Assembly (NCBI GenBank): GCA_947259215.1
Contig: CAMYLJ010000011.1
Coordinates: forward strand, 176,531-240,530
From: an uncultured delta proteobacterium
GTDB lineage: Bacteria > Myxococcota_A > UBA9160 > JAFDET01
Direction of reading: 5' to 3'
DNA length: 64,000 nucleotides
Below are positions 1 to 64,000 of the stretch, in pieces (position 1 is the first letter of the stretch; every line of letters starts with the position of its first letter). A model generated the notes under the pieces. It was not told the origin of the DNA, did no database searches, and saw only the letters and a list, made by a program, of their open reading frames with translations. Both the position numbers and the translations under genes were made by a program.

Positions 1-189
1 CGCGGCGTCGATAGCGGTCTTCAGGTCCTGGGGCTCGCGGAACAGGCGCAGCTCGAGATCCGCCGCCCCCCCGATCCGCTCGGGAAGCTGCGACGCGAGG
101 TAGGTCGCCAGGTTGGCCACGCCCAGCGGATAGGTGTCCGAGGACAGGGTCAGCAGATTGTGGCCGAGGTCCGCGAGATAGATGCGGAT
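1..189 (-). CDS. Truncated radical SAM / B12-binding-type protein, N-terminus only
   Basis: The first 63 codons of a minus-strand gene run off the left edge. The peptide begins (I/M)RIYLADLGHN and continues with TYPLGVANLATYLAS. This resembles the start of cobalamin-binding-domain radical SAM proteins, which open with a strand followed by a PLG(I/V)A.L..YL helix. No CX3CX2C motif is visible because the catalytic part lies outside the window, so the family call is an inference. No ATG, GTG or TTG occurs in frame near the conserved start. Instead an ATC codon (187-189) sits about 7 bases after a GGAGG, so initiation from ATC is the most economical reading. It is divergent from the FHA gene. Confidence 0.5.
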   Translation of the reverse strand, partial: MRIYLADLGHNLLTLSSDTYPLGVANLATYLASQLPERIGGAADLELRLFREPQDLKTAIDAA

Positions 190-341
190 GGGTGTTCCTC
201 CCCAGGGCCCGCGCGGCGCGGCCCCGCAAGGTGAGTCTCCCGGGCCCGTGGAAGGTGACGCCTCCGGAGGCCGCCGAGGCCAAATGGGAGTGTACCAACG
301 CGCCCACGCCCGGGAAGATCGGTTTCGGGACGGCGTTTGAC

Positions 342-374
342 TTCCCTGAGGGGAAAATCGATCCCCCTGGGGAA
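342..374. repeat. Imperfect inverted repeat upstream of FHA gene
   Basis: TTCCC (342-346) pairs with GGGAA (370-374), and an inner AGGGGA pairs with TCCCCCT across a short AT-containing loop. It lies in the 280-base gap between the radical SAM-like gene and the FHA gene. It could be an operator or a transcript hairpin; the sequence does not decide which. Confidence 0.35.
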
Positions 375-469
375 CCGGGCGGGACGGACGGCAGCCCGAG
401 CGAGCCTCAGCAGCCGGCGCGGGTCTGCCGATACGCAGAGCCACGCACTGCGACACCGGAGCTTTTGCG

Positions 470-1297
470 ATGGCCCATCTCTATTTCATGTGGAAGGAGC
501 CCGGCCGGGAGGACCGGATCCTCGTGTGGGACACCCAGACGATCTCGGTCGGCCGTGCCGCCGAGAACGACATCGTGCCGGACGACGACGAGGTCTCGCG
601 CAAGCACGCGCACCTGGAGAAGACCGGCGACGGCCTGCGGGTGGGTGACTACCGCACGGGCAACGGGACCTTCGTGAACGGCGAGCGCGTGAAGCAGCAC
701 GCACCGATCAAGCCGGGCGACGTCATCGGGATCGGCAAGCTCGAGCTGACCCTGCAGCAGAGCGAGGAGCATCCGGCCAAGCTGGGGCTGCGCCTGGAGT
801 TCGCCTCGCAGCTCAAGACCGTCGGCATGATCCCGGGCGGGACCGACGCCGGCGCCACCATGCTCGGGCTGGGTGACACGGGTCCGCCGATGGACGACTT
901 CGTCGTGGAGCCCGAGCGCGGCTCCGGCCAGTCGGCCTTCGTGGCCGGCGATGGCCGAGGCGGCGAGTTCCAGATGAAGGAGCTCGAGGAGGGCGACTTC
1001 GCCCCGTCGCCCGTGGACATGGGCGGCGAGCTGGAGCTCGAGCTCGACGACGGCCTGGGGCCGTCCGACGCCTCGGACATCCCGCCCCCGCCCGAGACCC
1101 GGCCGCTCGAGCTGGACCTGGAGCCCGCGGCTCCGGCGGCACCGCAGCCGGCGCCCGCCGCAGCGGCCGCACCGGCCCGCAAGGCCGGAGGCGATCCGAG
1201 CGAGCGGTTGCGCAAGCTCAAGGTGCTGCACGACGAGGGCTTGATCTCCGACGAGGAGTTCGAGGAGAAGCGCTCGCAGATCCTGGCCGAGATGTAG
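470..1297 (+). CDS. FHA-domain protein with C-terminal SHOCT motif
   Basis: The protein has 275 residues. An N-terminal forkhead-associated domain (about 20-95) shows the usual phosphothreonine-reading elements: VGR near 27, SRKHAHL near 44 and NGTFVNG near 65. A long acidic, proline- and alanine-rich linker (about 110-240) follows. The last 32 residues (SERLRKLKVLHDEGLISDEE and onward) match a SHOCT short helical module, often found at protein ends and thought to mediate oligomerisation. It is probably a cytoplasmic phosphopeptide-binding adaptor; no kinase gene lies beside it. The ATG is preceded by GGAG at an 8-base spacing. The domain calls are strong, but the partner is unknown. Confidence 0.8.
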   Translation: MAHLYFMWKEPGREDRILVWDTQTISVGRAAENDIVPDDDEVSRKHAHLEKTGDGLRVGDYRTGNGTFVNGERVKQHAPIKPGDVIGIGKLELTLQQSEEHPAKLGLRLEFASQLKTVGMIPGGTDAGATMLGLGDTGPPMDDFVVEPERGSGQSAFVAGDGRGGEFQMKELEEGDFAPSPVDMGGELELELDDGLGPSDASDIPPPPETRPLELDLEPAAPAAPQPAPAAAAAPARKAGGDPSERLRKLKVLHDEGLISDEEFEEKRSQILAEM

Positions 1298-1364
1298 CCT
1301 CCGCGGCTCCGGCACCCGACCGCCCGGCGCGATAGCATGGGCGGCGGCGGGTTCCGAGGATCCC

Positions 1365-2267
1365 ATGGAGGCGCTGCGCACCCCCGACGAGCGATTCGCC
1401 GACCTCTCCGGCTACCCCTTCGAGCCGCACTACGCGGAGATCGACGGCCTGCGCATCCACTACGTGGACGAGGGCCCCCGCTCCGCCGACCCGGTGCTGC
1501 TCCTCCACGGCGAGCCGTCCTGGTCCTACCTGTACCGGAAGATGATCCCGGTGCTGGTCGAGGCGGGACACCGGGCCGTGGCGCCGGACCTCATCGGGTT
1601 CGGACGCTCGGACAAGCCCGTCCGCCGCGAGGACTACACCTGCCAGCGGCACGTGGACTGGGTCCGGGGCCTGCTCGAGCAGCTGGACCTGCGCAACATC
1701 ACGCTGGTGTGCCAGGACTGGGGCGGCCTGATCGGGCTGCGACTGGTGGCCGAGGACACGCCGCGCTTCGCCCGGGTGGTGGCCGCCAACACGATGCCGC
1801 CCACGGGCGACGATCATCCCGGCCCGGGCTTCGAAGCCTGGCTCAAGTTCTCCCAGGAGGTCCCGGAGTTCCCGACCGGCCAGATCCTGCAAGGCGCGAC
1901 CGTCGGCGACCTGCCCGACGACGTGGTGGCGGCCTATGACGCGCCCTTCCCTGATGAGTCCTACAAGGCGGGCGCGCGCCAGTTCCCGACGCTGGTCCCG
2001 ATCACGCCCGACGACCCTGCGTCCGAGCCCAACCGACGAGCGTGGCAGGCCCTGCGCCAGCTGGAGATCCCGTTCCTCACGGCCTTCAGCGACCAGGACC
2101 CGGTGCTCGGGCACATGGACGAAACCCTGCGGCGGGACATCCCGGGGGCGCGGGGCCAACCGCACACCACGCTCCGCGGCGGCGGCCACTTCCTCCAGGA
2201 GGACTGCGGCCCGGAGCTGGCGCGGGTGGTGGTCGACTTCATCGGGCGGACGGGAGACACGGCGTGA
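1365..2267 (+). CDS. Haloalkane dehalogenase (HLD-I type alpha/beta hydrolase)
   Basis: The 300-residue alpha/beta hydrolase fits the haloalkane dehalogenase family, which hydrolyses carbon-halogen bonds to alcohols (EC 3.8.1.5). The oxyanion region is HGEPSWSYLYR (48-58). The nucleophile is D118 in VCQDWGG, followed by W119, which can hold the halide. A second cap-domain Trp (W159 in FEAWLKFSQ) is as expected for subfamily I. The catalytic acid is D245 in SDQDPV and the base is H275 in GGGHFLQED. All catalytic positions are intact. Its stop overlaps the start of the next SDR (GTGA), so the two are translationally coupled. The SDR may oxidise the alcohol product (inference). The natural substrate could be an ester or epoxide rather than a halide. 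Confidence 0.85.
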   Translation: MEALRTPDERFADLSGYPFEPHYAEIDGLRIHYVDEGPRSADPVLLLHGEPSWSYLYRKMIPVLVEAGHRAVAPDLIGFGRSDKPVRREDYTCQRHVDWVRGLLEQLDLRNITLVCQDWGGLIGLRLVAEDTPRFARVVAANTMPPTGDDHPGPGFEAWLKFSQEVPEFPTGQILQGATVGDLPDDVVAAYDAPFPDESYKAGARQFPTLVPITPDDPASEPNRRAWQALRQLEIPFLTAFSDQDPVLGHMDETLRRDIPGARGQPHTTLRGGGHFLQEDCGPELARVVVDFIGRTGDTA

Positions 2268-3028
2268 AGGACCTCTTCTCGGTGCAAGGCAAGACCGTGC
2301 TCGTGACCGGCGGGTCGCGCGGTATCGGGCTCATGATCGCGCGCGGCTTCGTCGAGCACGGGGCGCGGGTGTACGTTTCGTCGCGCAAGGCCGACGTCTG
2401 CAACGACGTGGCGGAGGAGCTGTCGAAGCTCGGGACGTGCGGTTCCCTGCCCGCGGATTGCGGCAGCGAGGCGGGCTGCCAGGGCCTGGCCGACGCGCTG
2501 GCCGAGCGCGAGTCGGCGCTGCACGTGCTGGTGAACAATGCGGGCGCCAACTGGGGCGCTCCCCTGGCGGAGTACCCGGACGCCGCCTGGGACAAGGTGC
2601 TGGCGCTGAACGTGAAGGCCGTCTTCCACCTGACCCGCGCCTGCCTGCCCCTGCTGCGCGCCGCCGAGGCGCCCGGCGACCCCGCCCGGGTCATCAACAT
2701 CGGCTCCATCGACGGGCTGAAGCCGCCGCTGCTGGACACCTACGCCTACTCCTCCAGCAAGGCGGCGGTGCACCAGCTGACCCGACACCTGGCGGGCAAG
2801 CTCGCGCCCGGCATCACCGTGAACGCCGTCGCCCCGGGACCCTTCGAGAGCAAGATGATGGCCGCGACGCTCGAGCGCTTCCGCGACGGCATCATCGCGT
2901 CCTGCCCCATGGGCCGGATCGGCGAGCCGGCGGACATGGCCGGCGTGGCGATCTACCTGGCGTCGAAGGCCGGTGCCTACCTGACGGGCACCGTCATCCC
3001 CGTCGACGGCGGCATCACCCTTCGCTGA
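2264..3028 (+). CDS. Short-chain dehydrogenase/reductase, RhlG/FabG-like
   Basis: The 254-residue classical SDR starts at a GTG overlapping the dehalogenase stop by four bases. It shows the Rossmann motif TGGSRGIG (15-22), NNAG (91-94), catalytic S148, and Y162-x3-K166 in YSSSKAA. The C-terminus VDGGITL is typical of NAD(P)-dependent 3-oxoacyl or alcohol reductases. The IGSIDGLKPP..DTYAYSSSKAA pattern resembles RhlG-like 3-ketoacyl reductases. Coupling to a dehalogenase suggests it oxidises the secondary alcohol made by that enzyme, but this rests only on position. A longer upstream reading of the same frame would overlap the dehalogenase gene completely, so the coupled GTG is the better start. 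Confidence 0.8.
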   Translation: MKDLFSVQGKTVLVTGGSRGIGLMIARGFVEHGARVYVSSRKADVCNDVAEELSKLGTCGSLPADCGSEAGCQGLADALAERESALHVLVNNAGANWGAPLAEYPDAAWDKVLALNVKAVFHLTRACLPLLRAAEAPGDPARVINIGSIDGLKPPLLDTYAYSSSKAAVHQLTRHLAGKLAPGITVNAVAPGPFESKMMAATLERFRDGIIASCPMGRIGEPADMAGVAIYLASKAGAYLTGTVIPVDGGITLR

Positions 3029-3426
3029 GCCAGGGTCTCGTGCGTCGTGTGCGGAGCATCGGCACGACTATCCCCCTCGGGGACGACACCTGGCCCCGCT
3101 GCTGGAAGCCGATCGCGCTACATGCTCGTCGGGCGGGATGGGAAGTTCTCTGCCGGTCCGATTCTCTCCGCCGCCGGCTGGCGATACGGGAAAGGGCGGA
3201 GTTCGTGTGGCACGCCTCCGCACGAAGGGAAGAGCCGATCCTCCGGCCAGCTCCGATCGAATCGGAACACGAACTCATCGAGGTACACTGTTGTTCGAAG
3301 GGCGGGGCGGCCCCACGCGGGAATCCGATCCAGCAACCGTCTGATTGGCGGCGGGCAGCGAGACATCGGCGCAGCGCTTCGGAGTAGGGAAGGCATGTCG
3401 TCAGAGGCTGGCGTACCGCCGCGTCA
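3029..3426. other. 400-base gap without a convincing gene
   Basis: No frame here gives a recognisable protein; short open frames exist on both strands but lack codon bias and motifs. The base composition is less GC-rich than the neighbours. A TCCCCCTCGGGGA block (near 3069-3081) resembles part of the inverted repeat at 342-374. TACACT near 3284 could be a -10 box for the downstream sulfatase-like gene, leaving a long leader. No terminator hairpin is evident. Confidence 0.4.
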
Positions 3427-5538
3427 ATGGTGACTGGGTTTCGTTCAATTGCCACCTTGGCCCGTGCCGGCGCCGCTCTGGGGCTCGCGTTCGCCGGCCT
3501 GGAGGTCTTCGCTGGCGGCGGGTTCGGCGAAGCACTGCCTGTTCCCCCGCACCGGATGCCCGATGCCCGGCTCCTCCTGGTGATTGCTGCCTTCGACGTG
3601 GCCCTCGCCGTGACGCTGTCCCTGGCCATGGGTCTCTTGCTGGCGGGCAGAGCGAGCTTGCCCGTCGCGCTCGGCTCCGCAGCGGGATTGCTGGCTGGCG
3701 TTCTCGCGCTCGCCGCGGTGATGTACCGCAGCCACTTCGGTGAGACGGCGTGGGAAGCCTGGCGGGGCTGGTTGCTCCTCGGAAGCGTACTCATCGGAGT
3801 CGTGCTGGCTGTTTTCCTGGGCTGGCTCGCTCGGGTCATCGGGACCGGCCTGGCGCGCAGTTCCGTCGGGTTGATTGCAGTACTCGTTGCGGGGGCCTAC
3901 TTCCCGATCTGGCTCTTGTTCGTCGGGGTGGGCGCCGTGCGCGAGGACCACCCGTTGCCCTGGTCGACCGCGGTCATCGTCGTGGCCGTGCTGGCCCTGC
4001 TCGCGGGGAGTGCGCGGCTGCGCCGGCCGGGTGCGGCGCGCGCCATGCGCTCGACGGCCCTGGTTGCAGGGCTGCTTGCAGTGGCGCTACCCATCGCGTG
4101 GTCTCCGGCACCACCGGACCTCCCGCGCCAGGCACCGTCGAGCGGCTCCGATCGACGCGCTCCGGTGATCTTGATCTTGATCGACACGCTGCGTGCGGAT
4201 CACCTCGGGCTGTACGGCTATCCACGTCAGACGTCGCCCCACCTCGATTCCCTCGCCGATGTCGCGACGGTCTTCGAACGCTGCATCTCTCCCTCGCCCT
4301 GGACGGCGCCAGCCCATGCGTCGCTCTTCACCGGCCTCTTCCCTTCCTCGCATGGGGTACGCCTCATGCCAGAGAAGCGAGGTGGAGGAATGGCCCTGCG
4401 TGCGGAGCTGCAGACGCTTGCCGAGAGCTTCCAGGGTGCTGGTTTTCGCACGGCAGCCGCCGTGTCGAACGACTGGCTCCGAGCAGGCAGCGGGTTCGAC
4501 CAGGGTTTCGAAGCCTATTACCACGCGCCGCGACATCGATTCCTGCTGGCGCCGCTCTTTTGGGGCCTCTTGCACGGCCTGGACGGATTCCCTCCATTGC
4601 AGCCGCTCGTCGACCGCGCTCTCGCACGCGCGGCTCACTACTTCGTTGACCATCTGACTTTCTCCGAACTGGCCCAGGCGTCATTGGACTGGATCGAACA
4701 GACGGACGAGGAACCGTTTTTTCTGTTCCTCAACGCGATGGAACCACACGACGAGTACCTTCCGCCCCCGCCCTTTCGGGACCGCTGGCCCGGGAGACTG
4801 CCGCAGCGTGTTCCCTTCCACGAGCTCAGCCAGGCCGCAATGGGGGGTAAGCTCGAGATCGCACCCCGGCTCCTGGACCATCTTCTGTCGCAGTACGACG
4901 GCGAGATCGCTTATGTCGATGCGCAGGTCGGGACATTCCTCAAACAGCTTCGGATCCTCGGCCTGTTCGAGCGTTCCTGGATCGTCGTAACATCAGACCA
5001 CGGAGAGCACTTCGGCGAGCACGGGCTGTTGTGGCACCGCAACAGCGTGCACGACGCATTGCTCCACGTTCCGCTGATCATCAAACGACCCGGCCAGAGT
5101 CGGGGTGACCGAATCGCCGCCCCGGTCCAGCTCGTCGACATCATGCCGATGCTGCTTGCCGAGGCTGGCATTCCCATTCCGGACGGTCTGGCGGGGACAT
5201 ATCCGGGAGACCGCCGCGCGACCTTCGCGGAGCTGCATTACGATGCCTGGATGGCGGCGAAGCACGAGGGCCGGTACGCGCGAGAGCTGTTCGCGTACGA
5301 TGCCGACGGCTTCAAGCTGGTCATGGGCTCGGATGGGACCCTGGCGCTCTACGACCGCACCCGCGACCCGGAGGAGAAGACCAACCTCGCCGCACTCGAT
5401 ACCGAGCAGGTGTCGCGTTACCGAGAGCAGCTGGAGACGCTACTGGCTTCGCTTCCGGTGGCTGGCCACGTGGCCGAGGAACCGGCGATGGACGAGGATC
5501 TGCAGCAGCGCCTCCGGGCCATGGGCTATCTGGAGTAG
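3427..5538 (+). CDS. Membrane-anchored sulfatase-fold hydrolase/transferase
   Basis: This is a 703-residue protein. Residues 1-225 contain about six hydrophobic segments; a periplasmic alkaline-phosphatase/sulfatase-superfamily domain follows from about 245. DTLRADHLGLYGY (253-265) supplies the first metal-binding Asp, and a downstream TSDHGEHFGEHG block gives more ligands. The site that holds the formylglycine Cys or Ser in sulfatases reads TAPAHASLFTG (293-303): Thr replaces Cys and His replaces the Arg. It therefore cannot mature as a classical sulfatase. It may work like phosphoglycerol or phosphoethanolamine transferases, which use Thr (inference). The gene is slightly less GC-rich than its surroundings. 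No strong ribosome binding site precedes the ATG. Confidence 0.75.
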   Translation: MVTGFRSIATLARAGAALGLAFAGLEVFAGGGFGEALPVPPHRMPDARLLLVIAAFDVALAVTLSLAMGLLLAGRASLPVALGSAAGLLAGVLALAAVMYRSHFGETAWEAWRGWLLLGSVLIGVVLAVFLGWLARVIGTGLARSSVGLIAVLVAGAYFPIWLLFVGVGAVREDHPLPWSTAVIVVAVLALLAGSARLRRPGAARAMRSTALVAGLLAVALPIAWSPAPPDLPRQAPSSGSDRRAPVILILIDTLRADHLGLYGYPRQTSPHLDSLADVATVFERCISPSPWTAPAHASLFTGLFPSSHGVRLMPEKRGGGMALRAELQTLAESFQGAGFRTAAAVSNDWLRAGSGFDQGFEAYYHAPRHRFLLAPLFWGLLHGLDGFPPLQPLVDRALARAAHYFVDHLTFSELAQASLDWIEQTDEEPFFLFLNAMEPHDEYLPPPPFRDRWPGRLPQRVPFHELSQAAMGGKLEIAPRLLDHLLSQYDGEIAYVDAQVGTFLKQLRILGLFERSWIVVTSDHGEHFGEHGLLWHRNSVHDALLHVPLIIKRPGQSRGDRIAAPVQLVDIMPMLLAEAGIPIPDGLAGTYPGDRRATFAELHYDAWMAAKHEGRYARELFAYDADGFKLVMGSDGTLALYDRTRDPEEKTNLAALDTEQVSRYREQLETLLASLPVAGHVAEEPAMDEDLQQRLRAMGYLE

Positions 5539-5605
5539 AGCTCGCCGTCATGCCGACTTGTCGCCCCAGGACGACCTTGCGTTCCAAGGCAACGAAGAGG
5601 CGTTG

Positions 5606-6247
5606 CTAGGGCTGGAGGGCGCGCTGGAGCGTCTCGCGCAGCTCGCGCTTGCGGCGGCGGCGGGTCTCCGGCGAGCGCGGGTCGCCGAACGGCAGGTCGT
5701 CGCCTGACTGGTCGACCAGCGCGGGGTAGAAGAGCGCCAGCCCCATCAGGTTGACGATGGCCTGGGGCACCGACAGCGGCCGCACCACGCCGGCCCCGCG
5801 CGCGCGGTCGAGCCAGCCGCCGAGCAGGCCGAAGAAGCGGTTGGTCTCCGGACTCAGCCCGCCGCGATAGACGGGGTCGTAGGGTCCCAGGATCTCGCGC
5901 ATGGCGAACAGCGCCGTTCCCGGGTGCTCGGCGAAGTAGTCGTCCAGGTCCTCGGCGATGGAAACAACCTGCTCGATCTCCGCCGGGTCGGCCTCGGCCA
6001 GGGGCCGCAGGCGCTCGGCGAGGGTCGCCATCAGGCGCCGCGTGACCTCCTCCACCAGCGACTGCTTGTCGCGGAAGTGGTGGAAGAGCGTGCTCTTGTG
6101 CAGCCCCACGTGGTCCGCTAGCAGCTGCAGGCTCATGCCGCTGATGCCGTAGCGGGACACCAGCTCCAGGGCGCCGTCGAGGATGCGCTCCCGCGAGCCG
6201 CCTCCGATCTCGGTCAGCGAGGCCGCGCCGCTCGCCCGCGCGCTCAC
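5606..6247 (-). CDS. TetR/AcrR-family transcriptional regulator
   Basis: The 213-residue regulator starts at a GTG that overlaps the stop of the upstream diiron gene (GTGA), so the two are co-translated. The helix-turn-helix lies at about residues 37-57 (SLQLLADHVGLHKSTLFHHF), followed by an all-helical ligand-binding domain. TetR proteins usually repress their own operon and release DNA on binding a small lipophilic ligand. Two identical 18-bp palindromes just upstream of the operon are the likely targets. The gene converges on the sulfatase-like gene, with 67 bases between their ends and no obvious terminator. The ligand is unknown; an acyl-CoA or other lipid is plausible from the neighbourhood. 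Confidence 0.85.
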   Translation of the reverse strand: MSARASGAASLTEIGGGSRERILDGALELVSRYGISGMSLQLLADHVGLHKSTLFHHFRDKQSLVEEVTRRLMATLAERLRPLAEADPAEIEQVVSIAEDLDDYFAEHPGTALFAMREILGPYDPVYRGGLSPETNRFFGLLGGWLDRARGAGVVRPLSVPQAIVNLMGLALFYPALVDQSGDDLPFGDPRSPETRRRRKRELRETLQRALQP

Positions 6248-7260
6248 GACGGCAAGAGCCTCGCCCCGGCGTCGATGGTGCGATGGATCAGGCGCACGCC
6301 CCAGGACGGCTTCGTCCCCGGCTGCGGCAGCAGGATGTCCTGCAGGCGCTCGTACTCCGGGCCGGTGGGCTCGATCACGGGGATGAAGCCGGCCTCGGTG
6401 CCGGGGATCGGCCCGAGCTTCTGGATCAGCTCGTAGACCACCCGGTCGATGTTGCGGTTCACCTCGCGCGGATCGAAGCCCAGCACCCGGTAGGCGTCCG
6501 CGTTGCGCAGGTTGGCGGCGCCGATCAGGTTGCCCACCGAGAGCGCCATGCGCCGCACCTTCTTCATCTGGCGCAGGTTCATGCGCTTGAAGCGCTCCGG
6601 CAGGTGCATCACGCCCAGCCCCACGTGGCGCGCCTCGTCCTTCTCGATCAGGGGCAGGAGCTCCGAGAGCACGGGCTCGACGTCCGCCTTCAAGAGCGTG
6701 CGGAAGATGGCGGTGGCCGCGCCCTCCGCCAGCAGCTGCATCGCCATCAGCTTGAGCGTGAGGTCCCGGCTCGAGAGCAGCTGACGCACGCCGGTGTTGA
6801 AGTAGGCGTCGAGCGGCGGGACCGGCACGTGGAGCAGCGCCACGTAGTCGCGCAGCACGTAGAAGTGCCGCGCCTCGTCGAACACCTGGCTCGAGGCGGC
6901 CAGCCGGGCGTCGGCGTCGTCGAGCCCCTCGGCCAGCTCCGCGGAGATGTACCAGGCGGCCAGCTCGCCCCACATCAGCACGTTCAGGATCTGGACCAGG
7001 GCCTCCCGCTTCTCGCGCTCGAGCTGGATGCCGCCGTGCTTCTGCACGGCCTCGCGGAAGGTCTGCTCCCCGTCCCAGCTGTCCCGGGTGGCGTTGGCGT
7101 AGATCCGCCGCAGCCGGCTGGTGCGCTCCTCGGCCAGGGCCAGCGGCTCGTCCAGCACCAGGGCCCGGGAGGGCCAGCGCCGGAAGCGCCCGAAGCGGGC
7201 CACGAAGGCCCCCGTGAAGAATCCCCACAACGTGGCGCCGAGAATCTGCAGACCGCTCAT
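6244..7260 (-). CDS. Ferritin-like diiron-carboxylate protein
   Basis: The 338-residue protein begins with a hydrophobic segment (about 3-20) and then a four-helix ferritin-like domain. Two metal-binding half sites are visible: E99 (WGELAAWY) with E129/H132 in DEARHF, and E179 (LAEGAA) with E209/H212 in DEARHVG. This E..ExxH ..E..ExxH pattern is that of diiron oxidases and oxygenases. The conserved region ends with a C-terminal extension containing [10 protein letters not shown]. The substrate is unknown; lipid or aromatic oxidation would fit. It shares an operon with the TetR gene that overlaps its end. The chosen ATG follows GGGAG and fits the operators located just upstream. Confidence 0.75.
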
Positions 7261-7292
7261 GTTCGATGCTCCCTGGGCGCGCCCGGCCGTCC

Positions 7293-7310
7293 CCCAACCG
7301 ATCGGTTGGG
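7293..7310. promoter_or_regulatory. Operator palindrome 1, probable TetR site
   Basis: A perfect 18-bp palindrome, CCCAACCGATCGGTTGGG, lies 33 bases upstream of the diiron gene start. An identical copy is centred 24 bp away. It is probably bound by the TetR regulator encoded by the same operon. Confidence 0.75.
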
Positions 7311-7316
7311 AGCGTA

Positions 7317-7334
7317 CCCAACCGATCGGTTGGG
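7317..7334. promoter_or_regulatory. Operator palindrome 2, probable TetR site
   Basis: This is an exact second copy of the 18-bp palindrome. It sits between the divergent diiron operon and moaC, 36 bases before the moaC start, so it could affect both directions. The 24-bp centre spacing is just over two helical turns and suits two adjacent dimers. Confidence 0.75.
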
Positions 7335-7356
7335 CGTCAACCCCTTCCCGTTCCGC

Positions 7357-7362
7357 TACACG
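7357..7362 (+). promoter_or_regulatory. -10-like box TACACG, moaC
   Basis: TACACG is followed by 7 bases and then the moaC ATG, so the transcript is predicted to begin at or beside the start codon. Confidence 0.4.
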
Positions 7363-7369
7363 TCCGAGC

Positions 7370-7864
7370 ATGGCTGGAGGCGAGAAGGCCCCGAAACTCA
7401 GCCACCTGGACGCCTCCGGGCGGGCCCGGATGGTGGACGTATCGGCCAAGGCCGAGACCGAGCGCGAGGCGGAGGCCGCCGGCCGGGTGGCCATGCAGCC
7501 GGCGACCCTGGCCCTGATCCAGTCCGGCGGGGTGCCGAAGGGCGACGTGCTGGCCGTGGCGGAGCTCGCCGGCGTGATGGCCGCCAAGCGCACCGGCGAG
7601 CTGATTCCCCTCTGCCACCCCCTGCCCCTCAGCCACGTGGAGGTCCGCGCCACCCCGGACGAGGCCGGGTCCGGCGTCGAGCTGCGGGCGGTGGTGCGCA
7701 CCACGGGCAGGACCGGAGTCGAGATGGAGGCGCTGACCGCGGTCTCGGTCGCGGCCCTCACCATCTACGACATGTGCAAGGCCGCGGACCGCGGCATGCG
7801 GATCGAGGCCGTGCGCCTGGTGCGCAAGCGCGGCGGCAAGAGCGGCGAGATCGTCCTGGAGTGA
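7370..7864 (+). CDS. moaC: Cyclic pyranopterin monophosphate synthase MoaC
   Basis: The 164-residue MoaC completes formation of cyclic pyranopterin monophosphate with MoaA, the first stage of molybdenum cofactor synthesis. Family hallmarks are plain: [15 protein letters not shown] near the N-terminus, [29 protein letters not shown] with [15 protein letters not shown], and [19 protein letters not shown] toward the C-terminus. Length matches the family. No moaA or other moa gene is nearby. The ATG is 36 bases past a TetR-type palindrome and lacks a ribosome binding site, consistent with leaderless expression. The rhodanese gene follows after 7 bases. Confidence 0.95.
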
Positions 7865-7871
7865 GGAGCGC

Positions 7872-8261
7872 ATGAGCAAGTCGCTGGCCGACCTGGTGGG
7901 CGAGGCCCTGTCCGAGATCGACGAGGTGGCGCCGGAGGAGGCGCACCACATCCTCGCAGCGCCGGACCGCGAGGGCTGGCACTTCCTGGACGTGCGCGAG
8001 GCCGACGAGTTCGCGGCGGGCCACATCCCGGGCGCGCGCCTCGTCCCGCGCGGCTTCCTCGAGGTGCGGGCCGATCTCGTGCATCCGAAGCGCGACCCCT
8101 GGCTGGCCGATCGCGCGCGCCCCCTGATCCTCTACTGCGGGGGCGGACACCGCAGCGCCCTGGCGGCCCAGTCACTCCAACAGATGGGGTTCCAGCGCGT
8201 GATGTCCCTGTCCGAGGGCTGGGCGGGCTGGACGAAGCGCGACTACCCCGTCGAGTCCTGA
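7872..8261 (+). CDS. Rhodanese-domain protein
   Basis: The 129-residue single-domain rhodanese has the substrate loop HFLDVREADEFAAGHIPGA (37-55) and the active-site loop YCGGGHRSALAA with catalytic C89. Such proteins carry persulfide sulfur to acceptors. Its position 7 bases after moaC may point to sulfur supply for molybdenum cofactor, but that is only contextual. The 3' end overlaps the convergent alpha/beta hydrolase by 19 bases. Confidence 0.85.
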   Translation: MSKSLADLVGEALSEIDEVAPEEAHHILAAPDREGWHFLDVREADEFAAGHIPGARLVPRGFLEVRADLVHPKRDPWLADRARPLILYCGGGHRSALAAQSLQQMGFQRVMSLSEGWAGWTKRDYPVES

Positions 8262-9133
8262 GCCGCGAAGCGCAGCACGGGTTCCAGCACCAGCGCCGGA
8301 CGCTCCATCAGCACCAGGTGGCCCGCGTCCAGCTCCTCGAGCGTGGCGTCGGGCATGGACGCGGCCAGGTCCGCGTAGGTCGCGCGCGAGAAGTCCCCGC
8401 GCGCGGCCCACAAGAGCAAGCTGGGCGCCTTCACCCGGGGCGCGTGACCCAGCGGATCCACCACCATGGGCCCCTGGTCGAAGATCAGCGCCTCCACCTC
8501 CCTCGGACAGGCCAGCTCCACCTGTCCGTCGGGACGCTCGCGCAGACCGTGGCGCGCGTAGAGACGCCGGGCCTCGGACGTCCAGGCGCCGAAGAAGGGA
8601 TGGCGCTCCCAGCGAGCGCGCGCCTCATCGCGCGAGGCGAAGACCTGGCGCCGGGTGCGGGCACGCGCGGCGAGCGGCTGGCCGGGATGGCGCTCCGCGC
8701 TGATCCCCGGCTCGCGGCGCGGGCTGCGCACCACCGGGTCCACCAGCACCAGGCGCGCGAAGAGGTCCGGGTGTCGGCTCGCCGCAACCAGCAGGTTGGT
8801 GCCCCCGAACGAGTGCCCCACGGCCAGGGACACCCGCTCCTCCGCGGACTCCGCGGCCAGCGCCGCGGCCACCGCAGCCAGGTCGGCGACGAAGCGATCC
8901 CAGCGGTAGGCCGACGGATCGGCGGGCTTCGACGAGGCGCCGTGACCGCGCGCATCCAGGGCCACGACGTGGAAGCGATCCCGCAGGCCCGCCGCCAGCT
9001 CGCCCCAGCTTCCGGCGCAGAAGCCGTTGGCGTGGTGCAGCAGCGCGAGGGGGCCGTCGCCGCCCCAGTCGAGCAGCGCGATCTCGACGCCGGGCTCGGC
9101 CCCGGGAAGCCGTCGCTGCGCAGGCTCCGTCAC
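8243..9133 (-). CDS. Alpha/beta-fold hydrolase
   Basis: The 296-residue protein has the alpha/beta hydrolase layout: HHANGFCAGSW (oxyanion region, about 33-43), DARGHGASS (60-68), nucleophile elbow GHSFGG with S108, and a C-terminal histidine in DAGHLVLMERP. The Asp lies between them on the usual strand. It is probably an esterase, lipase or peptidase-like enzyme; the substrate cannot be read from sequence. The start is GTG. A TAGGCT box ends 6 bases before it, suggesting a leaderless transcript. It is divergent from fabG. Confidence 0.8.
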   Translation of the reverse strand: MTEPAQRRLPGAEPGVEIALLDWGGDGPLALLHHANGFCAGSWGELAAGLRDRFHVVALDARGHGASSKPADPSAYRWDRFVADLAAVAAALAAESAEERVSLAVGHSFGGTNLLVAASRHPDLFARLVLVDPVVRSPRREPGISAERHPGQPLAARARTRRQVFASRDEARARWERHPFFGAWTSEARRLYARHGLRERPDGQVELACPREVEALIFDQGPMVVDPLGHAPRVKAPSLLLWAARGDFSRATYADLAASMPDATLEELDAGHLVLMERPALVLEPVLRFAAQDSTG

Positions 9134-9139
9134 GGATTG

Positions 9140-9145
9140 AGCCTA
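9140..9145 (-). promoter_or_regulatory. -10-like box TAGGCT, alpha/beta hydrolase
   Basis: On the minus strand, TAGGCT is followed by 6 bases and the GTG start at 9133. No ribosome binding site lies between them. Confidence 0.4.
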
Positions 9146-9188
9146 GCCGGTCCGAACGTCCTAGGATTGGACGCCGGGAGGGAGACCC

Positions 9189-9938
9189 GTGGCGGACGAG
9201 GCAGCCAGCGCGCCCCGCAACGCGCTCGTGACGGGCGCGAGCCGGGGCATCGGCGCGGCCATCGCAAAGCGACTGGGACGGGATGGCTTCCGGGTCTGGA
9301 TCAACTACCGCTCGGGCGCCGGCGAGGCGGAGAAGGTGCTGGCCGAGATCCGCGCCGGCGGCGGCGACGGCCTGCTCCTGCCCTTCGACGTGGCGTCGGC
9401 CGAGTCGATCGAGGCCGAGCTCGTGCCCGCGCTGAAGCGCGAGGGCCCGCTGGCGGTGCTGGTGAACAACGCCGGGGTCACGGCCGACGGGCTGGTGCCA
9501 ACGATGTCGGACGAGGCCTGGGATCGCGTCATCGCCACCAACCTCTCGGGACCCTTCCGGGTGATGCGCGCGGCCACGCGCGGCATGCTGCGCCAGCGCA
9601 GCGGCCGCATCGTGAACGTCGCCTCGGTGAGCGCCCAGCTCGGGACGCCGGGCCAGGCCAACTACGCCGCCTCCAAGGCGGGCCTGATGGCGCTCACGCG
9701 TTCGGTGGCGAACGAGCTCGGCAAGCGGGGCGTCCTGGTGAACACGGTGGCGCCCGGCTTCATCGACACCGACATGACGGCCGCGCTCCCGACCGACGAG
9801 ATCGCCGAGCGGATCCCCCTGCGGCGCACCGGACGCGTGGAAGAAGTGGCGGGCGTGGTGGCCTTCCTCTGCTCCGAGGACGCCTCCTACGTGACGGGCC
9901 AGGTCATCGGCGTGAACGGCGGCCTCTTCATGGGCTAG
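9189..9938 (+). CDS. fabG: 3-oxoacyl-ACP reductase FabG-type SDR
   Basis: The 249-residue classical SDR closely fits FabG, which reduces 3-oxoacyl-ACP with NADPH in fatty acid synthesis. Motifs are TGASRGIG (15-22), LVNNAGVTADGL (91-102), NVASVSAQLGTPGQANYAAS with S146 and Y159, and K163. The tail is PGFIDTDMT, then VTGQVIGVNGGLFMG. The GTG start follows a GGGAGGGAG ribosome binding site. TAGGAT near 9161 is a plausible -10 box for a short leader. A NUDIX gene follows after 5 bases. Several FabG paralogs are common in such genomes, so a housekeeping role is not certain. Confidence 0.85.
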   Translation: MADEAASAPRNALVTGASRGIGAAIAKRLGRDGFRVWINYRSGAGEAEKVLAEIRAGGGDGLLLPFDVASAESIEAELVPALKREGPLAVLVNNAGVTADGLVPTMSDEAWDRVIATNLSGPFRVMRAATRGMLRQRSGRIVNVASVSAQLGTPGQANYAASKAGLMALTRSVANELGKRGVLVNTVAPGFIDTDMTAALPTDEIAERIPLRRTGRVEEVAGVVAFLCSEDASYVTGQVIGVNGGLFMG

Positions 9939-9943
9939 GCACG

Positions 9944-10582
9944 GTGGTGTCCCCCTACGAACCCCTCGACGACGCCCTGCGCGAGCGGGTGCGTCGAAAC
10001 CTGGCCGGCTTCGCGCGGGAGCCGGTGACTGCATCGGACCTGAGGCCGGCAGCCGTCGCCGTGACCCTGGTCGACGACGAGCAGGGCCGTGCCTGCTTCC
10101 TCCTCACACGGCGAGCCTCGGGCCTGCGCAATCACGGCGGCCAGTGGGCACTGCCGGGCGGCCGCCTCGACCCCGGTGAGAGCGCGGAGGAAGCAGCCCT
10201 GCGGGAGCTCGAGGAGGAGCTCGGCCTGACGCTCCCCGGCGACCGCGTGCTCGGCCTGCTGGACGACTACCCCACGCGTTCGGGCTTCTGCATCACGCCG
10301 GTGGTGGTCTGGGGCGGCGGCGACTGCGCCATCCGTCCGGACCCGACGGAGGTGGCGGCGGCCTTCCGGGTGCCGCTGTCGGACCTGGAGCAGCCCGGCA
10401 TTCCGGTCTTCCGCCGCATCCCGGAGAGCGAGCGCCCCCTGGTGCTGATCCCGATCCCCATGGTCGAGACCGAGATCCACGCGCCCACCGCGGCAGTGCT
10501 GTACCAGCTGAGAGAGGTGGCGCTGCGCGGCCACGCCACCCGGGTGGCGCACCTGGAGCAGCCGGTCTTCGCCTGGCGTTGA
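9944..10582 (+). CDS. NUDIX hydrolase, CoA pyrophosphatase-like
   Basis: The 212-residue NUDIX protein has the catalytic box GGRLDPGESAEEAALRELEE (ending EELGL) and, just before it, FLLTRRASGLRNHGGQWALP. The LLT.R...LR.H.GQ pattern is that of the CoA-diphosphatase subgroup, which cleaves coenzyme A to 3',5'-ADP and phosphopantetheine. The C-terminal part carries EIHAPTAAVLYQL. It follows fabG by 5 bases and is likely co-transcribed. Two tandem GTG codons (9944, 9947) could start it. It converges on the PEP-CTERM gene with only 12 bases between. Confidence 0.8.
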   Translation: MVSPYEPLDDALRERVRRNLAGFAREPVTASDLRPAAVAVTLVDDEQGRACFLLTRRASGLRNHGGQWALPGGRLDPGESAEEAALRELEEELGLTLPGDRVLGLLDDYPTRSGFCITPVVVWGGGDCAIRPDPTEVAAAFRVPLSDLEQPGIPVFRRIPESERPLVLIPIPMVETEIHAPTAAVLYQLREVALRGHATRVAHLEQPVFAWR

Positions 10583-10594
10583 GGAAGCGGAGAG

Positions 10595-11449
10595 CTAGGC
10601 GCGGCGACGGGCCAGGGCGAGCACGCCCAGCACGAGCAGGGCCCCGAACGCCGGCTCGGGGACGTTCGTGACGACGTAGCCGCTGTTCACGAGCTGGAAG
10701 TCGCCCACGGGGCCCGGCTCCTCCAGCAGGGCCCAGTCGATCGAGAAGCTCACGTAGTCGAGGTCCGAGGCCAGGAAGGCGCCGGGGGTGCCGCCGGTGG
10801 GCGGCCGCAGCTCGGCCAGGAATCCGAGGTAGTTCTCCGGGTTGCCGCCGGAGTTGACGTCCATCACGAAGCTCGGGCCGCAGAGGGAGTCGGTCTCGAG
10901 GCAGTCGCTGAGGACGCCCTCCGTAACGAGGATGCCGTCGATCCCCACGCTCGAATTCCGGAAGTAGCCGGCGTCGATGGCCCCGTCCGTGGGTCCGAAG
11001 AAGCCCTGGCGGAGCGCGGTCAGCAGGAAGAGCAGCAGCGGAGGGTCCTCACCAACCCCGGGCGGCACGAACGGCAAGCCCTGCACGGTGCCGTACCAGC
11101 CGACGTCGAAGCGGATGCTGGCCGTGAGCGGGTTCGCGTCGGAGATCGGGTCGTTGGGCATCATCAGCGGATCTACCGTCGGGGTGATGATCAGGTAGTA
11201 GTCGCTCTTGTCGTTGTTCAGCTCCGTCGGGGTGCCCGTGTCGTCGAGCTTGACCAGCCCGGGGGCGTCCTGGAGCGCGGCGTCAGGAGGCGTGCCCTGG
11301 ATGCTGGTCGGCATGCAGACGCCGGTGCAGTCGTTGAACAAGTACAGGTCCGCCCGGTTGATGGCCGTAGCCCCTGCGCTCTTGGCCAGGAGCCCCGTCG
11401 CGACCACGGCCAGCAAGAGCCCCGTCAGCGTCGTTTGGATCCGGACCAT
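10595..11449 (-). CDS. Secreted PEP-CTERM protein
   Basis: The protein has about 284 residues and an N-terminal signal peptide (TTLTGLLLAVVATGLLA, cleavage near SAGA). The C-terminal sorting tail is NVPEPAFGALLVLGVLALAR followed by RRA: the VPEP motif, a hydrophobic helix and a basic end. PEP-CTERM proteins are cut by exosortase and placed at the cell surface, usually with exopolysaccharide. No exosortase is in this window. The middle has no recognised domain but contains four cysteines and stretches such as SFSIDWALLE. A GTG at 11482 is an alternative start giving 11 more residues. Confidence 0.75.
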   Translation of the reverse strand: MVRIQTTLTGLLLAVVATGLLAKSAGATAINRADLYLFNDCTGVCMPTSIQGTPPDAALQDAPGLVKLDDTGTPTELNNDKSDYYLIITPTVDPLMMPNDPISDANPLTASIRFDVGWYGTVQGLPFVPPGVGEDPPLLLFLLTALRQGFFGPTDGAIDAGYFRNSSVGIDGILVTEGVLSDCLETDSLCGPSFVMDVNSGGNPENYLGFLAELRPPTGGTPGAFLASDLDYVSFSIDWALLEEPGPVGDFQLVNSGYVVTNVPEPAFGALLVLGVLALARRRA

Positions 11450-11588
11450 TCTCCACCGTCCTCGCTTCGCGCCGTACTCCACCGGCGCTGGAAATCCGTG
11501 GGTGTGTGGTGCCCAGCGGGCCGTTTGTGGCCTTCCCCTTGGGGATTCCGATCGATTTTCGATGGGTTCGGCGGGGACCGGCCCGTGT

Positions 11589-11594
11589 TAGGAT
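11589..11594 (+). promoter_or_regulatory. -10-like TAGGAT for the TPR/FecR/cyclase operon
   Basis: TAGGAT lies in the 265-base divergent gap between the PEP-CTERM gene and the TPR/beta-barrel gene, about 120 bases before that start. The -35 candidate TTCGGC (16-base spacer) is weak. A GATCGATTTTCGATG near-palindrome sits upstream. Confidence 0.35.
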
Positions 11595-11714
11595 CGGCCC
11601 GGAATTCCTCGTTTCTCGTGGCGTTCCGCGCGTAGCTGCGAAGGGGTGACGCTCTTCTGCCGGGCCCTCGGGCTGCAGCCACGCCGGGAACGTCCGCACA
11701 GGGAGTGCAGGCGC

Positions 11715-13316
11715 ATGACGTTCGCTCGCGGAACCGCATGGGCACTGGCGCTGGTGATCCTCGCGCTGCTGGTCGCGCCGGGGGCGACGGCCCAGGACGG
11801 CGACGGGCTCTCGGCAGGCGCCGAGGCCAGCTACGAGCGCGGCACCCGCGCGTTGCGCAAGGGGGACATCCCGGCCGCGCTCGAGTACCTGGCGCTGGCC
11901 CAGCGCGAGGCGCCGCTGAACGCCGGCGTGATCGCCGCCTACGCCCAGGCCCTGGTGGCCGCCGGGCGCAACGCCGAGGCCGAAAAGCTGCTGGACGAGC
12001 TGGCGGCGCGCGGTGACACCCGCAGCGCCCTGGCGGTCGGCATGGTGCGCTACCAGCTCGGCGACTACGAGCCGGCCGTGGAAGCGCTGAGGCGCGCCGT
12101 CGAGAGCGAGCCGAACAACGCCCGCGCGCACCTCTTCCTGGGCGCCGCGCTGATCGGCACGCGCCAGCTCGACGAAGTGGAGCCTCAGCTCGCAGAGGCG
12201 GTGCGTCTCGACTCGGGGCTCGCCGCCGAGGTGGCCTTCCGGCGGGGCGACCTGGCCCTGGCCCGGGGCGACCGCGCGACGGCACGCGAGGCGTACTCCG
12301 AGGCGGAACGCCTGGCCCCGAACAGCGCCCTGGCGCGCGCGGCCCGCGCCCAGATCGGCGAGGAAGTCCCCGACCGTCCCTGGAACGTCTACGTCTCCAC
12401 CGGCGCTGGCTACGACTCCAACGTCAACCTGGCGGGCCAGGACGACAACCTCTCGACCTCCGGCGAGGACTCCGGGTTCTGGCTCTTCGAGGTCGGCGGG
12501 CACTACGACATCGTCGATACCGACCGCTGGGGCCTGCGCGCCGGCGGCAACTTCTTCGGGCGCGTGAACACGACCGGGGCCGTCCACGATCTCAACCTCG
12601 GCATCGCCCGGGGCTACGCCACAGGCTCGCTGAAGGCCTCCAAGAACGTACTGCTCGACGTCCGCTACACGTACGAGCGCAGCTGGACCGGCATCAACTA
12701 CGAGGACTTCCGTCAGGTCCACGCGGTCGAGCCGAGCGTGCGCTGGCGACCGCGCGAGGACCTGCTCACCCGTGTGCTCTTCCGGGCGGAGTTCCGCGAG
12801 TACTTCCCGGAAACGGTCATCGTGCCCAATGGCTCGTTCCCGCCGCCGTTGAACAGCCAGATCTCGAGCAATCCCCTGGATCGGGACGGAACGCTGTGGG
12901 TGCCCGGCATCGAGCAGTACTGGTTCATGCCGGACTTCACCGGCTGGGGACGCGGCTTCGTGCGGCTCAGCTACCGCTACCGCAGCGAGGTCACCGACGG
13001 CACCGAGTGGGACGCCACGGGCAGCATCCCGAACCTGATGGTCGGGCTTCCGCTGCCCCAGCGCTTCTTCCTGCTGGGGGAAGGCGAGTACGAGTGGCGC
13101 GACTACGACAACCCGAGCGTGATCGGGCTGGTCTCCCGGACCGAGTTCGGCGACCAGGAGGCTCAGATCCAGCGCGCCCGGGTGCTCCTGCGGCGCCCGA
13201 TCACGGACCACCTGACCGGCGAGATCGGCTACCGCTGGACGCGCTGGGCCTCCAACGTGCCCTTCTACTCTTTCCGCCGACATATCGGCTACTTCCTGGT
13301 TACTTACAGCTACTGA
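11715..13316 (+). CDS. Exported TPR protein with C-terminal outer-membrane beta-barrel
   Basis: The 533-residue protein has a signal peptide (about 1-27, ending GATAQ). Residues about 35-215 form four to five tetratricopeptide repeats (for example RGTRALRKGDIPAALEYLAL and VRYQLGDYEPAVEALRRAV). From about 220 to the end, alternating aromatic/polar strands such as WNVYVSTGAGYDSNVNL and a terminal YFLVTYSY indicate an outer-membrane beta-barrel ending in an aromatic residue. TPR-plus-barrel architecture is known from surface-protein translocators such as Slam, but no close identity is claimed. It starts the operon with the FecR and CHASE2-cyclase genes, suggesting an outer-membrane sensor or export port. 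Start chosen at the ATG before the signal peptide. Confidence 0.7.
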   Translation: MTFARGTAWALALVILALLVAPGATAQDGDGLSAGAEASYERGTRALRKGDIPAALEYLALAQREAPLNAGVIAAYAQALVAAGRNAEAEKLLDELAARGDTRSALAVGMVRYQLGDYEPAVEALRRAVESEPNNARAHLFLGAALIGTRQLDEVEPQLAEAVRLDSGLAAEVAFRRGDLALARGDRATAREAYSEAERLAPNSALARAARAQIGEEVPDRPWNVYVSTGAGYDSNVNLAGQDDNLSTSGEDSGFWLFEVGGHYDIVDTDRWGLRAGGNFFGRVNTTGAVHDLNLGIARGYATGSLKASKNVLLDVRYTYERSWTGINYEDFRQVHAVEPSVRWRPREDLLTRVLFRAEFREYFPETVIVPNGSFPPPLNSQISSNPLDRDGTLWVPGIEQYWFMPDFTGWGRGFVRLSYRYRSEVTDGTEWDATGSIPNLMVGLPLPQRFFLLGEGEYEWRDYDNPSVIGLVSRTEFGDQEAQIQRARVLLRRPITDHLTGEIGYRWTRWASNVPFYSFRRHIGYFLVTYSY

Positions 13317-13359
13317 GACCGAGAGGGGAGACGGCCCGAGGGCCGAAAAGGAGCTCGCC

Positions 13360-14310
13360 ATGACCATCACCCACACGCAGGTCCGGCCCTGGACGGCCGT
13401 GGCCATTGCCGCTCTGCTCCTGGTCGGGTCGACCGCCAGCGCGGAGCCCGTGGGCTTCGTGGCGCTCGCCGAAGGCGACGTCCAGATCCGCGCCAACGCC
13501 GGCACCTCGTTCGCCGCCGCGGTGCCGGACAGCGACGTCTCGATCGGCGACACGATCCGCACCGGGCGCCACGGCTTCGCCAAGATCGTGCTGGTGGACG
13601 ACACGATCCTCACCGTGGACGAGGAGACCGAGCTCTCGATCGATGAGTACGTGGTCGGCCCCGCCGCCACCCAGGAGCCCTCCAAGGTCAGCCTGGTTTC
13701 GGGTCACGTCCGCACCAAGGTGGGCGAGGCCTTCGGCGGCACCACCCGGCTGGAGATGCACACCCCCACGGCCGTGATCGGCGTGAAGGGCACCGAGTGG
13801 CTGACCTGGGTGACCGAGCAGGCCACCTGGGTCTGCGTGATCGCGGGCCTGGTGCTGCTGGAGAGCCAGGACGCGGCGGTGACAGGTGGCTACGAGGCGC
13901 CGGCGGGCCAGTGCGCCAAGGTCCTGCCGCACCTGCGCCCCGAGCCCGCCCAGGTGCCGCAGTACCTCAACGCGATCCAGGCGCTCCAGAGCCTGCCGCC
14001 GCCGCCGGCCGTGACCCCCTCGGTCGCCGCCGGCGCCTCCGATGCCACGAACCTGCGCCGAGCTGCCGACGCGGGAACCCTGGGCGACCCGGTGATCGAC
14101 AACCCCGTGCAGGCCCTGGGGGTGCAGGACGGGGGGATCAGCGCACTCGAGATGATGCCAGAAACGGAGACGACCCCGACTCCGCCGCCGCCGACCCCGC
14201 GGTCTTCGCCCTCGCCGCCCTCCATCCCGCCCTTCGGCGGCGGAGGCTCCGGCAACCCCGGCGGCATCGGCTTCGGCGGCGGAGGCTCCGGCAACCCGGG
14301 CGGCGGGTAG
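13360..14310 (+). CDS. Periplasmic FecR-domain protein with Gly-rich tail
   Basis: The 316-residue protein has a signal peptide (about 1-28, ending STASA). A FecR domain (about 30-150) follows: EGDVQIRA, GDTIRTGRHGFAKIVLVDD, VSLVSGHVRTKVG, and TPTAVIGVKGTEW at its end. It has no transmembrane anti-sigma segment and no sigma-factor neighbour, so it is not a classic FecIR partner. Residues about 260-280 are Pro/Thr/Ser-rich. The C-terminus contains two copies of FGGGGSGNPGG, encoded by a 33-bp repeat at 14233-14265 and 14272-14304. It lies between the barrel protein and the CHASE2-cyclase, as expected for a periplasmic link. AAGGAG precedes the ATG. Confidence 0.8.
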   Translation: MTITHTQVRPWTAVAIAALLLVGSTASAEPVGFVALAEGDVQIRANAGTSFAAAVPDSDVSIGDTIRTGRHGFAKIVLVDDTILTVDEETELSIDEYVVGPAATQEPSKVSLVSGHVRTKVGEAFGGTTRLEMHTPTAVIGVKGTEWLTWVTEQATWVCVIAGLVLLESQDAAVTGGYEAPAGQCAKVLPHLRPEPAQVPQYLNAIQALQSLPPPPAVTPSVAAGASDATNLRRAADAGTLGDPVIDNPVQALGVQDGGISALEMMPETETTPTPPPPTPRSSPSPPSIPPFGGGGSGNPGGIGFGGGGSGNPGGG

Positions 14311-14359
14311 CCGCGGCGCGGAGTCCCCTGACCCGCAGCCTGGCCCGGAGGAGCCACCC

Positions 14360-16591
14360 CTGAGGCGCATCGAGCTTCTCGTCGGCATGGCCGTCCTGCT
14401 GGGGGTGCTGGGCCTGTTCGCCTGGCGCCCGCAGCTGGTGGATCGTCTCGAGTACCAGCTCCACGACTGGCGCTTCCGGATTCGCGGCCCCCAGCCCACC
14501 AGCGGCTCGGTGGCGATCGTGGCCATCGACGCCAAGAGCGTCGACGAGCTCGGGCGCTGGCCCTGGCGGCGCAGCGTGATCGCGGATCTGGTGGAGAAGC
14601 TCGCGGACGCGGGCGCCGCCGCCGTGGGCTTCGACGTCGTCTTCAGCGAGCCCGAGACCCCACCGGAGGTGGAGCCCCTGCGCGAGGCCGTGGCGGAGCT
14701 CGCCGGGGACAATCCGAGGGTCGTGGATGTGCTGGAGCGCGCGATCGATGCCGCGGACACCGATACGCGCCTCGAGACCGCCTTCCGCAGCAACGATCAC
14801 GTGGTCGCCGGCTACTTCTTTCGCTCGGCCCTGGACACCGCGGTCGAAGGCGGCGGGACGGTCGACCTGCCCCTGGAAGAAGCCCTCCCGATGATCCGCA
14901 AGTCGCGCCTCCAGACCGGGCGGCTCCCGGACCCGATCGCCGCGACGCCGATGCTCGGCTGCGTCTCGGTCGAGCCCAACCTCCCGCGCTTCAACGCCGC
15001 GGCCCGCCGCATGGGCTTCTTCAACGCCCGCCCGGACGTGGACGGCGTGATCCGCCGCACCTCGCTGGTGGCCCGCTGTGGCGACGATTTCTACAAGGCC
15101 CTGTCGCTCTCGATGCTCGAGCTCTACCTCGGCCAGAAGGCGCTGCTGGTCTGGGATCACCAGCAGGGGCTCGTCTCCGAGCTCAAGCTCGGCGACTCGC
15201 GTATTCCGCTCGACGAAGCCGGCCGCATCCTCGTCAACTACCGGGGTCCGCCCCAGAGCTTCCCCCACCACTCCGCCGTCGACATCATCCGGGGGCGGGT
15301 CCCCGCCGAAGAGCTGGCCGGCCGCCTGCTGCTGGTCGGCACCACCGAGGTCGGCATCGGCGACGTGCGGCCGAGCCCCTTCGCCGAGGTGGCGCCCGGC
15401 GTCGAGGTGCACGCCACGGTGCTCGACAACATGCTGACGGGCGAGATCCTCACGCGCCGCGACAGTCTGGTGGTGATGGAGCTGGCGGCGCTGGTGCTGC
15501 TGACGCTGCTCGTGATCGTGGCGGTCCCGCTGCTCGACAGCGCCGTGAAGAGCGCGGTCTTCGCCGCCCTGCTGGCCGGGATCGTGGCGGCGCTGGGCAT
15601 CTGGGCGTTCCTCGAGTTCGGCTGGATGGTCAACCTGGCCTTCCCGCTGCTGGCCGTGGGAATCCCCTACGTGGCCATGGCCGTGACCCACGGATCCGCC
15701 GAGGAGGCGGAGGCGCGCTTCATCCGCGACAGCTTCGACCAGTTCGTGCCGCCGGACGTGGTGAACGAGATGATCGACCACCCGGACCTGTTCGTGATGG
15801 GCGGGCAGCGCAAGGATCTCTCGCTGCTCTTCAGCGACATCCGCAGCTTCACCAGCATCTCCGAGGAGCTGGGCCCGGACGACACCACCCGCCTGCTGAA
15901 CGCCTACCTGACCCCCATGACCCAGATCGTGTTCGAGAGCCGAGGCACCCTGGACAAGTACATCGGCGACGCCGTGGTGGCCTTCTGGAACGCGCCGCTC
16001 GACGTGCCGGACCATCCGCTGCGCGCCGCCGAGGCCGCAGTCGCCATGCAGGAGGCCACCCGCGAGATGCGCGAGGGCCGCCCCGACCTGCGCGGGGCCG
16101 ACCGCCTGCGCATCGGGATCGGCATCCACTCCGCCGAGGTCAACGTGGGCAAGATGGGAAGCGACCTGCGCGTCGACTACACCGTCACCGGCGACGGCGT
16201 GAACCTGTGCGCGCGGCTCGAAGGCATGACGAAGCAGTACGGCGCGGGGATCGTCACCAGCCGCGAGCTGGTGGCGCGCCTGCCCGAGGGCTTCCTGATC
16301 CGCGATCTGGATGCGATCCGCGTGAAGGGCCGCTCCCATCCGGTGGAGATCTGCGAGATCCTGGGTCGGCGCGGCCCGGAGGCGGGCGAGAAGGACTGGC
16401 TCGAAGCCTACGGCGCGGGCCTGGCGGCGTACCGGCGCGGGGACTGGGCCGAAGCGGAGCGCAGCTTCCGCGAGGCCCGCGAGGTCCACCAGGAGGACCG
16501 CGCCTGCGACCTGCTGCTGGATCGCATCGCCAGCCTGCGCGCCAGCCCGCCGTCGGACTGGGACGGCATCTGGACCTTCGAGACCAAGTAG
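14360..16591 (+). CDS. CHASE2-domain class III adenylyl cyclase
   Basis: This is an inner-membrane receptor cyclase. A first transmembrane helix precedes a large periplasmic CHASE2 sensor (about 30-340; HDWRFRIRGPQP, VAIVAIDAKSVDELGRWPW, GFDVVFSEPE, VNYRGP). Three more helices follow, then the cyclase domain. Cyclase motifs: FSDIRSFTSIS and DKYIGDAVVAFW carry the metal Asp residues, DKY the adenine-selecting Lys, and VTGDGVNLCARLEG the transition-state region, so the product should be cAMP. The C-terminal 65 residues look TPR-like. With ATG at 14387 the protein has 734 residues, but no ribosome binding site precedes it. A CTG at 14360, 8 bases after GGAGG, gives 743 residues and a better first helix; I chose it. 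The stop abuts the convergent peptidase. Confidence 0.85.
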   Translation: MRRIELLVGMAVLLGVLGLFAWRPQLVDRLEYQLHDWRFRIRGPQPTSGSVAIVAIDAKSVDELGRWPWRRSVIADLVEKLADAGAAAVGFDVVFSEPETPPEVEPLREAVAELAGDNPRVVDVLERAIDAADTDTRLETAFRSNDHVVAGYFFRSALDTAVEGGGTVDLPLEEALPMIRKSRLQTGRLPDPIAATPMLGCVSVEPNLPRFNAAARRMGFFNARPDVDGVIRRTSLVARCGDDFYKALSLSMLELYLGQKALLVWDHQQGLVSELKLGDSRIPLDEAGRILVNYRGPPQSFPHHSAVDIIRGRVPAEELAGRLLLVGTTEVGIGDVRPSPFAEVAPGVEVHATVLDNMLTGEILTRRDSLVVMELAALVLLTLLVIVAVPLLDSAVKSAVFAALLAGIVAALGIWAFLEFGWMVNLAFPLLAVGIPYVAMAVTHGSAEEAEARFIRDSFDQFVPPDVVNEMIDHPDLFVMGGQRKDLSLLFSDIRSFTSISEELGPDDTTRLLNAYLTPMTQIVFESRGTLDKYIGDAVVAFWNAPLDVPDHPLRAAEAAVAMQEATREMREGRPDLRGADRLRIGIGIHSAEVNVGKMGSDLRVDYTVTGDGVNLCARLEGMTKQYGAGIVTSRELVARLPEGFLIRDLDAIRVKGRSHPVEICEILGRRGPEAGEKDWLEAYGAGLAAYRRGDWAEAERSFREAREVHQEDRACDLLLDRIASLRASPPSDWDGIWTFETK

Positions 16592-18514
16592 TCAGCGCAG
16601 CGGAATCTCGGGGATCGGGTCGGCGGGAGTGAAGCCGAAGACACGGCCGTAGAAGGCCAGCTCGGCCTCGAGGGCACGCGCGATGTTGTCGGCGCGCCGG
16701 AATCCGTGCTGCTCGCCCTCGAAGGGCAGGTAGGCCACGGGCACACCCTTGGCGCGCAGGGCCGCCACCATGGCCTCCGCCTGGTCCGGCAGCACCACCC
16801 GGTCTTCCAGCCCCTGGAAGAAGATCATGGGGCAGTCCAGGCGCTCGACGTGATGCAGGGGCGAGCGCGCGAGGTAGCGATCGCGCCGCTCGGGCAGGGG
16901 GCCCACCAGACGGTCCAGGTAGCGGCTCTCGAACTTGTGGGTGTCCCGCGCCAGCGCCTCGAGATCCGAGATGCCGTAGTGGCTCGCCCCGGCGCGGAAG
17001 GTGTCGCCGAAGGTGAGCGCGCACAGGGTCGTGTACCCGCCTGCGCTGCCACCACTGATGGCCAGGCGCTCGGCGTCCGCGGCGCCCCGGGCCACCGCGG
17101 CTCGGGCCCCGGCTTCGCAGTCGGCCACGTCGGCCTCGCCCCAGCGCTCGCGCAGGGCGTCCCGGTAGCGACGGCCGTAGCCCGAGCTGCCGCGGTAGTT
17201 GACGTCCAGCAGCGCGAAGCCGCGGCTGGTCCAGAACTGGACCCGCGGGTCGTAGACGGCGGGGCTGGCCGCAGTCGGGCCACCGTGGCTCTTCACGAGC
17301 AGCGGAGGCCGCTCGCTCGTCGGTCCCTCGCACTCCGGGTTGCGCGGCGGGTACAGGAACGCGTGGGCCCGCTCGCCGTCGCTCGTGTCGAACGCGATGG
17401 CCTCGGGCAGCGAGACCCAGGCGGGATCCGGGCGCTGCGCGTCCATCGCACGCACGACCTCGTGGGAGCCGTCGCGCAGATCGAGGCGCACGAGCGACAC
17501 CGGCTCCGTCGGCGAGCCCGCCGCCACCAGCGCCCAGTCCGGCCCCGCGTGGACGTTCCCGAACCAGGTAAAGGGCAGGTCGAAGGGCTCGAGCCGACCC
17601 GCGTCCGGCGCGAGCCGGCCGAGTCGCCAACGACCCGCCTCGCACCACGTACAGACGATCCGATCCGCTCCCGCGAAGGCCCAGGTGCGCAGCCCGAACA
17701 CCCACTGCGGCGTACCGAAATCGGCTTCCCGCTCGCACACCGTCTCCAGCTCGCCGCCCCGCCAGCGGCGCAGGTTCCACCAGCCGCCGGCGTCCGACGC
17801 GAACACCAGATCTCCGGTCGGCGACCAGCCCGGCTGGAAGATCGACTCGTCGGGACCGCCCGCCAGCTGGCGCGCCGGACCGGGCCGCCCGTCGGGTCCG
17901 AGATCGGCCAGCCACAGGCCGCTGCCGTCCCAGGGCATGTTGGGGTGGTCCCAGGCCAGCCACGCCAGGCGATCGCCCGCGGGCGCGGGACGCGGACTGG
18001 CGTAGAAGTCCGCCCCCTGCACCAGCACCTCCGGCTCGGCGAGCCCGTCGCTGGGGAGCGCGACGATCGCGGCCTCGGGCTCGCCCTCGGCGCGCGGGTC
18101 CTCGCACACCGCCAGCAGGCGCTGCCGCAGCGGGTCGGGCGCCGCGTCCGCGAAACGGCGGCCGTCGCCCGGCGTGATCGGGGCCACCCCGCCGTCCAGA
18201 TCGCGCCGGTACCAGCGTTGGTCGCTGAACTCCGCGTACCAGACACGGCCCGCGTCGACCGTGAAGGCGCCGCCGCCGTACTCGTGCACCCGGGTGCGCA
18301 CCGAGCTGGGCGCCGCCAGCAGCTCTTCCACCCCCGCGCCGGCGCGCCAGCGCACGAGCGCGCTCCGCCCCGCCTCGTCCGGCCGACCCTCGGTCCAGTA
18401 GACGTCGGCGCCGTCGCAGACCACGTCGCCCAGCCGGCGACTGCCCGCCGCGACGCCGGACGCGGCGAGGGGCGAAGGCCAGCTCCCGTACGGGAGCACC
18501 CGCGACCGGCTCAC
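16592..18514 (-). CDS. S9-family prolyl oligopeptidase-like serine peptidase
   Basis: This is a 640-residue S9 peptidase. A beta-propeller domain (about 30-390; repeated blades such as QPGWSPTGDLVFASD) is followed by an alpha/beta hydrolase domain. Catalytic residues are S490 in SGGSAGGY, D571 in GLEDRVV and H603 in EGEQHGF. VNYRGSSGYGR (438-448) is typical of the S9C/dipeptidyl-peptidase group. No signal peptide is apparent, so it is probably cytoplasmic. The GTG start overlaps the histidine kinase stop by four bases, so it ends the ilvD-pabB-regulator-kinase operon and may be induced by that two-component pair. A perfect palindrome GCTCCCGTACGGGAGC lies within its first codons. Confidence 0.85.
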   Translation of the reverse strand: MSRSRVLPYGSWPSPLAASGVAAGSRRLGDVVCDGADVYWTEGRPDEAGRSALVRWRAGAGVEELLAAPSSVRTRVHEYGGGAFTVDAGRVWYAEFSDQRWYRRDLDGGVAPITPGDGRRFADAAPDPLRQRLLAVCEDPRAEGEPEAAIVALPSDGLAEPEVLVQGADFYASPRPAPAGDRLAWLAWDHPNMPWDGSGLWLADLGPDGRPGPARQLAGGPDESIFQPGWSPTGDLVFASDAGGWWNLRRWRGGELETVCEREADFGTPQWVFGLRTWAFAGADRIVCTWCEAGRWRLGRLAPDAGRLEPFDLPFTWFGNVHAGPDWALVAAGSPTEPVSLVRLDLRDGSHEVVRAMDAQRPDPAWVSLPEAIAFDTSDGERAHAFLYPPRNPECEGPTSERPPLLVKSHGGPTAASPAVYDPRVQFWTSRGFALLDVNYRGSSGYGRRYRDALRERWGEADVADCEAGARAAVARGAADAERLAISGGSAGGYTTLCALTFGDTFRAGASHYGISDLEALARDTHKFESRYLDRLVGPLPERRDRYLARSPLHHVERLDCPMIFFQGLEDRVVLPDQAEAMVAALRAKGVPVAYLPFEGEQHGFRRADNIARALEAELAFYGRVFGFTPADPIPEIPLR

Positions 18515-19914
18515 GCGGAGGTGCCGGCCGAGCGGCCGGGAAGCTCCACGCGGAAGGTCGACCCGCGGCCGGGCTGCGACTCCACCGAGACGGATCCGCC
18601 GTGGGCGTGGGCGATCTCGCGCACCAGCGAGAGCCCCAGTCCGAAGCCGACCCCCGAACGCGCCGCGTCCACCTTGTGGAAGCGCTCGAAGATGCGCAGG
18701 CACTCGTCCGGGTCGATGCCCACGCCGGTGTCGCGGACCGCGACCGACGCGCCGAGGCCCGAGGCGTCGCTGCCCACCTCGACCCGCACGAGCCCGCCTC
18801 CGGGCGTGAACTTGAGGGCGTTGTGCACCAGGTTGGCGAACAGCTGGTGCAGCCAGGCGGGATCGCCGGAGACGGTCGGCGCCTGCTCGGCGTGCAGCTC
18901 GAGCTTCACGTCGGCCTCCGAAGCCAGGGGCTCGAAGAACTCCACCACGTCGCCCAGCAGCGCGGCGAGATCCACGTCGCAGCGCTGCTCCGGGTCGAGC
19001 CCCGCCTCGGAGTGGGCGAGGCGCAGCATGGCGTCGGTGCCGCGGGCCAGGCGGTCCACCTCCTCCAGCACCTGCCGCAACGCCCGCTCGTACTCCTCGC
19101 CCGCCCGATCCTTCTCGAGCGTGACCTCCACCTGGTTGCGGATGGCGGCCAGCGGCGTGCGCAGCTCGTGGGCGGCGTCACCCGAGAAGCGCCGGATTCG
19201 TGTCACGCTCTCGCGGATGCGGCCCATCATCTCGTTCAGGGTGACCGCCAGCTGGTCGAGCTCGTCGCCGGAGCCGGTGGTGGGCAGCTCCTCGTCCAGG
19301 TGGGAGCCGCTGATGCGCCGCGCGGTGGCCGTGATGCGCTGGATCGGACGCAGGCTGCCCCGAGCCAGCAGCCAGCCCAGCCCCACGGTCACGATCAGGG
19401 CGATGGGCAGCGCCAGCAGGAAGCCGTCGGCGATGAAGTCCGCGTGGCGCGCGAAGCGGCGGCTGTAGATCACCGCCTGCACGAACCCGCCGCGGGTGGA
19501 CGCCGTCATCACGTAGTAGTCGCTGCCGTCGCCCAGGTCCGCCTGCCAGATGTCGTGGCGCACCCGTCCGTCGGCCACCCGGGCGTAGAGGGGCAGCGGG
19601 TCCTCCACCAGCCGCCCGCGGGCGATCAGCAGGTTTCCGGACGGGTCGAAGTACTGGATGCCCAGGCGCAGGTCGCCATCGGAGGCCGACACCTCCCGGT
19701 CGATGGCCTCGGCGATCCGGTCCGGCTCGTCCGGGTGCCGCTTCTCGGCCTCGATCACGTTGCGCACGGGGATCTCGACGATCAGCTCGGCGTCGCGGCG
19801 GATGCGGCCCTCCACGCGATCGTAGACGTAGATGCCGAGCAGCGAGATCGAGACGAAGGTGACGACCGCGTAGCGCAGCGCCCACTTCGCCCCGACGGAG
19901 AGGCGACTCCGCAC
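18511..19914 (-). CDS. Sensor histidine kinase (CusS/EnvZ-like layout)
   Basis: The 467-residue membrane kinase has a first transmembrane helix at about 12-31, a periplasmic sensor (32-160) and a second helix (about 163-185). HAMP follows (RPIQRITATARRISGSH onward), then the dimerisation/phosphoacceptor helix with H249 in SGDAAHELRTPLAA. The ATPase domain has NLVHNALKFTP (N-box), DTGVGID (G1) and GFGLGLSLV (G2). All catalytic boxes are intact. It is co-transcribed with the upstream response regulator (4-base gap) and overlaps the downstream peptidase gene. The periplasmic domain lacks a known ligand signature; relatives sense metals or envelope stress. Confidence 0.92.
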   Translation of the reverse strand: MRSRLSVGAKWALRYAVVTFVSISLLGIYVYDRVEGRIRRDAELIVEIPVRNVIEAEKRHPDEPDRIAEAIDREVSASDGDLRLGIQYFDPSGNLLIARGRLVEDPLPLYARVADGRVRHDIWQADLGDGSDYYVMTASTRGGFVQAVIYSRRFARHADFIADGFLLALPIALIVTVGLGWLLARGSLRPIQRITATARRISGSHLDEELPTTGSGDELDQLAVTLNEMMGRIRESVTRIRRFSGDAAHELRTPLAAIRNQVEVTLEKDRAGEEYERALRQVLEEVDRLARGTDAMLRLAHSEAGLDPEQRCDVDLAALLGDVVEFFEPLASEADVKLELHAEQAPTVSGDPAWLHQLFANLVHNALKFTPGGGLVRVEVGSDASGLGASVAVRDTGVGIDPDECLRIFERFHKVDAARSGVGFGLGLSLVREIAHAHGGSVSVESQPGRGSTFRVELPGRSAGTSA

Positions 19915-19918
19915 CGGG

Positions 19919-20617
19919 CTAGTCCCCGGCGTCGCCGGGGCGCTCCCGCCGACCCAGGTAGTATCCGACGCCCTTCACGGTGTGGATCAGCTTGAGCTCG
20001 AAGCCGCGATCCATCTTCTTGCGCAGATGGTTGATGTGCACGTCGATCAGGTTGGAGTAGCTGTCGAAGTTGTAGCCCCAGACCTTCTCGGTGATCATCG
20101 CCCGCGACACCACCTGCTCCGCGTTCCGCATCAGGTACTCGAGCAGCGCGAACTCCTTGGGTGTCAGGTCGATGGCGCTTCCGGAGCGTTCGACCGTGTG
20201 TCGCTGCACGTCCAGGGTGAGGTCCTCGACCTGGATCCGGCCGTCCAGGGGCTCGCCCAGCCGCCGGCGCGCCACCGCCCGGATCCGCGCCAGCAGCTCC
20301 GCGAAGGCGAAGGGCTTGGGCAGGTAGTCGTCGGCGCCGAGGTTGAGACCCTTGATGCGGTCGCTGGCCTCGCCGCGCGCCGACAGGAAGAGCACCGGGG
20401 TGTCCACGCCGCGCTCGCGCAGCTCCTTCAGGACGGACAGACCGTCGCGCCCGGGCAGCATCACGTCCAGGATCACCAGGTCGTAGCTGCCCCCGACGGC
20501 GCGCTCGAGCCCGCTGTCCCCATCCGCGGCCACGTCCGCGACGAAACCGTTCTCCGCCAGCCCCTTCTGGATGTACTCCCGGGCACCGGCGTCGTCCTCG
20601 ACGTAGAGGATCTTCAC
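19919..20617 (-). CDS. OmpR/PhoB-family response regulator
   Basis: The 232-residue regulator has a receiver domain (1-118) with acidic pocket EDD (7-9), phosphoacceptor D51 (VILDVMLPGRDG), LSAR near 80 and K in LPKPF. The winged-helix DNA-binding domain (about 130-225) ends in the characteristic IDVHINHLRKKMDRG and TVKGVGYYLG. It is paired with the histidine kinase 4 bases downstream. It follows pabB by 6 bases but also has its own promoter-like sequence inside the pabB tail. The start is GTG. Confidence 0.93.
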   Translation of the reverse strand: MKILYVEDDAGAREYIQKGLAENGFVADVAADGDSGLERAVGGSYDLVILDVMLPGRDGLSVLKELRERGVDTPVLFLSARGEASDRIKGLNLGADDYLPKPFAFAELLARIRAVARRRLGEPLDGRIQVEDLTLDVQRHTVERSGSAIDLTPKEFALLEYLMRNAEQVVSRAMITEKVWGYNFDSYSNLIDVHINHLRKKMDRGFELKLIHTVKGVGYYLGRRERPGDAGD

Positions 20618-20623
20618 TGTGGT

Positions 20624-22315
20624 CTAGGGAATAGGCCGGCCGGGCCGGGCGTCAAGGGAGGCCCGTGAACGGGGGCTGAACCGCCGCCCCCGTGGGGGCC
20701 CCGCCGCGAGCGGCGACCTCGCGGCGACGAGAGCCTCCAGCAGCGGCGCCACCTTGTCCCGCGCCTCGGCGTACTCGGCGGCGGCGGTCGAGTCCGCCAC
20801 CACGCCCCCACCGGCGTGGGCCCGCGCCAGGCCCCCGGCGACCACGAGACTCCGGATCACCACCGACAGGTCGGCCCCGCCGCGCGCGTCCAGGTAGCCC
20901 AGGGCGCCCGCGTAGGGACCGCGGCGCACGGTCTCGAGAGCGGTCAGGAGATCCATGGCGGCGAGCTTGGGCGCGCCGGTCATGGAGCCCGGCGGGAAGG
21001 CCGCGCGAACGGCGTCGAGCGCGTCGCGGTCCGGCGCGAGCCGCCCGCTCACCACCGACACCATCTGGAAGACGCGCGCGAAGGCCTCGATCCGGAACAG
21101 CTCCGGCACCTCGACGCTGCCCGTGGCACACACGCGTCCGAGGTCGTTGCGCGCGAGATCCACGATCATCAAGTTCTCGGCTCGGTCCTTGGCGGAGCCG
21201 GCCAGCTCCTCGCCGAGCCGCGCGTCCGCCTCCGGCGAGGAGCCCCGCCGCCGCGTGCCCTTGATCGGGCGGCTCTCCACTCGTCCCTCCGCCGTGACGC
21301 GCAGGAAGCGTTCCGGCGAGCTCCCGACGATCGCCGCCTCGGGCAGCTCCAGGTACGCCGCGAACGGCGCCGGCGTCGCCGCTCGCAGCACCCGGTAGAG
21401 CCGCCACGGATCCCCGTCGAAGGGCACGTCCCAGGTCTGGGTGAGGCACGCCTGGTACACGTCGCCTGCCGCGACGCGCTCCAAGATGGCGTTCACGGCA
21501 TCGAGATACCTCGGCTCCCCGAGAGACTCCGAAGCCCCGCGCGAAGACGGTGCCGCCGAGCCCGCGCACCATCCGGAAGCAGACGCCCGCAAGGGCGACG
21601 CCTTCGGCGTCGCCCGCGAGCCGGTCTCAGCGACAGCGCTATGCAGACTGGGAAGTCGGCCCTCGGCCGACTTCCGATCCTTCTCTTCCCGCAGGCGAGC
21701 GAAGCCATGATATGTGCCCGCGTTCGCCCCGCACCCCACCGCCGCGCCGATCTCCTCCGCCGCCGCCGAGGCCCGGGCCTGGGCCTCGGCGAGATCTTCG
21801 CCGTAGCCCAGTCCGACCGCCCAGGCGGCGCCGGTGGCGTGGTCGAAGGCCAGGAGGCGATCCACCCACAGCAGGGTCAGGTCGGGCAGGCCCAGGTCGT
21901 CCGGCGGCGGCGGGGCCAGGCGTTCGAAGCCGCTGGCGAGCTCGTAGCCCAGGTAGCCGACGGCGCCTCCGACGAAGGGCAGCGTGCCGTCGGCGCGGGG
22001 CGCGGGGGCCAGCAGCTCGCGCGCGCATTCCAGCGGGTCGCCGGCCCGCTCGTGCACGCCCGGCGCCAGGTCCGGGCGCACCTCGCGACGCACCTCGAGC
22101 CGGTGCCAACAGCCGTCCGGGCTGGCAAAGCCGCGCAGCACGGCCCACGGATCCGCCCCGACGAAGGAATGGCGCGCCAGCGGGTGCGCGCGCAGCGCGC
22201 TGTCCAGCAGCCACGGGACGCCCCGGTCGCGCAACGCCTCGAGGCATTCCAGGGCATCCGACACCGCCAGCGGTCGACGCGCGTGTGCCGCGACGACAGG
22301 CGCGCGCTCAGTCAC
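20624..22315 (-). CDS. pabB: Aminodeoxychorismate synthase component I (PabB) with repeat-derived insertion
   Basis: This 563-residue chorismate-binding enzyme combines chorismate and ammonia to aminodeoxychorismate for folate. PIKGTRRRG contains the Lys that marks PabB; anthranilate synthase has Ala at that site. Other motifs are [46 protein letters not shown] and GALGYLD. Between the N- and C-terminal halves (about residues 205-270), a basic, Ser/Ala-rich stretch is partly encoded by a 112-base repeat element inserted in frame. A tail of about 30 residues beyond the usual end is also unusual. The gene overlaps ilvD by 8 bases. No pabA glutaminase is nearby. Confidence 0.88.
20628..20655 (-). 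promoter_or_regulatory. Putative promoter for the two-component genes
   Basis: On the minus strand, TTGACG (20655-20650), a 16-base spacer and TATTCC (20633-20628) lie within the last codons of pabB, 10 bases before the response-regulator GTG. This could uncouple the regulator from ilvD-pabB. Confidence 0.45.
21593..21704 (-). repeat. 112-base structured repeat, copy inside pabB
   Basis: This is the reverse-strand counterpart of the element at 26430-26541. It has two hairpins: an 11-bp stem (21651-21675, loop of three) and a 10-bp stem (21593-21615, loop of three). It is read through in the pabB frame without a stop, adding about 37 residues in the interdomain linker. Confidence 0.8.
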
Positions 22316-23993
22316 AGACCGCGCCCTTGGCGGCGCTGCCCACCAGCCGGGCGTACTTGGCCAGGGCGCCGCGCGTGTAGCGCGGCTCCGGTGCGCGCAC
22401 CTCCGCCAGCCGCGCGCGCAGCTCGGCGTCGGACACGTCCACCTCGAGCCGGCGCTCGCCCGGGTCGATCAGGATGCGGTCGCCGTCGCGCAAGGCGGCG
22501 ATCGGGCCGCCGCGCACCGCCTCGGGGGCGATGTGGGCCACCATGTAGCCGTGGGTCGCGCCGGAGAAGCGCCCGTCGGTGATGAGCGCCACGTCGGCAC
22601 CGAGGCCGGCCCCCTTCACGGCGGCGGTCACGGCCAGCATCTCGCGCATCCCGGGGCCGCCCGCCGGGCCTTCGTTCCGGATCACGATCACGCTCTGCTT
22701 CGCGATGCGGCCGGCGGTCACCGCTGCCATCGCGGCTTCCTCGTCCTCGAACACGCAGGCGCTGCCGTCCACGCGCCGGAGATTCCCGCCCGCGGTCTTC
22801 ATCACCGCGCCGTCGGGGGCCAGGTTGCCGCGCAGCACCACGATGCCGCCCTCGGCCATGAGCGGCGAGTCCGCCGGCTGCACCACGTCCTGTCCGGACG
22901 GCAGCGACGCGCCCTCGAGGTTCTCGCCCAGGCTGCGGCCCGTCACCGTGAGCGCCTCCCCGTCCACGAGCCCGTGATCGAGCAGCTCGCGCAGGATGAC
23001 CGGGACGCCGCCGATCCGGTCCAGATCCGTCATCACGTACTTCCCGAACGGACGCAGGTTGCACAGATGGGGCGTGCGCCGACTGATGCGGTCGAAGTCG
23101 TCCAGGTCGAGCTCCACCCGCGCCTCGTGAGCGATGGCCAGCAGGTGGAGGACGGCGTTGGTCGAGCCGCCCAGCGCCATCACCAGCGCGATCGCGTTCT
23201 CGAACGCCGAGCGGGTCAGGATCCGGCTCGGGCGCAGGTCGGCCTCGAGACAGCGGACGGTCGCTGCGCCCGTCTCGCTGGCGAGTGCGACGCGCCGCTC
23301 GTCGGGATTCGGCACCGAGGCGGAGCCCGGCAGCGCCATGCCCAGGGCCTCGCTGACCGCGGCCATGGTGTTGGCCGTGAACATCCCGGCGCACGAGCCC
23401 GTCGAGGGGCACGCGGCGCGCTCCAGCTCGAGCAGGTCGTCGTCGCTCATCTGGCCGGCGGCGTGGGCGCCGACCGCCTCGAAGACGTCCTGGATGTTCA
23501 CGTCGCGGCCGTGGAAGCAGCCCGGCAGGATCGTGCCGCCGTAGAGAAAGATCGAAGGCACGTCGAGGCGCGCGCAGGCCATCAGCATGCCCGGCAGGCT
23601 CTTGTCGCAGCCGGCGATGGTGACGAGCGCGTCCAGGCGCTCCGCGTGCATCACCAGCTCGACCGAGTCCGCGATCACCTCGCGCGACACGAGCGACGCG
23701 TGCATGCCCTCGTGCCCCATGGAGATGGCGTCGGAGACGGCGATCGTGTCGAAGCGCAGCCCCACGGCCCCGGCCTCGACGACGCCGCGCTTGGCGTTGT
23801 CCGCCTGCACGCCGAGGTTCATGTTGCAGGGGGTCACCTCGTTGGCGGCGGCGGCGATCCCGACCTGGGGCTTGGCGAAATCCTCCTCCGAGAAGCCGAC
23901 GGCGCGCAGCATGGCGCGGGCCGGGGCCCGCTCGGGGCCCTCGGTCACCTCGCGGCTGCGGGGCTTCGGGAGCGTACGTTTCGGGCTCGTCAT
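22308..23993 (-). CDS. ilvD: Dihydroxy-acid dehydratase IlvD
   Basis: The 561-residue enzyme dehydrates 2,3-dihydroxy acids to 2-oxo acids in branched-chain amino acid synthesis. Fe-S ligands are visible as C56 (TPCNMN), C129 (AGCDKS) and C201 (STGSCAGMF). Other family blocks are [33 protein letters not shown] and GHIAPEA-like [13 protein letters not shown]. Length matches the family (about 560). The ATG follows GGAGGAC. The -10 box TATACT overlaps the divergent MFS promoter. It heads the minus-strand operon leading into pabB and the two-component system. Confidence 0.95.
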
Positions 23994-24015
23994 GGGGTCC
24001 TCCGGAGAAGCGGAC

Positions 24016-24025
24016 AGTATAGAAT
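24016..24025. promoter_or_regulatory. Overlapping divergent -10 boxes, ilvD and MFS
   Basis: AGTATAGAAT reads TATACT on the minus strand toward ilvD and TAGAAT on the plus strand toward the MFS gene. The two boxes share bases, so the promoters should compete. Confidence 0.5.
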
Positions 24026-25565
24026 GCGGCCCCGATGTCGCCCCCGGACCGACGCCAGCACGCCCGTGGTGGTCTACGTCTTCAACTTCCTCGATCGCCA
24101 GATCATCTCCATCCTGGCCGAGGAGATCCGCCGGGACCTCGGACTCGGGGACGCGCAGATCGGCTTCCTGTACGGCACCGCGTTCGCGGTCTTCTACGCC
24201 ATCTTCGGAATCCCCCTCGGCCGGCTGGCGGACGTCTGGAACCGGCGCAGCCTGATCGCCGTGGGCCTGGCGGTGTGGAGCGGGATGACCGCGGTCTCCG
24301 GGCTGGCGCGGAGCTTCGGGCAGCTCGCCGCCGCGCGGATCGGGGTCGGCGTGGGCGAGGCGAGCGCCACCCCGGCCGCGTTCTCCATGCTGTCGGACTA
24401 CTTCCCGCCAGCCCGGCGCGCGACGGTGCTCGCCATCTACTCGAGCGGGATCTACATCGGCGGCGGCCTCGGGCTCGGGATCGGTGGGCTCGTGGTGGAC
24501 CGCTGGAACGAAGCCTTTGCCGGGGGCCCGGCTCCCTTCGGGCTGCGCGGCTGGCAGGTCGCCTACCTGGTGGTGGGTCTGCCCGGGCTCGCGATCGCGC
24601 TGTGGGTGCGCAGCCTGCGCGAGCCCGTCCGCGGGCAGGCCGACGGCGTCGCGACGACGCCCGAGTCGCATCCTCTGCGGATCTTCGCCCGGGAGCTGCG
24701 CGCCGTACTGCCGCCCCTCACGCTCTGGCACCTGGCGAGCGTGGGCGCCGGACGCGCCGGGATCGCGCGCAATCTCGGCGGCGCCGCCGCCATCGCCGCC
24801 GGGGCTGCGGCGCTCGTCGCCGTCACCGGGGATCGGGCCCAGTGGTCCGCGCTCGCAGTCGGTCTCTACGCCGCCGTCTCGTGGGCCCAGTCCCTGCGCA
24901 GGAGCGAGCCCGAGACCTTCGATCACATCTTCCGCACGCGCTCGCTCGCGCTCGCGGCCTTGGGGTTCTCGTTCCTGGCGTTCACGGGCTACGGCATCGG
25001 GTTCTGGGTGCCGCCCTTCGTGCAGCGCATCCACGGCGTGTCGGCCGCGGAGTCGGGCCTGGTGCTGGGTGCCACGGCCGCCGTGGCCGGCTGGCTCGGC
25101 GTGACCCTGGGCGGGATCCTGGCCGACCGCTGGCGGCTCACGCGGCCCACGGGCCGGCTGCGAGTGGGGATGCTGGCGGCCGTCGCTCCCATTCCGCTGG
25201 TGGCGTGGTTCGCCACCAGCGCGGACGTGCGGATCGCCTACGCGCTCAACTTTCCCATGAGCGTGCTGGCAGCCATGTGGATCGGCGCCGCAGCCTCGAC
25301 GGTGCAGGACCTGGTGCCTCCCCGCATGCGCGGAACCGCATCCGCCGCCTACCTGATGGTGATCACCTTCGTCGGGCTCGCCCTCGGCCCCTACGGCATC
25401 GGCAAGGTGAGCGCCGTGACCGGGAGCCTGCGCACGGGGCTGCTCGCGGCCCTCGTGGCCAATGGCCTGGCGTGCGCGCTGCTCGTGGCCGCCGCACGCC
25501 ACCTCGCCGCCGACGAGGCCACCCTGCGCGCCGTCCCCGGCGATCCCGCGGATCCGCTAGCCTAG
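24024..25565 (+). CDS. MFS transporter, spinster-like, with damaged N-terminus
   Basis: This major facilitator permease has about 12 transmembrane helices. Family signs are [20 protein letters not shown] at the end of helix 1, [10 protein letters not shown] (the helix 2-3 loop) and [15 protein letters not shown] (helix 4-5). This is the pattern of the spinster/sugar-phosphate-like MFS group. Helix 1 is too short. The in-frame ATG (24024) lies inside the -10 box, while the better-placed ATG (24035) reads [10 protein letters not shown] in another frame. A small deletion near 24055-24070 would explain both. Otherwise the frame is open to the TAG at 25563-25565. The substrate is unknown. Confidence 0.75.
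25558..25563 (+). promoter_or_regulatory. -10-like box TAGCCT, DHH gene
   Basis: TAGCCT overlaps the MFS stop codon and lies 6 bases before the DHH ATG, predicting a leaderless transcript. Confidence 0.45.
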
Positions 25566-25569
25566 GCCG

Positions 25570-26421
25570 ATGCGAAGGGTCTGCTTCTACCACGCCGGCT
25601 GCCCCGACGGCTTCGGAGCCGCCTGGGCGGTGCAGCGTGCCTGGGACGGAGACGGCAGCTTCGTCGCCCGGGGACACGACGACGGGCTGCGCGCGAGCAA
25701 CTACGTCGGCAACCTCGTCGTGTTCGTGGACATCGCGCCGCCCAACCGGATCGCGCGCGAGCTGGGAGACGCCGCGGCGCAGCTCGTCATCCTCGACCAT
25801 CACGTCTCGTCGCGGGACCGGCTGGCCGGCGATCCGGAGCTCGAGAACGCACTCGCCGCCGCCGGACACACGATCGTCTTCGATCTCGGCCGATCGGGCG
25901 CCGTGCTGGCCTGGCAGCACTTCCATCCCGGCGAGCCGGTTCCGGACCTGCTGCGCTACGTGGAGGACCAGGACCTCTGGAACTGGAAGCTGCCCCACTC
26001 CGAGGAGGTAAACGCCGCCCTCGGCTCGTACCCCCGCCGCTTCGAGGTCTGGGACGAGCTGGCGCAGCAGCCGGTGGAGGTGCTGGCCCGGGAAGGCGAG
26101 CCCATCGTGCGCGCGAATCGGATCGAGGTGGAGCGCGCGCTCCAGGGCGTGCATCCCGCCCGCCTCGGCGGCCTGCGGGTCGAGGCGGTGAACGCGCGCC
26201 ACCTGCGCAGCGCCATCGGTCACGAGCTGGCCAAGCGCGCCGCCTACGGCTCGGCGTGTGGAATGATCTACCGGGTGGTGGGCGAGCGGGTCGACGCCTC
26301 GCTCTACTCGATCGGCGACCTCGACGTGGCCCGCATCGCGGCGGGCTACGGCGGGGGCGGGCACCGCAACGCGGCCGGCTTCTCGGTGCGCCTGCGGGAC
26401 TGGATCGACGACTTCGTCTAG
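25570..26421 (+). CDS. DHH-family phosphoesterase
   Basis: The 283-residue protein belongs to the DHH/DHHA1 superfamily, metal-dependent enzymes that cleave phosphodiester or phosphoanhydride bonds. HAGCPDGFGAAWA (8-20) gives the first Asp, FVDIAPP a second, and ILDHHVS the DHH motif. A DHHA1-type glycine loop GYGGGGHRNAAGFSV is near the C-terminus. This layout resembles oligoribonuclease- or cyclic-dinucleotide-degrading members, but the exact substrate is unknown. It starts 4 bases after the MFS stop with no ribosome binding site. Confidence 0.85.
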   Translation: MRRVCFYHAGCPDGFGAAWAVQRAWDGDGSFVARGHDDGLRASNYVGNLVVFVDIAPPNRIARELGDAAAQLVILDHHVSSRDRLAGDPELENALAAAGHTIVFDLGRSGAVLAWQHFHPGEPVPDLLRYVEDQDLWNWKLPHSEEVNAALGSYPRRFEVWDELAQQPVEVLAREGEPIVRANRIEVERALQGVHPARLGGLRVEAVNARHLRSAIGHELAKRAAYGSACGMIYRVVGERVDASLYSIGDLDVARIAAGYGGGGHRNAAGFSVRLRDWIDDFV

Positions 26422-26429
26422 CCGCTGAA

Positions 26430-26541
26430 CTTCGCTCGCCTACGGAAGATGGAGGATCGGAAGCCGGCCCAGGGCCGGCTTCCCACCCTGCTTGGCGCTG
26501 TCCCCGAGACCGCTGCGCGTCGGGCGACTCCAGAGTCGCCC
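26430..26541 (+). repeat. 112-base structured repeat, intergenic copy
   Basis: This copy lies between the DHH gene and bolA and is the same length as the copy in pabB (21593-21704). It has an 11-bp hairpin (26459-26483) and a 9-bp hairpin (26522-26541). Base changes between copies fall in pairs that preserve both stems. It reaches to within 3 bases of the convergent bolA stop and could also end transcripts. Confidence 0.8.
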
Positions 26542-26543
26542 TC

Positions 26544-26828
26544 CTAGCCCGCGGCTCCCTCTCGCCACTGCGCCGGGGTCAGGGTCTTCATCGCCAGCGC
26601 GTGGATCTCGCCGGTCATCTCGTGGGAGAGCACGCGGTAGACCAGGCGCTGTGCCTCCAGCGCGCCGAGCCCCTCGAAGCGCGCCGACACGATCAGGGCC
26701 CGGAAGTGCCCGCCGCCGGAACGCGCGCCCGGATGCCCGCGGTGCAGGTAGCTCTCGTCCACCACCTCCACGTGCTCCGCCGCCAGCTCCTCGCGCAGCT
26801 TCGCCTCGATCCGATCCCGTCGGTCCAC
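26544..26828 (-). CDS. BolA-family protein
   Basis: The 94-residue BolA-like protein contains the core ESYLHRGHPGA..GGGHFRALIVS (about residues 25-48) and the RLVYRVLSHEMTGEIHALAM helix-strand unit. BolA proteins pair with monothiol glutaredoxins in iron-sulfur cluster trafficking. The conserved His residues of the family are present, and it ends with the usual KTLTP.QW. The GTG start has no strong ribosome binding site. It lies 16 bases downstream of the acyl-CoA dehydrogenase operon on the same strand. Confidence 0.85.
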   Translation of the reverse strand: MDRRDRIEAKLREELAAEHVEVVDESYLHRGHPGARSGGGHFRALIVSARFEGLGALEAQRLVYRVLSHEMTGEIHALAMKTLTPAQWREGAAG

Positions 26829-26844
26829 AGCGGCTCCGGTCCGA

Positions 26845-28008
26845 TCAGTCCTTGGGCAGGCCCAGGATGCGCTCGGCGATGATGTTCTTCTGGATGTTCG
26901 GGGTGCCGCCGCCGATCACGACCTCCGGCCAGGAGAGCGCCATCTTCTGCCAGCGCCCGCCGTCCGCAGCCGCCTCGGCACCCTCGACCAGCGGACCCGC
27001 GGCGCCCTGGATCTCGACGGCGAAGTCGCCCATCTCCACCTCGAGCTGCGCGCGCAGGAGCTTCGAGACCGACGTTTCGCTGCCCAGGGGCTCGCCGCGG
27101 AGCTGCTTGGTCAGGTAGCGCAGGCCGTTCATGCGCATGGCCTGGATCCGGGTCTCGAAGCGGGCGATGCGGGCACGCACCCCGGGATCCTCCGAGGCGG
27201 GCCGACCGCCGCGGGTCGTCTTCTGCGCCAGTCGCTTCAGCGCCTCCAGGTTGCGCGTCAGGCTCTCCACCTCGGCGATTCCAGAGCGCTCGTGGGCCAG
27301 GGCCGTGATGGTCACCTTCCAGCCCTCGCCTTCCGCGCCCAGTCGCAGCTCGACGGGAACCCGCACGTCGTCGAAGAACACCTCGGCGAACATGGCGCCA
27401 CCAGCCATGTTCTTGATGGGACGCACCGTGATGCCCGGCGTGTCCATGGGGACCAGCAAGCACGTGATCCCCTGGTGCTTGTCGTCCGCGTGCTGCGACG
27501 TGCGCACGAGCAGGATGATCCACTTCGACCACATGGCGATGGACGTCCAGATCTTCTGGCCGTTCACGACGTACTCGTCGCCCTCGCGCACCGCCTTGCA
27601 CTGGAGGGCGCCCAAGTCGCTGCCGTGGTCCGGCTCCGAGTAGCCGGTGCACCACTGGTAGGCGCCGTCCAGGATGTCGGGGATGAAGCGCTGCTTCTGC
27701 TCTTCGCTGCCGTAGGCGATGATCGCGGGCCCCACCCAGGTGAGGCCCATGAAGCAGCTGCCGAGCGGCGGCGCCTTGCGCCGGGCCATCTCCTCCTTGA
27801 GGATCGCCTGCTGCATGATGGAGCCGCCGCCACCGCCCACCTCGGCGGGCCACGAGAAACCCACCCAGCGCTTCGCCCGCAGCTTGCGCTGCCACTCGGC
27901 CACGAAGCCGGGATCCGCGCGGTTGGCGTCCTGGGGCAGGTTCTCGTCGAGGAACGCCCGCACCTCGTCGCGGAACGCTTCCTCCTCGGGCGTCAGGGTC
28001 AAGTCCAT
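26845..28008 (-). CDS. Acyl-CoA dehydrogenase, larger subunit of a pair
   Basis: The 387-residue acyl-CoA dehydrogenase fold protein has an N-terminal helical domain (about 1-120), a beta domain with QWCTGYSEPDHGSDLGALQC and WTSIAMWSKWIILL, and a C-terminal four-helix domain ending IGGGTPNIQKNIIAERILG. These flavoenzymes introduce an alpha,beta double bond into acyl-CoA. It lies 4 bases after a second, more divergent dehydrogenase (28013-29131). Pairs like this form alpha2-beta2 heterotetramers in mycobacterial sterol side-chain oxidation (FadE26-27 and FadE28-29). A similar role for long or branched acyl groups is inferred. GX3-type substrate specificity cannot be read. Confidence 0.85.
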   Translation of the reverse strand: MDLTLTPEEEAFRDEVRAFLDENLPQDANRADPGFVAEWQRKLRAKRWVGFSWPAEVGGGGGSIMQQAILKEEMARRKAPPLGSCFMGLTWVGPAIIAYGSEEQKQRFIPDILDGAYQWCTGYSEPDHGSDLGALQCKAVREGDEYVVNGQKIWTSIAMWSKWIILLVRTSQHADDKHQGITCLLVPMDTPGITVRPIKNMAGGAMFAEVFFDDVRVPVELRLGAEGEGWKVTITALAHERSGIAEVESLTRNLEALKRLAQKTTRGGRPASEDPGVRARIARFETRIQAMRMNGLRYLTKQLRGEPLGSETSVSKLLRAQLEVEMGDFAVEIQGAAGPLVEGAEAAADGGRWQKMALSWPEVVIGGGTPNIQKNIIAERILGLPKD

Positions 28009-28012
28009 CTCT

Positions 28013-29131
28013 CTACAGGCCTCCCAGCGCCGCGACCCGCTCGTAGTGGAAGTCGCTGTCGCCGTACATGGGGCGCGCCCACTTGGAGCGCTTCAGATAC
28101 AGGTGGGCATCGAACTCCCACGTGTAGCCGACGGCGCCGTGCAGCTGCACGGCGTCGATGCCGATGCGTGCGAAGGCCTCGCTCGCGTAGGCCTTTGCCA
28201 TGGAGACGTAGCGCGGCGCCTCGGCGGGGCTCTCGTCCAGCGCCCAGGCCGCGTAGTAGAGCAGCGACTTGCTGGACTCCACGTCGACGTACATCTCCGC
28301 CAGCGGGTGCTTCACCCCCTGGTAGCGGCCGATGGGCGAGCCGAACTGGATCCGGTCCTTCGCGTACTCCGCCGTCAGCACGACCGCACCGTCGGCGGCC
28401 CCGACGATCTCCGCCGTGAGCCCGGCGGTAGCGCGATCGACGATGCGCTCGAAGACCGCATCGCCGCGCTCCGCCAGCACCGCGTCGGGCCCGACCCGCA
28501 CGCCGTCGAGCACCAGCCGGCCGAGGCGCTTGGTCAGGTCCATGCCCGGCCACGCCTCCAGCGACACGCCGGCCGCGTCGCGCTCCACCACGGCCAGCGC
28601 CAGCTCCGAGCCGGCGCGGAAGGGCACCACGAAGAGCGTGGCGGCGCCGGCGTCGGGAACGAAGCGCTTCTCGCCGCGCAGCACGAAGCCGTCGCCGTCG
28701 GGCGTGCCGACCAGCGACACGCGCTCGGGGGTCGGCGGATCCGCGTCCTCCTGGAGCGCGGGGCTGCCGATGGCGGTGCCGTCGGCCAGCGACGGCAGCC
28801 AGCGCGCCTGCTGCTCCTCGCTTCCCGCCTCACGCAACGCTGCCACGGCGAGGCTGGTCGCCAGCAGTGGCGACGGAAACAGGCTGCGCCCGGTCTCCTC
28901 CAGCAGCACCACCAGGTCCACCTGGCCGAGGCCGGCGCCCCCGTGCACCTCGGGAACGCACAGGCCCAGCCACCCGAGCTCGGCGATCTCCTTCCAGAGC
29001 TCCGGCGAGAAGCCGGCGCCGCCTTCGGCCTCGCTGATCGCCCGGACCTGCTCCAGCGGGCACTTCGCGTCGAGGTACTTCCGCACCTCGCTGCGGAGAA
29101 GCTCCTGCTCCTCCGTGAAACCGAAGTCCAT
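28013..29131 (-). CDS. Acyl-CoA dehydrogenase, partner subunit
   Basis: The 372-residue member of the acyl-CoA dehydrogenase family begins MDFGFTEEQELLRSEVRKYL. PEVHGGAGLGQVDLVVLLEE (N-terminal domain), KDRIQFGSPIGRYQGVKHPL and QLHGAVGYTWEFDAHLYLKR (C-terminal domain) are the segments that contact FAD and the partner. It lacks the GGGT..IQ tail found in the adjacent larger subunit, as expected for the complementary chain of a heteromeric enzyme. The ATG follows GGGAGA. It is transcribed divergently from a second such pair. Confidence 0.85.
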   Translation of the reverse strand: MDFGFTEEQELLRSEVRKYLDAKCPLEQVRAISEAEGGAGFSPELWKEIAELGWLGLCVPEVHGGAGLGQVDLVVLLEETGRSLFPSPLLATSLAVAALREAGSEEQQARWLPSLADGTAIGSPALQEDADPPTPERVSLVGTPDGDGFVLRGEKRFVPDAGAATLFVVPFRAGSELALAVVERDAAGVSLEAWPGMDLTKRLGRLVLDGVRVGPDAVLAERGDAVFERIVDRATAGLTAEIVGAADGAVVLTAEYAKDRIQFGSPIGRYQGVKHPLAEMYVDVESSKSLLYYAAWALDESPAEAPRYVSMAKAYASEAFARIGIDAVQLHGAVGYTWEFDAHLYLKRSKWARPMYGDSDFHYERVAALGGL

Positions 29132-29160
29132 GAGGGTCTCCCGTCTGGCTGGGGCGCCGG

Positions 29161-29187
29161 AGTATACTCTAGATTGACTCGCCAATC
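29161..29187. promoter_or_regulatory. Shared divergent promoter and operator-like repeat, ACAD pairs
   Basis: AGTATACT (29161-29168) is self-complementary and offers a TATACT -10 box to both strands. An inverted repeat, GATTG (29172-29176) and CAATC (29183-29187), lies beside it where a repressor could block both operons. Confidence 0.5.
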
Positions 29188-29206
29188 GGTCCAGCCCGGG
29201 GGTGCG

Positions 29207-30424
29207 ATGAGCCAGCCGATCGAGGAAACCGAGCCCAGGGAAATCGCGGAGTTCCGGCGGGAGGTGCGCGCGTGGATCGAGGCCAACCGGCCCGGCGATC
29301 CCGGCTTCAAGCTGCCCCAGAGCTTCCTCGAAGTGGAGTCGGACCGGCAGTTCGAGTTCTTGCGCGCGTGGCAACGCAAGCTCTACGAGGCGGGCTACCT
29401 GGGCCTCGACTGGCCCGCGGAGTACGGGGGCCACGGCCGCGAGGGGCTGCAGCGCATCGTGAGTCAGGAGATGGCGCGCGCCCGGACGCCCTTCATGGTG
29501 AACACGATCGGGCTCCAGTGGGCCGGTCCCACGATCCTGGTCTACGGCAGCGACGCCCAGAAGCAGCGCATGCTGAAGCCGATCCTCTCCGCCGAGGAGA
29601 TCTGGTGCCAGGGCTTCAGCGAGCCGGGCGCGGGCTCGGACCTGGCCAGCGTGCAGACCCGCGCCGAGCGGGCCGGCGACGGCTGGACGGTGACGGGACA
29701 CAAGGTCTGGACCACCCTGGCCCAGCACGCGAAGTGGATGATCCTGCTGGCGCGCACGGACCCGGACGTGGGCAAGTACGACGGTCTCTCGTACTTCCTC
29801 TTCCCCATGGACGCAGCGGGTGTGACGGTGCAGCCGCTGGTCAAGATGAGCGGCGAGGGCGGCTTCAACCAGGTGATCTTCGACGCGTCGCCGATGCCGG
29901 GCGACGCCCTGCTGGGCGAGCTCGGTCAGGGCTGGCAGGTGGCCATGACCACCCTCACCCACGAGCGCGGCGCGGCGGACGGCTCCGGCGGCGGTTCCCT
30001 CGGCGCCTCCGAGGGCGTGCGGCAGGTCGCCGACCTGGCGACCCGGGTGCGCCGGCACGGGCGACCCGCCGCCGCCGACCCGGCCATGCGCGAACGGCTC
30101 GCGGACCTGTGGATCCGCGAGGAGGCGTTGCGCCTGGCGTCGCTGCGCGCGCGGGTGCCGGGACTGAACCCCGAGCGCCCCCTGGCCCTGCGCCTGATGA
30201 ACAAGCTCGTGTTCTCCGAGTTCGCCCAGGACCTGGCGGACGTGGCTTGCGAGCTCGAGGGCCCCGCCGCCACGCTCTGGCTCGGCGACCCGAACGCCCC
30301 CGATCGGGCCGAGTGGCCGCGGGCGTACATGAACTCCTTCGGCATGACGATCGGCGGCGGCACGAGCGAGATCCAACGCAACATCCTGGGCGAGCGCGTG
30401 CTCGACCTTCCCAAGGGCAAGTGA
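29207..30424 (+). CDS. Acyl-CoA dehydrogenase, larger subunit of second pair
   Basis: The 405-residue paralog of the 26845-28008 protein has the order: N-terminal helices, WCQGFSEPGAGSDLASVQTR and VWTTLAQHAKWMILLARTD in the beta domain, VKMSGEGGFNQVIFD, and MTIGGGTSEIQRNILGERVL at the end. An insertion rich in Gly/Ser (near DGSGGGSLGASEG) lies in the flexible loop after the THERG motif. It is followed after two bases by its partner subunit. It is probably an FAD enzyme acting on CoA thioesters in a catabolic pathway. Substrate unknown. Confidence 0.85.
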   Translation: MSQPIEETEPREIAEFRREVRAWIEANRPGDPGFKLPQSFLEVESDRQFEFLRAWQRKLYEAGYLGLDWPAEYGGHGREGLQRIVSQEMARARTPFMVNTIGLQWAGPTILVYGSDAQKQRMLKPILSAEEIWCQGFSEPGAGSDLASVQTRAERAGDGWTVTGHKVWTTLAQHAKWMILLARTDPDVGKYDGLSYFLFPMDAAGVTVQPLVKMSGEGGFNQVIFDASPMPGDALLGELGQGWQVAMTTLTHERGAADGSGGGSLGASEGVRQVADLATRVRRHGRPAAADPAMRERLADLWIREEALRLASLRARVPGLNPERPLALRLMNKLVFSEFAQDLADVACELEGPAATLWLGDPNAPDRAEWPRAYMNSFGMTIGGGTSEIQRNILGERVLDLPKGK

Positions 30425-30426
30425 GC

Positions 30427-31578
30427 ATGAGTACCCGCACCACCGACCTGCCCCGCGACTTCGGATTCGGGGAGGACCACGAGCTGCTGCGCGACTCCGC
30501 GCGCCGCTTCCTGGAGGAGCGCTGCCCGGTCGGCGAGGTGCGGCGTGTGGCCGAAGAGGCGGGCGGGTTCGATCCCGCCCTGTGGAAGGAGGTCGCCGAG
30601 CTGGGCTGGACGGGTCTCGTGATCCCGGAGGTGCACGGCGGCGCCGGACTCGGCGCGCTGCATCTGGCGCTGCTGCTGGAGGAGATGGGACGGCACCTCG
30701 TCCCGGTCCCCCTGCTGGGCGCGACTCTGGCCGCGCGCGCGATCCTGGTGGCCGGCGATGCGGCGCAGCAGGCGCGCTGGCTCCCCGGGCTGGCGAGCGG
30801 CGAGCTGCGGGCGACCCTGGCCTGGCTGGAGGCGGACGGAGCCTTCGAGCCCGACGAGCTGTCCGCCCGCGCGGAGCCCGACAACGACGGCTGGCGGCTC
30901 TCGGGCACCAAGGCCTTCGTGCCCGGGGCCAGCTGGGCGGAGCTCGTGGTCGCGCCCTTCCGCCAGGCCGACGGCGCGCTCGCGCTCTTCTGCATCGACC
31001 TCTCCGCGCCCGGCGTGAACGTCGCGGCCGAGGTCGGCGTCGACCCCACCCGGCCCACCGGACGCATCGCGTTCGAGGACGCCCGCGTCCCGGCCGACGC
31101 GCGCCTCGCCACGAGCGACGAGAGCGCCTGCCGCCAGGTGCTCGACTGGGGCTTCACGGCGCTGGCCGCCGAGATGGTGGGCGGTGCCGAGGCCGCGCTC
31201 CAGCTCACCGCCGCCTACGCCCGCGAGCGCATCCAGTTCGGCCGGCCGATCGGCTCGTTCCAGGCCGTGAAGCACCCATTGGTGGACGCCATGATCGGCG
31301 TCGAGTCGGCGCGCACGCTGGCGTACGCAGCCGCCGCCGCCTTGGACCACGCGCCGGCGGAAGCCGAGGTGCCCGCGCGCATGGCCAAGGCGGCCGCGGG
31401 CGACGCCTTCTCCTTCGTCGCGCGCAAGTCGGTGCAACTCCACGGCGGCTACGGCTTCACGTGGGATTGCGATGCGCAGCTCTACTTCAAGCGCTGCCTG
31501 TGGTTGCGTGCGGTGTTGGGCGACGCGGCCCATCACCGCAGGCATCTCGCCGGCGCGCTCCTGGGCCCCGGCGAATAA
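30427..31578 (+). CDS. Acyl-CoA dehydrogenase, partner subunit of second pair
   Basis: The 383-residue paralog of the 28013-29131 protein shares the blocks PEVHGGAGLGALHLALLLEE, RERIQFGRPIGSFQAVKHPL and QLHGGYGFTWDCDAQLYFKR. It starts two bases after the larger subunit's stop and is clearly co-translated. The mirrored arrangement (partner-large on minus, large-partner on plus) suggests one ancestral operon was duplicated and inverted, or two successive oxidation steps under shared control. Confidence 0.85.
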   Translation: MSTRTTDLPRDFGFGEDHELLRDSARRFLEERCPVGEVRRVAEEAGGFDPALWKEVAELGWTGLVIPEVHGGAGLGALHLALLLEEMGRHLVPVPLLGATLAARAILVAGDAAQQARWLPGLASGELRATLAWLEADGAFEPDELSARAEPDNDGWRLSGTKAFVPGASWAELVVAPFRQADGALALFCIDLSAPGVNVAAEVGVDPTRPTGRIAFEDARVPADARLATSDESACRQVLDWGFTALAAEMVGGAEAALQLTAAYARERIQFGRPIGSFQAVKHPLVDAMIGVESARTLAYAAAAALDHAPAEAEVPARMAKAAAGDAFSFVARKSVQLHGGYGFTWDCDAQLYFKRCLWLRAVLGDAAHHRRHLAGALLGPGE

Positions 31579-31626
31579 GTCCCGCGCCCCCGCGTCCAAC
31601 CGGCAGACCACCCGTCGGAGGACGCC

Positions 31627-32037
31627 ATGCAGACTCACGTCAGCAGGAACGCAGTTGCCGCAGGGATCGCGGCGGCATTGCTCTTGATTGCACCCGGCGC
31701 GCGCGCCGATCACGACGATCGTCGCGAGAACGCCCGCGCCAGACACGCGCATGAACACTCGCTGCATCGCCATCACGACGACCGGGGGCCGCGCTGGCTT
31801 CGGCCCGATCGCCACGCGCGGGAGCGGGTCTCCTACTACGACTCGCGCTGGCACCGCGCCGCGGTTCGGCACGGCCCGCGCGTGATCGTGCACGCACCCT
31901 ACTACTGCTTCGCGTGCAACGCGCGCTTCCACCAGGAGGCGCGCTTCCACCGCCACCTGCGGCACCAGCACCGGCTGATGCACCGCATCCAGCGGCACCT
32001 GGTGCGCTGGTACGGAGGCTGGGTCTACTTCGGATAG
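31627..32037 (+). CDS. Secreted His/Arg-rich protein with C2H2 zinc-finger-like segment
   Basis: The 136-residue protein has a signal peptide (about 1-27, ending GARAD). The mature part is extremely rich in His and Arg. Residues about 93-118 read YYCFACNARFHQEARF and then HRHLRHQH. The spacing C-x2-C-x3-F-x5-F-x2-H-x4-H matches a classical C2H2 zinc finger, which is unusual in an exported bacterial protein. The end is WYGGWVYFG. It may bind metal in the periplasm (inference); no characterised family is recognised. It follows the ACAD pair by 48 bases, with GGAGG near the ATG. Confidence 0.6.
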   Translation: MQTHVSRNAVAAGIAAALLLIAPGARADHDDRRENARARHAHEHSLHRHHDDRGPRWLRPDRHARERVSYYDSRWHRAAVRHGPRVIVHAPYYCFACNARFHQEARFHRHLRHQHRLMHRIQRHLVRWYGGWVYFG

Positions 32038-32155
32038 TCCGTGCGGACGACGGCGCGGGCGAGCGGCTCGGGACGCCCCCGTCCCGGGCCGCTCGGCGCG
32101 CGGGGACGACCCCTGGGCCCTCGAGCCCGCCGTGATACGCTCGGCGCCCGTCACC

Positions 32156-32890
32156 ATGGCTGCCGGCACTTCCACCCCCTCCGCACGCGTGCGCGCGAGC
32201 CTTTCCCGACCCGACTGGTCCGGCGTCGGGCAGGAGCTTCGCGACTGGGGCCACGCGCGGCTGCCGGGGCTGCTGGCGGCCTCCGACTGCCGCGCCCTGG
32301 CGGCCCTGTGGCCGCGGGAGGAGCGTTTCCGCAGCCACGTGGACATGGAGCGCCACGCCTTCGGGGCCGGCGCCTACCGCTACTTCGGGCATCCCCTGCC
32401 GCCCCTGGTGCGGGCGTTGCGCACACAGCTCTATGCGCGCCTGGCGCCGATCGCCAACGCCTGGGAAGAGGCGCTCGCCAGCGGCCGGACCCACCCGCCC
32501 CGGCTGCGCGAGTTCCTGGCGCGCTGCCACGCCGCCGGCCAGACACGGCCCACGCCGCTGCTGCTGCGCTACGGCGAGGACGGATACAACTGCCTGCACC
32601 AGGATCGCTACGGGGGCGTCGCCTTCCCGCTCCAGGTGGCGATCCTGCTGTCACGCCCGCAGCGGGACTTCCGGGGCGGAGAGTTCCTGCTGACCGAGCA
32701 GCGGCCCCGGATGCAGTCGCGGGGCTTCGCGATCGCGCTCGAGCGGGGCGAGGCCGTGATCTTCGCCAACGCCGAGCGACCGGTTCGCGGCGCCCGCGGC
32801 CACTACCGGGTGCAGACGCGGCACGGCGTGAGCCGCGTCCTGGCGGGCGAACGCATGACCCTCGGCCTGATCTTCCACGACGCGCGCTAG
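32156..32890 (+). CDS. 2-oxoglutarate/Fe(II)-dependent oxygenase-like protein
   Basis: The roughly 244-residue protein shows the double-stranded beta-helix oxygenase pattern. YNCLHQDRYG carries H148 and D150 of the iron triad, GGEFLLTEQRPR lies on the core, and GHYRVQTRHGVSRV supplies the distal His (about 223) and an Arg that would hold 2-oxoglutarate. It resembles COG3826-type proteins. The substrate is unknown; family relatives act on nucleic acid or protein. GTG at 32132 gives eight more residues, but a TACGCT -10 box overlaps that codon, so the ATG is preferred. Confidence 0.7.
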   Translation: MAAGTSTPSARVRASLSRPDWSGVGQELRDWGHARLPGLLAASDCRALAALWPREERFRSHVDMERHAFGAGAYRYFGHPLPPLVRALRTQLYARLAPIANAWEEALASGRTHPPRLREFLARCHAAGQTRPTPLLLRYGEDGYNCLHQDRYGGVAFPLQVAILLSRPQRDFRGGEFLLTEQRPRMQSRGFAIALERGEAVIFANAERPVRGARGHYRVQTRHGVSRVLAGERMTLGLIFHDAR

Positions 32891-32903
32891 CCCGCACCCG
32901 TGG

Positions 32904-34097
32904 CTAGATCACGCCCGCCTCGCACAGGCGCGCAAGGTCGTCCTCGCCGAGGCCCAGCTCCCCGTAGACCTCGGCGTTGTGCTGACCCAGATCGGGCGCC
33001 AGGGCATGTTCCCGGACGTCGGCACCCGAGAAGCGCAGCGGGTTTCCGTGGAAGACCACCTCCCCGATCCGGGGGTGCGGGTGGCGCTCCACCATCCCGC
33101 GAGCCAGGAGCTGCGGGTCGCGCACCAGCTCGTCGGGGCGCGCCACCCGCGCACAGGGCACGTCGGCGCCGTCCGGTCCCAGGGCCGCCAGCACCTCGTC
33201 GCAGCTCCGCTCGCGGATCCAGTCCCCCACGGTGGCATTGATCTCGGTGCGCCGTGCCGAGCGCCCGCGGTGACTGCGGAACCGCTCGTCCGACGCCAGC
33301 TCAGGGTGCCCGATCGCCTCGCAGAGGCTCCGGAACAGCTTGTTGCTGGCAGTGCCCACCACCACCCACCCGTCCCGTGCATGGAAGCAGTCGTAGGGCG
33401 CGGTGAACGGATGCTGATTCCCGGCGCGCTCCGCTCGAACCCCGAGCCCCTCCGCGATCGTGGCCCACGAGTCGGTGATCGCGAAGATTGCGTCCTGGTT
33501 GGACAGGTCCAGGATCCGGCCGTGGCCCCCACGCTCGGCGTCGCGGATTCCGGCCACGACCCCGAGCGCCAGGTAGAGCCCGCCCACGAAGTCCGCCAAC
33601 GCCCCACCGCCGCGGACCGGGGGTCCGTCGGGGAAGCCCGTCATGGCAAGGAAGCCCCCGGCAGCCTGGGCGACGATGTCGTAGGACGCCTGGCCCGCTC
33701 GCGGGCCGGTCGCGCCGAAGCCGGACAGCCCCGCCACGACCAGGCGCGGATTGCGCGTCTGTAGCGTCTCCGGTCCGAGGCCCTGTGCGGCCAGCCAGCC
33801 GGCGCGAAAGTTCTCCACGACCGCGTCGGCCCGTTCGACCAGGTCCAGGAAGATCTCCTGGCCCCGAGGTCGGCGCACGTCCAGGGTAATGGAGCGCTTG
33901 CCGCGATTGGTGTTCTGGAACGAGAGGGACGTCTCTCCCTTCCTGGAGGGCCCGTAACGGTAGTCGTCTCCGGTGCCCGGCCGCTCGATCTTGACCACGT
34001 CGGCACCCAGGTCCGCCAGGATCGCCGTCGCGAAGGGACCCGCCACCACCCGCGTGAGGTCCAGGATCCGGACGCCGTCGAGAACGGAGCCGAGCAT
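32904..34097 (-). CDS. CaiB/BaiF family III CoA-transferase
   Basis: The 397-residue family III CoA-transferase has RVVAGPFATAILADLGADVV (17-36) near the N-terminus, FRAGWLAAQGLG, and the catalytic Asp D140 in GQASYDIVAQAAGG. Members move CoA between acyl groups or racemise 2-methylacyl-CoA, which fits the acyl-CoA dehydrogenases nearby. A TAGCCT -10 box ends 10 bases before the ATG. An ATG 24 bases further upstream would overlap that box and is disfavoured. Confidence 0.85.
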   Translation of the reverse strand: MLGSVLDGVRILDLTRVVAGPFATAILADLGADVVKIERPGTGDDYRYGPSRKGETSLSFQNTNRGKRSITLDVRRPRGQEIFLDLVERADAVVENFRAGWLAAQGLGPETLQTRNPRLVVAGLSGFGATGPRAGQASYDIVAQAAGGFLAMTGFPDGPPVRGGGALADFVGGLYLALGVVAGIRDAERGGHGRILDLSNQDAIFAITDSWATIAEGLGVRAERAGNQHPFTAPYDCFHARDGWVVVGTASNKLFRSLCEAIGHPELASDERFRSHRGRSARRTEINATVGDWIRERSCDEVLAALGPDGADVPCARVARPDELVRDPQLLARGMVERHPHPRIGEVVFHGNPLRFSGADVREHALAPDLGQHNAEVYGELGLGEDDLARLCEAGVI

Positions 34098-34107
34098 CGG
34101 GCGATTC

Positions 34108-34113
34108 AGGCTA
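34108..34113 (-). promoter_or_regulatory. -10-like box TAGCCT, CoA-transferase
   Basis: On the minus strand, TAGCCT is followed by 10 bases and the ATG at 34097. No ribosome binding site lies between. Confidence 0.4.
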
Positions 34114-34168
34114 GCCTGCATCCGAGCCCGCCGCGATGGGCCCCCGCGCCTCGACCTGCTGGCGGCCG

Positions 34169-34918
34169 TCACCTGCGCTCGAACTCCATCAGCAAATTCG
34201 GTTTCAGGATCACGCCGATCCCGGGAAGTCGAGCCAGCCACCGCTCCGCCATGCCGAGCACGATGGCCACCCAGAAGAGCAGAGGAACCGGGACATGGGG
34301 TGGAATGCCGCGAATCAATCCGCCGCCTACGTGCCGACAGCCGTGGGATTCGAACAGGGATCGGAGACGCGCCTCGGTATTGGCGCGATACCGCGTAGGG
34401 TAGACGTCTTCGGGCGCACGACCCTCGAGTCGCTTCACGACGAAGCGGTGGAACCAGAGTGGCGTCAGGCGCGCCGCCCAGGCCGTATAGTGGCGCCCGT
34501 TGACGGTATGAACCAGGATTCGCCCGCCCCGTCTGGACACGCGTGCGAGTTCGGAGACCGCCATGCCCGGCGCGTCGAGGTGCTCGAACACCATGTTCGA
34601 CGTGACGAGCGCGAAGCTCTCGCTCCGGAAGGGAAGCCGATCGAGCGTAGCCGCACAGACCGGCGCCGCGTCGACGCGGTCGGAAAGCGCCGCGCGGTCC
34701 AGGTCACAGCCGAACAGCACCGCGCCGCGGGAGGCGATCCGCTCCATCTCGCGAGCTCGCCACGCCGGGAGCGAGCGCCGCCCACACCCCGCGTCCAGCC
34801 AGCGGCCCCTCGGCGCGCGTTCGACGATCCAGTCGACCAGGCGATCCTCGGGGCTGCGTGCGCTGGGATCGAGGCGCCCGACGGCTCGCCAGTACCGCTT
34901 CCACCAATCGTGGCGCAT
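34169..34918 (-). CDS. Class I SAM-dependent methyltransferase
   Basis: The 249-residue protein has a Rossmann methyltransferase core: WLDAGCGRRSLPAWR (motif I), a second strand CDLDRAAL with the ribose-binding Asp, LPFRSESFALVTSNMVFEHLD (motifs II/III) and VSRRGGRILVHT. The C-terminal part carries a hydrophobic stretch (PVPLLFWVAIVLGMAERWL), suggesting membrane association. It sits at the edge of the polysaccharide region, so methylation of a lipid-linked sugar is plausible but not shown. The ATG at 34918 begins MRHDWW. Confidence 0.7.
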   Translation of the reverse strand: MRHDWWKRYWRAVGRLDPSARSPEDRLVDWIVERAPRGRWLDAGCGRRSLPAWRAREMERIASRGAVLFGCDLDRAALSDRVDAAPVCAATLDRLPFRSESFALVTSNMVFEHLDAPGMAVSELARVSRRGGRILVHTVNGRHYTAWAARLTPLWFHRFVVKRLEGRAPEDVYPTRYRANTEARLRSLFESHGCRHVGGGLIRGIPPHVPVPLLFWVAIVLGMAERWLARLPGIGVILKPNLLMEFERR

Positions 34919-35062
34919 GGCCTGGACGACCCCGCCTCCTTCGACCGCGCCCACGCGGATTCAGCCCACGGTTCCTGGAGCGGCCGAGGGGGCAGCTCGA
35001 TACGGCTTCCGACCCTAGCCGGTCGATCGGGAAGACGCACACCTCCGGGAGGCGCTCCGCCT

Positions 35063-36538
35063 TCAGGAGGACTCGACGTCTCCGCGCGGCTCGAAGAGGT
35101 AGATGTCGATCCCCTCCCCCCGCGGTATCCGCTGGTAGTCGACGCGCCGGAACCGCTCCTCGAGCCGGGCCAGGATCCGGTCCCGCTGGGGGCGGGGGTG
35201 TGAGATCACCAGCCAGTAGCGTCGGTCAGCAGGGAGAGCGCCCGCCTCATCCGGCCCGTTCGCCACGAACCAGGGCCGCTCGTCGCCGGCGTAGAACCGG
35301 TAGCAGTCGGCGATGTGGCTCGGGTGGAAGAGCAGCGCGTCCCCATCGTCGGCTCGGCGCTCGACCCGCTCGACGGCCTGCCGCCAGTCGTGGTGGCCGT
35401 AGACCGGATCGGTGTAGTAGGTCACCAGCGACTGGAGCGTCAAGACCGCCACTACGCCGACGGGAAGCCAACGAACCAGGCCCCGGGTCGCCACGATTCC
35501 GCATGCCAGCACGAGGGCAAAGAACGGCAGCGCCGGGAAGAAGTAGCGCTCACTGATGGCTGGGATGAAGAACAGCGACACGAGGGTCGCGAAGAGGATC
35601 GGCAGAAGGATCCAGCCGACGACGAGAGACGCAAGGGAGCGATCTCGCTGCCACAGGTCGCGGACTCCAGCCAGGAACAGCCAACCGAACGCGAGGCCGC
35701 CGACCGCGAGCTTCGGGGCATGAGAGACGAAGGTGCCGATCAGGTCGCGCTTGGCCACGGAATCGATCGGGACCGAGGAGTAGCCGAGCGAGAAGACGAG
35801 GGCGGTATAGAGCCCCTTCAGCTCCGTGAACTCGATGAAGGTGTTCCCACCGCTCGAGGCGGCGCCGAGCAGCGCCGGGACCCAGGGCAGGTAGGCAATG
35901 GCGACCGCCGCCTGGACTGCCGCGATCCGCCAGACGACGCCCGGGGCCTCACGCCGGCGCAGCAGCAGCCAGACGTCGAGGGTACCGACGAAGAGCACGG
36001 CGTAGTAGTGAGTGTAGAGCGCCAGGCCGACGAGCACCCCATGCGCGACGAGCCGCCCGATCCCCCGCGCGGCAGGATCCCGCACCGCAGCCACAGCCAG
36101 TTGCAGCGCCCCCAGCAGGAGCACCGCCAGCAGTGGGTACATGCGCGCTTCCTGGGAGAAGTAGAGATGGGCTGGTGAGACCGCGAGGAGCACCAGCGTG
36201 AGGTCGGCGCGCGCGGGGCCAAACCAACGTCGGGCGAAGAGCCAGGCCTGGACCAGCGACGCCAGACCCAGGACCACCGAGAGCGAGCGCACCACCAGCA
36301 CGCTGTCGCGTCCGAACACCTCGCTCCAGCCGCGAACGGCGAGGTAGTAGAATGGTGACTGCCCGTGGATCGCCGCGGCTGTTCGCCACATCCCCGAGAG
36401 GTCCTGCTGGCCGATCTGGAAGGCCAGGAACTCGTCCAGCCAGAGGCTCTGGATCTCCAGGCCGTACCCGCGTGCGACCGCCGCGAGCGCCAGGCAGGCG
36501 GCCGGGATCGCGACCCGGGAAGACGGACGGGTGACCAT
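35063..36538 (-). CDS. GT39-like membrane glycosyltransferase
   Basis: The 491-residue polytopic protein has about ten to twelve hydrophobic segments. The first periplasmic loop contains SLWLDEFLAF (31-40), with the D35-E36 pair typical of GT-C enzymes of the PMT/ArnT group that use polyprenyl-phosphate sugars. HLYFSQEARMYPLLAVLLL and a soluble C-terminal domain (about 400-491; DALLFHPSHIADCYRFY) follow. It probably transfers a sugar to a lipid or glycan on the periplasmic side. An in-frame ATG 15 bases upstream is an alternative start. It is divergent from an SGNH gene. Confidence 0.75.
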   Translation of the reverse strand: MVTRPSSRVAIPAACLALAAVARGYGLEIQSLWLDEFLAFQIGQQDLSGMWRTAAAIHGQSPFYYLAVRGWSEVFGRDSVLVVRSLSVVLGLASLVQAWLFARRWFGPARADLTLVLLAVSPAHLYFSQEARMYPLLAVLLLGALQLAVAAVRDPAARGIGRLVAHGVLVGLALYTHYYAVLFVGTLDVWLLLRRREAPGVVWRIAAVQAAVAIAYLPWVPALLGAASSGGNTFIEFTELKGLYTALVFSLGYSSVPIDSVAKRDLIGTFVSHAPKLAVGGLAFGWLFLAGVRDLWQRDRSLASLVVGWILLPILFATLVSLFFIPAISERYFFPALPFFALVLACGIVATRGLVRWLPVGVVAVLTLQSLVTYYTDPVYGHHDWRQAVERVERRADDGDALLFHPSHIADCYRFYAGDERPWFVANGPDEAGALPADRRYWLVISHPRPQRDRILARLEERFRRVDYQRIPRGEGIDIYLFEPRGDVESS

Positions 36539-36610
36539 GGCTGCGCCTCTCATCTGGGGCGAGCCCTTGCTATCGGACCGCAGGTCCCCGGGCAACAGCG
36601 TGGGACAGCG

Positions 36611-36628
36611 GCTGCCCCGCGGGGCAGC
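36611..36628. promoter_or_regulatory. Perfect 18-bp palindrome between divergent genes
   Basis: GCTGCCCCGCGGGGCAGC is centred in the gap between the GT39 gene and the SGNH gene, about 33 bases before the SGNH -10 box. It is a candidate operator for both genes. Confidence 0.4.
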
Positions 36629-36660
36629 GAGTCCAGAAGGGGTCGCCGAGGGCGAGACGC

Positions 36661-36666
36661 TACCCT
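36661..36666 (+). promoter_or_regulatory. -10-like box TACCCT, SGNH gene
   Basis: TACCCT is followed by 9 bases and the ATG. The 18 bases GACGCTACCCTTGCGCCC are identical to those before leuS (60218-60235). Confidence 0.5.
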
Positions 36667-36675
36667 TGCGCCCCG

Positions 36676-37917
36676 ATGACGCCTCGCCGCCACAGGTGGG
36701 TGTTCGTCCTGGCGACGGCAGCCGTGAGCCTGGGGCTCTTCGAAGGGGGCGCGCGGGTGGCCGTCTCGCTGCTCGAAGGGCACTCGAAGCTCACCTTTCG
36801 TCCGATCGGGGAGCGCCTCGACGCGCAGACGGCGGCGGTGCGCCAGATCCTCGCCGGGGAGGATCGGCTGCTGGGCCTCGACGCCGAGATGGGCTGGATC
36901 TACCGGCCCGGGATGACCCAGAAGCCGTACTCCAGCAACGCGCAGGGCGTGCGCAGCCTGCGCACGTATGCGCCGTTCCCGAAGCCGGGCAGCGTGCGGG
37001 TCGCGGCCTTCGGAGACTCGTTCATCCACGCGAACGAGGTGGGCGACAGGGAGGCGTGGTCGGCGCAGCTCGAGCAGATCGAGCCGCGCGTCGAGATCCT
37101 GAACTACGGGGTCGGGGGCTACGGGACGGACCAGGCCCTGCTGCTCCACGCTCGCCGTGGAGACGAGCTCTCCCCACACGTCGTGGTCCTGGGCTTCGCG
37201 GAGGTGAACTACGCCCGCAACCTGAACCGCTATCGACCCTTCCTCTCGCCAGGAGATCTTCCACTGGGCAAGCCGCGCTTTCGACGTCGGCAAGGCGACG
37301 CCCTGGAGCTCGTCCCGAACCCCTTCCCCGGCCGCGACGGCCTGGCGCGCCTGCTCGACGATCCCCGCGCCGTTCTCGAGGCGGGCGAGAACGACGAGTT
37401 CTTCGCACCCCTGGTGTGGCGCAACCCGCTCTACGACCATTCGGCCTCGGTGCGGCTGGCCAGCACGATCGCCGACCGGGTGTGGCGCACCATCTTGAGT
37501 GGCGATCGCCTGTACGCAGCGGGCTCCATGAACCCGGACTCCGACGGCTTCGCCCTGCTGGTGGCCCTGGTGAAGCGCTTCCGAAGCGAGGTCGAGGCCG
37601 CCGGGCGGGACTTTCTCTTCGTCATCTTCCCAGGCCGTCGCGAGGACATATGGGGCGAAGGCCCTCGCAGCTACGCGCGACTCGTGTCCGCCCTCGAGGG
37701 CACCTGGGTCCTCGACCTCGCCGACGCGCTCGCCGACGACCCGGCGATCTCACCAGAGATTCTCTACGCACCGCTGGGGCACCTGGGCCCGGAAGCGAAC
37801 CGGACCTTCGCTCGCGCCGTTAGGAACTCACTGCGCTCCCGAGGCTGGCTCGCCTCGTCGGAAACGCGCGGGTCCGAGAAGATCGCCGTGGCGAACGGGC
37901 CGACGACGAGCCCGTGA
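36676..37917 (+). CDS. SGNH/GDSL-fold membrane-anchored hydrolase-like protein
   Basis: The 413-residue protein has an N-terminal membrane anchor (about 8-30). SGNH block I is FGDSFIHA with S115; block II is NYGVGGYGTDQALL; block III is the Asn in GFAEVNYARN; a C-terminal His lies in APLGHLGPEANR. Such proteins in polysaccharide regions often act as O-acetyltransferases or esterases on surface glycans. The periplasmic location and neighbours (GT39, ligase) support this, but the acyl donor is unknown. The start lies directly after a TACCCT box. Confidence 0.75.
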   Translation: MTPRRHRWVFVLATAAVSLGLFEGGARVAVSLLEGHSKLTFRPIGERLDAQTAAVRQILAGEDRLLGLDAEMGWIYRPGMTQKPYSSNAQGVRSLRTYAPFPKPGSVRVAAFGDSFIHANEVGDREAWSAQLEQIEPRVEILNYGVGGYGTDQALLLHARRGDELSPHVVVLGFAEVNYARNLNRYRPFLSPGDLPLGKPRFRRRQGDALELVPNPFPGRDGLARLLDDPRAVLEAGENDEFFAPLVWRNPLYDHSASVRLASTIADRVWRTILSGDRLYAAGSMNPDSDGFALLVALVKRFRSEVEAAGRDFLFVIFPGRREDIWGEGPRSYARLVSALEGTWVLDLADALADDPAISPEILYAPLGHLGPEANRTFARAVRNSLRSRGWLASSETRGSEKIAVANGPTTSP

Positions 37918-38056
37918 GGTCGAACGCGAACGCCGTCGCGGTCGTTGGCTGGCGGGGACCCTGGCCCTTGCGACCGCTTGCCCGGGCGCTGGAGGCTACC
38001 ATGGAGGCGCTCGGCGCTCGCCAACCCCGGGCGCCGCGACGGCGGAGGCACAACCG

Positions 38057-38986
38057 GTGAGAAGGCAACTGGCGTGGGCCTCCTTGCTCGCCCTGGCGGC
38101 GGGAATCGCGCTCTTCGCGCCGGCGGCGCGGGATCTCGTCTCGACGAAGATCGCGCTGGCGGTGGTGCGGGATCCGGTGGCGAATGACGTCCCCACCGCG
38201 ACGCGGGTGCCGGCCTCACTTCGAGACGAGGCGACCTTCCTGAGACCGGAGCGTTCGTGGCAGGAAATCACTGACGCGATGGGTCGCAGCTTCGCAGCCT
38301 CCAACGCGGAACCGCTTGAAGCCACGGTCCCTCTCGACGAGTTGGTGGCGGGCGTGCGCGCGGGCCGTGGCGACTGCTCTCGCAAGAGCGAGGCCCTGTT
38401 GGTGTTGTGCACGGCAGCGGGTCGCCCCTGCCGGGAATGGGGCAACGTCGCCTATCCGCAGGAGCCCGGCACGGGACACAGCGTCGTAGAAGTCTGGCTC
38501 CCCACAAGGGAGTCCTGGGCGATGGTGGACCTGCTCCTCGGCTTCTGGGCGCGGGGCCCGGACGGAGAGCCCCTCGGGACGGAGGAATTTCGCGACACGT
38601 TCGCCAGCGACCCCTCACGTGTGCGGATCGAGCCCCTCGAGGGGCGGACGATCCAGACGGCCGAACTGCGACGGTACTACGCGGACCCCGCGCTGCGGCA
38701 CGTGCTCCTCATCCGAAACGATCCAGTCGGTCTGGCGAACCACTGGACCCGCACGATCGAACGGATCAACCTGCCGGTCGGGCAGATCCTCCAATGGGGC
38801 GCTGGCGTGGGACCTCTCTACCTGCTACCCCGCGAGGCTGGGTACGACGCCCTTGCCCGTGATCTCGAAGGGCTGCGACGGCGCGTCCTCGTGGGCGCCG
38901 GTCTCATCCTCCTGGGCGCACTCGGCCTGCTCGGGCTCGGGATCCGGTCTCCATGGCATGCCCGCTCCGCAAAGAAGCCCGTGTAG
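38057..38986 (+). CDS. Membrane-bound transglutaminase-like protein
   Basis: The 309-residue protein has a transmembrane segment at each end (about 5-24 and 277-297). The central domain has a transglutaminase-type Cys-His-Asp arrangement: C107 in RGDCSRKSEALL, H141 in GHSVVEVWLP and D158 in AMVDLLLG. Bacterial members are usually cysteine peptidases or unknown transferases of the periplasm. Its job in this surface-glycan region is not known. The GTG start follows GGAGGC. Confidence 0.65.
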   Translation: MRRQLAWASLLALAAGIALFAPAARDLVSTKIALAVVRDPVANDVPTATRVPASLRDEATFLRPERSWQEITDAMGRSFAASNAEPLEATVPLDELVAGVRAGRGDCSRKSEALLVLCTAAGRPCREWGNVAYPQEPGTGHSVVEVWLPTRESWAMVDLLLGFWARGPDGEPLGTEEFRDTFASDPSRVRIEPLEGRTIQTAELRRYYADPALRHVLLIRNDPVGLANHWTRTIERINLPVGQILQWGAGVGPLYLLPREAGYDALARDLEGLRRRVLVGAGLILLGALGLLGLGIRSPWHARSAKKPV

Positions 38987-39113
38987 ACGGCCAGTTGGCT
39001 CGAGAGTTGCTCGTGATGCCGGTCACAAGGCCCGCCCCGAGGCATCCGATAACGTCTGGGTCATCCGAGGGCCGTGCGGTGTTGGACGAATCGCAGGCAT
39101 AGAGGGGATTACG

Positions 39114-40121
39114 ATGGGCCATTCGAAAGCACTCGCATGCGTCGGGGGAATCCTGGCTGCCACGGTTCTGCTGCTGGGCGTCGCTTCGCCCGCGGCCGCC
39201 CAGGAACAGCGCTGCGCGGACCTGGGCACTAACTGCGTGTGCAGCGAGCCGCTGAACACCAACTCTCTCCCCAAGGACGGCACCCTGCACTACAACCCGG
39301 CCGACTCGATCTCCAAGGAGTGCCGGGGCGGGCGTAACGACGACCACAGCCTCCTCGGGTACGGCAACGCGTTCGCCATGGTGCCGGCGATGGGCCTGCC
39401 CGCCGGAATCAGCTACGTGGCCTCCACAGGTAAGGGCCACAGCGCGCAGGGGACCTACACGACGAACTCCAGCGTCCGACGCGCCTGTCACCGAGCGTAC
39501 ATCCGATACAGCTCGGACTATCAGTTCAAGGATCAGGCGTACGGGGGAAGCTGCGAGGCGAACAAGGCTGCGCAGATAGGCTACAACGGTGGGCCTCCCG
39601 GCGGCAGCGCCCTCCATTGGGACTTCCAGTCGGGCGGTGATGCATGGACGCTGACGGTCATCAACTACGGCGGAAAGAGTACCTACAACCTCGCACATAG
39701 CGGGCCGATAGTACTCGAGGACTGCAAGGACGAGTGGTGCAGGATCGAGATCTGCTACTCGGGGGAGCTGGTTGCGGGTCGTGGGATCTCCGTCGACGCG
39801 TCGGTGACGGTTGCCACGGGCCCCAAGGCCGGTCAGCAGGAGGTATGGGGCAAGAGGGCCGTGGGCGACAAACACCCGAACGCCGGCGCACTGCAGGTAC
39901 CCTGGATCCTGAACCTCTACCGCCAGGGCTCGTGCCGGGGGACCAAGTACATCTCCCACGTCATGCAGGCCGAGTGGACGACCGACGCGGGACAGACGAT
40001 CGGCGCCGCGTCCGAGATCGAAGGTGGCTCGACGGGCGGCGGTGGCTCGACGGGCGGCGGTGGCTCGACGGGCGGCGGTGGGCAGCTGACACCCCCGGCA
40101 CGCCCCGAGCTCCTGCCCTAG
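39114..40121 (+). CDS. Secreted Cys-rich protein of unknown function with Gly/Ser/Thr linker
   Basis: The 335-residue protein has a clear signal peptide (about 1-29, ending AAAQE). The mature part holds about ten cysteines, including pairs in CADLGTNCVC and CKDEWCRIEICYSGEL, and a beta-rich pattern (SALHWDFQSGGDAWTLTVIN) that suggests a jelly-roll or lectin-like fold. Residues about 300-325 are a GGSTGG repeat encoded by an exact 18-bp tandem repeat, followed by a Pro-rich end. No family is recognised. It may bind or cleave the polysaccharide made by its neighbours. GAGGGG precedes the ATG. Confidence 0.6.
   Translation: MGHSKALACVGGILAATVLLLGVASPAAAQEQRCADLGTNCVCSEPLNTNSLPKDGTLHYNPADSISKECRGGRNDDHSLLGYGNAFAMVPAMGLPAGISYVASTGKGHSAQGTYTTNSSVRRACHRAYIRYSSDYQFKDQAYGGSCEANKAAQIGYNGGPPGGSALHWDFQSGGDAWTLTVINYGGKSTYNLAHSGPIVLEDCKDEWCRIEICYSGELVAGRGISVDASVTVATGPKAGQQEVWGKRAVGDKHPNAGALQVPWILNLYRQGSCRGTKYISHVMQAEWTTDAGQTIGAASEIEGGSTGGGGSTGGGGSTGGGGQLTPPARPELLP
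40023..40076 (+). repeat. 18-bp tandem repeat, three exact copies
   Basis: GGTGGCTCGACGGGCGGC is repeated three times without a change and encodes GGSTGG units of the secreted protein's linker. Exact copies mean recent or ongoing slippage. Confidence 0.85.
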
Positions 40122-40149
40122 CGCGTCCGGTCCAGCTGCATCCGCCCAT

Positions 40150-40177
40150 CCCCTGCGGAGTGGGCGCTCCGCAGGGG
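40150..40177 (+). terminator. Strong hairpin after the secreted protein gene
   Basis: CCCCTGCGGAG and CTCCGCAGGGG form a perfect 11-bp stem with a 6-base loop, 28 bases past the stop codon. No T-run follows, so it may be an intrinsic terminator of low efficiency or an RNA-stabilising hairpin. Confidence 0.6.
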
Positions 40178-40191
40178 TGGTTGCGGTGTGC

Positions 40192-40197
40192 TAGGAC
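40192..40197 (+). promoter_or_regulatory. -10-like box TAGGAC, glycosyltransferase
   Basis: TAGGAC is followed by 7 bases and the ATG of the GT4 gene, just after the terminator-like hairpin. Confidence 0.4.
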
Positions 40198-40204
40198 CCT
40201 CCGC

Positions 40205-41443
40205 ATGAGGCTGCTCTGGCTGTCCCACCTTCTTCCCTGGCCGCCCCGGGGTGGCGTGCTTCAGCGGAGCCATCATCTCCTCCGAGAAACCGCCCGACGG
40301 CACGAGGTGCACCTCGTGGCCTTGCGGCAAGACGCCCTGCTCACGGGGCCGGAGGAGGCGGAGCGCGGCCAGCGGGCGCTCCAGCAGATCTGCGGCAGCG
40401 TGAGCGTCTGGCCGATTCCTTCCGAGCGCGGCTGGCGTTGGGCTGCCATGGTCGCGTCCGGACTCCTGGGTGACGACCCGTACGACGTCAACTGGCTGCG
40501 GAACGACGCGCTTCACGGCCACCTCCGGGAACTGGCTCGAACGGAGCACTTCGACTGCATCCACGTCGACACCATCGGGCTGTTGCCGTATGCGGCCCAC
40601 TTCATTCGCATCCCGTTCGTGCTCAATCACCACAACGTCGAGTCCCATATGATGAATCGGCGAGCTCTGCGTTCAGGCCGTGGACCCCGCCGCCTGGTTC
40701 TCCAGCTCGAAGCCAGGAAGCTCCGCAAGCTCGAGAGCGATGTGTGTGTCCTGGCAGCATCGAACATCGTCGTCTCCGAACTCGACGGCCAGCGTCTCAC
40801 GGCGATCTGCCCGCGCGCCGCAACCGCTGTCGTGGAGAATGGCGTCGACACCGATTTCTTCCAGCGCCGACCGGGAAGAGACCGGATTCCGAAGCGCATC
40901 GTCTTTGCGGGGGCGATGGACTGGTATCCGAACCGCGAAGCGGTCCTCATGCTGTGCCAATCGATCTGGCCGCTGTTGCGCGAAGGCGACCCGCGGCGCT
41001 CGCTCACGATCGTTGGGCGCAATCCGCCTCGTGAGATCCGGGCGGCTTCGCGAGACGCTCGCGTCCAGGTTCCCGGTTTCGTCGACGACGTCAGGGATCC
41101 CCTCGAGGAGGCTTCCATCTACGTCTGCCCGATCCGTGACGGCGGAGGCACTCGCCTCAAGGTTCTCGATGCGCTCGCCATGGAGATCCCCCTTGTGGCG
41201 ACGGGTCTCGCCGTCGAGGGCCTCGACCTTGCCGAAGGCGAGCACTTCCTGAGAGCCGAGACGTCCCGGCAGTTCGTCGAGGCGGTCGAACGCCTCGAGA
41301 GGGATCCCGCCCTTTCCACCCGACTGGCGCGATCGGGACGCAGGCGAATCGAAGATCGCTACGCGTGGCCGATCGTGGCCCGCAAGCTCGAAGCCGTGTA
41401 CTCGAAGGTCTGCTCGACCTGCCCTCCCGATGCGCCTCGCTGA
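40205..41443 (+). CDS. GT4-type glycosyltransferase
   Basis: The 412-residue GT-B enzyme has an N-terminal domain beginning MRLLWLSHLLPWPPRGG (typical acceptor-binding start) with VLNHHNVES. The C-terminal donor domain has RIVFAGAMDWYPN, VQVPGFVDDVRD and IYVCPIRDGGGTRLKVLDAL, the E/G-rich loop that holds the nucleotide sugar. Members of this type are common in exosortase/PEP-CTERM-linked exopolysaccharide clusters. It is cytoplasmic. It overlaps the next methyltransferase by 14 bases. Confidence 0.85.
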   Translation: MRLLWLSHLLPWPPRGGVLQRSHHLLRETARRHEVHLVALRQDALLTGPEEAERGQRALQQICGSVSVWPIPSERGWRWAAMVASGLLGDDPYDVNWLRNDALHGHLRELARTEHFDCIHVDTIGLLPYAAHFIRIPFVLNHHNVESHMMNRRALRSGRGPRRLVLQLEARKLRKLESDVCVLAASNIVVSELDGQRLTAICPRAATAVVENGVDTDFFQRRPGRDRIPKRIVFAGAMDWYPNREAVLMLCQSIWPLLREGDPRRSLTIVGRNPPREIRAASRDARVQVPGFVDDVRDPLEEASIYVCPIRDGGGTRLKVLDALAMEIPLVATGLAVEGLDLAEGEHFLRAETSRQFVEAVERLERDPALSTRLARSGRRRIEDRYAWPIVARKLEAVYSKVCSTCPPDAPR

Positions 41444-42191
41444 ACGCCTGCTCCTCGCGTTTTCCGAGGAAGCGACCGAAACCGCGACCACCGGCTCGGG
41501 ACGCGATGTCCTTGCAGACCTCGAGCGGGAGTTTCCCGAGCTTCTCCAGCTGGTCCGAGAGCGCAGGGTCCTCGACTTCGGCTGTGGAACGGGAGAGCAG
41601 GCGGAGGCGATCGCTCGAGCGGGCGCTGCGCGGGTGGTCGGAATCGATTCGAATCCCAGAGTCCTGGAAGAAGCCCGCCTGCGAACGCGGAACGATCCCG
41701 CGCTCGGCAACCTGAGCTTTCGCGATCGACTCGACGCGGACGATCGGGGCTCGTTCGATGTCGTGATCTCCAAGGACGCGATGGAGCACTTCGCTGAACC
41801 CGAAGCAGCGCTGCAACAGATGGCCGCAGCACTGGACGCGAACGGTCGGGTTCTGGTCACGTTCGGCCCTCCCTGGTTTGCGCCTTACGGCAGCCACATG
41901 CATTTCTTCACCAGGGTGCCCTGGCTGAATCTCCTGTTCTCGGAGGAAACGGTCATGAGCGTCCGCAGCCGGTTTCGCAGCGACGGGGCACGGCGCTACG
42001 AGGAAGTCGAATCGGGCCTGAACAGGATGACGGTCCGGCGCTTCGAACGCATCGTCGAGAGGTGTAGCCTCAGAGCTGCATGGAGACGCTACCATTGTGT
42101 CCGCAGGATGGACGTTTTGGCGCGGGTGCCGGGACTTCGCGAGCTGCTGATCAATCACGTCAGTTGCACGCTCGTGAAGCAGCATGAGTAG
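41430..42191 (+). CDS. SAM-dependent methyltransferase of the polysaccharide region
   Basis: The 253-residue class I methyltransferase has motif I VLDFGCGTGEQAEAIA, GIDSNPRVLEEAR with the ribose-binding Asp, and DVVISKDAMEHFAEPEAALQ. Sugar or lipid-carrier methylation is plausible because it is translationally coupled to the preceding glycosyltransferase (14-base overlap). The acceptor cannot be read from sequence. Confidence 0.8.
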   Translation: MRLAERLLLAFSEEATETATTGSGRDVLADLEREFPELLQLVRERRVLDFGCGTGEQAEAIARAGAARVVGIDSNPRVLEEARLRTRNDPALGNLSFRDRLDADDRGSFDVVISKDAMEHFAEPEAALQQMAAALDANGRVLVTFGPPWFAPYGSHMHFFTRVPWLNLLFSEETVMSVRSRFRSDGARRYEEVESGLNRMTVRRFERIVERCSLRAAWRRYHCVRRMDVLARVPGLRELLINHVSCTLVKQHE

Positions 42192-42259
42192 GCGGCCTCG
42201 GACTGCTACCTTCCGGCCTTTGCCGCAGGGCCGGCGCCTTGGAGAAGCGGAATCGGACG

Positions 42260-43345
42260 ATGAAGAGCAGCGGCGATCCCGGAAACGAGATCTCGTTCGG
42301 CTTCTGGAAGTCGGTTGCGTTCAGCACGATTCTCGTGGTGCTGTGTTTCGCGGCCGCCGAGTTCGCCGTTCGGACCTACGCACACTACTTCCGCGAAGAT
42401 GTCGAGCGCTTCGACCGCAAGACGGGAACCTTCGTGCTCATACCCGGTTCGTACCCGAACGGGGCACGCATCAACTCCGACGGCTTCGTGGGGGCGGAGC
42501 TTCAGGCCGACGGGCCCGACCTCTGGCGGATCTACGCCCTCGGCGACTCGTGCACGTACGGCGGGGGTCTTGATCGGGCGGCCTACCCGACCCGGCTGCA
42601 ACGACACCTGCAGGCGACCGGCGCTGACGGCGTGCGCTACGAGGTGGTCAACGCGGGCATCGCAGGCCTGAGCTCCGAGCTGGCGCTCCGTCGGCTCCGG
42701 GCCAAGGGGCCGTTGCTGGCCCCCGACGTGGTCACCATCTACATCGGCTGGAACGACCTGATGAAGTTCGACCCGACCAGCCAACAGGGGACCTCCACCT
42801 GGAGTCCGGTCGCGCGGGCACTCGATCGGCTCTGGCTGGTGAAGGGTATCCGCAAGCTGCTCTTCTTCTACGTGCGGCCGAGGATCCAGCCGCCAGCCAC
42901 CGGGCCGGAGAGCCGCACGGGCCGCTTCAGGGAATTCCGACCCACCCTGTTCGAGGACAACCTGCGAGCCATCGTCGCGGAAGCGCGCTCGCAGGGCGCG
43001 CGCCCTGTCGTCGCCACGCTGCCCACCGTCGTGCGTGAGGACATGACCGTAGCGGAGATCCTGGCCCAGAACGTGTACTTCCCATACTTCCCGTCCGCCT
43101 ACGCCGTAGGAGACTTCCTCGACCTGGTCGATGCCTACAACCGCTCGATTCGCCGTGTGGCCGCCGAGGAGAGCGTGCCGGTCGCGGATCTGGCGGTCGC
43201 CTTCGGGCGGTTGCCCGATCCGTCGGGCCACTTCACGGACACCGTGCACTTGACGTACGAAGGGCACGAACTCATCGCGACGACGCTCCACGCCAGGCTG
43301 CAGCACTCCGGACTCGGGGCTCCGCGCGGCAGCTCGGGGGGCTGA
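42260..43345 (+). CDS. Second SGNH-fold protein of the polysaccharide region
   Basis: The 361-residue protein has one N-terminal transmembrane helix (about 18-36). SGNH blocks are YALGDSCTYGGG with S97, NAGIAGLSS, YIGWNDLMKF and DTVHLTYEGH at the C-terminus, so all four catalytic positions are present. It probably acts in the periplasm on an acylated glycan, as an esterase or acyltransferase. It is related in role but not closely in sequence to the SGNH protein at 36676-37917. A TTG at 42239 is an alternative start. It is followed 7 bases later by the ligase-like gene. Confidence 0.75.
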   Translation: MKSSGDPGNEISFGFWKSVAFSTILVVLCFAAAEFAVRTYAHYFREDVERFDRKTGTFVLIPGSYPNGARINSDGFVGAELQADGPDLWRIYALGDSCTYGGGLDRAAYPTRLQRHLQATGADGVRYEVVNAGIAGLSSELALRRLRAKGPLLAPDVVTIYIGWNDLMKFDPTSQQGTSTWSPVARALDRLWLVKGIRKLLFFYVRPRIQPPATGPESRTGRFREFRPTLFEDNLRAIVAEARSQGARPVVATLPTVVREDMTVAEILAQNVYFPYFPSAYAVGDFLDLVDAYNRSIRRVAAEESVPVADLAVAFGRLPDPSGHFTDTVHLTYEGHELIATTLHARLQHSGLGAPRGSSGG

Positions 43346-43352
43346 CAACACG

Positions 43353-44654
43353 TTGGCGGGTCATGCCATTGCGAACGTGCCGTCCGTGGAAGGCGAGCGG
43401 GGCGACACGCCCGGCCGCCTCATCTTCTGGCTGTTGATCGTATTCCTGGTCCTGGAGTTCGCCCGCCCTCAACCGTTCGTCCGACTGAGGCTGCAGTTCC
43501 TGATCTCGCTCCTGCTGCCCCTGATCTGGCTCTTTGCGAAGCAGCGGCCCTGGTCCCCGATCTTGACAGCGCAGGTCGCTTTTCTCGTCTTGAACACCCT
43601 GACGGTGCCGACGGTTCTGAACAACTTCGCGGCCTACATGACGTCGCGAGCGATCTTTGGCAATGTCGCCATAGCCATTGCGATCTCGTGGCTCTTCTCC
43701 TGGCGCCAGAACTTCCGGATAGGCAGCTGGGTCTGGATGACCATCATGGCCTACTGCGCGGTCTTCGCCCTCACTCATGGGGGTCGCGGACCGGGAGGTT
43801 TCCTCGGCGACGAGAACGACATCGCCCTGGGACTGAGCACCGTCGTCCCTTTCGCGTTCTTCGGGTTCGAGCAGTTCCGGGGCAGGGAGCGCTGGATCTC
43901 GGCCGGGTTGCTGGGGCTGTACGTGGTTGCCGTGGTCGCGAGCTTCTCGAGAGGCGGCTTCCTCGGCCTCGTTTCCGCGCTCGGCTACTGCTTCTTCAAA
44001 TCCCGGAACAAGCTCAAGATGATTGCGGTGGGCCTCGTCGTGGCCGCCGCCTCCGCGCCCTTCATCCCCCAGGAGTATGTCGACGAACTCAACACCATTG
44101 GCACGGAATCGAACACTGCCCAGGGACGCTTCTTTCTGTGGGATACCGCGTGGAACATGTGGAAGGCCAACCCGATCCTGGGCGTCGGTGGCGGCAACTT
44201 CAACTTCCACGCGGGCGATTTCCAGCCCACCGACGCGGGGTATCCGCCGGGCTTCTATGCACGGAGCTGGTCGGGTACAACCACCCACTCGCTCTACTAC
44301 CAGATACTGGCGGAGCAGGGGCTCATGGGCATGGCGATCCTCGGCTTCATCGTGTGGGAGCACTTCCGCAGTCTCCGCACCCTGCGCCGCCGAGTGGAAA
44401 GGGACGAGGAGGTTACTCCCGACTTGCGCCGGGATGTCGTCCTCTACTCGGGAGCTCTCACCTCGGCCGTCATCGGGCTCCTGGCCGCCGGGGCGTTCCT
44501 GTCCGCCGCCTACTACCCCTATCTCTTCTATCTGACCGGCATGGGCGTGGGTCTTGTTGCCATGGTCGAGCGGGAGCTGTCCGCGCCGAGCGACTCACAC
44601 GCCGGGGATCCGGACCTCGAAGATCCGCCGTCGCATCCGGCCTCTCAGGTGTGA
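43353..44654 (+). CDS. O-antigen ligase/polymerase-like membrane protein
   Basis: The 433-residue polytopic protein has about ten to twelve hydrophobic segments. The Wzy_C/WaaL-type signature is seen as VASFSRGGFLGLVSALGY and, after a large periplasmic loop (LGVGGGNFNFHAGDF), THSLYYQILAEQGLMGMAIL. Such proteins join or polymerise undecaprenyl-linked glycans in the periplasm. It starts at TTG 7 bases after the SGNH gene, so the two are co-transcribed. A GTG 27 bases further on is another possible start. Confidence 0.85.
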   Translation: MAGHAIANVPSVEGERGDTPGRLIFWLLIVFLVLEFARPQPFVRLRLQFLISLLLPLIWLFAKQRPWSPILTAQVAFLVLNTLTVPTVLNNFAAYMTSRAIFGNVAIAIAISWLFSWRQNFRIGSWVWMTIMAYCAVFALTHGGRGPGGFLGDENDIALGLSTVVPFAFFGFEQFRGRERWISAGLLGLYVVAVVASFSRGGFLGLVSALGYCFFKSRNKLKMIAVGLVVAAASAPFIPQEYVDELNTIGTESNTAQGRFFLWDTAWNMWKANPILGVGGGNFNFHAGDFQPTDAGYPPGFYARSWSGTTTHSLYYQILAEQGLMGMAILGFIVWEHFRSLRTLRRRVERDEEVTPDLRRDVVLYSGALTSAVIGLLAAGAFLSAAYYPYLFYLTGMGVGLVAMVERELSAPSDSHAGDPDLEDPPSHPASQV

Positions 44655-44709
44655 TCGCCGACACTCTCCGGGCCGGGTTTTCGACCGATACGCTTCGGAG
44701 GAGGCCCGT

Positions 44710-45660
44710 ATGCGAATCCACTTCCCGTTGGCGCTCGCGGCTCTCTTCGGTCCCCTCACGGCCGGGGCCGCCGAATCCGGGTGTCCCGGCAGTGTGTCGC
44801 CCGACCCGAACGTCATCTTCTGCGAGAACTACGACACCCCGGACGTCTCGTCCCGCTTCGTGGAGCACAACCAGCAGGGCGGCGCGTTCGTGCAGGCGGC
44901 GGGCGTGGGCATGGCCGGCAGCCCGGGCATGAAGGTGACCTACGGCCCGGGGCAGGTGTCCGCCGGCTGGATGATCCGCTCCTTTGGGCGCGCCCCGCCC
45001 AGCTTCTACCCACCCCAGAGCCACGCCCAGCAGGATTTCCGTGAGATCTACTGGCGCGAGTACGTGCGAACCGAGCCAGGTTGGAGCGGGGCGCCTCACA
45101 AGCTCTCGCGCGTCTACGGAATCGGGGGACCGAACTGGTCGCAGTCCATGATCGCGCACCTGTGGACGGCCGGGGATCAGCCCCACATGGCTCTCGATCC
45201 CGCCAGCGGCATCAGCACCTCCGACCAGCTCGTCACCACCACCTACAACGATTTCGCAAACCTGCGCTGGTTGGGCGGCGCGAATCCCATCGACCCGGGA
45301 TGGTCGGGCAGCAAGTTCGGCTCGACACCGGTCTACGCCCCGCAGAACGCGAATCGCTGGTTCTGCATCGAGGCCCACGCAACGCTGAATGCTCCCGGCC
45401 AGGCCGACGGCGTGTTCGAGTTCTGGATCGACGGTCGGCGCGAAGCGCGTCTCGAGGGCCTGAACTGGGTCGGCTCCTGGCAGGACTTCGGCATCAACGC
45501 GATCTCGCTGGAGAACTACTGGAACGGCGGATCGCCTCAGCAGAACGTCCGCTACCGGGACAACCTGGTGGTTTCCCGGGCGCGAATCGGCTGCCTGGGT
45601 GACAAGCCGCCGCCCGCGCCGAGCCTGCGGCCCTCGGACTGGCAGCCGCCCTCGCCCTAG
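44710..45660 (+). CDS. Secreted jelly-roll (ConA-like) protein, possible polysaccharide lyase
   Basis: The 316-residue protein has a 20-residue signal peptide. Mature parts such as REIYWREYVRTEPGW, NRWFCIEAHATLNAPGQADG and FEFWIDGRREARLEGLNW follow the pattern of concanavalin-A-like jelly-roll polysaccharide lyases (W..E...LN.PG..DG..E.W.DG). Residues that would catalyse cleavage cannot be fixed here. It may trim or bind the glycan made by the cluster. GGAGGAG precedes the ATG, and TACGCT about 16 bases before is a possible -10. The stop codon shares CTAG with the convergent frdD. Confidence 0.65.
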   Translation: MRIHFPLALAALFGPLTAGAAESGCPGSVSPDPNVIFCENYDTPDVSSRFVEHNQQGGAFVQAAGVGMAGSPGMKVTYGPGQVSAGWMIRSFGRAPPSFYPPQSHAQQDFREIYWREYVRTEPGWSGAPHKLSRVYGIGGPNWSQSMIAHLWTAGDQPHMALDPASGISTSDQLVTTTYNDFANLRWLGGANPIDPGWSGSKFGSTPVYAPQNANRWFCIEAHATLNAPGQADGVFEFWIDGRREARLEGLNWVGSWQDFGINAISLENYWNGGSPQQNVRYRDNLVVSRARIGCLGDKPPPAPSLRPSDWQPPSP

Positions 45661-46013
45661 AGCCGCACCACCGCGGCGATCGCCACCACGGAGAACACGG
45701 CAGCGCTGGCGTAGAGTAGCGGCGCCATCACCCCGTCGCGCGCGTAGCCGCCCAGGTCGATCAGCCAGTGGCGCAGGTGGTTGGCGCCGTTCCAGAGCGG
45801 GAGCACGATCAGCGCCAGCAGCAGCAGGCGCCCGATCGGCCCGGCCGCCAGGGCGTGGGCGCGTTCGTAGCCGAGGGCCTCCGCGGGCACCCAGCCGAGC
45901 GGCGCTGCGATCCACACCACGAAGATCCAGGCGGGGAGCAGCAGCGACCCCACCATGAAGCCCGCCCCGAAGAGCGCCCAGATGCCCGGCTCGATGCGTG
46001 CGACGAGCTTCAC
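45657..46013 (-). CDS. frdD: Fumarate reductase membrane subunit FrdD
   Basis: The 118-residue protein has three transmembrane helices. Its plan follows E. coli FrdD: IWALFGAGFMVGSLLLPAWI, then ALGYERAHALAAGPIGRLLL, LIVLPLWNGANHLRHWL. It anchors the FrdAB dimer and takes part in quinone binding. The GTG start overlaps the frdC stop (GTGA). Its TAG lies in the same CTAG as the stop of the convergent secreted protein. Length matches the family (119 in E. coli). Confidence 0.85.
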   Translation of the reverse strand: MKLVARIEPGIWALFGAGFMVGSLLLPAWIFVVWIAAPLGWVPAEALGYERAHALAAGPIGRLLLLALIVLPLWNGANHLRHWLIDLGGYARDGVMAPLLYASAAVFSVVAIAAVVRL

Positions 46014-46453
46014 GGGAAGATCCCCCACAGCACGATCACGGCCAGCGCGGTGGCCCCGACCCACAGCCCGCCCATCATCGGCGGGAAGGCCGCCAGCGGC
46101 GGGCGCCGCAGGGGGCCGATCTTCGGCGGGTTGGCCTTGGCCGAGAGCTTGATCAGGAAGCGCCAGCCTGCCCACGTGAACACCACGAAGGCCAGCACGT
46201 GGTAGGCCAGGTAGACGGGATTGGCGAAGCTCGCCATCACCCGCTCCCAGGCCTCGGCGCCGGTGCCGAGCGCCCACACCATGTGCAGGATCAGGAGCGA
46301 CGCGAGCAGGTAGAAGATCGAGGTGGCGCCGAAGAGCATGTACGAGAGGTAGCGGCCGCCGGTCGGGAACTGGTCGGGCATCGCCGCCGGCGCCGTGCGG
46401 GTCGACCCGGGCGTGGACGGCTGCATCGCTTCGGGATTGGCCATTCGCGCCAC
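46010..46453 (-). CDS. frdC: Fumarate reductase membrane subunit FrdC
   Basis: This is a 147-residue protein. After a soluble N-terminal segment of about 35 residues (rich in Pro/Ala/Thr) there are three helices: SIFYLLASLLILHMVWALG, YLAYHVLAFVVFTWAGW and a third before WGIFP. NPV(Y) in SFANPVYLAYH is conserved with E. coli FrdC. It binds quinone with FrdD. The GTG start (46453) is 7 bases after GGAGGAG; the next ATG (46444) is too far from it. Confidence 0.85.
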   Translation of the reverse strand: MARMANPEAMQPSTPGSTRTAPAAMPDQFPTGGRYLSYMLFGATSIFYLLASLLILHMVWALGTGAEAWERVMASFANPVYLAYHVLAFVVFTWAGWRFLIKLSAKANPPKIGPLRRPPLAAFPPMMGGLWVGATALAVIVLWGIFP

Positions 46454-46455
46454 GG

Positions 46456-47208
46456 CTACTCTCCTCCCCCGCGCGGCAGCACCAGGCCCTTGGCCCAGTC
46501 GACCAGCGACAGCGCCTTGCCCTGCTGCACCGCCGCGGCGGGATCGACGTTCTTGGGGCAGACCTCGCTGCACTCGTTGGCGTACGAGCACGAGAAGACG
46601 CCGCCCTCCTCGAGGAAGACCTGGTTGCGCTCGGCGGAGCCCTCGTCGCGGGTGTCCAGGTTGTAGCGGTGGCCCAGCGCGATGGCCGCGGGACCCAGGA
46701 AGTGGGGCTCGTTGCCCACCACCGGGCACGCCGAGTAGCAGAGCATGCAGTTGATGCACATGCTGAACTGCTTGAAGTCGGCCAGCTCCTGGGGCGACTG
46801 GCGGAAGGTGCCCTCCTCGACCGCGCGTTCCTTGGCCCGGATGATCCAGGGCTTCACCTTCTTGAAGCGCTCCATGAATCCCTCGAGCTCCACCACCAGG
46901 TCGCGGATGATCGGGAAGTTCGCGAGCGGCTCCACCTCGACGACGTCGCCGTAGTCCGAGAGCGCAACCTTGCAGGTGAGCTTCGGCTCGCCGTCCACCA
47001 TCATCCCGCAGCTGCCGCAGACGGCCATGCGGCAGGACCAGCGGTGGGAGAGCGTCGGGTCGACCTCGTCCTTGATGTAGTTGAGCGCGTCGAGAACCTT
47101 CCAGTCCGACTGGACCGGGATCTCGTAGCTCTGGGTCTTGGGCACCTCGTCGACGTCCGGGTCGAAGCGGGTGACCACGAAGGTCTTCTTGGCGGAGGTG
47201 GGGCTCAT
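46456..47208 (-). CDS. frdB: Fumarate reductase/succinate dehydrogenase iron-sulfur subunit FrdB
   Basis: The 250-residue iron-sulfur subunit has [2Fe-2S] ligands C59, C64, C67 and C79 (SCRMAVCGSCGMM...LTC). The C-terminal cysteine groups CINCMLCYSACP and ECSEVCPKNV, with a Cys in VFSCSYA, bind the [4Fe-4S] and [3Fe-4S] clusters. It passes electrons between the flavin of FrdA and quinone. The ATG overlaps the frdA stop (ATGA). Confidence 0.95.
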   Translation of the reverse strand: MSPTSAKKTFVVTRFDPDVDEVPKTQSYEIPVQSDWKVLDALNYIKDEVDPTLSHRWSCRMAVCGSCGMMVDGEPKLTCKVALSDYGDVVEVEPLANFPIIRDLVVELEGFMERFKKVKPWIIRAKERAVEEGTFRQSPQELADFKQFSMCINCMLCYSACPVVGNEPHFLGPAAIALGHRYNLDTRDEGSAERNQVFLEEGGVFSCSYANECSEVCPKNVDPAAAVQQGKALSLVDWAKGLVLPRGGGE

Positions 47209-48923
47209 CAGTACTTGCGCTCCTCGGGCTCCCAGTGGCCGAGCGTCACTTCCTTCTTCTCGATCCGGGGGCCCGCCGGGTCGAAGGTGCACAGCGTGTG
47301 GTGCAGCCAGTTCTGGTCGTCGCGAGTCGTCGCGTCGCTGCGGGTGTGTGCGCCTCGGGACTCCTTGCGCTGAGCCGCCGAGACCGCCACGGATTCGGCC
47401 ACGTCGAGCATGTTCCCGAGCTCGAGCGCGGCGATGAGCTCGGTGTTGAAGACCTTGCTGGAGTCCTTCAGCACCAGATCGGCGAAGCGGCCCTTGAGCT
47501 GGGCCAGGTTGCGGCAGGCGGTGTCCATGGAGGTCTGCTCGCGATAGACGCCGCAGCCGTCCTCCATGGCGTCCTGCATCTCGCGCCGCACCTGGGAGAT
47601 GGTCTCGCCGCCCTTGCTCTTGCCGCGCAGGGTGTCGAGCCGGGCCGCCTCTTCCTCGGCCAGCTGCCGCATGCGCGCCTCGTTGCCGGCGCTGCTCCCG
47701 CGCGCGAAGGTCACGGCGCAGCGCCCGGAGCGGGCGCCGAAGACCAGGCACTCGGTCAGCGAGTTCGAGCCCAGGCGGTTGGCGCCGTTCATCGACACGC
47801 AGGCCACCTCGCCGGCCGCGTACAGACCGGGCAGCACGGTGGCGCCGTCGATGTCCGTGTCCACGCCGCCCATCATGTAGTGCACCACCGGACGGATCGG
47901 GATCGGCTGGGTCACCGGATCGACGCCCACGTAGGTGCGCGCCAGCTCCAGCACGAAGGGCAGCCGCTCCTTGAGCTTCGCCTCGCCGAGGTGGGTCAGG
48001 TCCAGGTGCACGAACTCGCCGTAGGGCCCCTTGATGCCGCGCCCCGCCCGGAACTCCTGGATGATCGCGCGGGAGATCATGTCGCGCGGACCGAGCTCGG
48101 CCTTGGTGCCGACGCCGTAGTCGTAGTCGACCAGGAAGCGCTCGCCCTCGCTGTTCTTCAGGTGGCCGCCCTCGCCGCGGGTGGCCTCGGTGATCAGGAT
48201 TCCGGTGCCCGGCAGGCCGGTGGGGTGGTACTGAACGAACTCCTGGTCCTTGAGGGGCACGCCCGCGCGGTAGGCCAGCGACATGCCGTCGCCGGTCTTG
48301 ATGTTGCCGTTGGTGGTGAACGGGAAGCACTTGCCCGCGCCCCCGGTGGCGAGGATGACGGCGCGCCCCAGGATGGCGCGCACGCTTCCCTCGCGGATAT
48401 CGAGCGCCACCACCCCGCGCACGACGCCGTCGTCGACCAGCAGCTTCGTGACGAACTGCTCGTCGTAGCGGACGATGCGCTCGAAGCGCATGGAGTGCTG
48501 GAAGAGCGAGTGCAGCATGTGGAAGCCGACCTTGTCGGCGGCGAACCAGGTGCGCTTGGTCGTCATGCCGCCGAAGGCCCGCGTCGCTACCGTGCCGTCC
48601 TCGTTGCGGCTCCAGGGGCAGCCCCAGTGCTCGAGCAACGTCAGCTCCTTGGGAGCCTCCTCGACGAAGTACTCGATCACGTGCTGGTCGCCGAGGAAGT
48701 CCGAGCCCTTGACGGTGTCGTAGCCGTGCATCTCGAGGCTGTCGTCCTCGCGTGCCACGGCGGCGGCGCCGCCCTCGGCGGAGACCGTGTGGCTCCGCAT
48801 GGGGTAGACCTTCGAGACCATCGCGACGCTGATGGTCGGGTCCGCCTCGACGGCCGCGATCGCGGCCCGGATGCCCGCCGCCCCGCCGCCGACGACGATG
48901 ACGTCGTGCTCGATGACTTCCAC
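47208..48923 (-). CDS. frdA: Fumarate reductase/succinate dehydrogenase flavoprotein FrdA
   Basis: The 571-residue flavoprotein has the dinucleotide fold VGGGAAGIRAA (11-21) and covalent-FAD histidine H45 in PMRSHTVSAEGG. The substrate region has QYHPTGLPGTGILITEATRG and the later active site RPVVHYMMGGVDTD. GEVACVSMNGANRLGSNSL is the C-terminal FAD contact. With FrdBCD it interconverts succinate and fumarate with quinone. No other sdh gene is here, so it may serve as the aerobic dehydrogenase. The start is GTG. Confidence 0.95.
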   Translation of the reverse strand: MEVIEHDVIVVGGGAAGIRAAIAAVEADPTISVAMVSKVYPMRSHTVSAEGGAAAVAREDDSLEMHGYDTVKGSDFLGDQHVIEYFVEEAPKELTLLEHWGCPWSRNEDGTVATRAFGGMTTKRTWFAADKVGFHMLHSLFQHSMRFERIVRYDEQFVTKLLVDDGVVRGVVALDIREGSVRAILGRAVILATGGAGKCFPFTTNGNIKTGDGMSLAYRAGVPLKDQEFVQYHPTGLPGTGILITEATRGEGGHLKNSEGERFLVDYDYGVGTKAELGPRDMISRAIIQEFRAGRGIKGPYGEFVHLDLTHLGEAKLKERLPFVLELARTYVGVDPVTQPIPIRPVVHYMMGGVDTDIDGATVLPGLYAAGEVACVSMNGANRLGSNSLTECLVFGARSGRCAVTFARGSSAGNEARMRQLAEEEAARLDTLRGKSKGGETISQVRREMQDAMEDGCGVYREQTSMDTACRNLAQLKGRFADLVLKDSSKVFNTELIAALELGNMLDVAESVAVSAAQRKESRGAHTRSDATTRDDQNWLHHTLCTFDPAGPRIEKKEVTLGHWEPEERKY

Positions 48924-49046
48924 GGCTTGTCTCCCGCCCGGCGGATTGCGATCTGGGAACGCCCGGGCTGAAAAATACTTAGCAGATCAGCGTATTGCGG
49001 AAAGGGTAGACTCGGCCCGGAGCCGCCAAACGGGAGGAGTTCCGGC
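48924..49046. promoter_or_regulatory. Divergent promoter region, frd operon and SDR
   Basis: This is one of the few AT-rich stretches in the window (AAAAATACTTAGC near 48971). TAGACT near 49006 is a -10 candidate for the SDR, whose GTG has a GGGAGGAG ribosome binding site. On the minus strand, TAAGTAT serves frdA. Confidence 0.4.
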
Positions 49047-49803
49047 GTGATTCGAGAGCGCTTCGGACTGGAGGGCAAGACCGCGCTCGTGACGGGCGCG
49101 TCGCGCGGCATCGGCCGCGCCATCGCGATCGGCCTGGCGGAGCACGGTGCCGACGTCGTTCTGGTTTCACGCCAGCGCGAGGGCCTCGAGGCCGTGGCCG
49201 AGGAGGTCGCCGGCCTCGGCCGACGGGCGGAGGTGATTCCCGCCCACACCGGCCGGGAGGAGGAGATCGACGCCCTCGCCAGGGAGGTGGCCGCGCGCGG
49301 CCTCGCGGTAGACGTCCTGGTGAACAACGCGGCCACGAACCCGGTGATGTCGGGACTCGTGGACCTCGACCCGGCGGCCTGGCGCAAGATCCTCGACACC
49401 AACCTGACGGGCCCGTTCCTGATGTGCCGGGCCTTCGCGCCGGGCATGCTCGAGCGCGGCGCGGGCAGCATCGTGAACGTCGCCTCCAACGGCGGTCTCT
49501 CGCCGCCGGCGGGGATCGCGGCCTACGGCATCTCCAAGGCGGGGCTGATCCACCTGACCCGCTGCCTGGCGAGCGAGCTCGGCCCCCGGGGCGTGCGCAG
49601 CAACGCCATCGCGCCGGGACTGGTGGAGACGCGCTTCGCCTCGGCGCTCTTCGAAGGCCCCGGCTACGAGGCCTACGTGCAGCGCAACCCGCTGCGACGC
49701 CACGCCCAGCCCGAGGAGCGGCAGCGTCGTCTTCCTGGCGAGCGACGCCGGCAGCTACGCAAACGGCGAGATCATCGTCCTGGACGGCGGCGGCACCCTC
49801 TAG
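49047..49803 (+). pseudogene. SDR oxidoreductase with a frameshift near its 3' end
   Basis: The reading frame encodes a classical SDR: TGASRGIG (near 15), LVNNAATNPV, NVASNGGLSPPAGIAAYGISK (split here at the catalytic YGISK) and NAIAPGLVETRF. It is intact until GAGGAG (49713-49718). The rest of the protein, GSVVFLASDAGSYANGEIIV then LDGGGTL and TAG, continues in another frame from 49720. Relatives read PEE(I/V)AG.VVFLASD, so about five bases are missing. The C-terminal cofactor and tetramer region would be lost if the deletion is real. It is divergent from frd. Its stop shares CTAG with the next convergent gene. Confidence 0.8.
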
Positions 49804-52268
49804 GGCGACGGCAGCGGATCGCAGGGCAGCGGGTCGCCGTCGGGCATCTCGGTGGCGAAGACGTCGCCCTGGGGTCCCGTCTCCAACACCGTGTTGTCCG
49901 CGTCGCAGATCCCGTCGCAGAAGTTCTCCACCTGGCCACCCGGCCGCAGGAAGGCGGACAGCTGGCGCAGCGACGCCGGGATGAACTGGCGCCGCGCGTG
50001 GGGATCGCAGCGGTTGCGATCCGACGGCGCGTTGGCGAGGGGCGGAATGATGCCCGCCGCCTGCTGGGCCGGATCGTTCGGGTCGAGCCCGCCGGTCTCG
50101 GTCACCACGAAGGCGGACTCCAGCGGCCCCGGCGCGTCGGGAATCTGCGGCAGGCCCGAGAGGAAGGAGCCCTCGAGCATCGGGATCCCGAGGGTGCGCG
50201 CCGTGATCTCCGTGCACTGGTTCGACACCTGCTGGTCGAGCCAGGCCGCGGTGAGCATCATCTGCTTGGCGTTCGTTCCGGGCAGCGGGTTGCGGGTGAT
50301 GTGGCCCGCGTAGCCGACGCTCTCGCCCGTGGTCCAGAGCTCCGCCACCAGGCCGAGCCCCAGGATCTGCGTCAGCGGGTTGGTGCCGATCGTGAGGTCC
50401 AGCAGCAGCTGGAACTCGATGAACGGCGTCGCGCGCTGGAGCAGGCAGTTGAAGTTGAAGGACGGCACGTCGGCGTTCACGTGGGACACGTCCGGGGAGA
50501 GGGCCGCGAACATGAGGCCCATGACGCCGCCCAGGCTGGCGCCGAAGTAGAACATCTCCTCCTCGGGCCGGAAGACACCGTGGCCCGCCGGCGCGACGAA
50601 CTCCGGGTGCGCGTTGAAGAGGCCTAGCTTCATCATGCGCGCGAGCACGAGCTGGTTGAGCTGGCCCTGGCGCAGCCGGTCGGGCAGCGCGGGGAAGGTC
50701 TCCAGGTTGCTCGCCAGGTTGATGATGAACGATCCCAGCAGGTTGCCGTCCGGATCGGTCTGGACCGCGATGTCCTGGTTCGAGAGGCCGCGCCAGCTGG
50801 TGCCGCCGGTGATGTAGTCGTACTCCCCGTTCGGACTGACGCCGAAGAGGTCGTCCGCCGCCGCGATGCCCTCGCTCACTCCGATCGCGAAGTCGGGCCC
50901 GTCCCCGAACAGGCCGTGACCGAGCACGGTGGCGTAGATCCTGCGCTCCTCGGGAGGCTCGAGGGCGAGACAGGAGATCGATATCCCGTAGGGCGGATGG
51001 GTGACGCCTTCGGCGACGGGCGTGACCCCGTCGGGGCCGGTGCGCAAGGTGCCGGGCTCGAGAATGTCCGTCTCCGGATCGCTCGTCAGGAAGAGCGGCA
51101 CCGGGTAGGTCCCGCGGACCTCCTTCCAGATCTTCTGCCCGGGCTGGCTGCAGTCGAACACCTCCACCGAGTCCACCGTGAAGGTGGGCTGGCTCTCCTC
51201 GACCAGCCAGGCGAAGGACTGGTCGCGCATGGAGAGCATCTGGCCGGTCAGGTTCTCGTCGCTGGCGGTGTGGAAGTCGAAGGCCAGGACCAGCTCTTCG
51301 CGGGCGACGCCGAGCTCGGCCAGGCGCCCGAAGATCTCCTCCAGGCGCGGGCGCTCCTCCTCGACGGCGGGGATGTCGCTCGGCCGCTCGTCCCGGAGCG
51401 CGGCGAAGACCGCCTCCGCCTCCACGGGCAGCCCGGCGTCGTCCACCAGCTTGCGCGTGGCCACGATGTAGCGGCGCCCGGGCTCGAGGACGCGGCCCGG
51501 CCGCAGGATCAGCGCGCGCTTGTCGGGCTTGCCCGCGCCGCGGACGTCGTTCTCGAGCCAGTGGTAGAGCCGCTCGCCGGTCTCCCAGTCGATCAGCAGG
51601 CTCGGGCTGTCCGGCGCGACGGAGATCAGGTCCGTCGAGCGCTGGAGGGACTCCTGGAGCCGCGAGGCGCCCGAGGCGGCCAGGTCCACGCCCGCCGGGA
51701 AGTGCATCAGCACCTGGGCGCCGATCGTGAAGCCGTCCCGCTCGCGGAAGATGGCGGCCGGGATGTCCTGGCCGTTCTGCTGGGGGATTCCGATCTGCGG
51801 AACCTCGAGCCGACGGCCGCTCGGCGTGGTCGGGTCGAGCGCGAGGAAGCGGCTGGACGGATACGGCAGCAGGCAGGTCACGCCGTTCAAGAGCTCGCAC
51901 CGGTCGGGGTCGAAGTCCGGGCGCACCAGGTCGACGGTCTCGAAGTGACTGTGCTGGGAGGCGCCGCCGCCCCTCACCTCGAGCTCGTGCTTCCCCTCGG
52001 CCACGCCGGCCAGCACGCCGTAGACGACGCCGGGTGCGACCGTGAGCTGGCCGGTCACGTCGTTGCCGTCGAGCAGCACCTGGAGGCTGGCCGGGTCGAT
52101 CTCGTGCGTCTCGATCTCGACGCCGACGTCGCCCACCGACGTGAGAAGACCCGGGGCGGGCGCGTGCACCGTGAAGAGCGATACGCCGCACTCGGGCGCC
52201 AGGCCACCGGCCAGCATCAGGACCGCAAGCCAGACCGTCCCTCGGCGTCGGAATCGGGCGCCCACCAT
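49800..52268 (-). CDS. Large secreted protein with alpha/beta-hydrolase-like elbow
   Basis: The 822-residue protein has a signal peptide (about 1-25). The central part has FYFGASLGGVMGLMFAALSP, a nucleophile-elbow-like G-x-S-x-G, with VLGHGLFGDGPDF and ITGGTSWRGLSNQ before it. An N-terminal beta-rich part (about 30-120) looks like a sandwich domain. The C-terminal 70 residues contain four cysteines (CDPHARRQF..., FCDGICDADN). No characterised family is named with confidence; a secreted esterase or lipase is plausible. ATG chosen 9 bases after GGGAGG; one six bases upstream is too close to it. Confidence 0.6.
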   Translation of the reverse strand: MVGARFRRRGTVWLAVLMLAGGLAPECGVSLFTVHAPAPGLLTSVGDVGVEIETHEIDPASLQVLLDGNDVTGQLTVAPGVVYGVLAGVAEGKHELEVRGGGASQHSHFETVDLVRPDFDPDRCELLNGVTCLLPYPSSRFLALDPTTPSGRRLEVPQIGIPQQNGQDIPAAIFRERDGFTIGAQVLMHFPAGVDLAASGASRLQESLQRSTDLISVAPDSPSLLIDWETGERLYHWLENDVRGAGKPDKRALILRPGRVLEPGRRYIVATRKLVDDAGLPVEAEAVFAALRDERPSDIPAVEEERPRLEEIFGRLAELGVAREELVLAFDFHTASDENLTGQMLSMRDQSFAWLVEESQPTFTVDSVEVFDCSQPGQKIWKEVRGTYPVPLFLTSDPETDILEPGTLRTGPDGVTPVAEGVTHPPYGISISCLALEPPEERRIYATVLGHGLFGDGPDFAIGVSEGIAAADDLFGVSPNGEYDYITGGTSWRGLSNQDIAVQTDPDGNLLGSFIINLASNLETFPALPDRLRQGQLNQLVLARMMKLGLFNAHPEFVAPAGHGVFRPEEEMFYFGASLGGVMGLMFAALSPDVSHVNADVPSFNFNCLLQRATPFIEFQLLLDLTIGTNPLTQILGLGLVAELWTTGESVGYAGHITRNPLPGTNAKQMMLTAAWLDQQVSNQCTEITARTLGIPMLEGSFLSGLPQIPDAPGPLESAFVVTETGGLDPNDPAQQAAGIIPPLANAPSDRNRCDPHARRQFIPASLRQLSAFLRPGGQVENFCDGICDADNTVLETGPQGDVFATEMPDGDPLPCDPLPSP

Positions 52269-52455
52269 CGGCATCGACCTCCCAGCTCGAAGCTCCGCCA
52301 CAGCAACCACGCGGTCGAACGTCCACAGCCTCGGCGGGGGTCCGACGCGACGCGATTCTACCACGCGTTCAGGGACTTTCACCGAGCAGAACCAGCGACT
52401 TACCCGGGGCCCACCACCACTCGCAAGATCCCGGGCAAGCCCCCGGAACGCCGAT

Positions 52456-53517
52456 TCAATCGACCGCAGGGCCCGGCAGCGGCTGCTGCTGGGTGACGCA
52501 GTGGAGGGCACCGAGCCCCACCACCAGGTCGCGGCACGGGACGCCCACCAGCTCGCGGCCGACCAGCAGCTCGCGCAGCACCGCCAGGGCCTGCTCGTCG
52601 CTCGGGGCCTCGAAGGTGGGGACCAGCGCCACCCCGTTCGCCAGGTAGAAGTTGGCGTAGCTCGCGGGCAGGCGTTCGCCCGCGGCCTGGAGCGGCGGCG
52701 GCATGGGCAGCGCCACCACGTCGACGGGCTTCCCCTCGGCGTCCCGCAGGCCGCGCAGGCGCTCCCGGGCGGCCGCCAGCGGCGCGTGGTTCGCATCGCC
52801 GGCATCCGGCTCCTGCGCCAGCACGACGACCCCCGGGGCCACGAAGCGCGCAAAGTCGTCCACGTGCCCGTCGGTGTCGTCCCCGGCGATGCCGTCGCCG
52901 AGCCAGACCACCTGCCGCGCGCCGAGGGTGTCGGCCAGGAGCTGCTCCAGCGCCTCGCGGGTCCGGCCCGGACCGCGGTTCGGGTTCAGCAGGCAGGACT
53001 CCGTGGTCAGGATCGTGCCGCGGCCGTCCCCGTCGACGGCGCCGCCCTCGAGCACCCGCGAGGCCCGGAAGCGCGGCAGTCCCAGGCGCTCGGCGAGCAC
53101 GGCCGGCACCGCCGCGTCGCGATCCCAGGGCGGGTACTTGCGCCCCCAGGCGTCGAAGGGGAAGTCCACGACGGCCGACTCGGCGCCGCGCAGCAGCCAG
53201 ACGGGACCGCAGTCGCGCAGCCAGCCGTCGTCGGTCGGAACCGGGTGGAAGGCCACGCCGCGGTCGGGATCGACGCCGGCGGTCGCCAGCGCTTCCCGGG
53301 CGCCGGCCTCGTGCGCCGCATCGTTCACCAGGATGCAGACCCGTTCCCGCCCCTGAAGCGCAGCCGTCATCGCCACGAACGCGCGCCGCGCGCCCTGCAT
53401 GCAGCCCGGCCACGTGTCCGGGTTGTGCGGCCACGTGAACCACGTCGCCGCGTGGGGCTCCCATTCTGCGGGCCAGCGCCAGCCCTGCGTCGCGGGCGCC
53501 GCCGGGCTCTCAGACAT
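52456..53517 (-). CDS. aguA: Agmatine deiminase AguA
   Basis: The 353-residue pentein-fold enzyme turns agmatine into N-carbamoylputrescine. Family motifs are WLRDCGPVW, LEGGAVDGDGRGTILTTESC, DDTDGHVDDFARF and GLGALHCVTQQQP with catalytic C340. All are intact. It lies downstream of aguB on the same strand, so the cell can make putrescine from agmatine. Its first 14 codons are duplicated just upstream (53589-53629), with a second GTG right after the aguB stop. This suggests a recent rearrangement of the start. Confidence 0.95.
   Translation of the reverse strand: MSESPAAPATQGWRWPAEWEPHAATWFTWPHNPDTWPGCMQGARRAFVAMTAALQGRERVCILVNDAAHEAGAREALATAGVDPDRGVAFHPVPTDDGWLRDCGPVWLLRGAESAVVDFPFDAWGRKYPPWDRDAAVPAVLAERLGLPRFRASRVLEGGAVDGDGRGTILTTESCLLNPNRGPGRTREALEQLLADTLGARQVVWLGDGIAGDDTDGHVDDFARFVAPGVVVLAQEPDAGDANHAPLAAARERLRGLRDAEGKPVDVVALPMPPPLQAAGERLPASYANFYLANGVALVPTFEAPSDEQALAVLRELLVGRELVGVPCRDLVVGLGALHCVTQQQPLPGPAVD
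53471..53511 (-). repeat. Direct repeat copy 1, 5' end of aguA
   Basis: These 41 bases encode the AguA N-terminus (ESPAAPATQGWRWPA). They match 53589-53629 except at two positions. Confidence 0.85.
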
Positions 53518-53588
53518 GGTCCTGGCGCCTCCGGGATCTCCGCTCGGCGCCGCCTCGCTGCGCGCCGGCTCCGCCGGCTTGCCGCGCA

Positions 53589-53629
53589 GGCCAGCGCCAG
53601 CCCTGCTTCGCGGGCGCCGTCGGGCTCTC
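53589..53629 (-). repeat. Direct repeat copy 2, upstream of aguA
   Basis: This is a second copy of the aguA start, offset by 118 bases. Read from a GTG at 53644 it gives VSVTPESPTAPAKQGWRWPA and then ends out of frame. Between the copies is a palindrome, CTGCGCG...CGCGCAG with CCGGC/GCCGG inside (near 53557-53589). Confidence 0.85.
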
Positions 53630-53647
53630 GGGCGTGACGGACACGGG

Positions 53648-54514
53648 TCAGTCGCGCAGGCGCTTCGACAGGTCGGCGTAGGCGTCGATGCGACGGTCCC
53701 GGAGGAAGGGCCAGTCGCGGCGTACGCGCTCGATCGCGTCCAGGTCGCACTCCACCACCAGCACCTCCTCTTCCTCCGCCGAGGCGCGGGCCAGCACGCG
53801 GCCGAATGGATCGGCGACGAACGACTGGCCCCAGAAGCGGATCCCGTCCTCGCGGCCGACCCGGTTCACCGCCGCCACGAAGACCCCGTTGGCGATGGCG
53901 TGGGCACGCTGGGCGGTCTCCCAGGCATCATGCTGGGCGGCGTCCACCTCGGCGCCTTCGTCGAACTGCCAGCCGATGGCGGTCGGATAGAGCAGCAGCT
54001 CGGCGCCCGCGAGGGCGCTGAGCCGGGCCGCTTCCGGGAACCACTGGTCCCAGCACACGAGCGTCCCCACCCGGGCGACGCGGGTCGGAACCGCGACGAA
54101 GCCGAGATCGCCCGGCGCGAAGTAGAACTTCTCGTAGTAGAGCGGGTCGTCGGGGATGTGCATCTTGCGGTAGACGCCCGCCAGCGAGCCGTCGGCATCG
54201 AGCACCACCGCGGTGTTGTGGTAGACGCCGGGCGTTCGCCGCTCGAACACCGAGCCCACCACGACGACGCCCCGGGCCGCGGCCAGCTTGGCCAGGCTCT
54301 CGCTGGTGGGGCCGGGCACCGGCTCGGCCCCGTCGAAGAGCGCCGGGTCCTCGCGCTGGCAGAAATAGCGCGAGCGGAAGAGCTCCTGGAGGCAGACGAG
54401 GCCGGCGCCGCGGTCGGCCGCCTCCTCGATCCCGGCCAGCGCGCGGGCCAGATTCTCCCCCGGATCCTCCCCGCAGCGCATCTGCACGAGACCGATCCGA
54501 AGCGTCCGGGCCAT
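53648..54514 (-). CDS. aguB: N-carbamoylputrescine amidase AguB
   Basis: The 288-residue nitrilase-superfamily enzyme hydrolyses N-carbamoylputrescine to putrescine, CO2 and ammonia. The Glu-Lys-Cys triad is E44 (CLQELF), K117 (YRKMHIPDD) and C154 (LVCWDQWFPE). The YYEKFYFAPGD and AIGWQF segments are typical of AguB. It pairs with aguA downstream. TACCCA ends 7 bases before the ATG, predicting a leaderless transcript. Confidence 0.93.
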   Translation of the reverse strand: MARTLRIGLVQMRCGEDPGENLARALAGIEEAADRGAGLVCLQELFRSRYFCQREDPALFDGAEPVPGPTSESLAKLAAARGVVVVGSVFERRTPGVYHNTAVVLDADGSLAGVYRKMHIPDDPLYYEKFYFAPGDLGFVAVPTRVARVGTLVCWDQWFPEAARLSALAGAELLLYPTAIGWQFDEGAEVDAAQHDAWETAQRAHAIANGVFVAAVNRVGREDGIRFWGQSFVADPFGRVLARASAEEEEVLVVECDLDAIERVRRDWPFLRDRRIDAYADLSKRLRD

Positions 54515-54521
54515 GGCCTGC

Positions 54522-54527
54522 TGGGTA
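54522..54527 (-). promoter_or_regulatory. -10-like box TACCCA, aguB
   Basis: On the minus strand, TACCCA is followed by 7 bases and the ATG at 54514. Confidence 0.4.
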
Positions 54528-54664
54528 CCCCATCCCCGACGTGACCGCCGCTGTCACGCCGCCCCGCCAGCCTGGGATGCATGCGCAGCACACTTCTCGG
54601 GATCGCCCAGACCCTGGGCATCGTCGCGGCCTTCGCGGGGGCCGGCCTCGCGGCCGGCACGTTC

Positions 54665-54670
54665 TACCCT
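54665..54670 (+). promoter_or_regulatory. -10-like box TACCCT, NYN gene
   Basis: TACCCT is followed by 6 bases and the ATG at 54677. This favours the short form of the protein. Confidence 0.4.
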
Positions 54671-54676
54671 CGAGCC

Positions 54677-55069
54677 ATGCCCGAGCGCCCGGATCAGGTC
54701 TGGCTGGTGGATGGATTCAACGTGATCCAGGTGGCACTGCTGGCGGGCGGCGAGCGCGATGGCTGGTGGCGGAGCGAGCGCCGGACCGAGCTCCTGGCCC
54801 GGGCCGGGCAGCTGGCGTCGCCGGAGACGCCCGTCTGGGTGGCCTTCGACGGCGAACGTCCGGCAGCGGAGCCCGAGCCCGACGCTCCGCTGCGGGCGGT
54901 CTTCGCCCCGTCCGCAGACGCCTGGCTGCTGGAGCGACTGTCGCAGGAAGACGCGGCGTGCGTCCGCCTGGTGACGGCGGACCGCCGGCTCGCGAACCGG
55001 GCCCGGGCGCGGGGCGCCGAGATCGTGTCGCCGCGGGCCTTTCTCGAGCTGTGTCCGGACCGGGCCTGA
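54677..55069 (+). CDS. YacP-like NYN/PIN-fold nuclease
   Basis: The 130-residue protein has the NYN/PIN arrangement of acidic residues: WLVDGFNVIQ near the start, VWVAFDGERP in the middle and LVTADRRLANRARARGAEIV near the end. YacP-type proteins (bacterial Rae1 relatives) are about 170 residues, so this one is compact. It may act on RNA. An ATG at 54581 would add a hydrophobic 32-residue leader (MRSTLLGIAQTLGIVAAFAG). The promoter box at 54665 argues against this, but a membrane-anchored form cannot be excluded. Confidence 0.7.
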   Translation: MPERPDQVWLVDGFNVIQVALLAGGERDGWWRSERRTELLARAGQLASPETPVWVAFDGERPAAEPEPDAPLRAVFAPSADAWLLERLSQEDAACVRLVTADRRLANRARARGAEIVSPRAFLELCPDRA

Positions 55070-55075
55070 GCCGGC

Positions 55076-56068
55076 TCAGGGGTTCGCGTAGACCTCGGGG
55101 TTCGCGCAGTGGGGCATCCGTCGCCCCGCGAGCCCCGCCAGCAGGTTCTCCACCGACAGCTCGGCCATCCGCCGTCGGGTGGCCACGCTGGCGCTTCCGA
55201 TGTGGGGGGTCAGGACCAGTCCCTTCAACCCGAGCAGCGGGCTGTCGGGAGCCAGCGGCTCCTGCTCGAAGACGTCCAGGGCCGCGCCCCCGAGACGACC
55301 CGCAGCCAGGGCCTCGGCCAGGGCCGCTTCGTCCACCACCTCGCCGCGAGAGGTGTTCACCAGGCACGAGCCGGGCTTCATGCGAGCCAGGGCGGCCGCG
55401 TCGACGAGGTGCCGGGTCTGCGGCGTCAAGGCCACGTGCAGGCTCACGAAGTCCGCATCCGCCAGCAGGCGTTCCAGATCGACGAAGTGCACGCCCTCGT
55501 CCGCCGCCTCCCGCTTCGGATGCCGCGACCAGCCGAGCACCCGCATCCCGAATCCGCGCGCCCGGCGCGCCACGGCCCGCCCGATGGCGCCGACGCCCAC
55601 CACGCCGAGGGTCGCCCCGTGCACGTCCCGGCCGAGCAGCAGGTCCGGCTCCCAGCGCCGCTGGGGCGTCCAGCTCCCCGCGCGCAGCCAGCGCTCCGCC
55701 TCCGGCACCCGCCGGGCCAACGCCAGCAGGAGCGCGAAGGCCAGGTCTGCCGTGGTCTCGGTCAGGACCCCGGGCGTGTGGCCCACGGGCAGCCCGCGGG
55801 CCGTGGCCGCCGCCAGGTCCACGTGGTCCACCCCCACCGAGCAGCTCGAGAGGGCCTGGAGCCGGGGACAGGCCGCGAGCAGGCCCGCATCGATGCGATC
55901 CGTGAGCATGCAGAGGAGCCCGTCGGCCCCGCGGGCCAGGGAGCGCAGCGCGTGGGGTGGGGGTGCACCCACACCCTCCCAGAGCCGGATCCCGGCGACC
56001 TCGCCCAGGCGCTCCAGCGCCCCGCCGGGCAGCCCGCGGGTCACCGCCACGATGGGCTCGTCAGGCAT
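55076..56068 (-). CDS. D-2-hydroxyacid dehydrogenase (glyoxylate/hydroxypyruvate reductase-like)
   Basis: The 330-residue NAD(P)-dependent enzyme of the D-isomer family has the nucleotide motif GVVGVGAIGRAVARRARGFG (155-174). The catalytic residues are R241 (NTSRGEVVDE), E270 (DVFEQEPL) and H289 (LTPHIGSAS). SVGVDHVDL and HTPGVLTETTADLAFALLLA are typical of glyoxylate/hydroxypyruvate reductases. The ATG lies 5 bases after a TACCCG box. It converges on the NYN gene with a 6-base gap. Confidence 0.9.
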   Translation of the reverse strand: MPDEPIVAVTRGLPGGALERLGEVAGIRLWEGVGAPPPHALRSLARGADGLLCMLTDRIDAGLLAACPRLQALSSCSVGVDHVDLAAATARGLPVGHTPGVLTETTADLAFALLLALARRVPEAERWLRAGSWTPQRRWEPDLLLGRDVHGATLGVVGVGAIGRAVARRARGFGMRVLGWSRHPKREAADEGVHFVDLERLLADADFVSLHVALTPQTRHLVDAAALARMKPGSCLVNTSRGEVVDEAALAEALAAGRLGGAALDVFEQEPLAPDSPLLGLKGLVLTPHIGSASVATRRRMAELSVENLLAGLAGRRMPHCANPEVYANP

Positions 56069-56073
56069 GCCGC

Positions 56074-56079
56074 CGGGTA
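56074..56079 (-). promoter_or_regulatory. -10-like box TACCCG, hydroxyacid dehydrogenase
   Basis: On the minus strand, TACCCG is followed by 5 bases and the ATG at 56068. Confidence 0.35.
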
Positions 56080-56316
56080 GCACACGGCCCGCCGGCCCCC
56101 ACACGCGAGCCTGAATCGAGCCAGCGGGGAGCGGTGTCGCTCGGGTGCGGGGGAGACCCCGCGAAGGGGAGGCGTGAGTCTGCTTGACCCCGCGACTCCG
56201 CCCACATTAATGTGGCCTTCCTGCCGCTCGCATGGGCGGCAGTGCGCGCCAGATCCGAATTGACGACGCGACCGCCCTCCCCCTGAGGGCGGACGTGTGT
56301 CGAGAGGAAGAACGCC

Positions 56317-59300
56317 ATGACGGAGCAGCTGCCCACCCACGAAGTCCGACAGACGCGCACGCTCCAATTCGCGCGCTGGATCGTGAGGCACCGCTTCTGG
56401 GTGGCGCTGTTCCTGATCGGTACCACGCTCTTTTTCTTCTATCCGACCCTCAACGCCATCCTCGGCAGCAGACTCCCGGGCCCGGTGGTCCGGCTCGACG
56501 CCAGCGAGCGCGCCCTCTACCCGCAGCACGCCTTCATCGCTGCCCAGGACAAGTTCGCCGCCCAGTTCGGCACCTCGGCGCTGGTGGTGATGGCGATCGT
56601 GGTCGACGACCCGGAGAACCCGGACGCCACCATCTTCACGCCCGACACCCTGGATCGGATCGACCGCATCACCGCGCGGCTCGACGGCAAGGGCTTCGAC
56701 AGCCAGACCGAGGCCCGCGAGACGCGGCGCGAAGAGCTCGAGGAGCAGGAGATCGAGCCCCGGGAGATCGCGAAGATCCTCGACCGGGAGTACCCGCCCT
56801 ACCCGGTGAACCACTACCAGATCCAGTCCATCGCCCACGGCTCGACGCGCGTGATCCAGATCGAGCCCGACGGCTCGATCTCGTCCGACCTCCTGATGAA
56901 GGGCACGCCCGAGACCCAGGAGGAGGCCAACGCGCTGCGCGAGCTCGTGCGCCAGAACCCGCCCTTCATCTTCGGGCGCCTGGTCTCCCGCGACGAGCAG
57001 GGCGCCCTGGTGGCGGCCGGCTTCGTCACCGACCGCTTGTCGAGCCGCGAGGTCTACCAGGCGGTCTTCGACCACGTCCAGCAGATCAAGGCCGAGGAGG
57101 AGACCGAGACCGTCAAGATCTACGTGTCCGGCGGGCCCATCCACGTCGGCTGGCTGCTGAAGCACGCCTTCGAGATCGGGCTCTTCGTGGTGCTGACGGT
57201 GGTGGTGACCTTCTTCCTGCTGCTCGTCTACTTCCGGCGGCTTCACGGCGTGCTGATCCCGTTCATCGCCGCGATGGCCACCGCGATCTGGGGCCTGGGC
57301 TTCACCGGCTGGATGGGGATCACCTTCGACCCGCTGGTGCTGGTAATCCCGATGATCATCACCGCCCGCGCCGTGTCCCACACGGTGCAGATGGCCGAGC
57401 GCTTCTTCGAAGACTACGAGATCATGATCGAGCGCTTCGACGGCGACGAGGAGAAGGCCAAGATCGAGGCGGCCACCGTCGCCATGGCCGAGCTGATCGT
57501 GCCCGGCACCCTGGGAATCGTGACCGACTTCCTGGGCCTGCTGGTCATCCTGATCACGACCATCCCCCAGATGCGGGACCTGGCGGTGTTCGGGGCGTTC
57601 TGGGTGTTCACGATCCTGTTCACCGTCGAGATCCTGCACCCCGTGATGATCTGCTACATGGCGCCGCCCCACGATGCGGAGCACTACACCCCGGCCACCA
57701 TGGTGCGGGTGCTCACGGCCGTCGGAAACGCGGTCACGAACCCGGTGGGCAAGTACGTCGTGGCTGGCGTGGCGCTGACCCTGCTGACGGGCTCGCTCTA
57801 CATCGTGTTCACGCGCTCCAGCATCGGCGAGTCGAACCCGGGCTCCTTCCTGCTCTGGCCCGATCACGAGTTCAACCTCGCCACGGCCCAGATCGCCGAT
57901 CGCTTCGGTGGGGTGGACTCGATGGTGGTCTACGCGAACGGCGACCGGAAGAACGCCAGCGCCGACGCCGAGCCCGTGCGGGCCATGGAGGAGTTCGAGC
58001 GCTTCATGTTCATCCACACGAACCTGGGCGCGTCGGTGTCGCTGACCACTACGGCGATCCCAAGTGGCAGTTCGTACCGACGGACTCGGCCACGGTCCGC
58101 AACACGATCTTCAACCTCCAGACCAACGGGCCGCCGGGCTTCCTGCGTCCGTTCATGACCGACGACGGCAAGGACGCCAACATCTCCTTCTTCTACCCGG
58201 ACCACAAGGGCGAGACCATCCGCAAGGCGGTGGTCACCGCCGAACACTTCATCGAGCGCAACCCGCTGGGCGAGGTGAACGTGCGGCTCGACATGGACCA
58301 GGCCGAGCCGGGCGCTCCGCTGTGGGACCCGGAGGCCATGACCGACGCCTTCTACTACATGCTCGGGCCCCTCCTGCCGTCGCGCGGACACACCCTGCGC
58401 GTGCGCGTGCGCGACAACGGCACCTTCGTTCCCGTGGACGTGCGGCCCGCGTCCGAGGGCCTGCCCGCCTGGATCGAGGAGTTCCGCGAGGCCGCCGTGG
58501 CCGACTACGAGGAGACCAAGTACGACTGGCCCGAGGACCGCTACTTCCCCTGGCCGGACAGCCTGGAGGACTGGAGCGCCTCGGACGTGAACGCCTGGTG
58601 GGAGAGCGACGAGCTGGGCCTGCGCGCGGTGGCGGTGAACACGCGGGACCTGATCGTCCAGGATCTGAAGGCGGTGGAGGGCCGCAACCAGCCCAGGTAC
58701 CAGGCCACCAACTCCTGGACCCGCGGCATGCAGTTCGTGATGGCGGGCGGCTCCATGGGCGTGCTGGCGGCGATCAACGACGAGGTGGAGCGCGGCCACG
58801 TCGCCAACATCTCGCTGATCCTGCTCGTGATCTATGTGCTCCAGACCATCACCTACCGCTCGCTCTGGAGCGGCACCATCATCATCATCCAGCTGGCTAC
58901 GGCCACCATGCTCTCGCTGGCCTACATGGCGCTGAAGGGCGTCGGCCTCAACGTGAACACCCTGCCGGTGCAGTCGGTGGGCGTCGGGATCGGAGTCGAC
59001 TACGCGATCTACATCGTGGACCGCATCCGCCAGGAGGTGGCGGAGACGGAAGGCGACATCGACGAGGCCGTGCGGCGCGCGGTCCGCACCACGGGGATGG
59101 CGGTGAGCTTCACCGCCACCACCATCGTGGGAGGGATCTTCACCTGGTGGTTCTCGAGCCTGCGCTTCCAGAGCGAGATGGCGCGGCTGCTGATCATCCT
59201 GATGGTGATCAACATGATCGGCGCCCTCACGATCGTCCCCGCGTTCTACTCGATCATCCAGCCGAGCTTCGCGCGCGCGCTGATGAGCGACGAGCAGCGC

Positions 59301-59333
59301 GAGGCGATGCGCCGGCGCGAGGAAGAAGCCTAG
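56317..59333 (+). pseudogene. RND/MMPL-family exporter split by a frameshift
   Basis: The two frames together encode one RND-superfamily membrane protein of about 1,000 residues. It has a first helix (about 28-46), a periplasmic loop, five helices with FDPLVLVIPMIITARAVSHT, a second loop, then the closing helix set with GVGIGVDYAIYIVDRIRQEV. The first frame is intact to about 58050 (NLGASVSLTT). The second resumes at HYGDPKWQFVPTD. Homologs have more residues between these points, so bases are lost and the frame shifts. The total length is not a multiple of three. A hopanoid/lipid exporter role is typical for the family. Either the pump is broken or the assembly has an error. Confidence 0.8.
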
Positions 59334-60154
59334 GCGGGCTCAGGGGCGCCGGCCGCGCCCAGCAGCTCCAGCAGACGCCCGGCGTTCTCCTCGACGGCGC
59401 GGCCGGTGACGTCGATGCTGCGCCAACCGCGTTCGCGCATCAGGCGCCGGGCGAAGCGCAGCTCCTCCTCCACCAGCTCCGGGTCCGTGTAGCTGGAGCT
59501 GGGCAAGCTGCCGAGCGCGCCCACGCGGGCCCGGCGCACGTCCACCAGTGCCTGGGCGTCGGCCACCAGACCGATCACCTTGTCCGGGTCGAGGTCCAGC
59601 AGCTCCCGGGGCGGCTCGATGCCGGGCAGGATCGGGACGTTTCCCGTGCGCAGGCCGCGCTGGGCCAGGTAGATGCTGAGCGGGGTCTTGGACGTGCGCG
59701 AAGGCCCCGCCAGCACCAGATCGGCGCGGCACAGGGTGTGGAGGTTCGCGCCGTCGTCGTGGCGGACGGCGAACTCCACCGCCTCCACGCGCCGCAGGTG
59801 CTGGTCGGACAGACCGTGCAACAGGCCGGGTCGGGCCTGGGGCTCCGCGCCGAGGTGCTCCGCCACCCGGGAGAGGAGCGGCCCCAGCACGTCCACCACC
59901 GGCACCCCGCGCTCCGCCGCCTCGTCCCGCAGCGCGCTCGCCAGGCGCTTGTCCACCAGCGTGAAGACCACCAGGCTCCCGGCCTGGCCCGCCTGGGCCA
60001 TCACCCGCCGCACCTGGGACTCGCTGCGCGTGTCGGGAAAGGTGCGCAGCCGCCAGCGGGACTGGAACTGCGCCATGGCGGCCTGCACCACCGCGGTGGC
60101 GGTCTCCCCGGTGCCGTCCGAGACGGCAAAGATCTCGGCGCGACCGTCGCTCAT
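59330..60154 (-). CDS. ppsR: PEP synthase regulatory kinase/pyrophosphorylase
   Basis: The 274-residue protein belongs to the DUF299 family, which inactivates and reactivates phosphoenolpyruvate synthase or PPDK by ADP-dependent phosphorylation and Pi-dependent dephosphorylation. Motifs are [11 protein letters not shown] (9-19), a P-loop-like GPSRTSKT (150-157), [14 protein letters not shown], and [14 protein letters not shown] near the C-terminus. No PEP synthase gene is in the window. The stop shares CTAG with the RND gene. TAGCAT ends 6 bases before the ATG. Confidence 0.92.
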
Positions 60155-60160
60155 GTCGCC

Positions 60161-60166
60161 ATGCTA
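60161..60166 (-). promoter_or_regulatory. -10-like box TAGCAT, PEP synthase regulator
   Basis: On the minus strand, TAGCAT is followed by 6 bases and the ATG at 60154. Confidence 0.45.
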
Positions 60167-60222
60167 CCCCGCTCCGACCCCTCCCGGCACGCAGCCGGCC
60201 CTGGAAGCGTGCGGCGGGACGC

Positions 60223-60228
60223 TACCCT
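60223..60228 (+). promoter_or_regulatory. -10-like box TACCCT, leuS
   Basis: TACCCT is followed by 8 bases and the leuS ATG. The 18 bases around it recur exactly at 36656-36673. No ribosome binding site is present. Confidence 0.5.
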
Positions 60229-60236
60229 TGCGCCCG

Positions 60237-62834
60237 ATGCCCTACGACCCGAAGGCCATCGAGACGAAGTGGCAGGACTGGTGGCTCGAAAGCCGCACGT
60301 TCCGCGCGGAGATCGACCCGGACAAGCCCAAGCTCTACGTGCTCGACATGTTTCCCTACCCCTCGGGCGAAGGCCTGCACGTCGGTCATCCCAAGGGCTA
60401 CATCGCCACCGACGTCCTCTCCCGCTACAAGCGCATGCGCGGCTTCAACGTGCTGCATCCCATGGGCTGGGACGCCTTCGGCCTGCCGGCGGAGCAGTAC
60501 GCCATCCAGACGGGGACGCATCCGCGCGAGACCACGCACAAGAACATCGCCACCTTCAAGCGCCAGCTGCGTTCGCTCGGCATGGACTACGACTGGACGC
60601 GGGAGATCGATACCACGGATCCCCGCTACGTGAAGTGGACCCAATGGATCTTCACGCGGCTCTTCGAACGCGGCCTGGCCTTCGAGGCCGAGGTTCCGGT
60701 GAACTGGTGCCCGGCCCTGGGCACGGTGCTGGCCAACGAGGAGGTGATCGACGGCAAGAGCGAGCGCGGTGGCCATCCCGTGCTGCGCATGCCCATGCGC
60801 CAGTGGATGCTCAAGATCACCGCCTATGCCGAGCGCCTGCTGGACGACCTGGATCTCGTGGACTGGCCCGAGTCCATCAAGAAGATGCAGCGGGAGTGGA
60901 TCGGGAAGAGCGAGGGCGCGCGCGTGCGCTTTCCCGTGCTGGGCAGCGACGAGAGCATCGAGGTCTTCACCACGCGCCCCGACACGCTCTTCGGCGCCAC
61001 CTACATGGTGCTGGCGCCCGAGCACCCGCTGGTGGAGAGGATCACGGCGCCGGAGAAGCGCGCCGCCGTGGAGGCCTACGTGGAGGCCGCGCGCGGCCGC
61101 AGCGAGCGAGCGCGCATGGCGGAGACGCGCGAGAAGACCGGCGTCGATCTCGGGGCGCGGGCCACGAACCCCGCCGGCGGGGCCGAAATCCCGATCTGGA
61201 CCGCGGACTACGTGCTCGCCAGCTACGGGACCGGCGCCATCATGGCGGTCCCCGGCCACGACGAGCGCGACTGGGAGTTCGCCCGCACGTTCGAGCTGCC
61301 GATCGTCGAGGTCGTCAGCGGCGGCGACGTCGGCGAAGCCGCCTGGGTGGCGGAGGGCACCGCCACGAACTCCGGGTTCCTGGACGGCCTCGCTACCGGC
61401 TTGGCCAAGACGCGCATGATCGAATGGCTGGAAGCGGAGGGTCTCGGTCAGCGCGAGGTCACCTACAAGCTCCGCGACTGGCTCTTCAGCCGCCAGCGCT
61501 ACTGGGGCGAGCCCTTTCCCGTGCTGCACCGGGAGGACGGCACGCTGCGCGCGCTGACGGAGTCCGAGCTGCCGCTGCTGCTGCCGGAGCTCGACGACTT
61601 CAAGCCCAGCGGCGAGTTCGCGACCCCGCTCTCGCGGGTGCCGGAGTGGATCGAGACGCGGGACCCGGAGACCGGCCAGCCCGCCCGCCGCGATCCGAAC
61701 ACCATGCCCCAGTGGGCGGGCAGCTGCTGGTACTACCTGCGCTTCTGCGACCCGGACAACGACGAGGCCTTCTGCTCTCCCGAGGCCGAGCGGTACTGGA
61801 TGCCCGTGGACCTCTACGTGGGCGGCGCGGAGCACGCGGTGCTGCACCTGCTCTACGCGCGCTTCTGGCACAAGGTGCTCTACGACGCGGGCGTGGTGCA
61901 CACGCCGGAGCCCTTCCAGAAGCTCCTGAACCCGGGGATGATCCTGGGCCAGGCCTACCGCTACTGGGACGACAACCTCGCCGACGACCCGGACATGAAG
62001 CCGCGCCGCTACCCGACGGGCGCCGTCCGCCACGACGGGGAGACGCACGTCGCGGCGGCCACCGGCGACGAGGTGAAGGCGCGCTGGGTCGCGACCGCCG
62101 AGGTGCGCTGGCTGGACGACCGCCCCATGCATCCGCACGACGACGACCTGGAGCTCGAGGTCGTGGTCGAGAAGATGTCGAAGAGCCGGGGCAACGTGGA
62201 GAACCCGGACGACGTGATCGGCCGCTACGGCGCCGACGCCCTGCGCCTGTACGAGATGTTCATGGGTCCCCTGGACAAGGGCGCGCCCTGGTCCACCGAG
62301 GGCATCCCGGGCGTCCACCGCTTCCTCCAGCGGACCTGGCGCGCGCTGGCCGAGGAGGAGCTGGGCGAGACCGCCAGCCCCGAGCAGGAGCGCGTGCTGG
62401 CCCGCTGCGTGGCCGCGGTGAGCGAGGACATGGAGACCCTGGCCTTCAACACGGCCATCGCCAAGCTGATGACCTGCCTGCGCGACCTGGGCAGCCCCCT
62501 CCCCCGCCCCGCCGCCGACGCCTTCGTGCGCATGCTGGCGCCGCTGGCACCGCACCTGGGCGAGGAGCTCTGGCGGGTGCTCGGTCACGACGGCAGCGTG
62601 GCCCACGCGCCCTGGCCCGAGGCCGACCCGGCGCTGCTCGCGCGGGAGAGCGTCCCGATCGTGGTGCAGGTGAACGGCAAGCGGCGCGACGAGATCCAGG
62701 TGCCCGCGGACGCCGACGCCGCGACCGTGGAGGCCGCGGCCCTGGCGAGCGAGAAGGTGCGCAAGCACCTGGACGGGCGCGAGCCGCGCAAGGTGATCGT
62801 GGTGCCCGGGCGGCTCGTGAACGTCGTCGGCTAG
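60237..62834 (+). CDS. leuS: Leucyl-tRNA synthetase
   Basis: The 865-residue class Ia synthetase charges tRNA-Leu. The HIGH motif reads HVGHPKGY (near 47), the editing domain contains [20 protein letters not shown] and [10 protein letters not shown], and [10 protein letters not shown] is the KMSKS loop. YWGEPFPV.H and [11 protein letters not shown] are typical of bacterial LeuS. Full length and intact. It has no ribosome binding site, and its TACCCT box lies 8 bases before the ATG, so even this housekeeping gene appears to be leaderless. Confidence 0.97.
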
Positions 62835-62836
62835 CC

Positions 62837-63274
62837 GTGCCGCCGGTGCCCGACGCGCTGGCCAGCACCAACGCGGCCCTCAACGCCGCCGCGGCCCTGC
62901 TGCTGTGGCGGGGGCGCGGGCTCGCGCGCCGCGGCCGGGTGGACGCCCACCGCCGCGTGATGCTCTGCGCCTTCGCGCTGTCGGCGCTGTTCCTGGCGCT
63001 GTATCTGGCCCGCAAGCTGGTCTTCGGCTTCGAGAGCCACAGCTTCCACGCGGCGGGCGCCGCGAAGGCCGCCTACCTGTTGCTGCTGGCGAGCCACGTG
63101 GTGCTCGCCATGACGGTCCCGCTGCTGGCCATCCTGCTGATCCGCCTGGGGCTGGCGGACCGCCGCGACGCGCACCGCCGACTGGCCCGTTGGGCCTGGC
63201 CGGTGTGGATGTACGTCTCGGTCACGGGCGTCGTGCTGTACGTCCTGCTCTACCACCTGAATCCGGGCACCTGA
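62837..63274 (+). CDS. DUF420-type membrane protein
   Basis: The 145-residue protein has four transmembrane helices. It starts LASTNAALNAAAALLLWRGR and has conserved His positions in DAHRRVM, HSFHAAG, SHVVLAM and DAHRRLARW, the pattern of DUF420 (YozB/CtaM-like) proteins. Relatives are often found with cytochrome oxidase and help its assembly. The downstream diheme cytochrome c supports a respiratory role. The GTG start lies 2 bases after the leuS stop. Confidence 0.8.
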   Translation: MPPVPDALASTNAALNAAAALLLWRGRGLARRGRVDAHRRVMLCAFALSALFLALYLARKLVFGFESHSFHAAGAAKAAYLLLLASHVVLAMTVPLLAILLIRLGLADRRDAHRRLARWAWPVWMYVSVTGVVLYVLLYHLNPGT

Positions 63275-63454
63275 CCGAGGCCCCGAGGGGGAATCGAGCC
63301 TTCGCCCAGGTGCGGTGGAATGCCGCAACTCCCCGTCAACCCCCAGGGATTGGCGGATGGGCGCCCGATTGGCTAACGATCCCCCCGGCCGGAAACACGT
63401 TCCTCTCCGAGCGGTCCGGCCATTCTTTTTCGGGCCTCTGCGAGCGGGGAGATC

Positions 63455-64000
63455 GTGCGGAAGATCGACGTCCTGGTGCTGCTATTCGCCCTCGGGATCG
63501 CGGGCGTGCTCGTCACCAGCACCTACGCCCAGGCCGAAGCCGAAGCCCCGATCGAGCCGGATCTGGCGCGCGGCGAGGAGCTCTTCGAGCTGTGCGCCCA
63601 GTGCCACGGGTCCGCGGGCGCGGGGAACCAGCTCATCGAGGCGCCTGCCATCGCCGGGCTTCCCGCCTGGTACGTGGAGGCCCAGGTCCGGAACTTCCGC
63701 GGCGGGGTGCGCGGCGCCCACCCGGACGACTACGCCGGCCTGCGCATGCGGCCCATGGGCCGGATGATGCACGACGACCAGAAGCTCGTGGACGTGACGC
63801 ACTACGCGGCCAGCCTGGACCCGGTCATGCCCGCGGCCACCCTGCAAGGCGACGCCGCGCGGGGCAAGGAGCACTACCAGCAGGTGTGCGTCACCTGCCA
63901 CGGCGCCGACGGCCGCGGCAACGAGGCGCTGCACGCGCCGCCCCTGCTGAACAACAGCGACTGGTACATGGTGGCGCAGCTCAAGAAGTTCAAGTCGGGC
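63455..64000 (+). CDS. Diheme cytochrome c, c4-like, truncated at window end
   Basis: The first 182 residues are present. A signal peptide (about 1-26; VLVLLFALGIAGVLVTSTYA) precedes two cytochrome c domains with heme sites CAQCH (47-51) and CVTCH (145-149). Each domain repeats LPAWYVEAQVRNFRGG / SDWYMVAQLKKFKSG, as in cytochrome c4. Axial Met candidates lie in the RMRPMGRMM region. It carries electrons in the periplasm, probably to a terminal oxidase encoded beyond the window. The GTG start follows GGGGAG. Confidence 0.85.
   Translation, partial: MRKIDVLVLLFALGIAGVLVTSTYAQAEAEAPIEPDLARGEELFELCAQCHGSAGAGNQLIEAPAIAGLPAWYVEAQVRNFRGGVRGAHPDDYAGLRMRPMGRMMHDDQKLVDVTHYAASLDPVMPAATLQGDAARGKEHYQQVCVTCHGADGRGNEALHAPPLLNNSDWYMVAQLKKFKSG

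Follow-up and report, generated by a model that had tools for sequence, protein, structure and literature searches.

Published REPs supply the TAG stop codons of flanking ORFs, lie mainly between convergent or unidirectional ORFs and include intragenic copies (PMC3733652), and in the REP-RAYT system the gene of the Y1 transposase (RAYT) sits between two repeat copies in inverted orientation (PMC2817692). Rickettsia palindromic elements (RPEs) are palindromes of 100-150 nt found between genes and also, as in-frame fusions, inside genes for conserved proteins (PMC2229807). Here we describe a family of structured repeats, represented by two copies in a 64-kb stretch of DNA (the window), that appears from these likenesses to work like a REP/BIME repeat and, within genes, like the Rickettsia elements.

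The longest inverted repeat of the window pairs positions 26430-26541 on the plus strand (copy 1) with positions 21593-21704 on the minus strand (copy 2). As a preliminary description had stated, the two segments are related throughout, both being 112 nt long and identical at 84 of 112 positions in an ungapped alignment. Both also fold into two hairpins. The first has the 11-bp stem described earlier, GGAAGCCGGCC-CAG-GGCCGGCTTCC in copy 1 (26459..26483, plus strand; from folding and covariation over 43 copies) and GGAAGTCGGCC-GAG-GGCCGACTTCC in copy 2 (21651..21675, minus strand; from folding). The 3' hairpin (hairpin C), previously given 9-10 bp, measured 8 bp in copy 1 (GGGCGACT-ccag-AGTCGCCC, 26522..26541, plus strand; its stem sequence varies among copies) and 10 bp in copy 2 (GGGCGACGCC-gaa-GGCGTCGCCC, 21593..21615, minus strand, from a survey of these hairpins). 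Paired differences had been reported in both stems. In stem 1 one pair is indeed swapped between the copies (C-G/T-A), while stem 2 has changed as a unit, which looks more like swapping between a small number of stem types than covariation at individual positions. The idea of a single 112-base unit had to be abandoned: about 92 nt form the conserved core, and the segment is a composite of an insert (E) nested in a REP-like host repeat, with a separate 3' hairpin. The folding energies of single copies relative to shuffled sequences were modest (z of -1.4 and -2.5), so the two copies alone prove little and the case rests on the family.

The element is a nested mosaic, in which a REP-like host carries E and is closed by a second hairpin that varies among copies. 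The host repeat has the layout CTTCGCTCGCCTNCGG-CTCG-CTGCGCG-hairpin C. Its head, CTTCGCTCGCCTNCGG, located in copy 1 at 26430..26445 (plus strand) by a head search of the genome and a reading of empty heads, has 78 matches in the genome at no more than one mismatch, compared with three for the reversed control. Twenty-two of the 78 heads are occupied, with the approximately 66-nt module E lying between CGG and CTGCGCG, and each of the 20 unoccupied heads that were read has 4 nt (CTCG, CTTG, CGAG or CTGG) at the place of E. The unit is about 60 nt when empty and 125 nt or more when filled. E spans 26446..26512 (plus strand) in copy 1, as delimited by the 20 empty heads and the alignment of E modules, and 21622..21688 (minus strand) in copy 2, as delimited by comparison of the copies. 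It consists of the 11-bp hairpin and, behind it, a conserved box of approximately 20 nt, CTTGGCGCTGTCGCTGAGACC. Alignments place the box at 26491..26511 (plus strand) in copy 1, where it reads CTTGGCGCTGTCCCCGAGACC (family form CTKRRCGCTGTCGCTGAGACC), and comparison of the copies places it at 21623..21643 (minus strand) in copy 2.

The stems of hairpin C fall into a handful of types (GCGCCGCC, GCCCGGCG, GGGCGACT and others), and the hairpin usually terminates at a fixed place, before TTGCGG or TCCTAG. Tested copy by copy against shuffles, 12 of 47 passed at the 5% level, a low number because the sequence is so GC-rich; the case for hairpin C therefore rests on its constant position. Some copies remain similar beyond the core, over approximately positions -55 to +190, giving a BIME-like mosaic. 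In another genome (G022, locus L096), four tandem units of approximately 66 nt contain the host-repeat head and a hairpin without E.

The genome holding the window, which belongs to an uncultured myxobacterial order, is a 5.7-Mb assembly of 128 contigs. A blastn search with copy 1 as query found 26 long copies in it. The preliminary description had made its reading depend on further copies in the genome and on intact stems in them, and had proposed a covariance search of the genome and its relatives. With a model of the 92-nt core built from the long copies, that search found 28 copies in this genome and approximately 30 in G047, a distant genome of the same order and another family, with the stems conserved. 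In an alignment of 43 E modules drawn from four genomes, standard pairs fill 94.5% of the cells of the 11-bp stem, and both sides have changed at six of its 11 pairs. Pairing and covariation as high as this arose in none of 500 shuffles, and slid partners were only 16-53% paired. As the shuffle control ignores relatedness among copies, the two-sided changes support, rather than prove, selection on pairing, which had been proposed beforehand as one of two alternatives, the other being copying as a structured unit.

Presence of the family is patchy. Many copies were found in only two of 80 genomes of the order (that of the window and G047), and few or none in the rest. In an exact pattern scan of 85,000 genomes, from which records of the window's own genome were possibly left out, the 20-nt box was found in 25 stretches, of which 21 belong to one MAG (G047, Myxococcales bacterium isolate B22T1B5) and the other four sit in unrelated sequence in a chance-like manner. 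A phylum-wide model search gave matches beyond the class with weak or absent boxes and without the anatomy of E. In G047, E lies at the same junction, with the box CTGAACGCTGTCGCTGAGACC. Shortened forms also occur there, at loci L159, L162, L165, L167, L169 and L170, all with an identical deletion in which the hairpin between two CGCTCGCTGA repeats is missing. These suggest that the hairpin of E is not required for spread.

Copies of the family lie mostly at the 3' ends of genes. According to gene calls from a codon-usage script, which are approximate, the 22 intergenic copies with both neighbours called comprise 17 between convergent genes, five between co-directional genes and none between divergent genes. 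Among 50 pairs of adjacent genes in the window, eight are convergent, which gives a binomial probability of approximately 3e-10 for 17 of 22. In 15 of 26 copies no more than 10 nt separate the core from the upstream stop codon, and such stops use a TAG or TGA that the 5' end of the repeat itself provides. Three copies are translated in frame within proteins, namely those of a pabB-like gene, dnaX and a CoA-transferase gene; in the last, the copy is at the N-terminus of the gene as called, whose true start is uncertain. The pabB-like gene (20624..22315, minus strand) encodes Anth_synt_I_N (aa 21-161) and Chorismate_bind (aa 268-521) domains, and copy 2 (21593..21704, minus strand), identified by blastn and by comparison with relatives, is translated within the linker between them. 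This insertion is missing from the pabB-like gene of 12 relatives, whose alignments skip it. In one of these (G001) 57 nt take the place of 68 codons here, and the linkers of the other relatives are likewise short.

These positions bear on whether the family moves at all. Immobile functional terminators or other RNA 3'-end structures, duplicated and kept by selection, would account for copies behind stops and between convergent genes, for the covariation of the stem and for the U-tract hairpins in tRNA and tmRNA trailers of relatives (see below). They would not readily account for in-frame copies in three proteins, for empty orthologous sites, for presence in two of 80 genomes or for the weak U-tracts of the window genome, and we consider this reading quite unlikely.

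The surroundings of copy 1 offer a view of its insertion site. The copy lies between a DHH/DHHA1-type gene (25570..26421, plus strand; Pfam matches below the curated cut-off) and bolA (26544..26828, minus strand). The same two genes are convergent neighbours in G002 and G004, where their stop codons overlap on a single common CTAG. In the window there are two CTAGs, at 26418-26421 and 26544-26547, 122 nt apart, and each gene retains its own TAG: that of the DHH-type gene is in the 5' CTAG of the copy and that of bolA in the 3' CTAG. The whole inserted unit, with CTAG on both sides, thus spans 26418..26547 (plus strand). An insertion into CTAG that duplicated 4 bp would produce this pattern, as judged from the sequence of this one locus. 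In G001 a spacer of approximately 40 nt separates the TAGs of the two genes, indicating that the site between them varies. CTAG ends one subfamily of copies, and in the other subfamily CTTGCGG follows the hairpin.

E has relatives outside the host repeat. A covariance model of E alone gave weaker matches in many genomes of the order, and a strict box search (no more than one mismatch) matched 13 of 80 genomes. Several E-like boxes lie 4-10 nt behind tRNA genes (Val, Leu and Asp), with the box antisense to the tRNA, and others lie one repeat unit farther away. One box is located 5' of a tRNA-Val that has a copy on either side, and matches were also found beside tRNA-Lys and tmRNA. Along the tRNA strand, the tRNA comes first, then the box and then the hairpin; the box beside tRNAs of relatives reads CTGAACGCTATCGCTGAGATG. 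The tRNA-Asp locus is identical in G054 and G043, which may reflect contamination. In G042, G032 and G017 the E-like hairpin ends in a U-rich tail (e.g., AAAAAGACG..CGTCTTTTT in G042). In the window genome the pyrimidine tail of E is weak, with about 3-4 T in the 10 nt on either side of the stem, which makes termination doubtful there. No E copies adjacent to tRNAs were found among the loci scanned in the window genome or G047.

Several loci show other arrangements of these modules. Box-hairpin units are found in tandem, approximately 55-62 nt apart, directly behind tRNAs in G032 (L258), G042 (L256 and L274) and G043 (L262/L281), the preceding tRNAs being tRNA-Val or -Arg, tRNA-Pro and tRNA-Asp. 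In G048 (L095/L260) and G017 (L245), inverted boxes lie on either side of tRNA-Val and tRNA-Lys; they face the tRNA and might base-pair with each other in the precursor transcript. In G001 (L234) the box forms the inverted ends of an almost symmetric version, GATCACGGCGATAGCGTTCGG-hairpin-TCCGAACGCTATCGCTGTGATC. Also in G001 (L094 1-1701, plus strand), E alone is translated in frame within the low-complexity tail at the C-terminus of a protein that, judging from its sequence, is apparently an RNase E/G. As an exception to the 3'-end rule, E-like modules lie shortly upstream of apparent dnaK and leuC starts in G043 (L243 and L251).

Such occurrences raise the question of whether E itself is an independently mobile box-hairpin that inserts by structured DNA, such as REP palindromes and tRNA or tmRNA ends, and that reached the host repeat through a targeted insertion of its own, perhaps repeatedly. 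E is found outside the host repeat not only in the RNase E/G-like gene but also at two non-host sites of the window genome; E-like modules follow tRNA genes in tandem and flank tRNA-Val at either end; and the box end of E faces any stable RNA gene or host palindrome that lies next to it. Against this, G000 and G047 carry composites joined at the same point and almost alike in stem (GAAGTCGGC), as would fit the spread of a single ancestral composite as a unit, and no target duplication was seen at E's own ends. On balance we think an independent entry of E rather unlikely.

How do these features compare with the described systems? As for REP/BIME repeats (PMC3733652, PMC2817692), the family consists of short GC-rich palindromes in many dispersed copies at the 3' ends of genes, with mosaic clusters and alternative complementary stem residues; the spacers are mostly convergent or unidirectional, the termini give TAG stops and some copies are within ORFs. 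Sub-modules recur in varying arrangement, as in BIMEs (filled and empty heads, types of hairpin C and common flanking modules). The unit is, however, larger than a REP and carries a nested second module. The GTAG or CGTC tag at the foot of the palindrome was not found in the copies read, which have CTAG instead, and this in one subfamily only. Moreover, none of the three Y1_Tnp genes in the window genome has E or a pair of host heads beside it within approximately 3 kb, with one weak head match at two mismatches near one of them, and G048 has approximately 100 head matches and no Y1_Tnp. Given the lack of such a tag and of a Y1 transposase flanked by the repeat, we did not file the family as a classical REP.

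The likeness to RPEs (PMC2229807), drawn from their description rather than from compared sequences, lies in palindromic structure and in the occurrence of both intergenic and in-frame genic copies, the latter in the pabB-like, dnaX and CoA-transferase genes. The family differs from RPEs in that gene-end positions dominate and in that its unit is a mosaic of two modules. With bacterial MITEs (ERIC, Correia/NEMIS and RUP; PMC2229807) it shares a non-autonomous size and, at one locus, what may be a short target duplication (CTAG, with TA inside it). In contrast to MITEs, it is GC-rich, no clear terminal inverted repeats join its ends and no parental insertion sequence was identified. At copy 1 the unit begins and ends in sequences (CCGCTGAACTTCG.. 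and ..GAGTCGCCCTC) that do not form an inverted pair, so it is not a classical MITE. The earlier classification as a REP/MITE-like element of this lineage was right as to kind, in view of the many copies, conserved stems, filled and empty sites, gene-end and in-frame positions and patchiness. It went too far in confining the element to the lineage, as the same composite is present in G047, a member of another family, and modules resembling E are found by tRNA and tmRNA genes in further families.

E also resembles the intrinsic terminators of stable RNAs, in that its relatives directly follow tRNA and tmRNA 3' ends and some have U-tract hairpins, but here it is inside a REP-like repeat by protein genes, with no clear U-tract. 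The conserved hairpin and box, and the plausibility of transcription, might be taken to indicate a trans-acting structured RNA (sRNA) or a riboswitch family. Searches of Rfam families gave no real match at gathering or permissive thresholds, the window genome shows no bias of copies towards positions upstream of genes, and copies are translated within proteins; such a function thus seems very improbable. Integron attC sites and group II intron parts were also considered, and no such motifs were seen by eye.

Taken together, the family is probably a non-autonomous, REP/BIME-like mobile palindromic repeat in composite form, which has captured the terminator-like module E. The host repeat would spread to the 3' ends of genes, with one subfamily inserting at CTAG and leaving CTAG on both sides, as at copy 1. 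Selection would then retain the low-harm copies, in the positions seen here: behind stops, often supplying the stop, between convergent genes, and in frame in disordered linkers. E, a perfect hairpin and conserved box with relatives in tRNA and tmRNA 3' trailers, would have entered the host repeat, and this capture may have preceded or accompanied transfer between the two lineages. Mobilisation might take place in trans through a transposase, possibly an IS200-like or a CTAG-targeting DDE enzyme. We suggest, more tentatively, that the composite could serve here as a structure at transcript 3' ends, either stabilising the ends of mRNAs or stopping read-through from one convergent gene into the other.

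To our knowledge, how untagged REP-like repeats spread without a RAYT is an open question. The common overlapping stop of relatives, the CTAG on both sides of the copy, and the sites with and without E in one genome make the steps separable in this family. There is a small chance that E represents a new small mobile element, a box-plus-terminator moving alone into structured DNA (REP palindromes and the ends of tRNAs, for example) and carried by the REP repeat; if so, a self-moving E would spread transcript ends through the genome. The family ties a 3' trailer module of tRNA and tmRNA genes to a dispersed repeat, and provides clean cases, the pabB-like protein and DnaX, of a repeat turned into part of conserved proteins.
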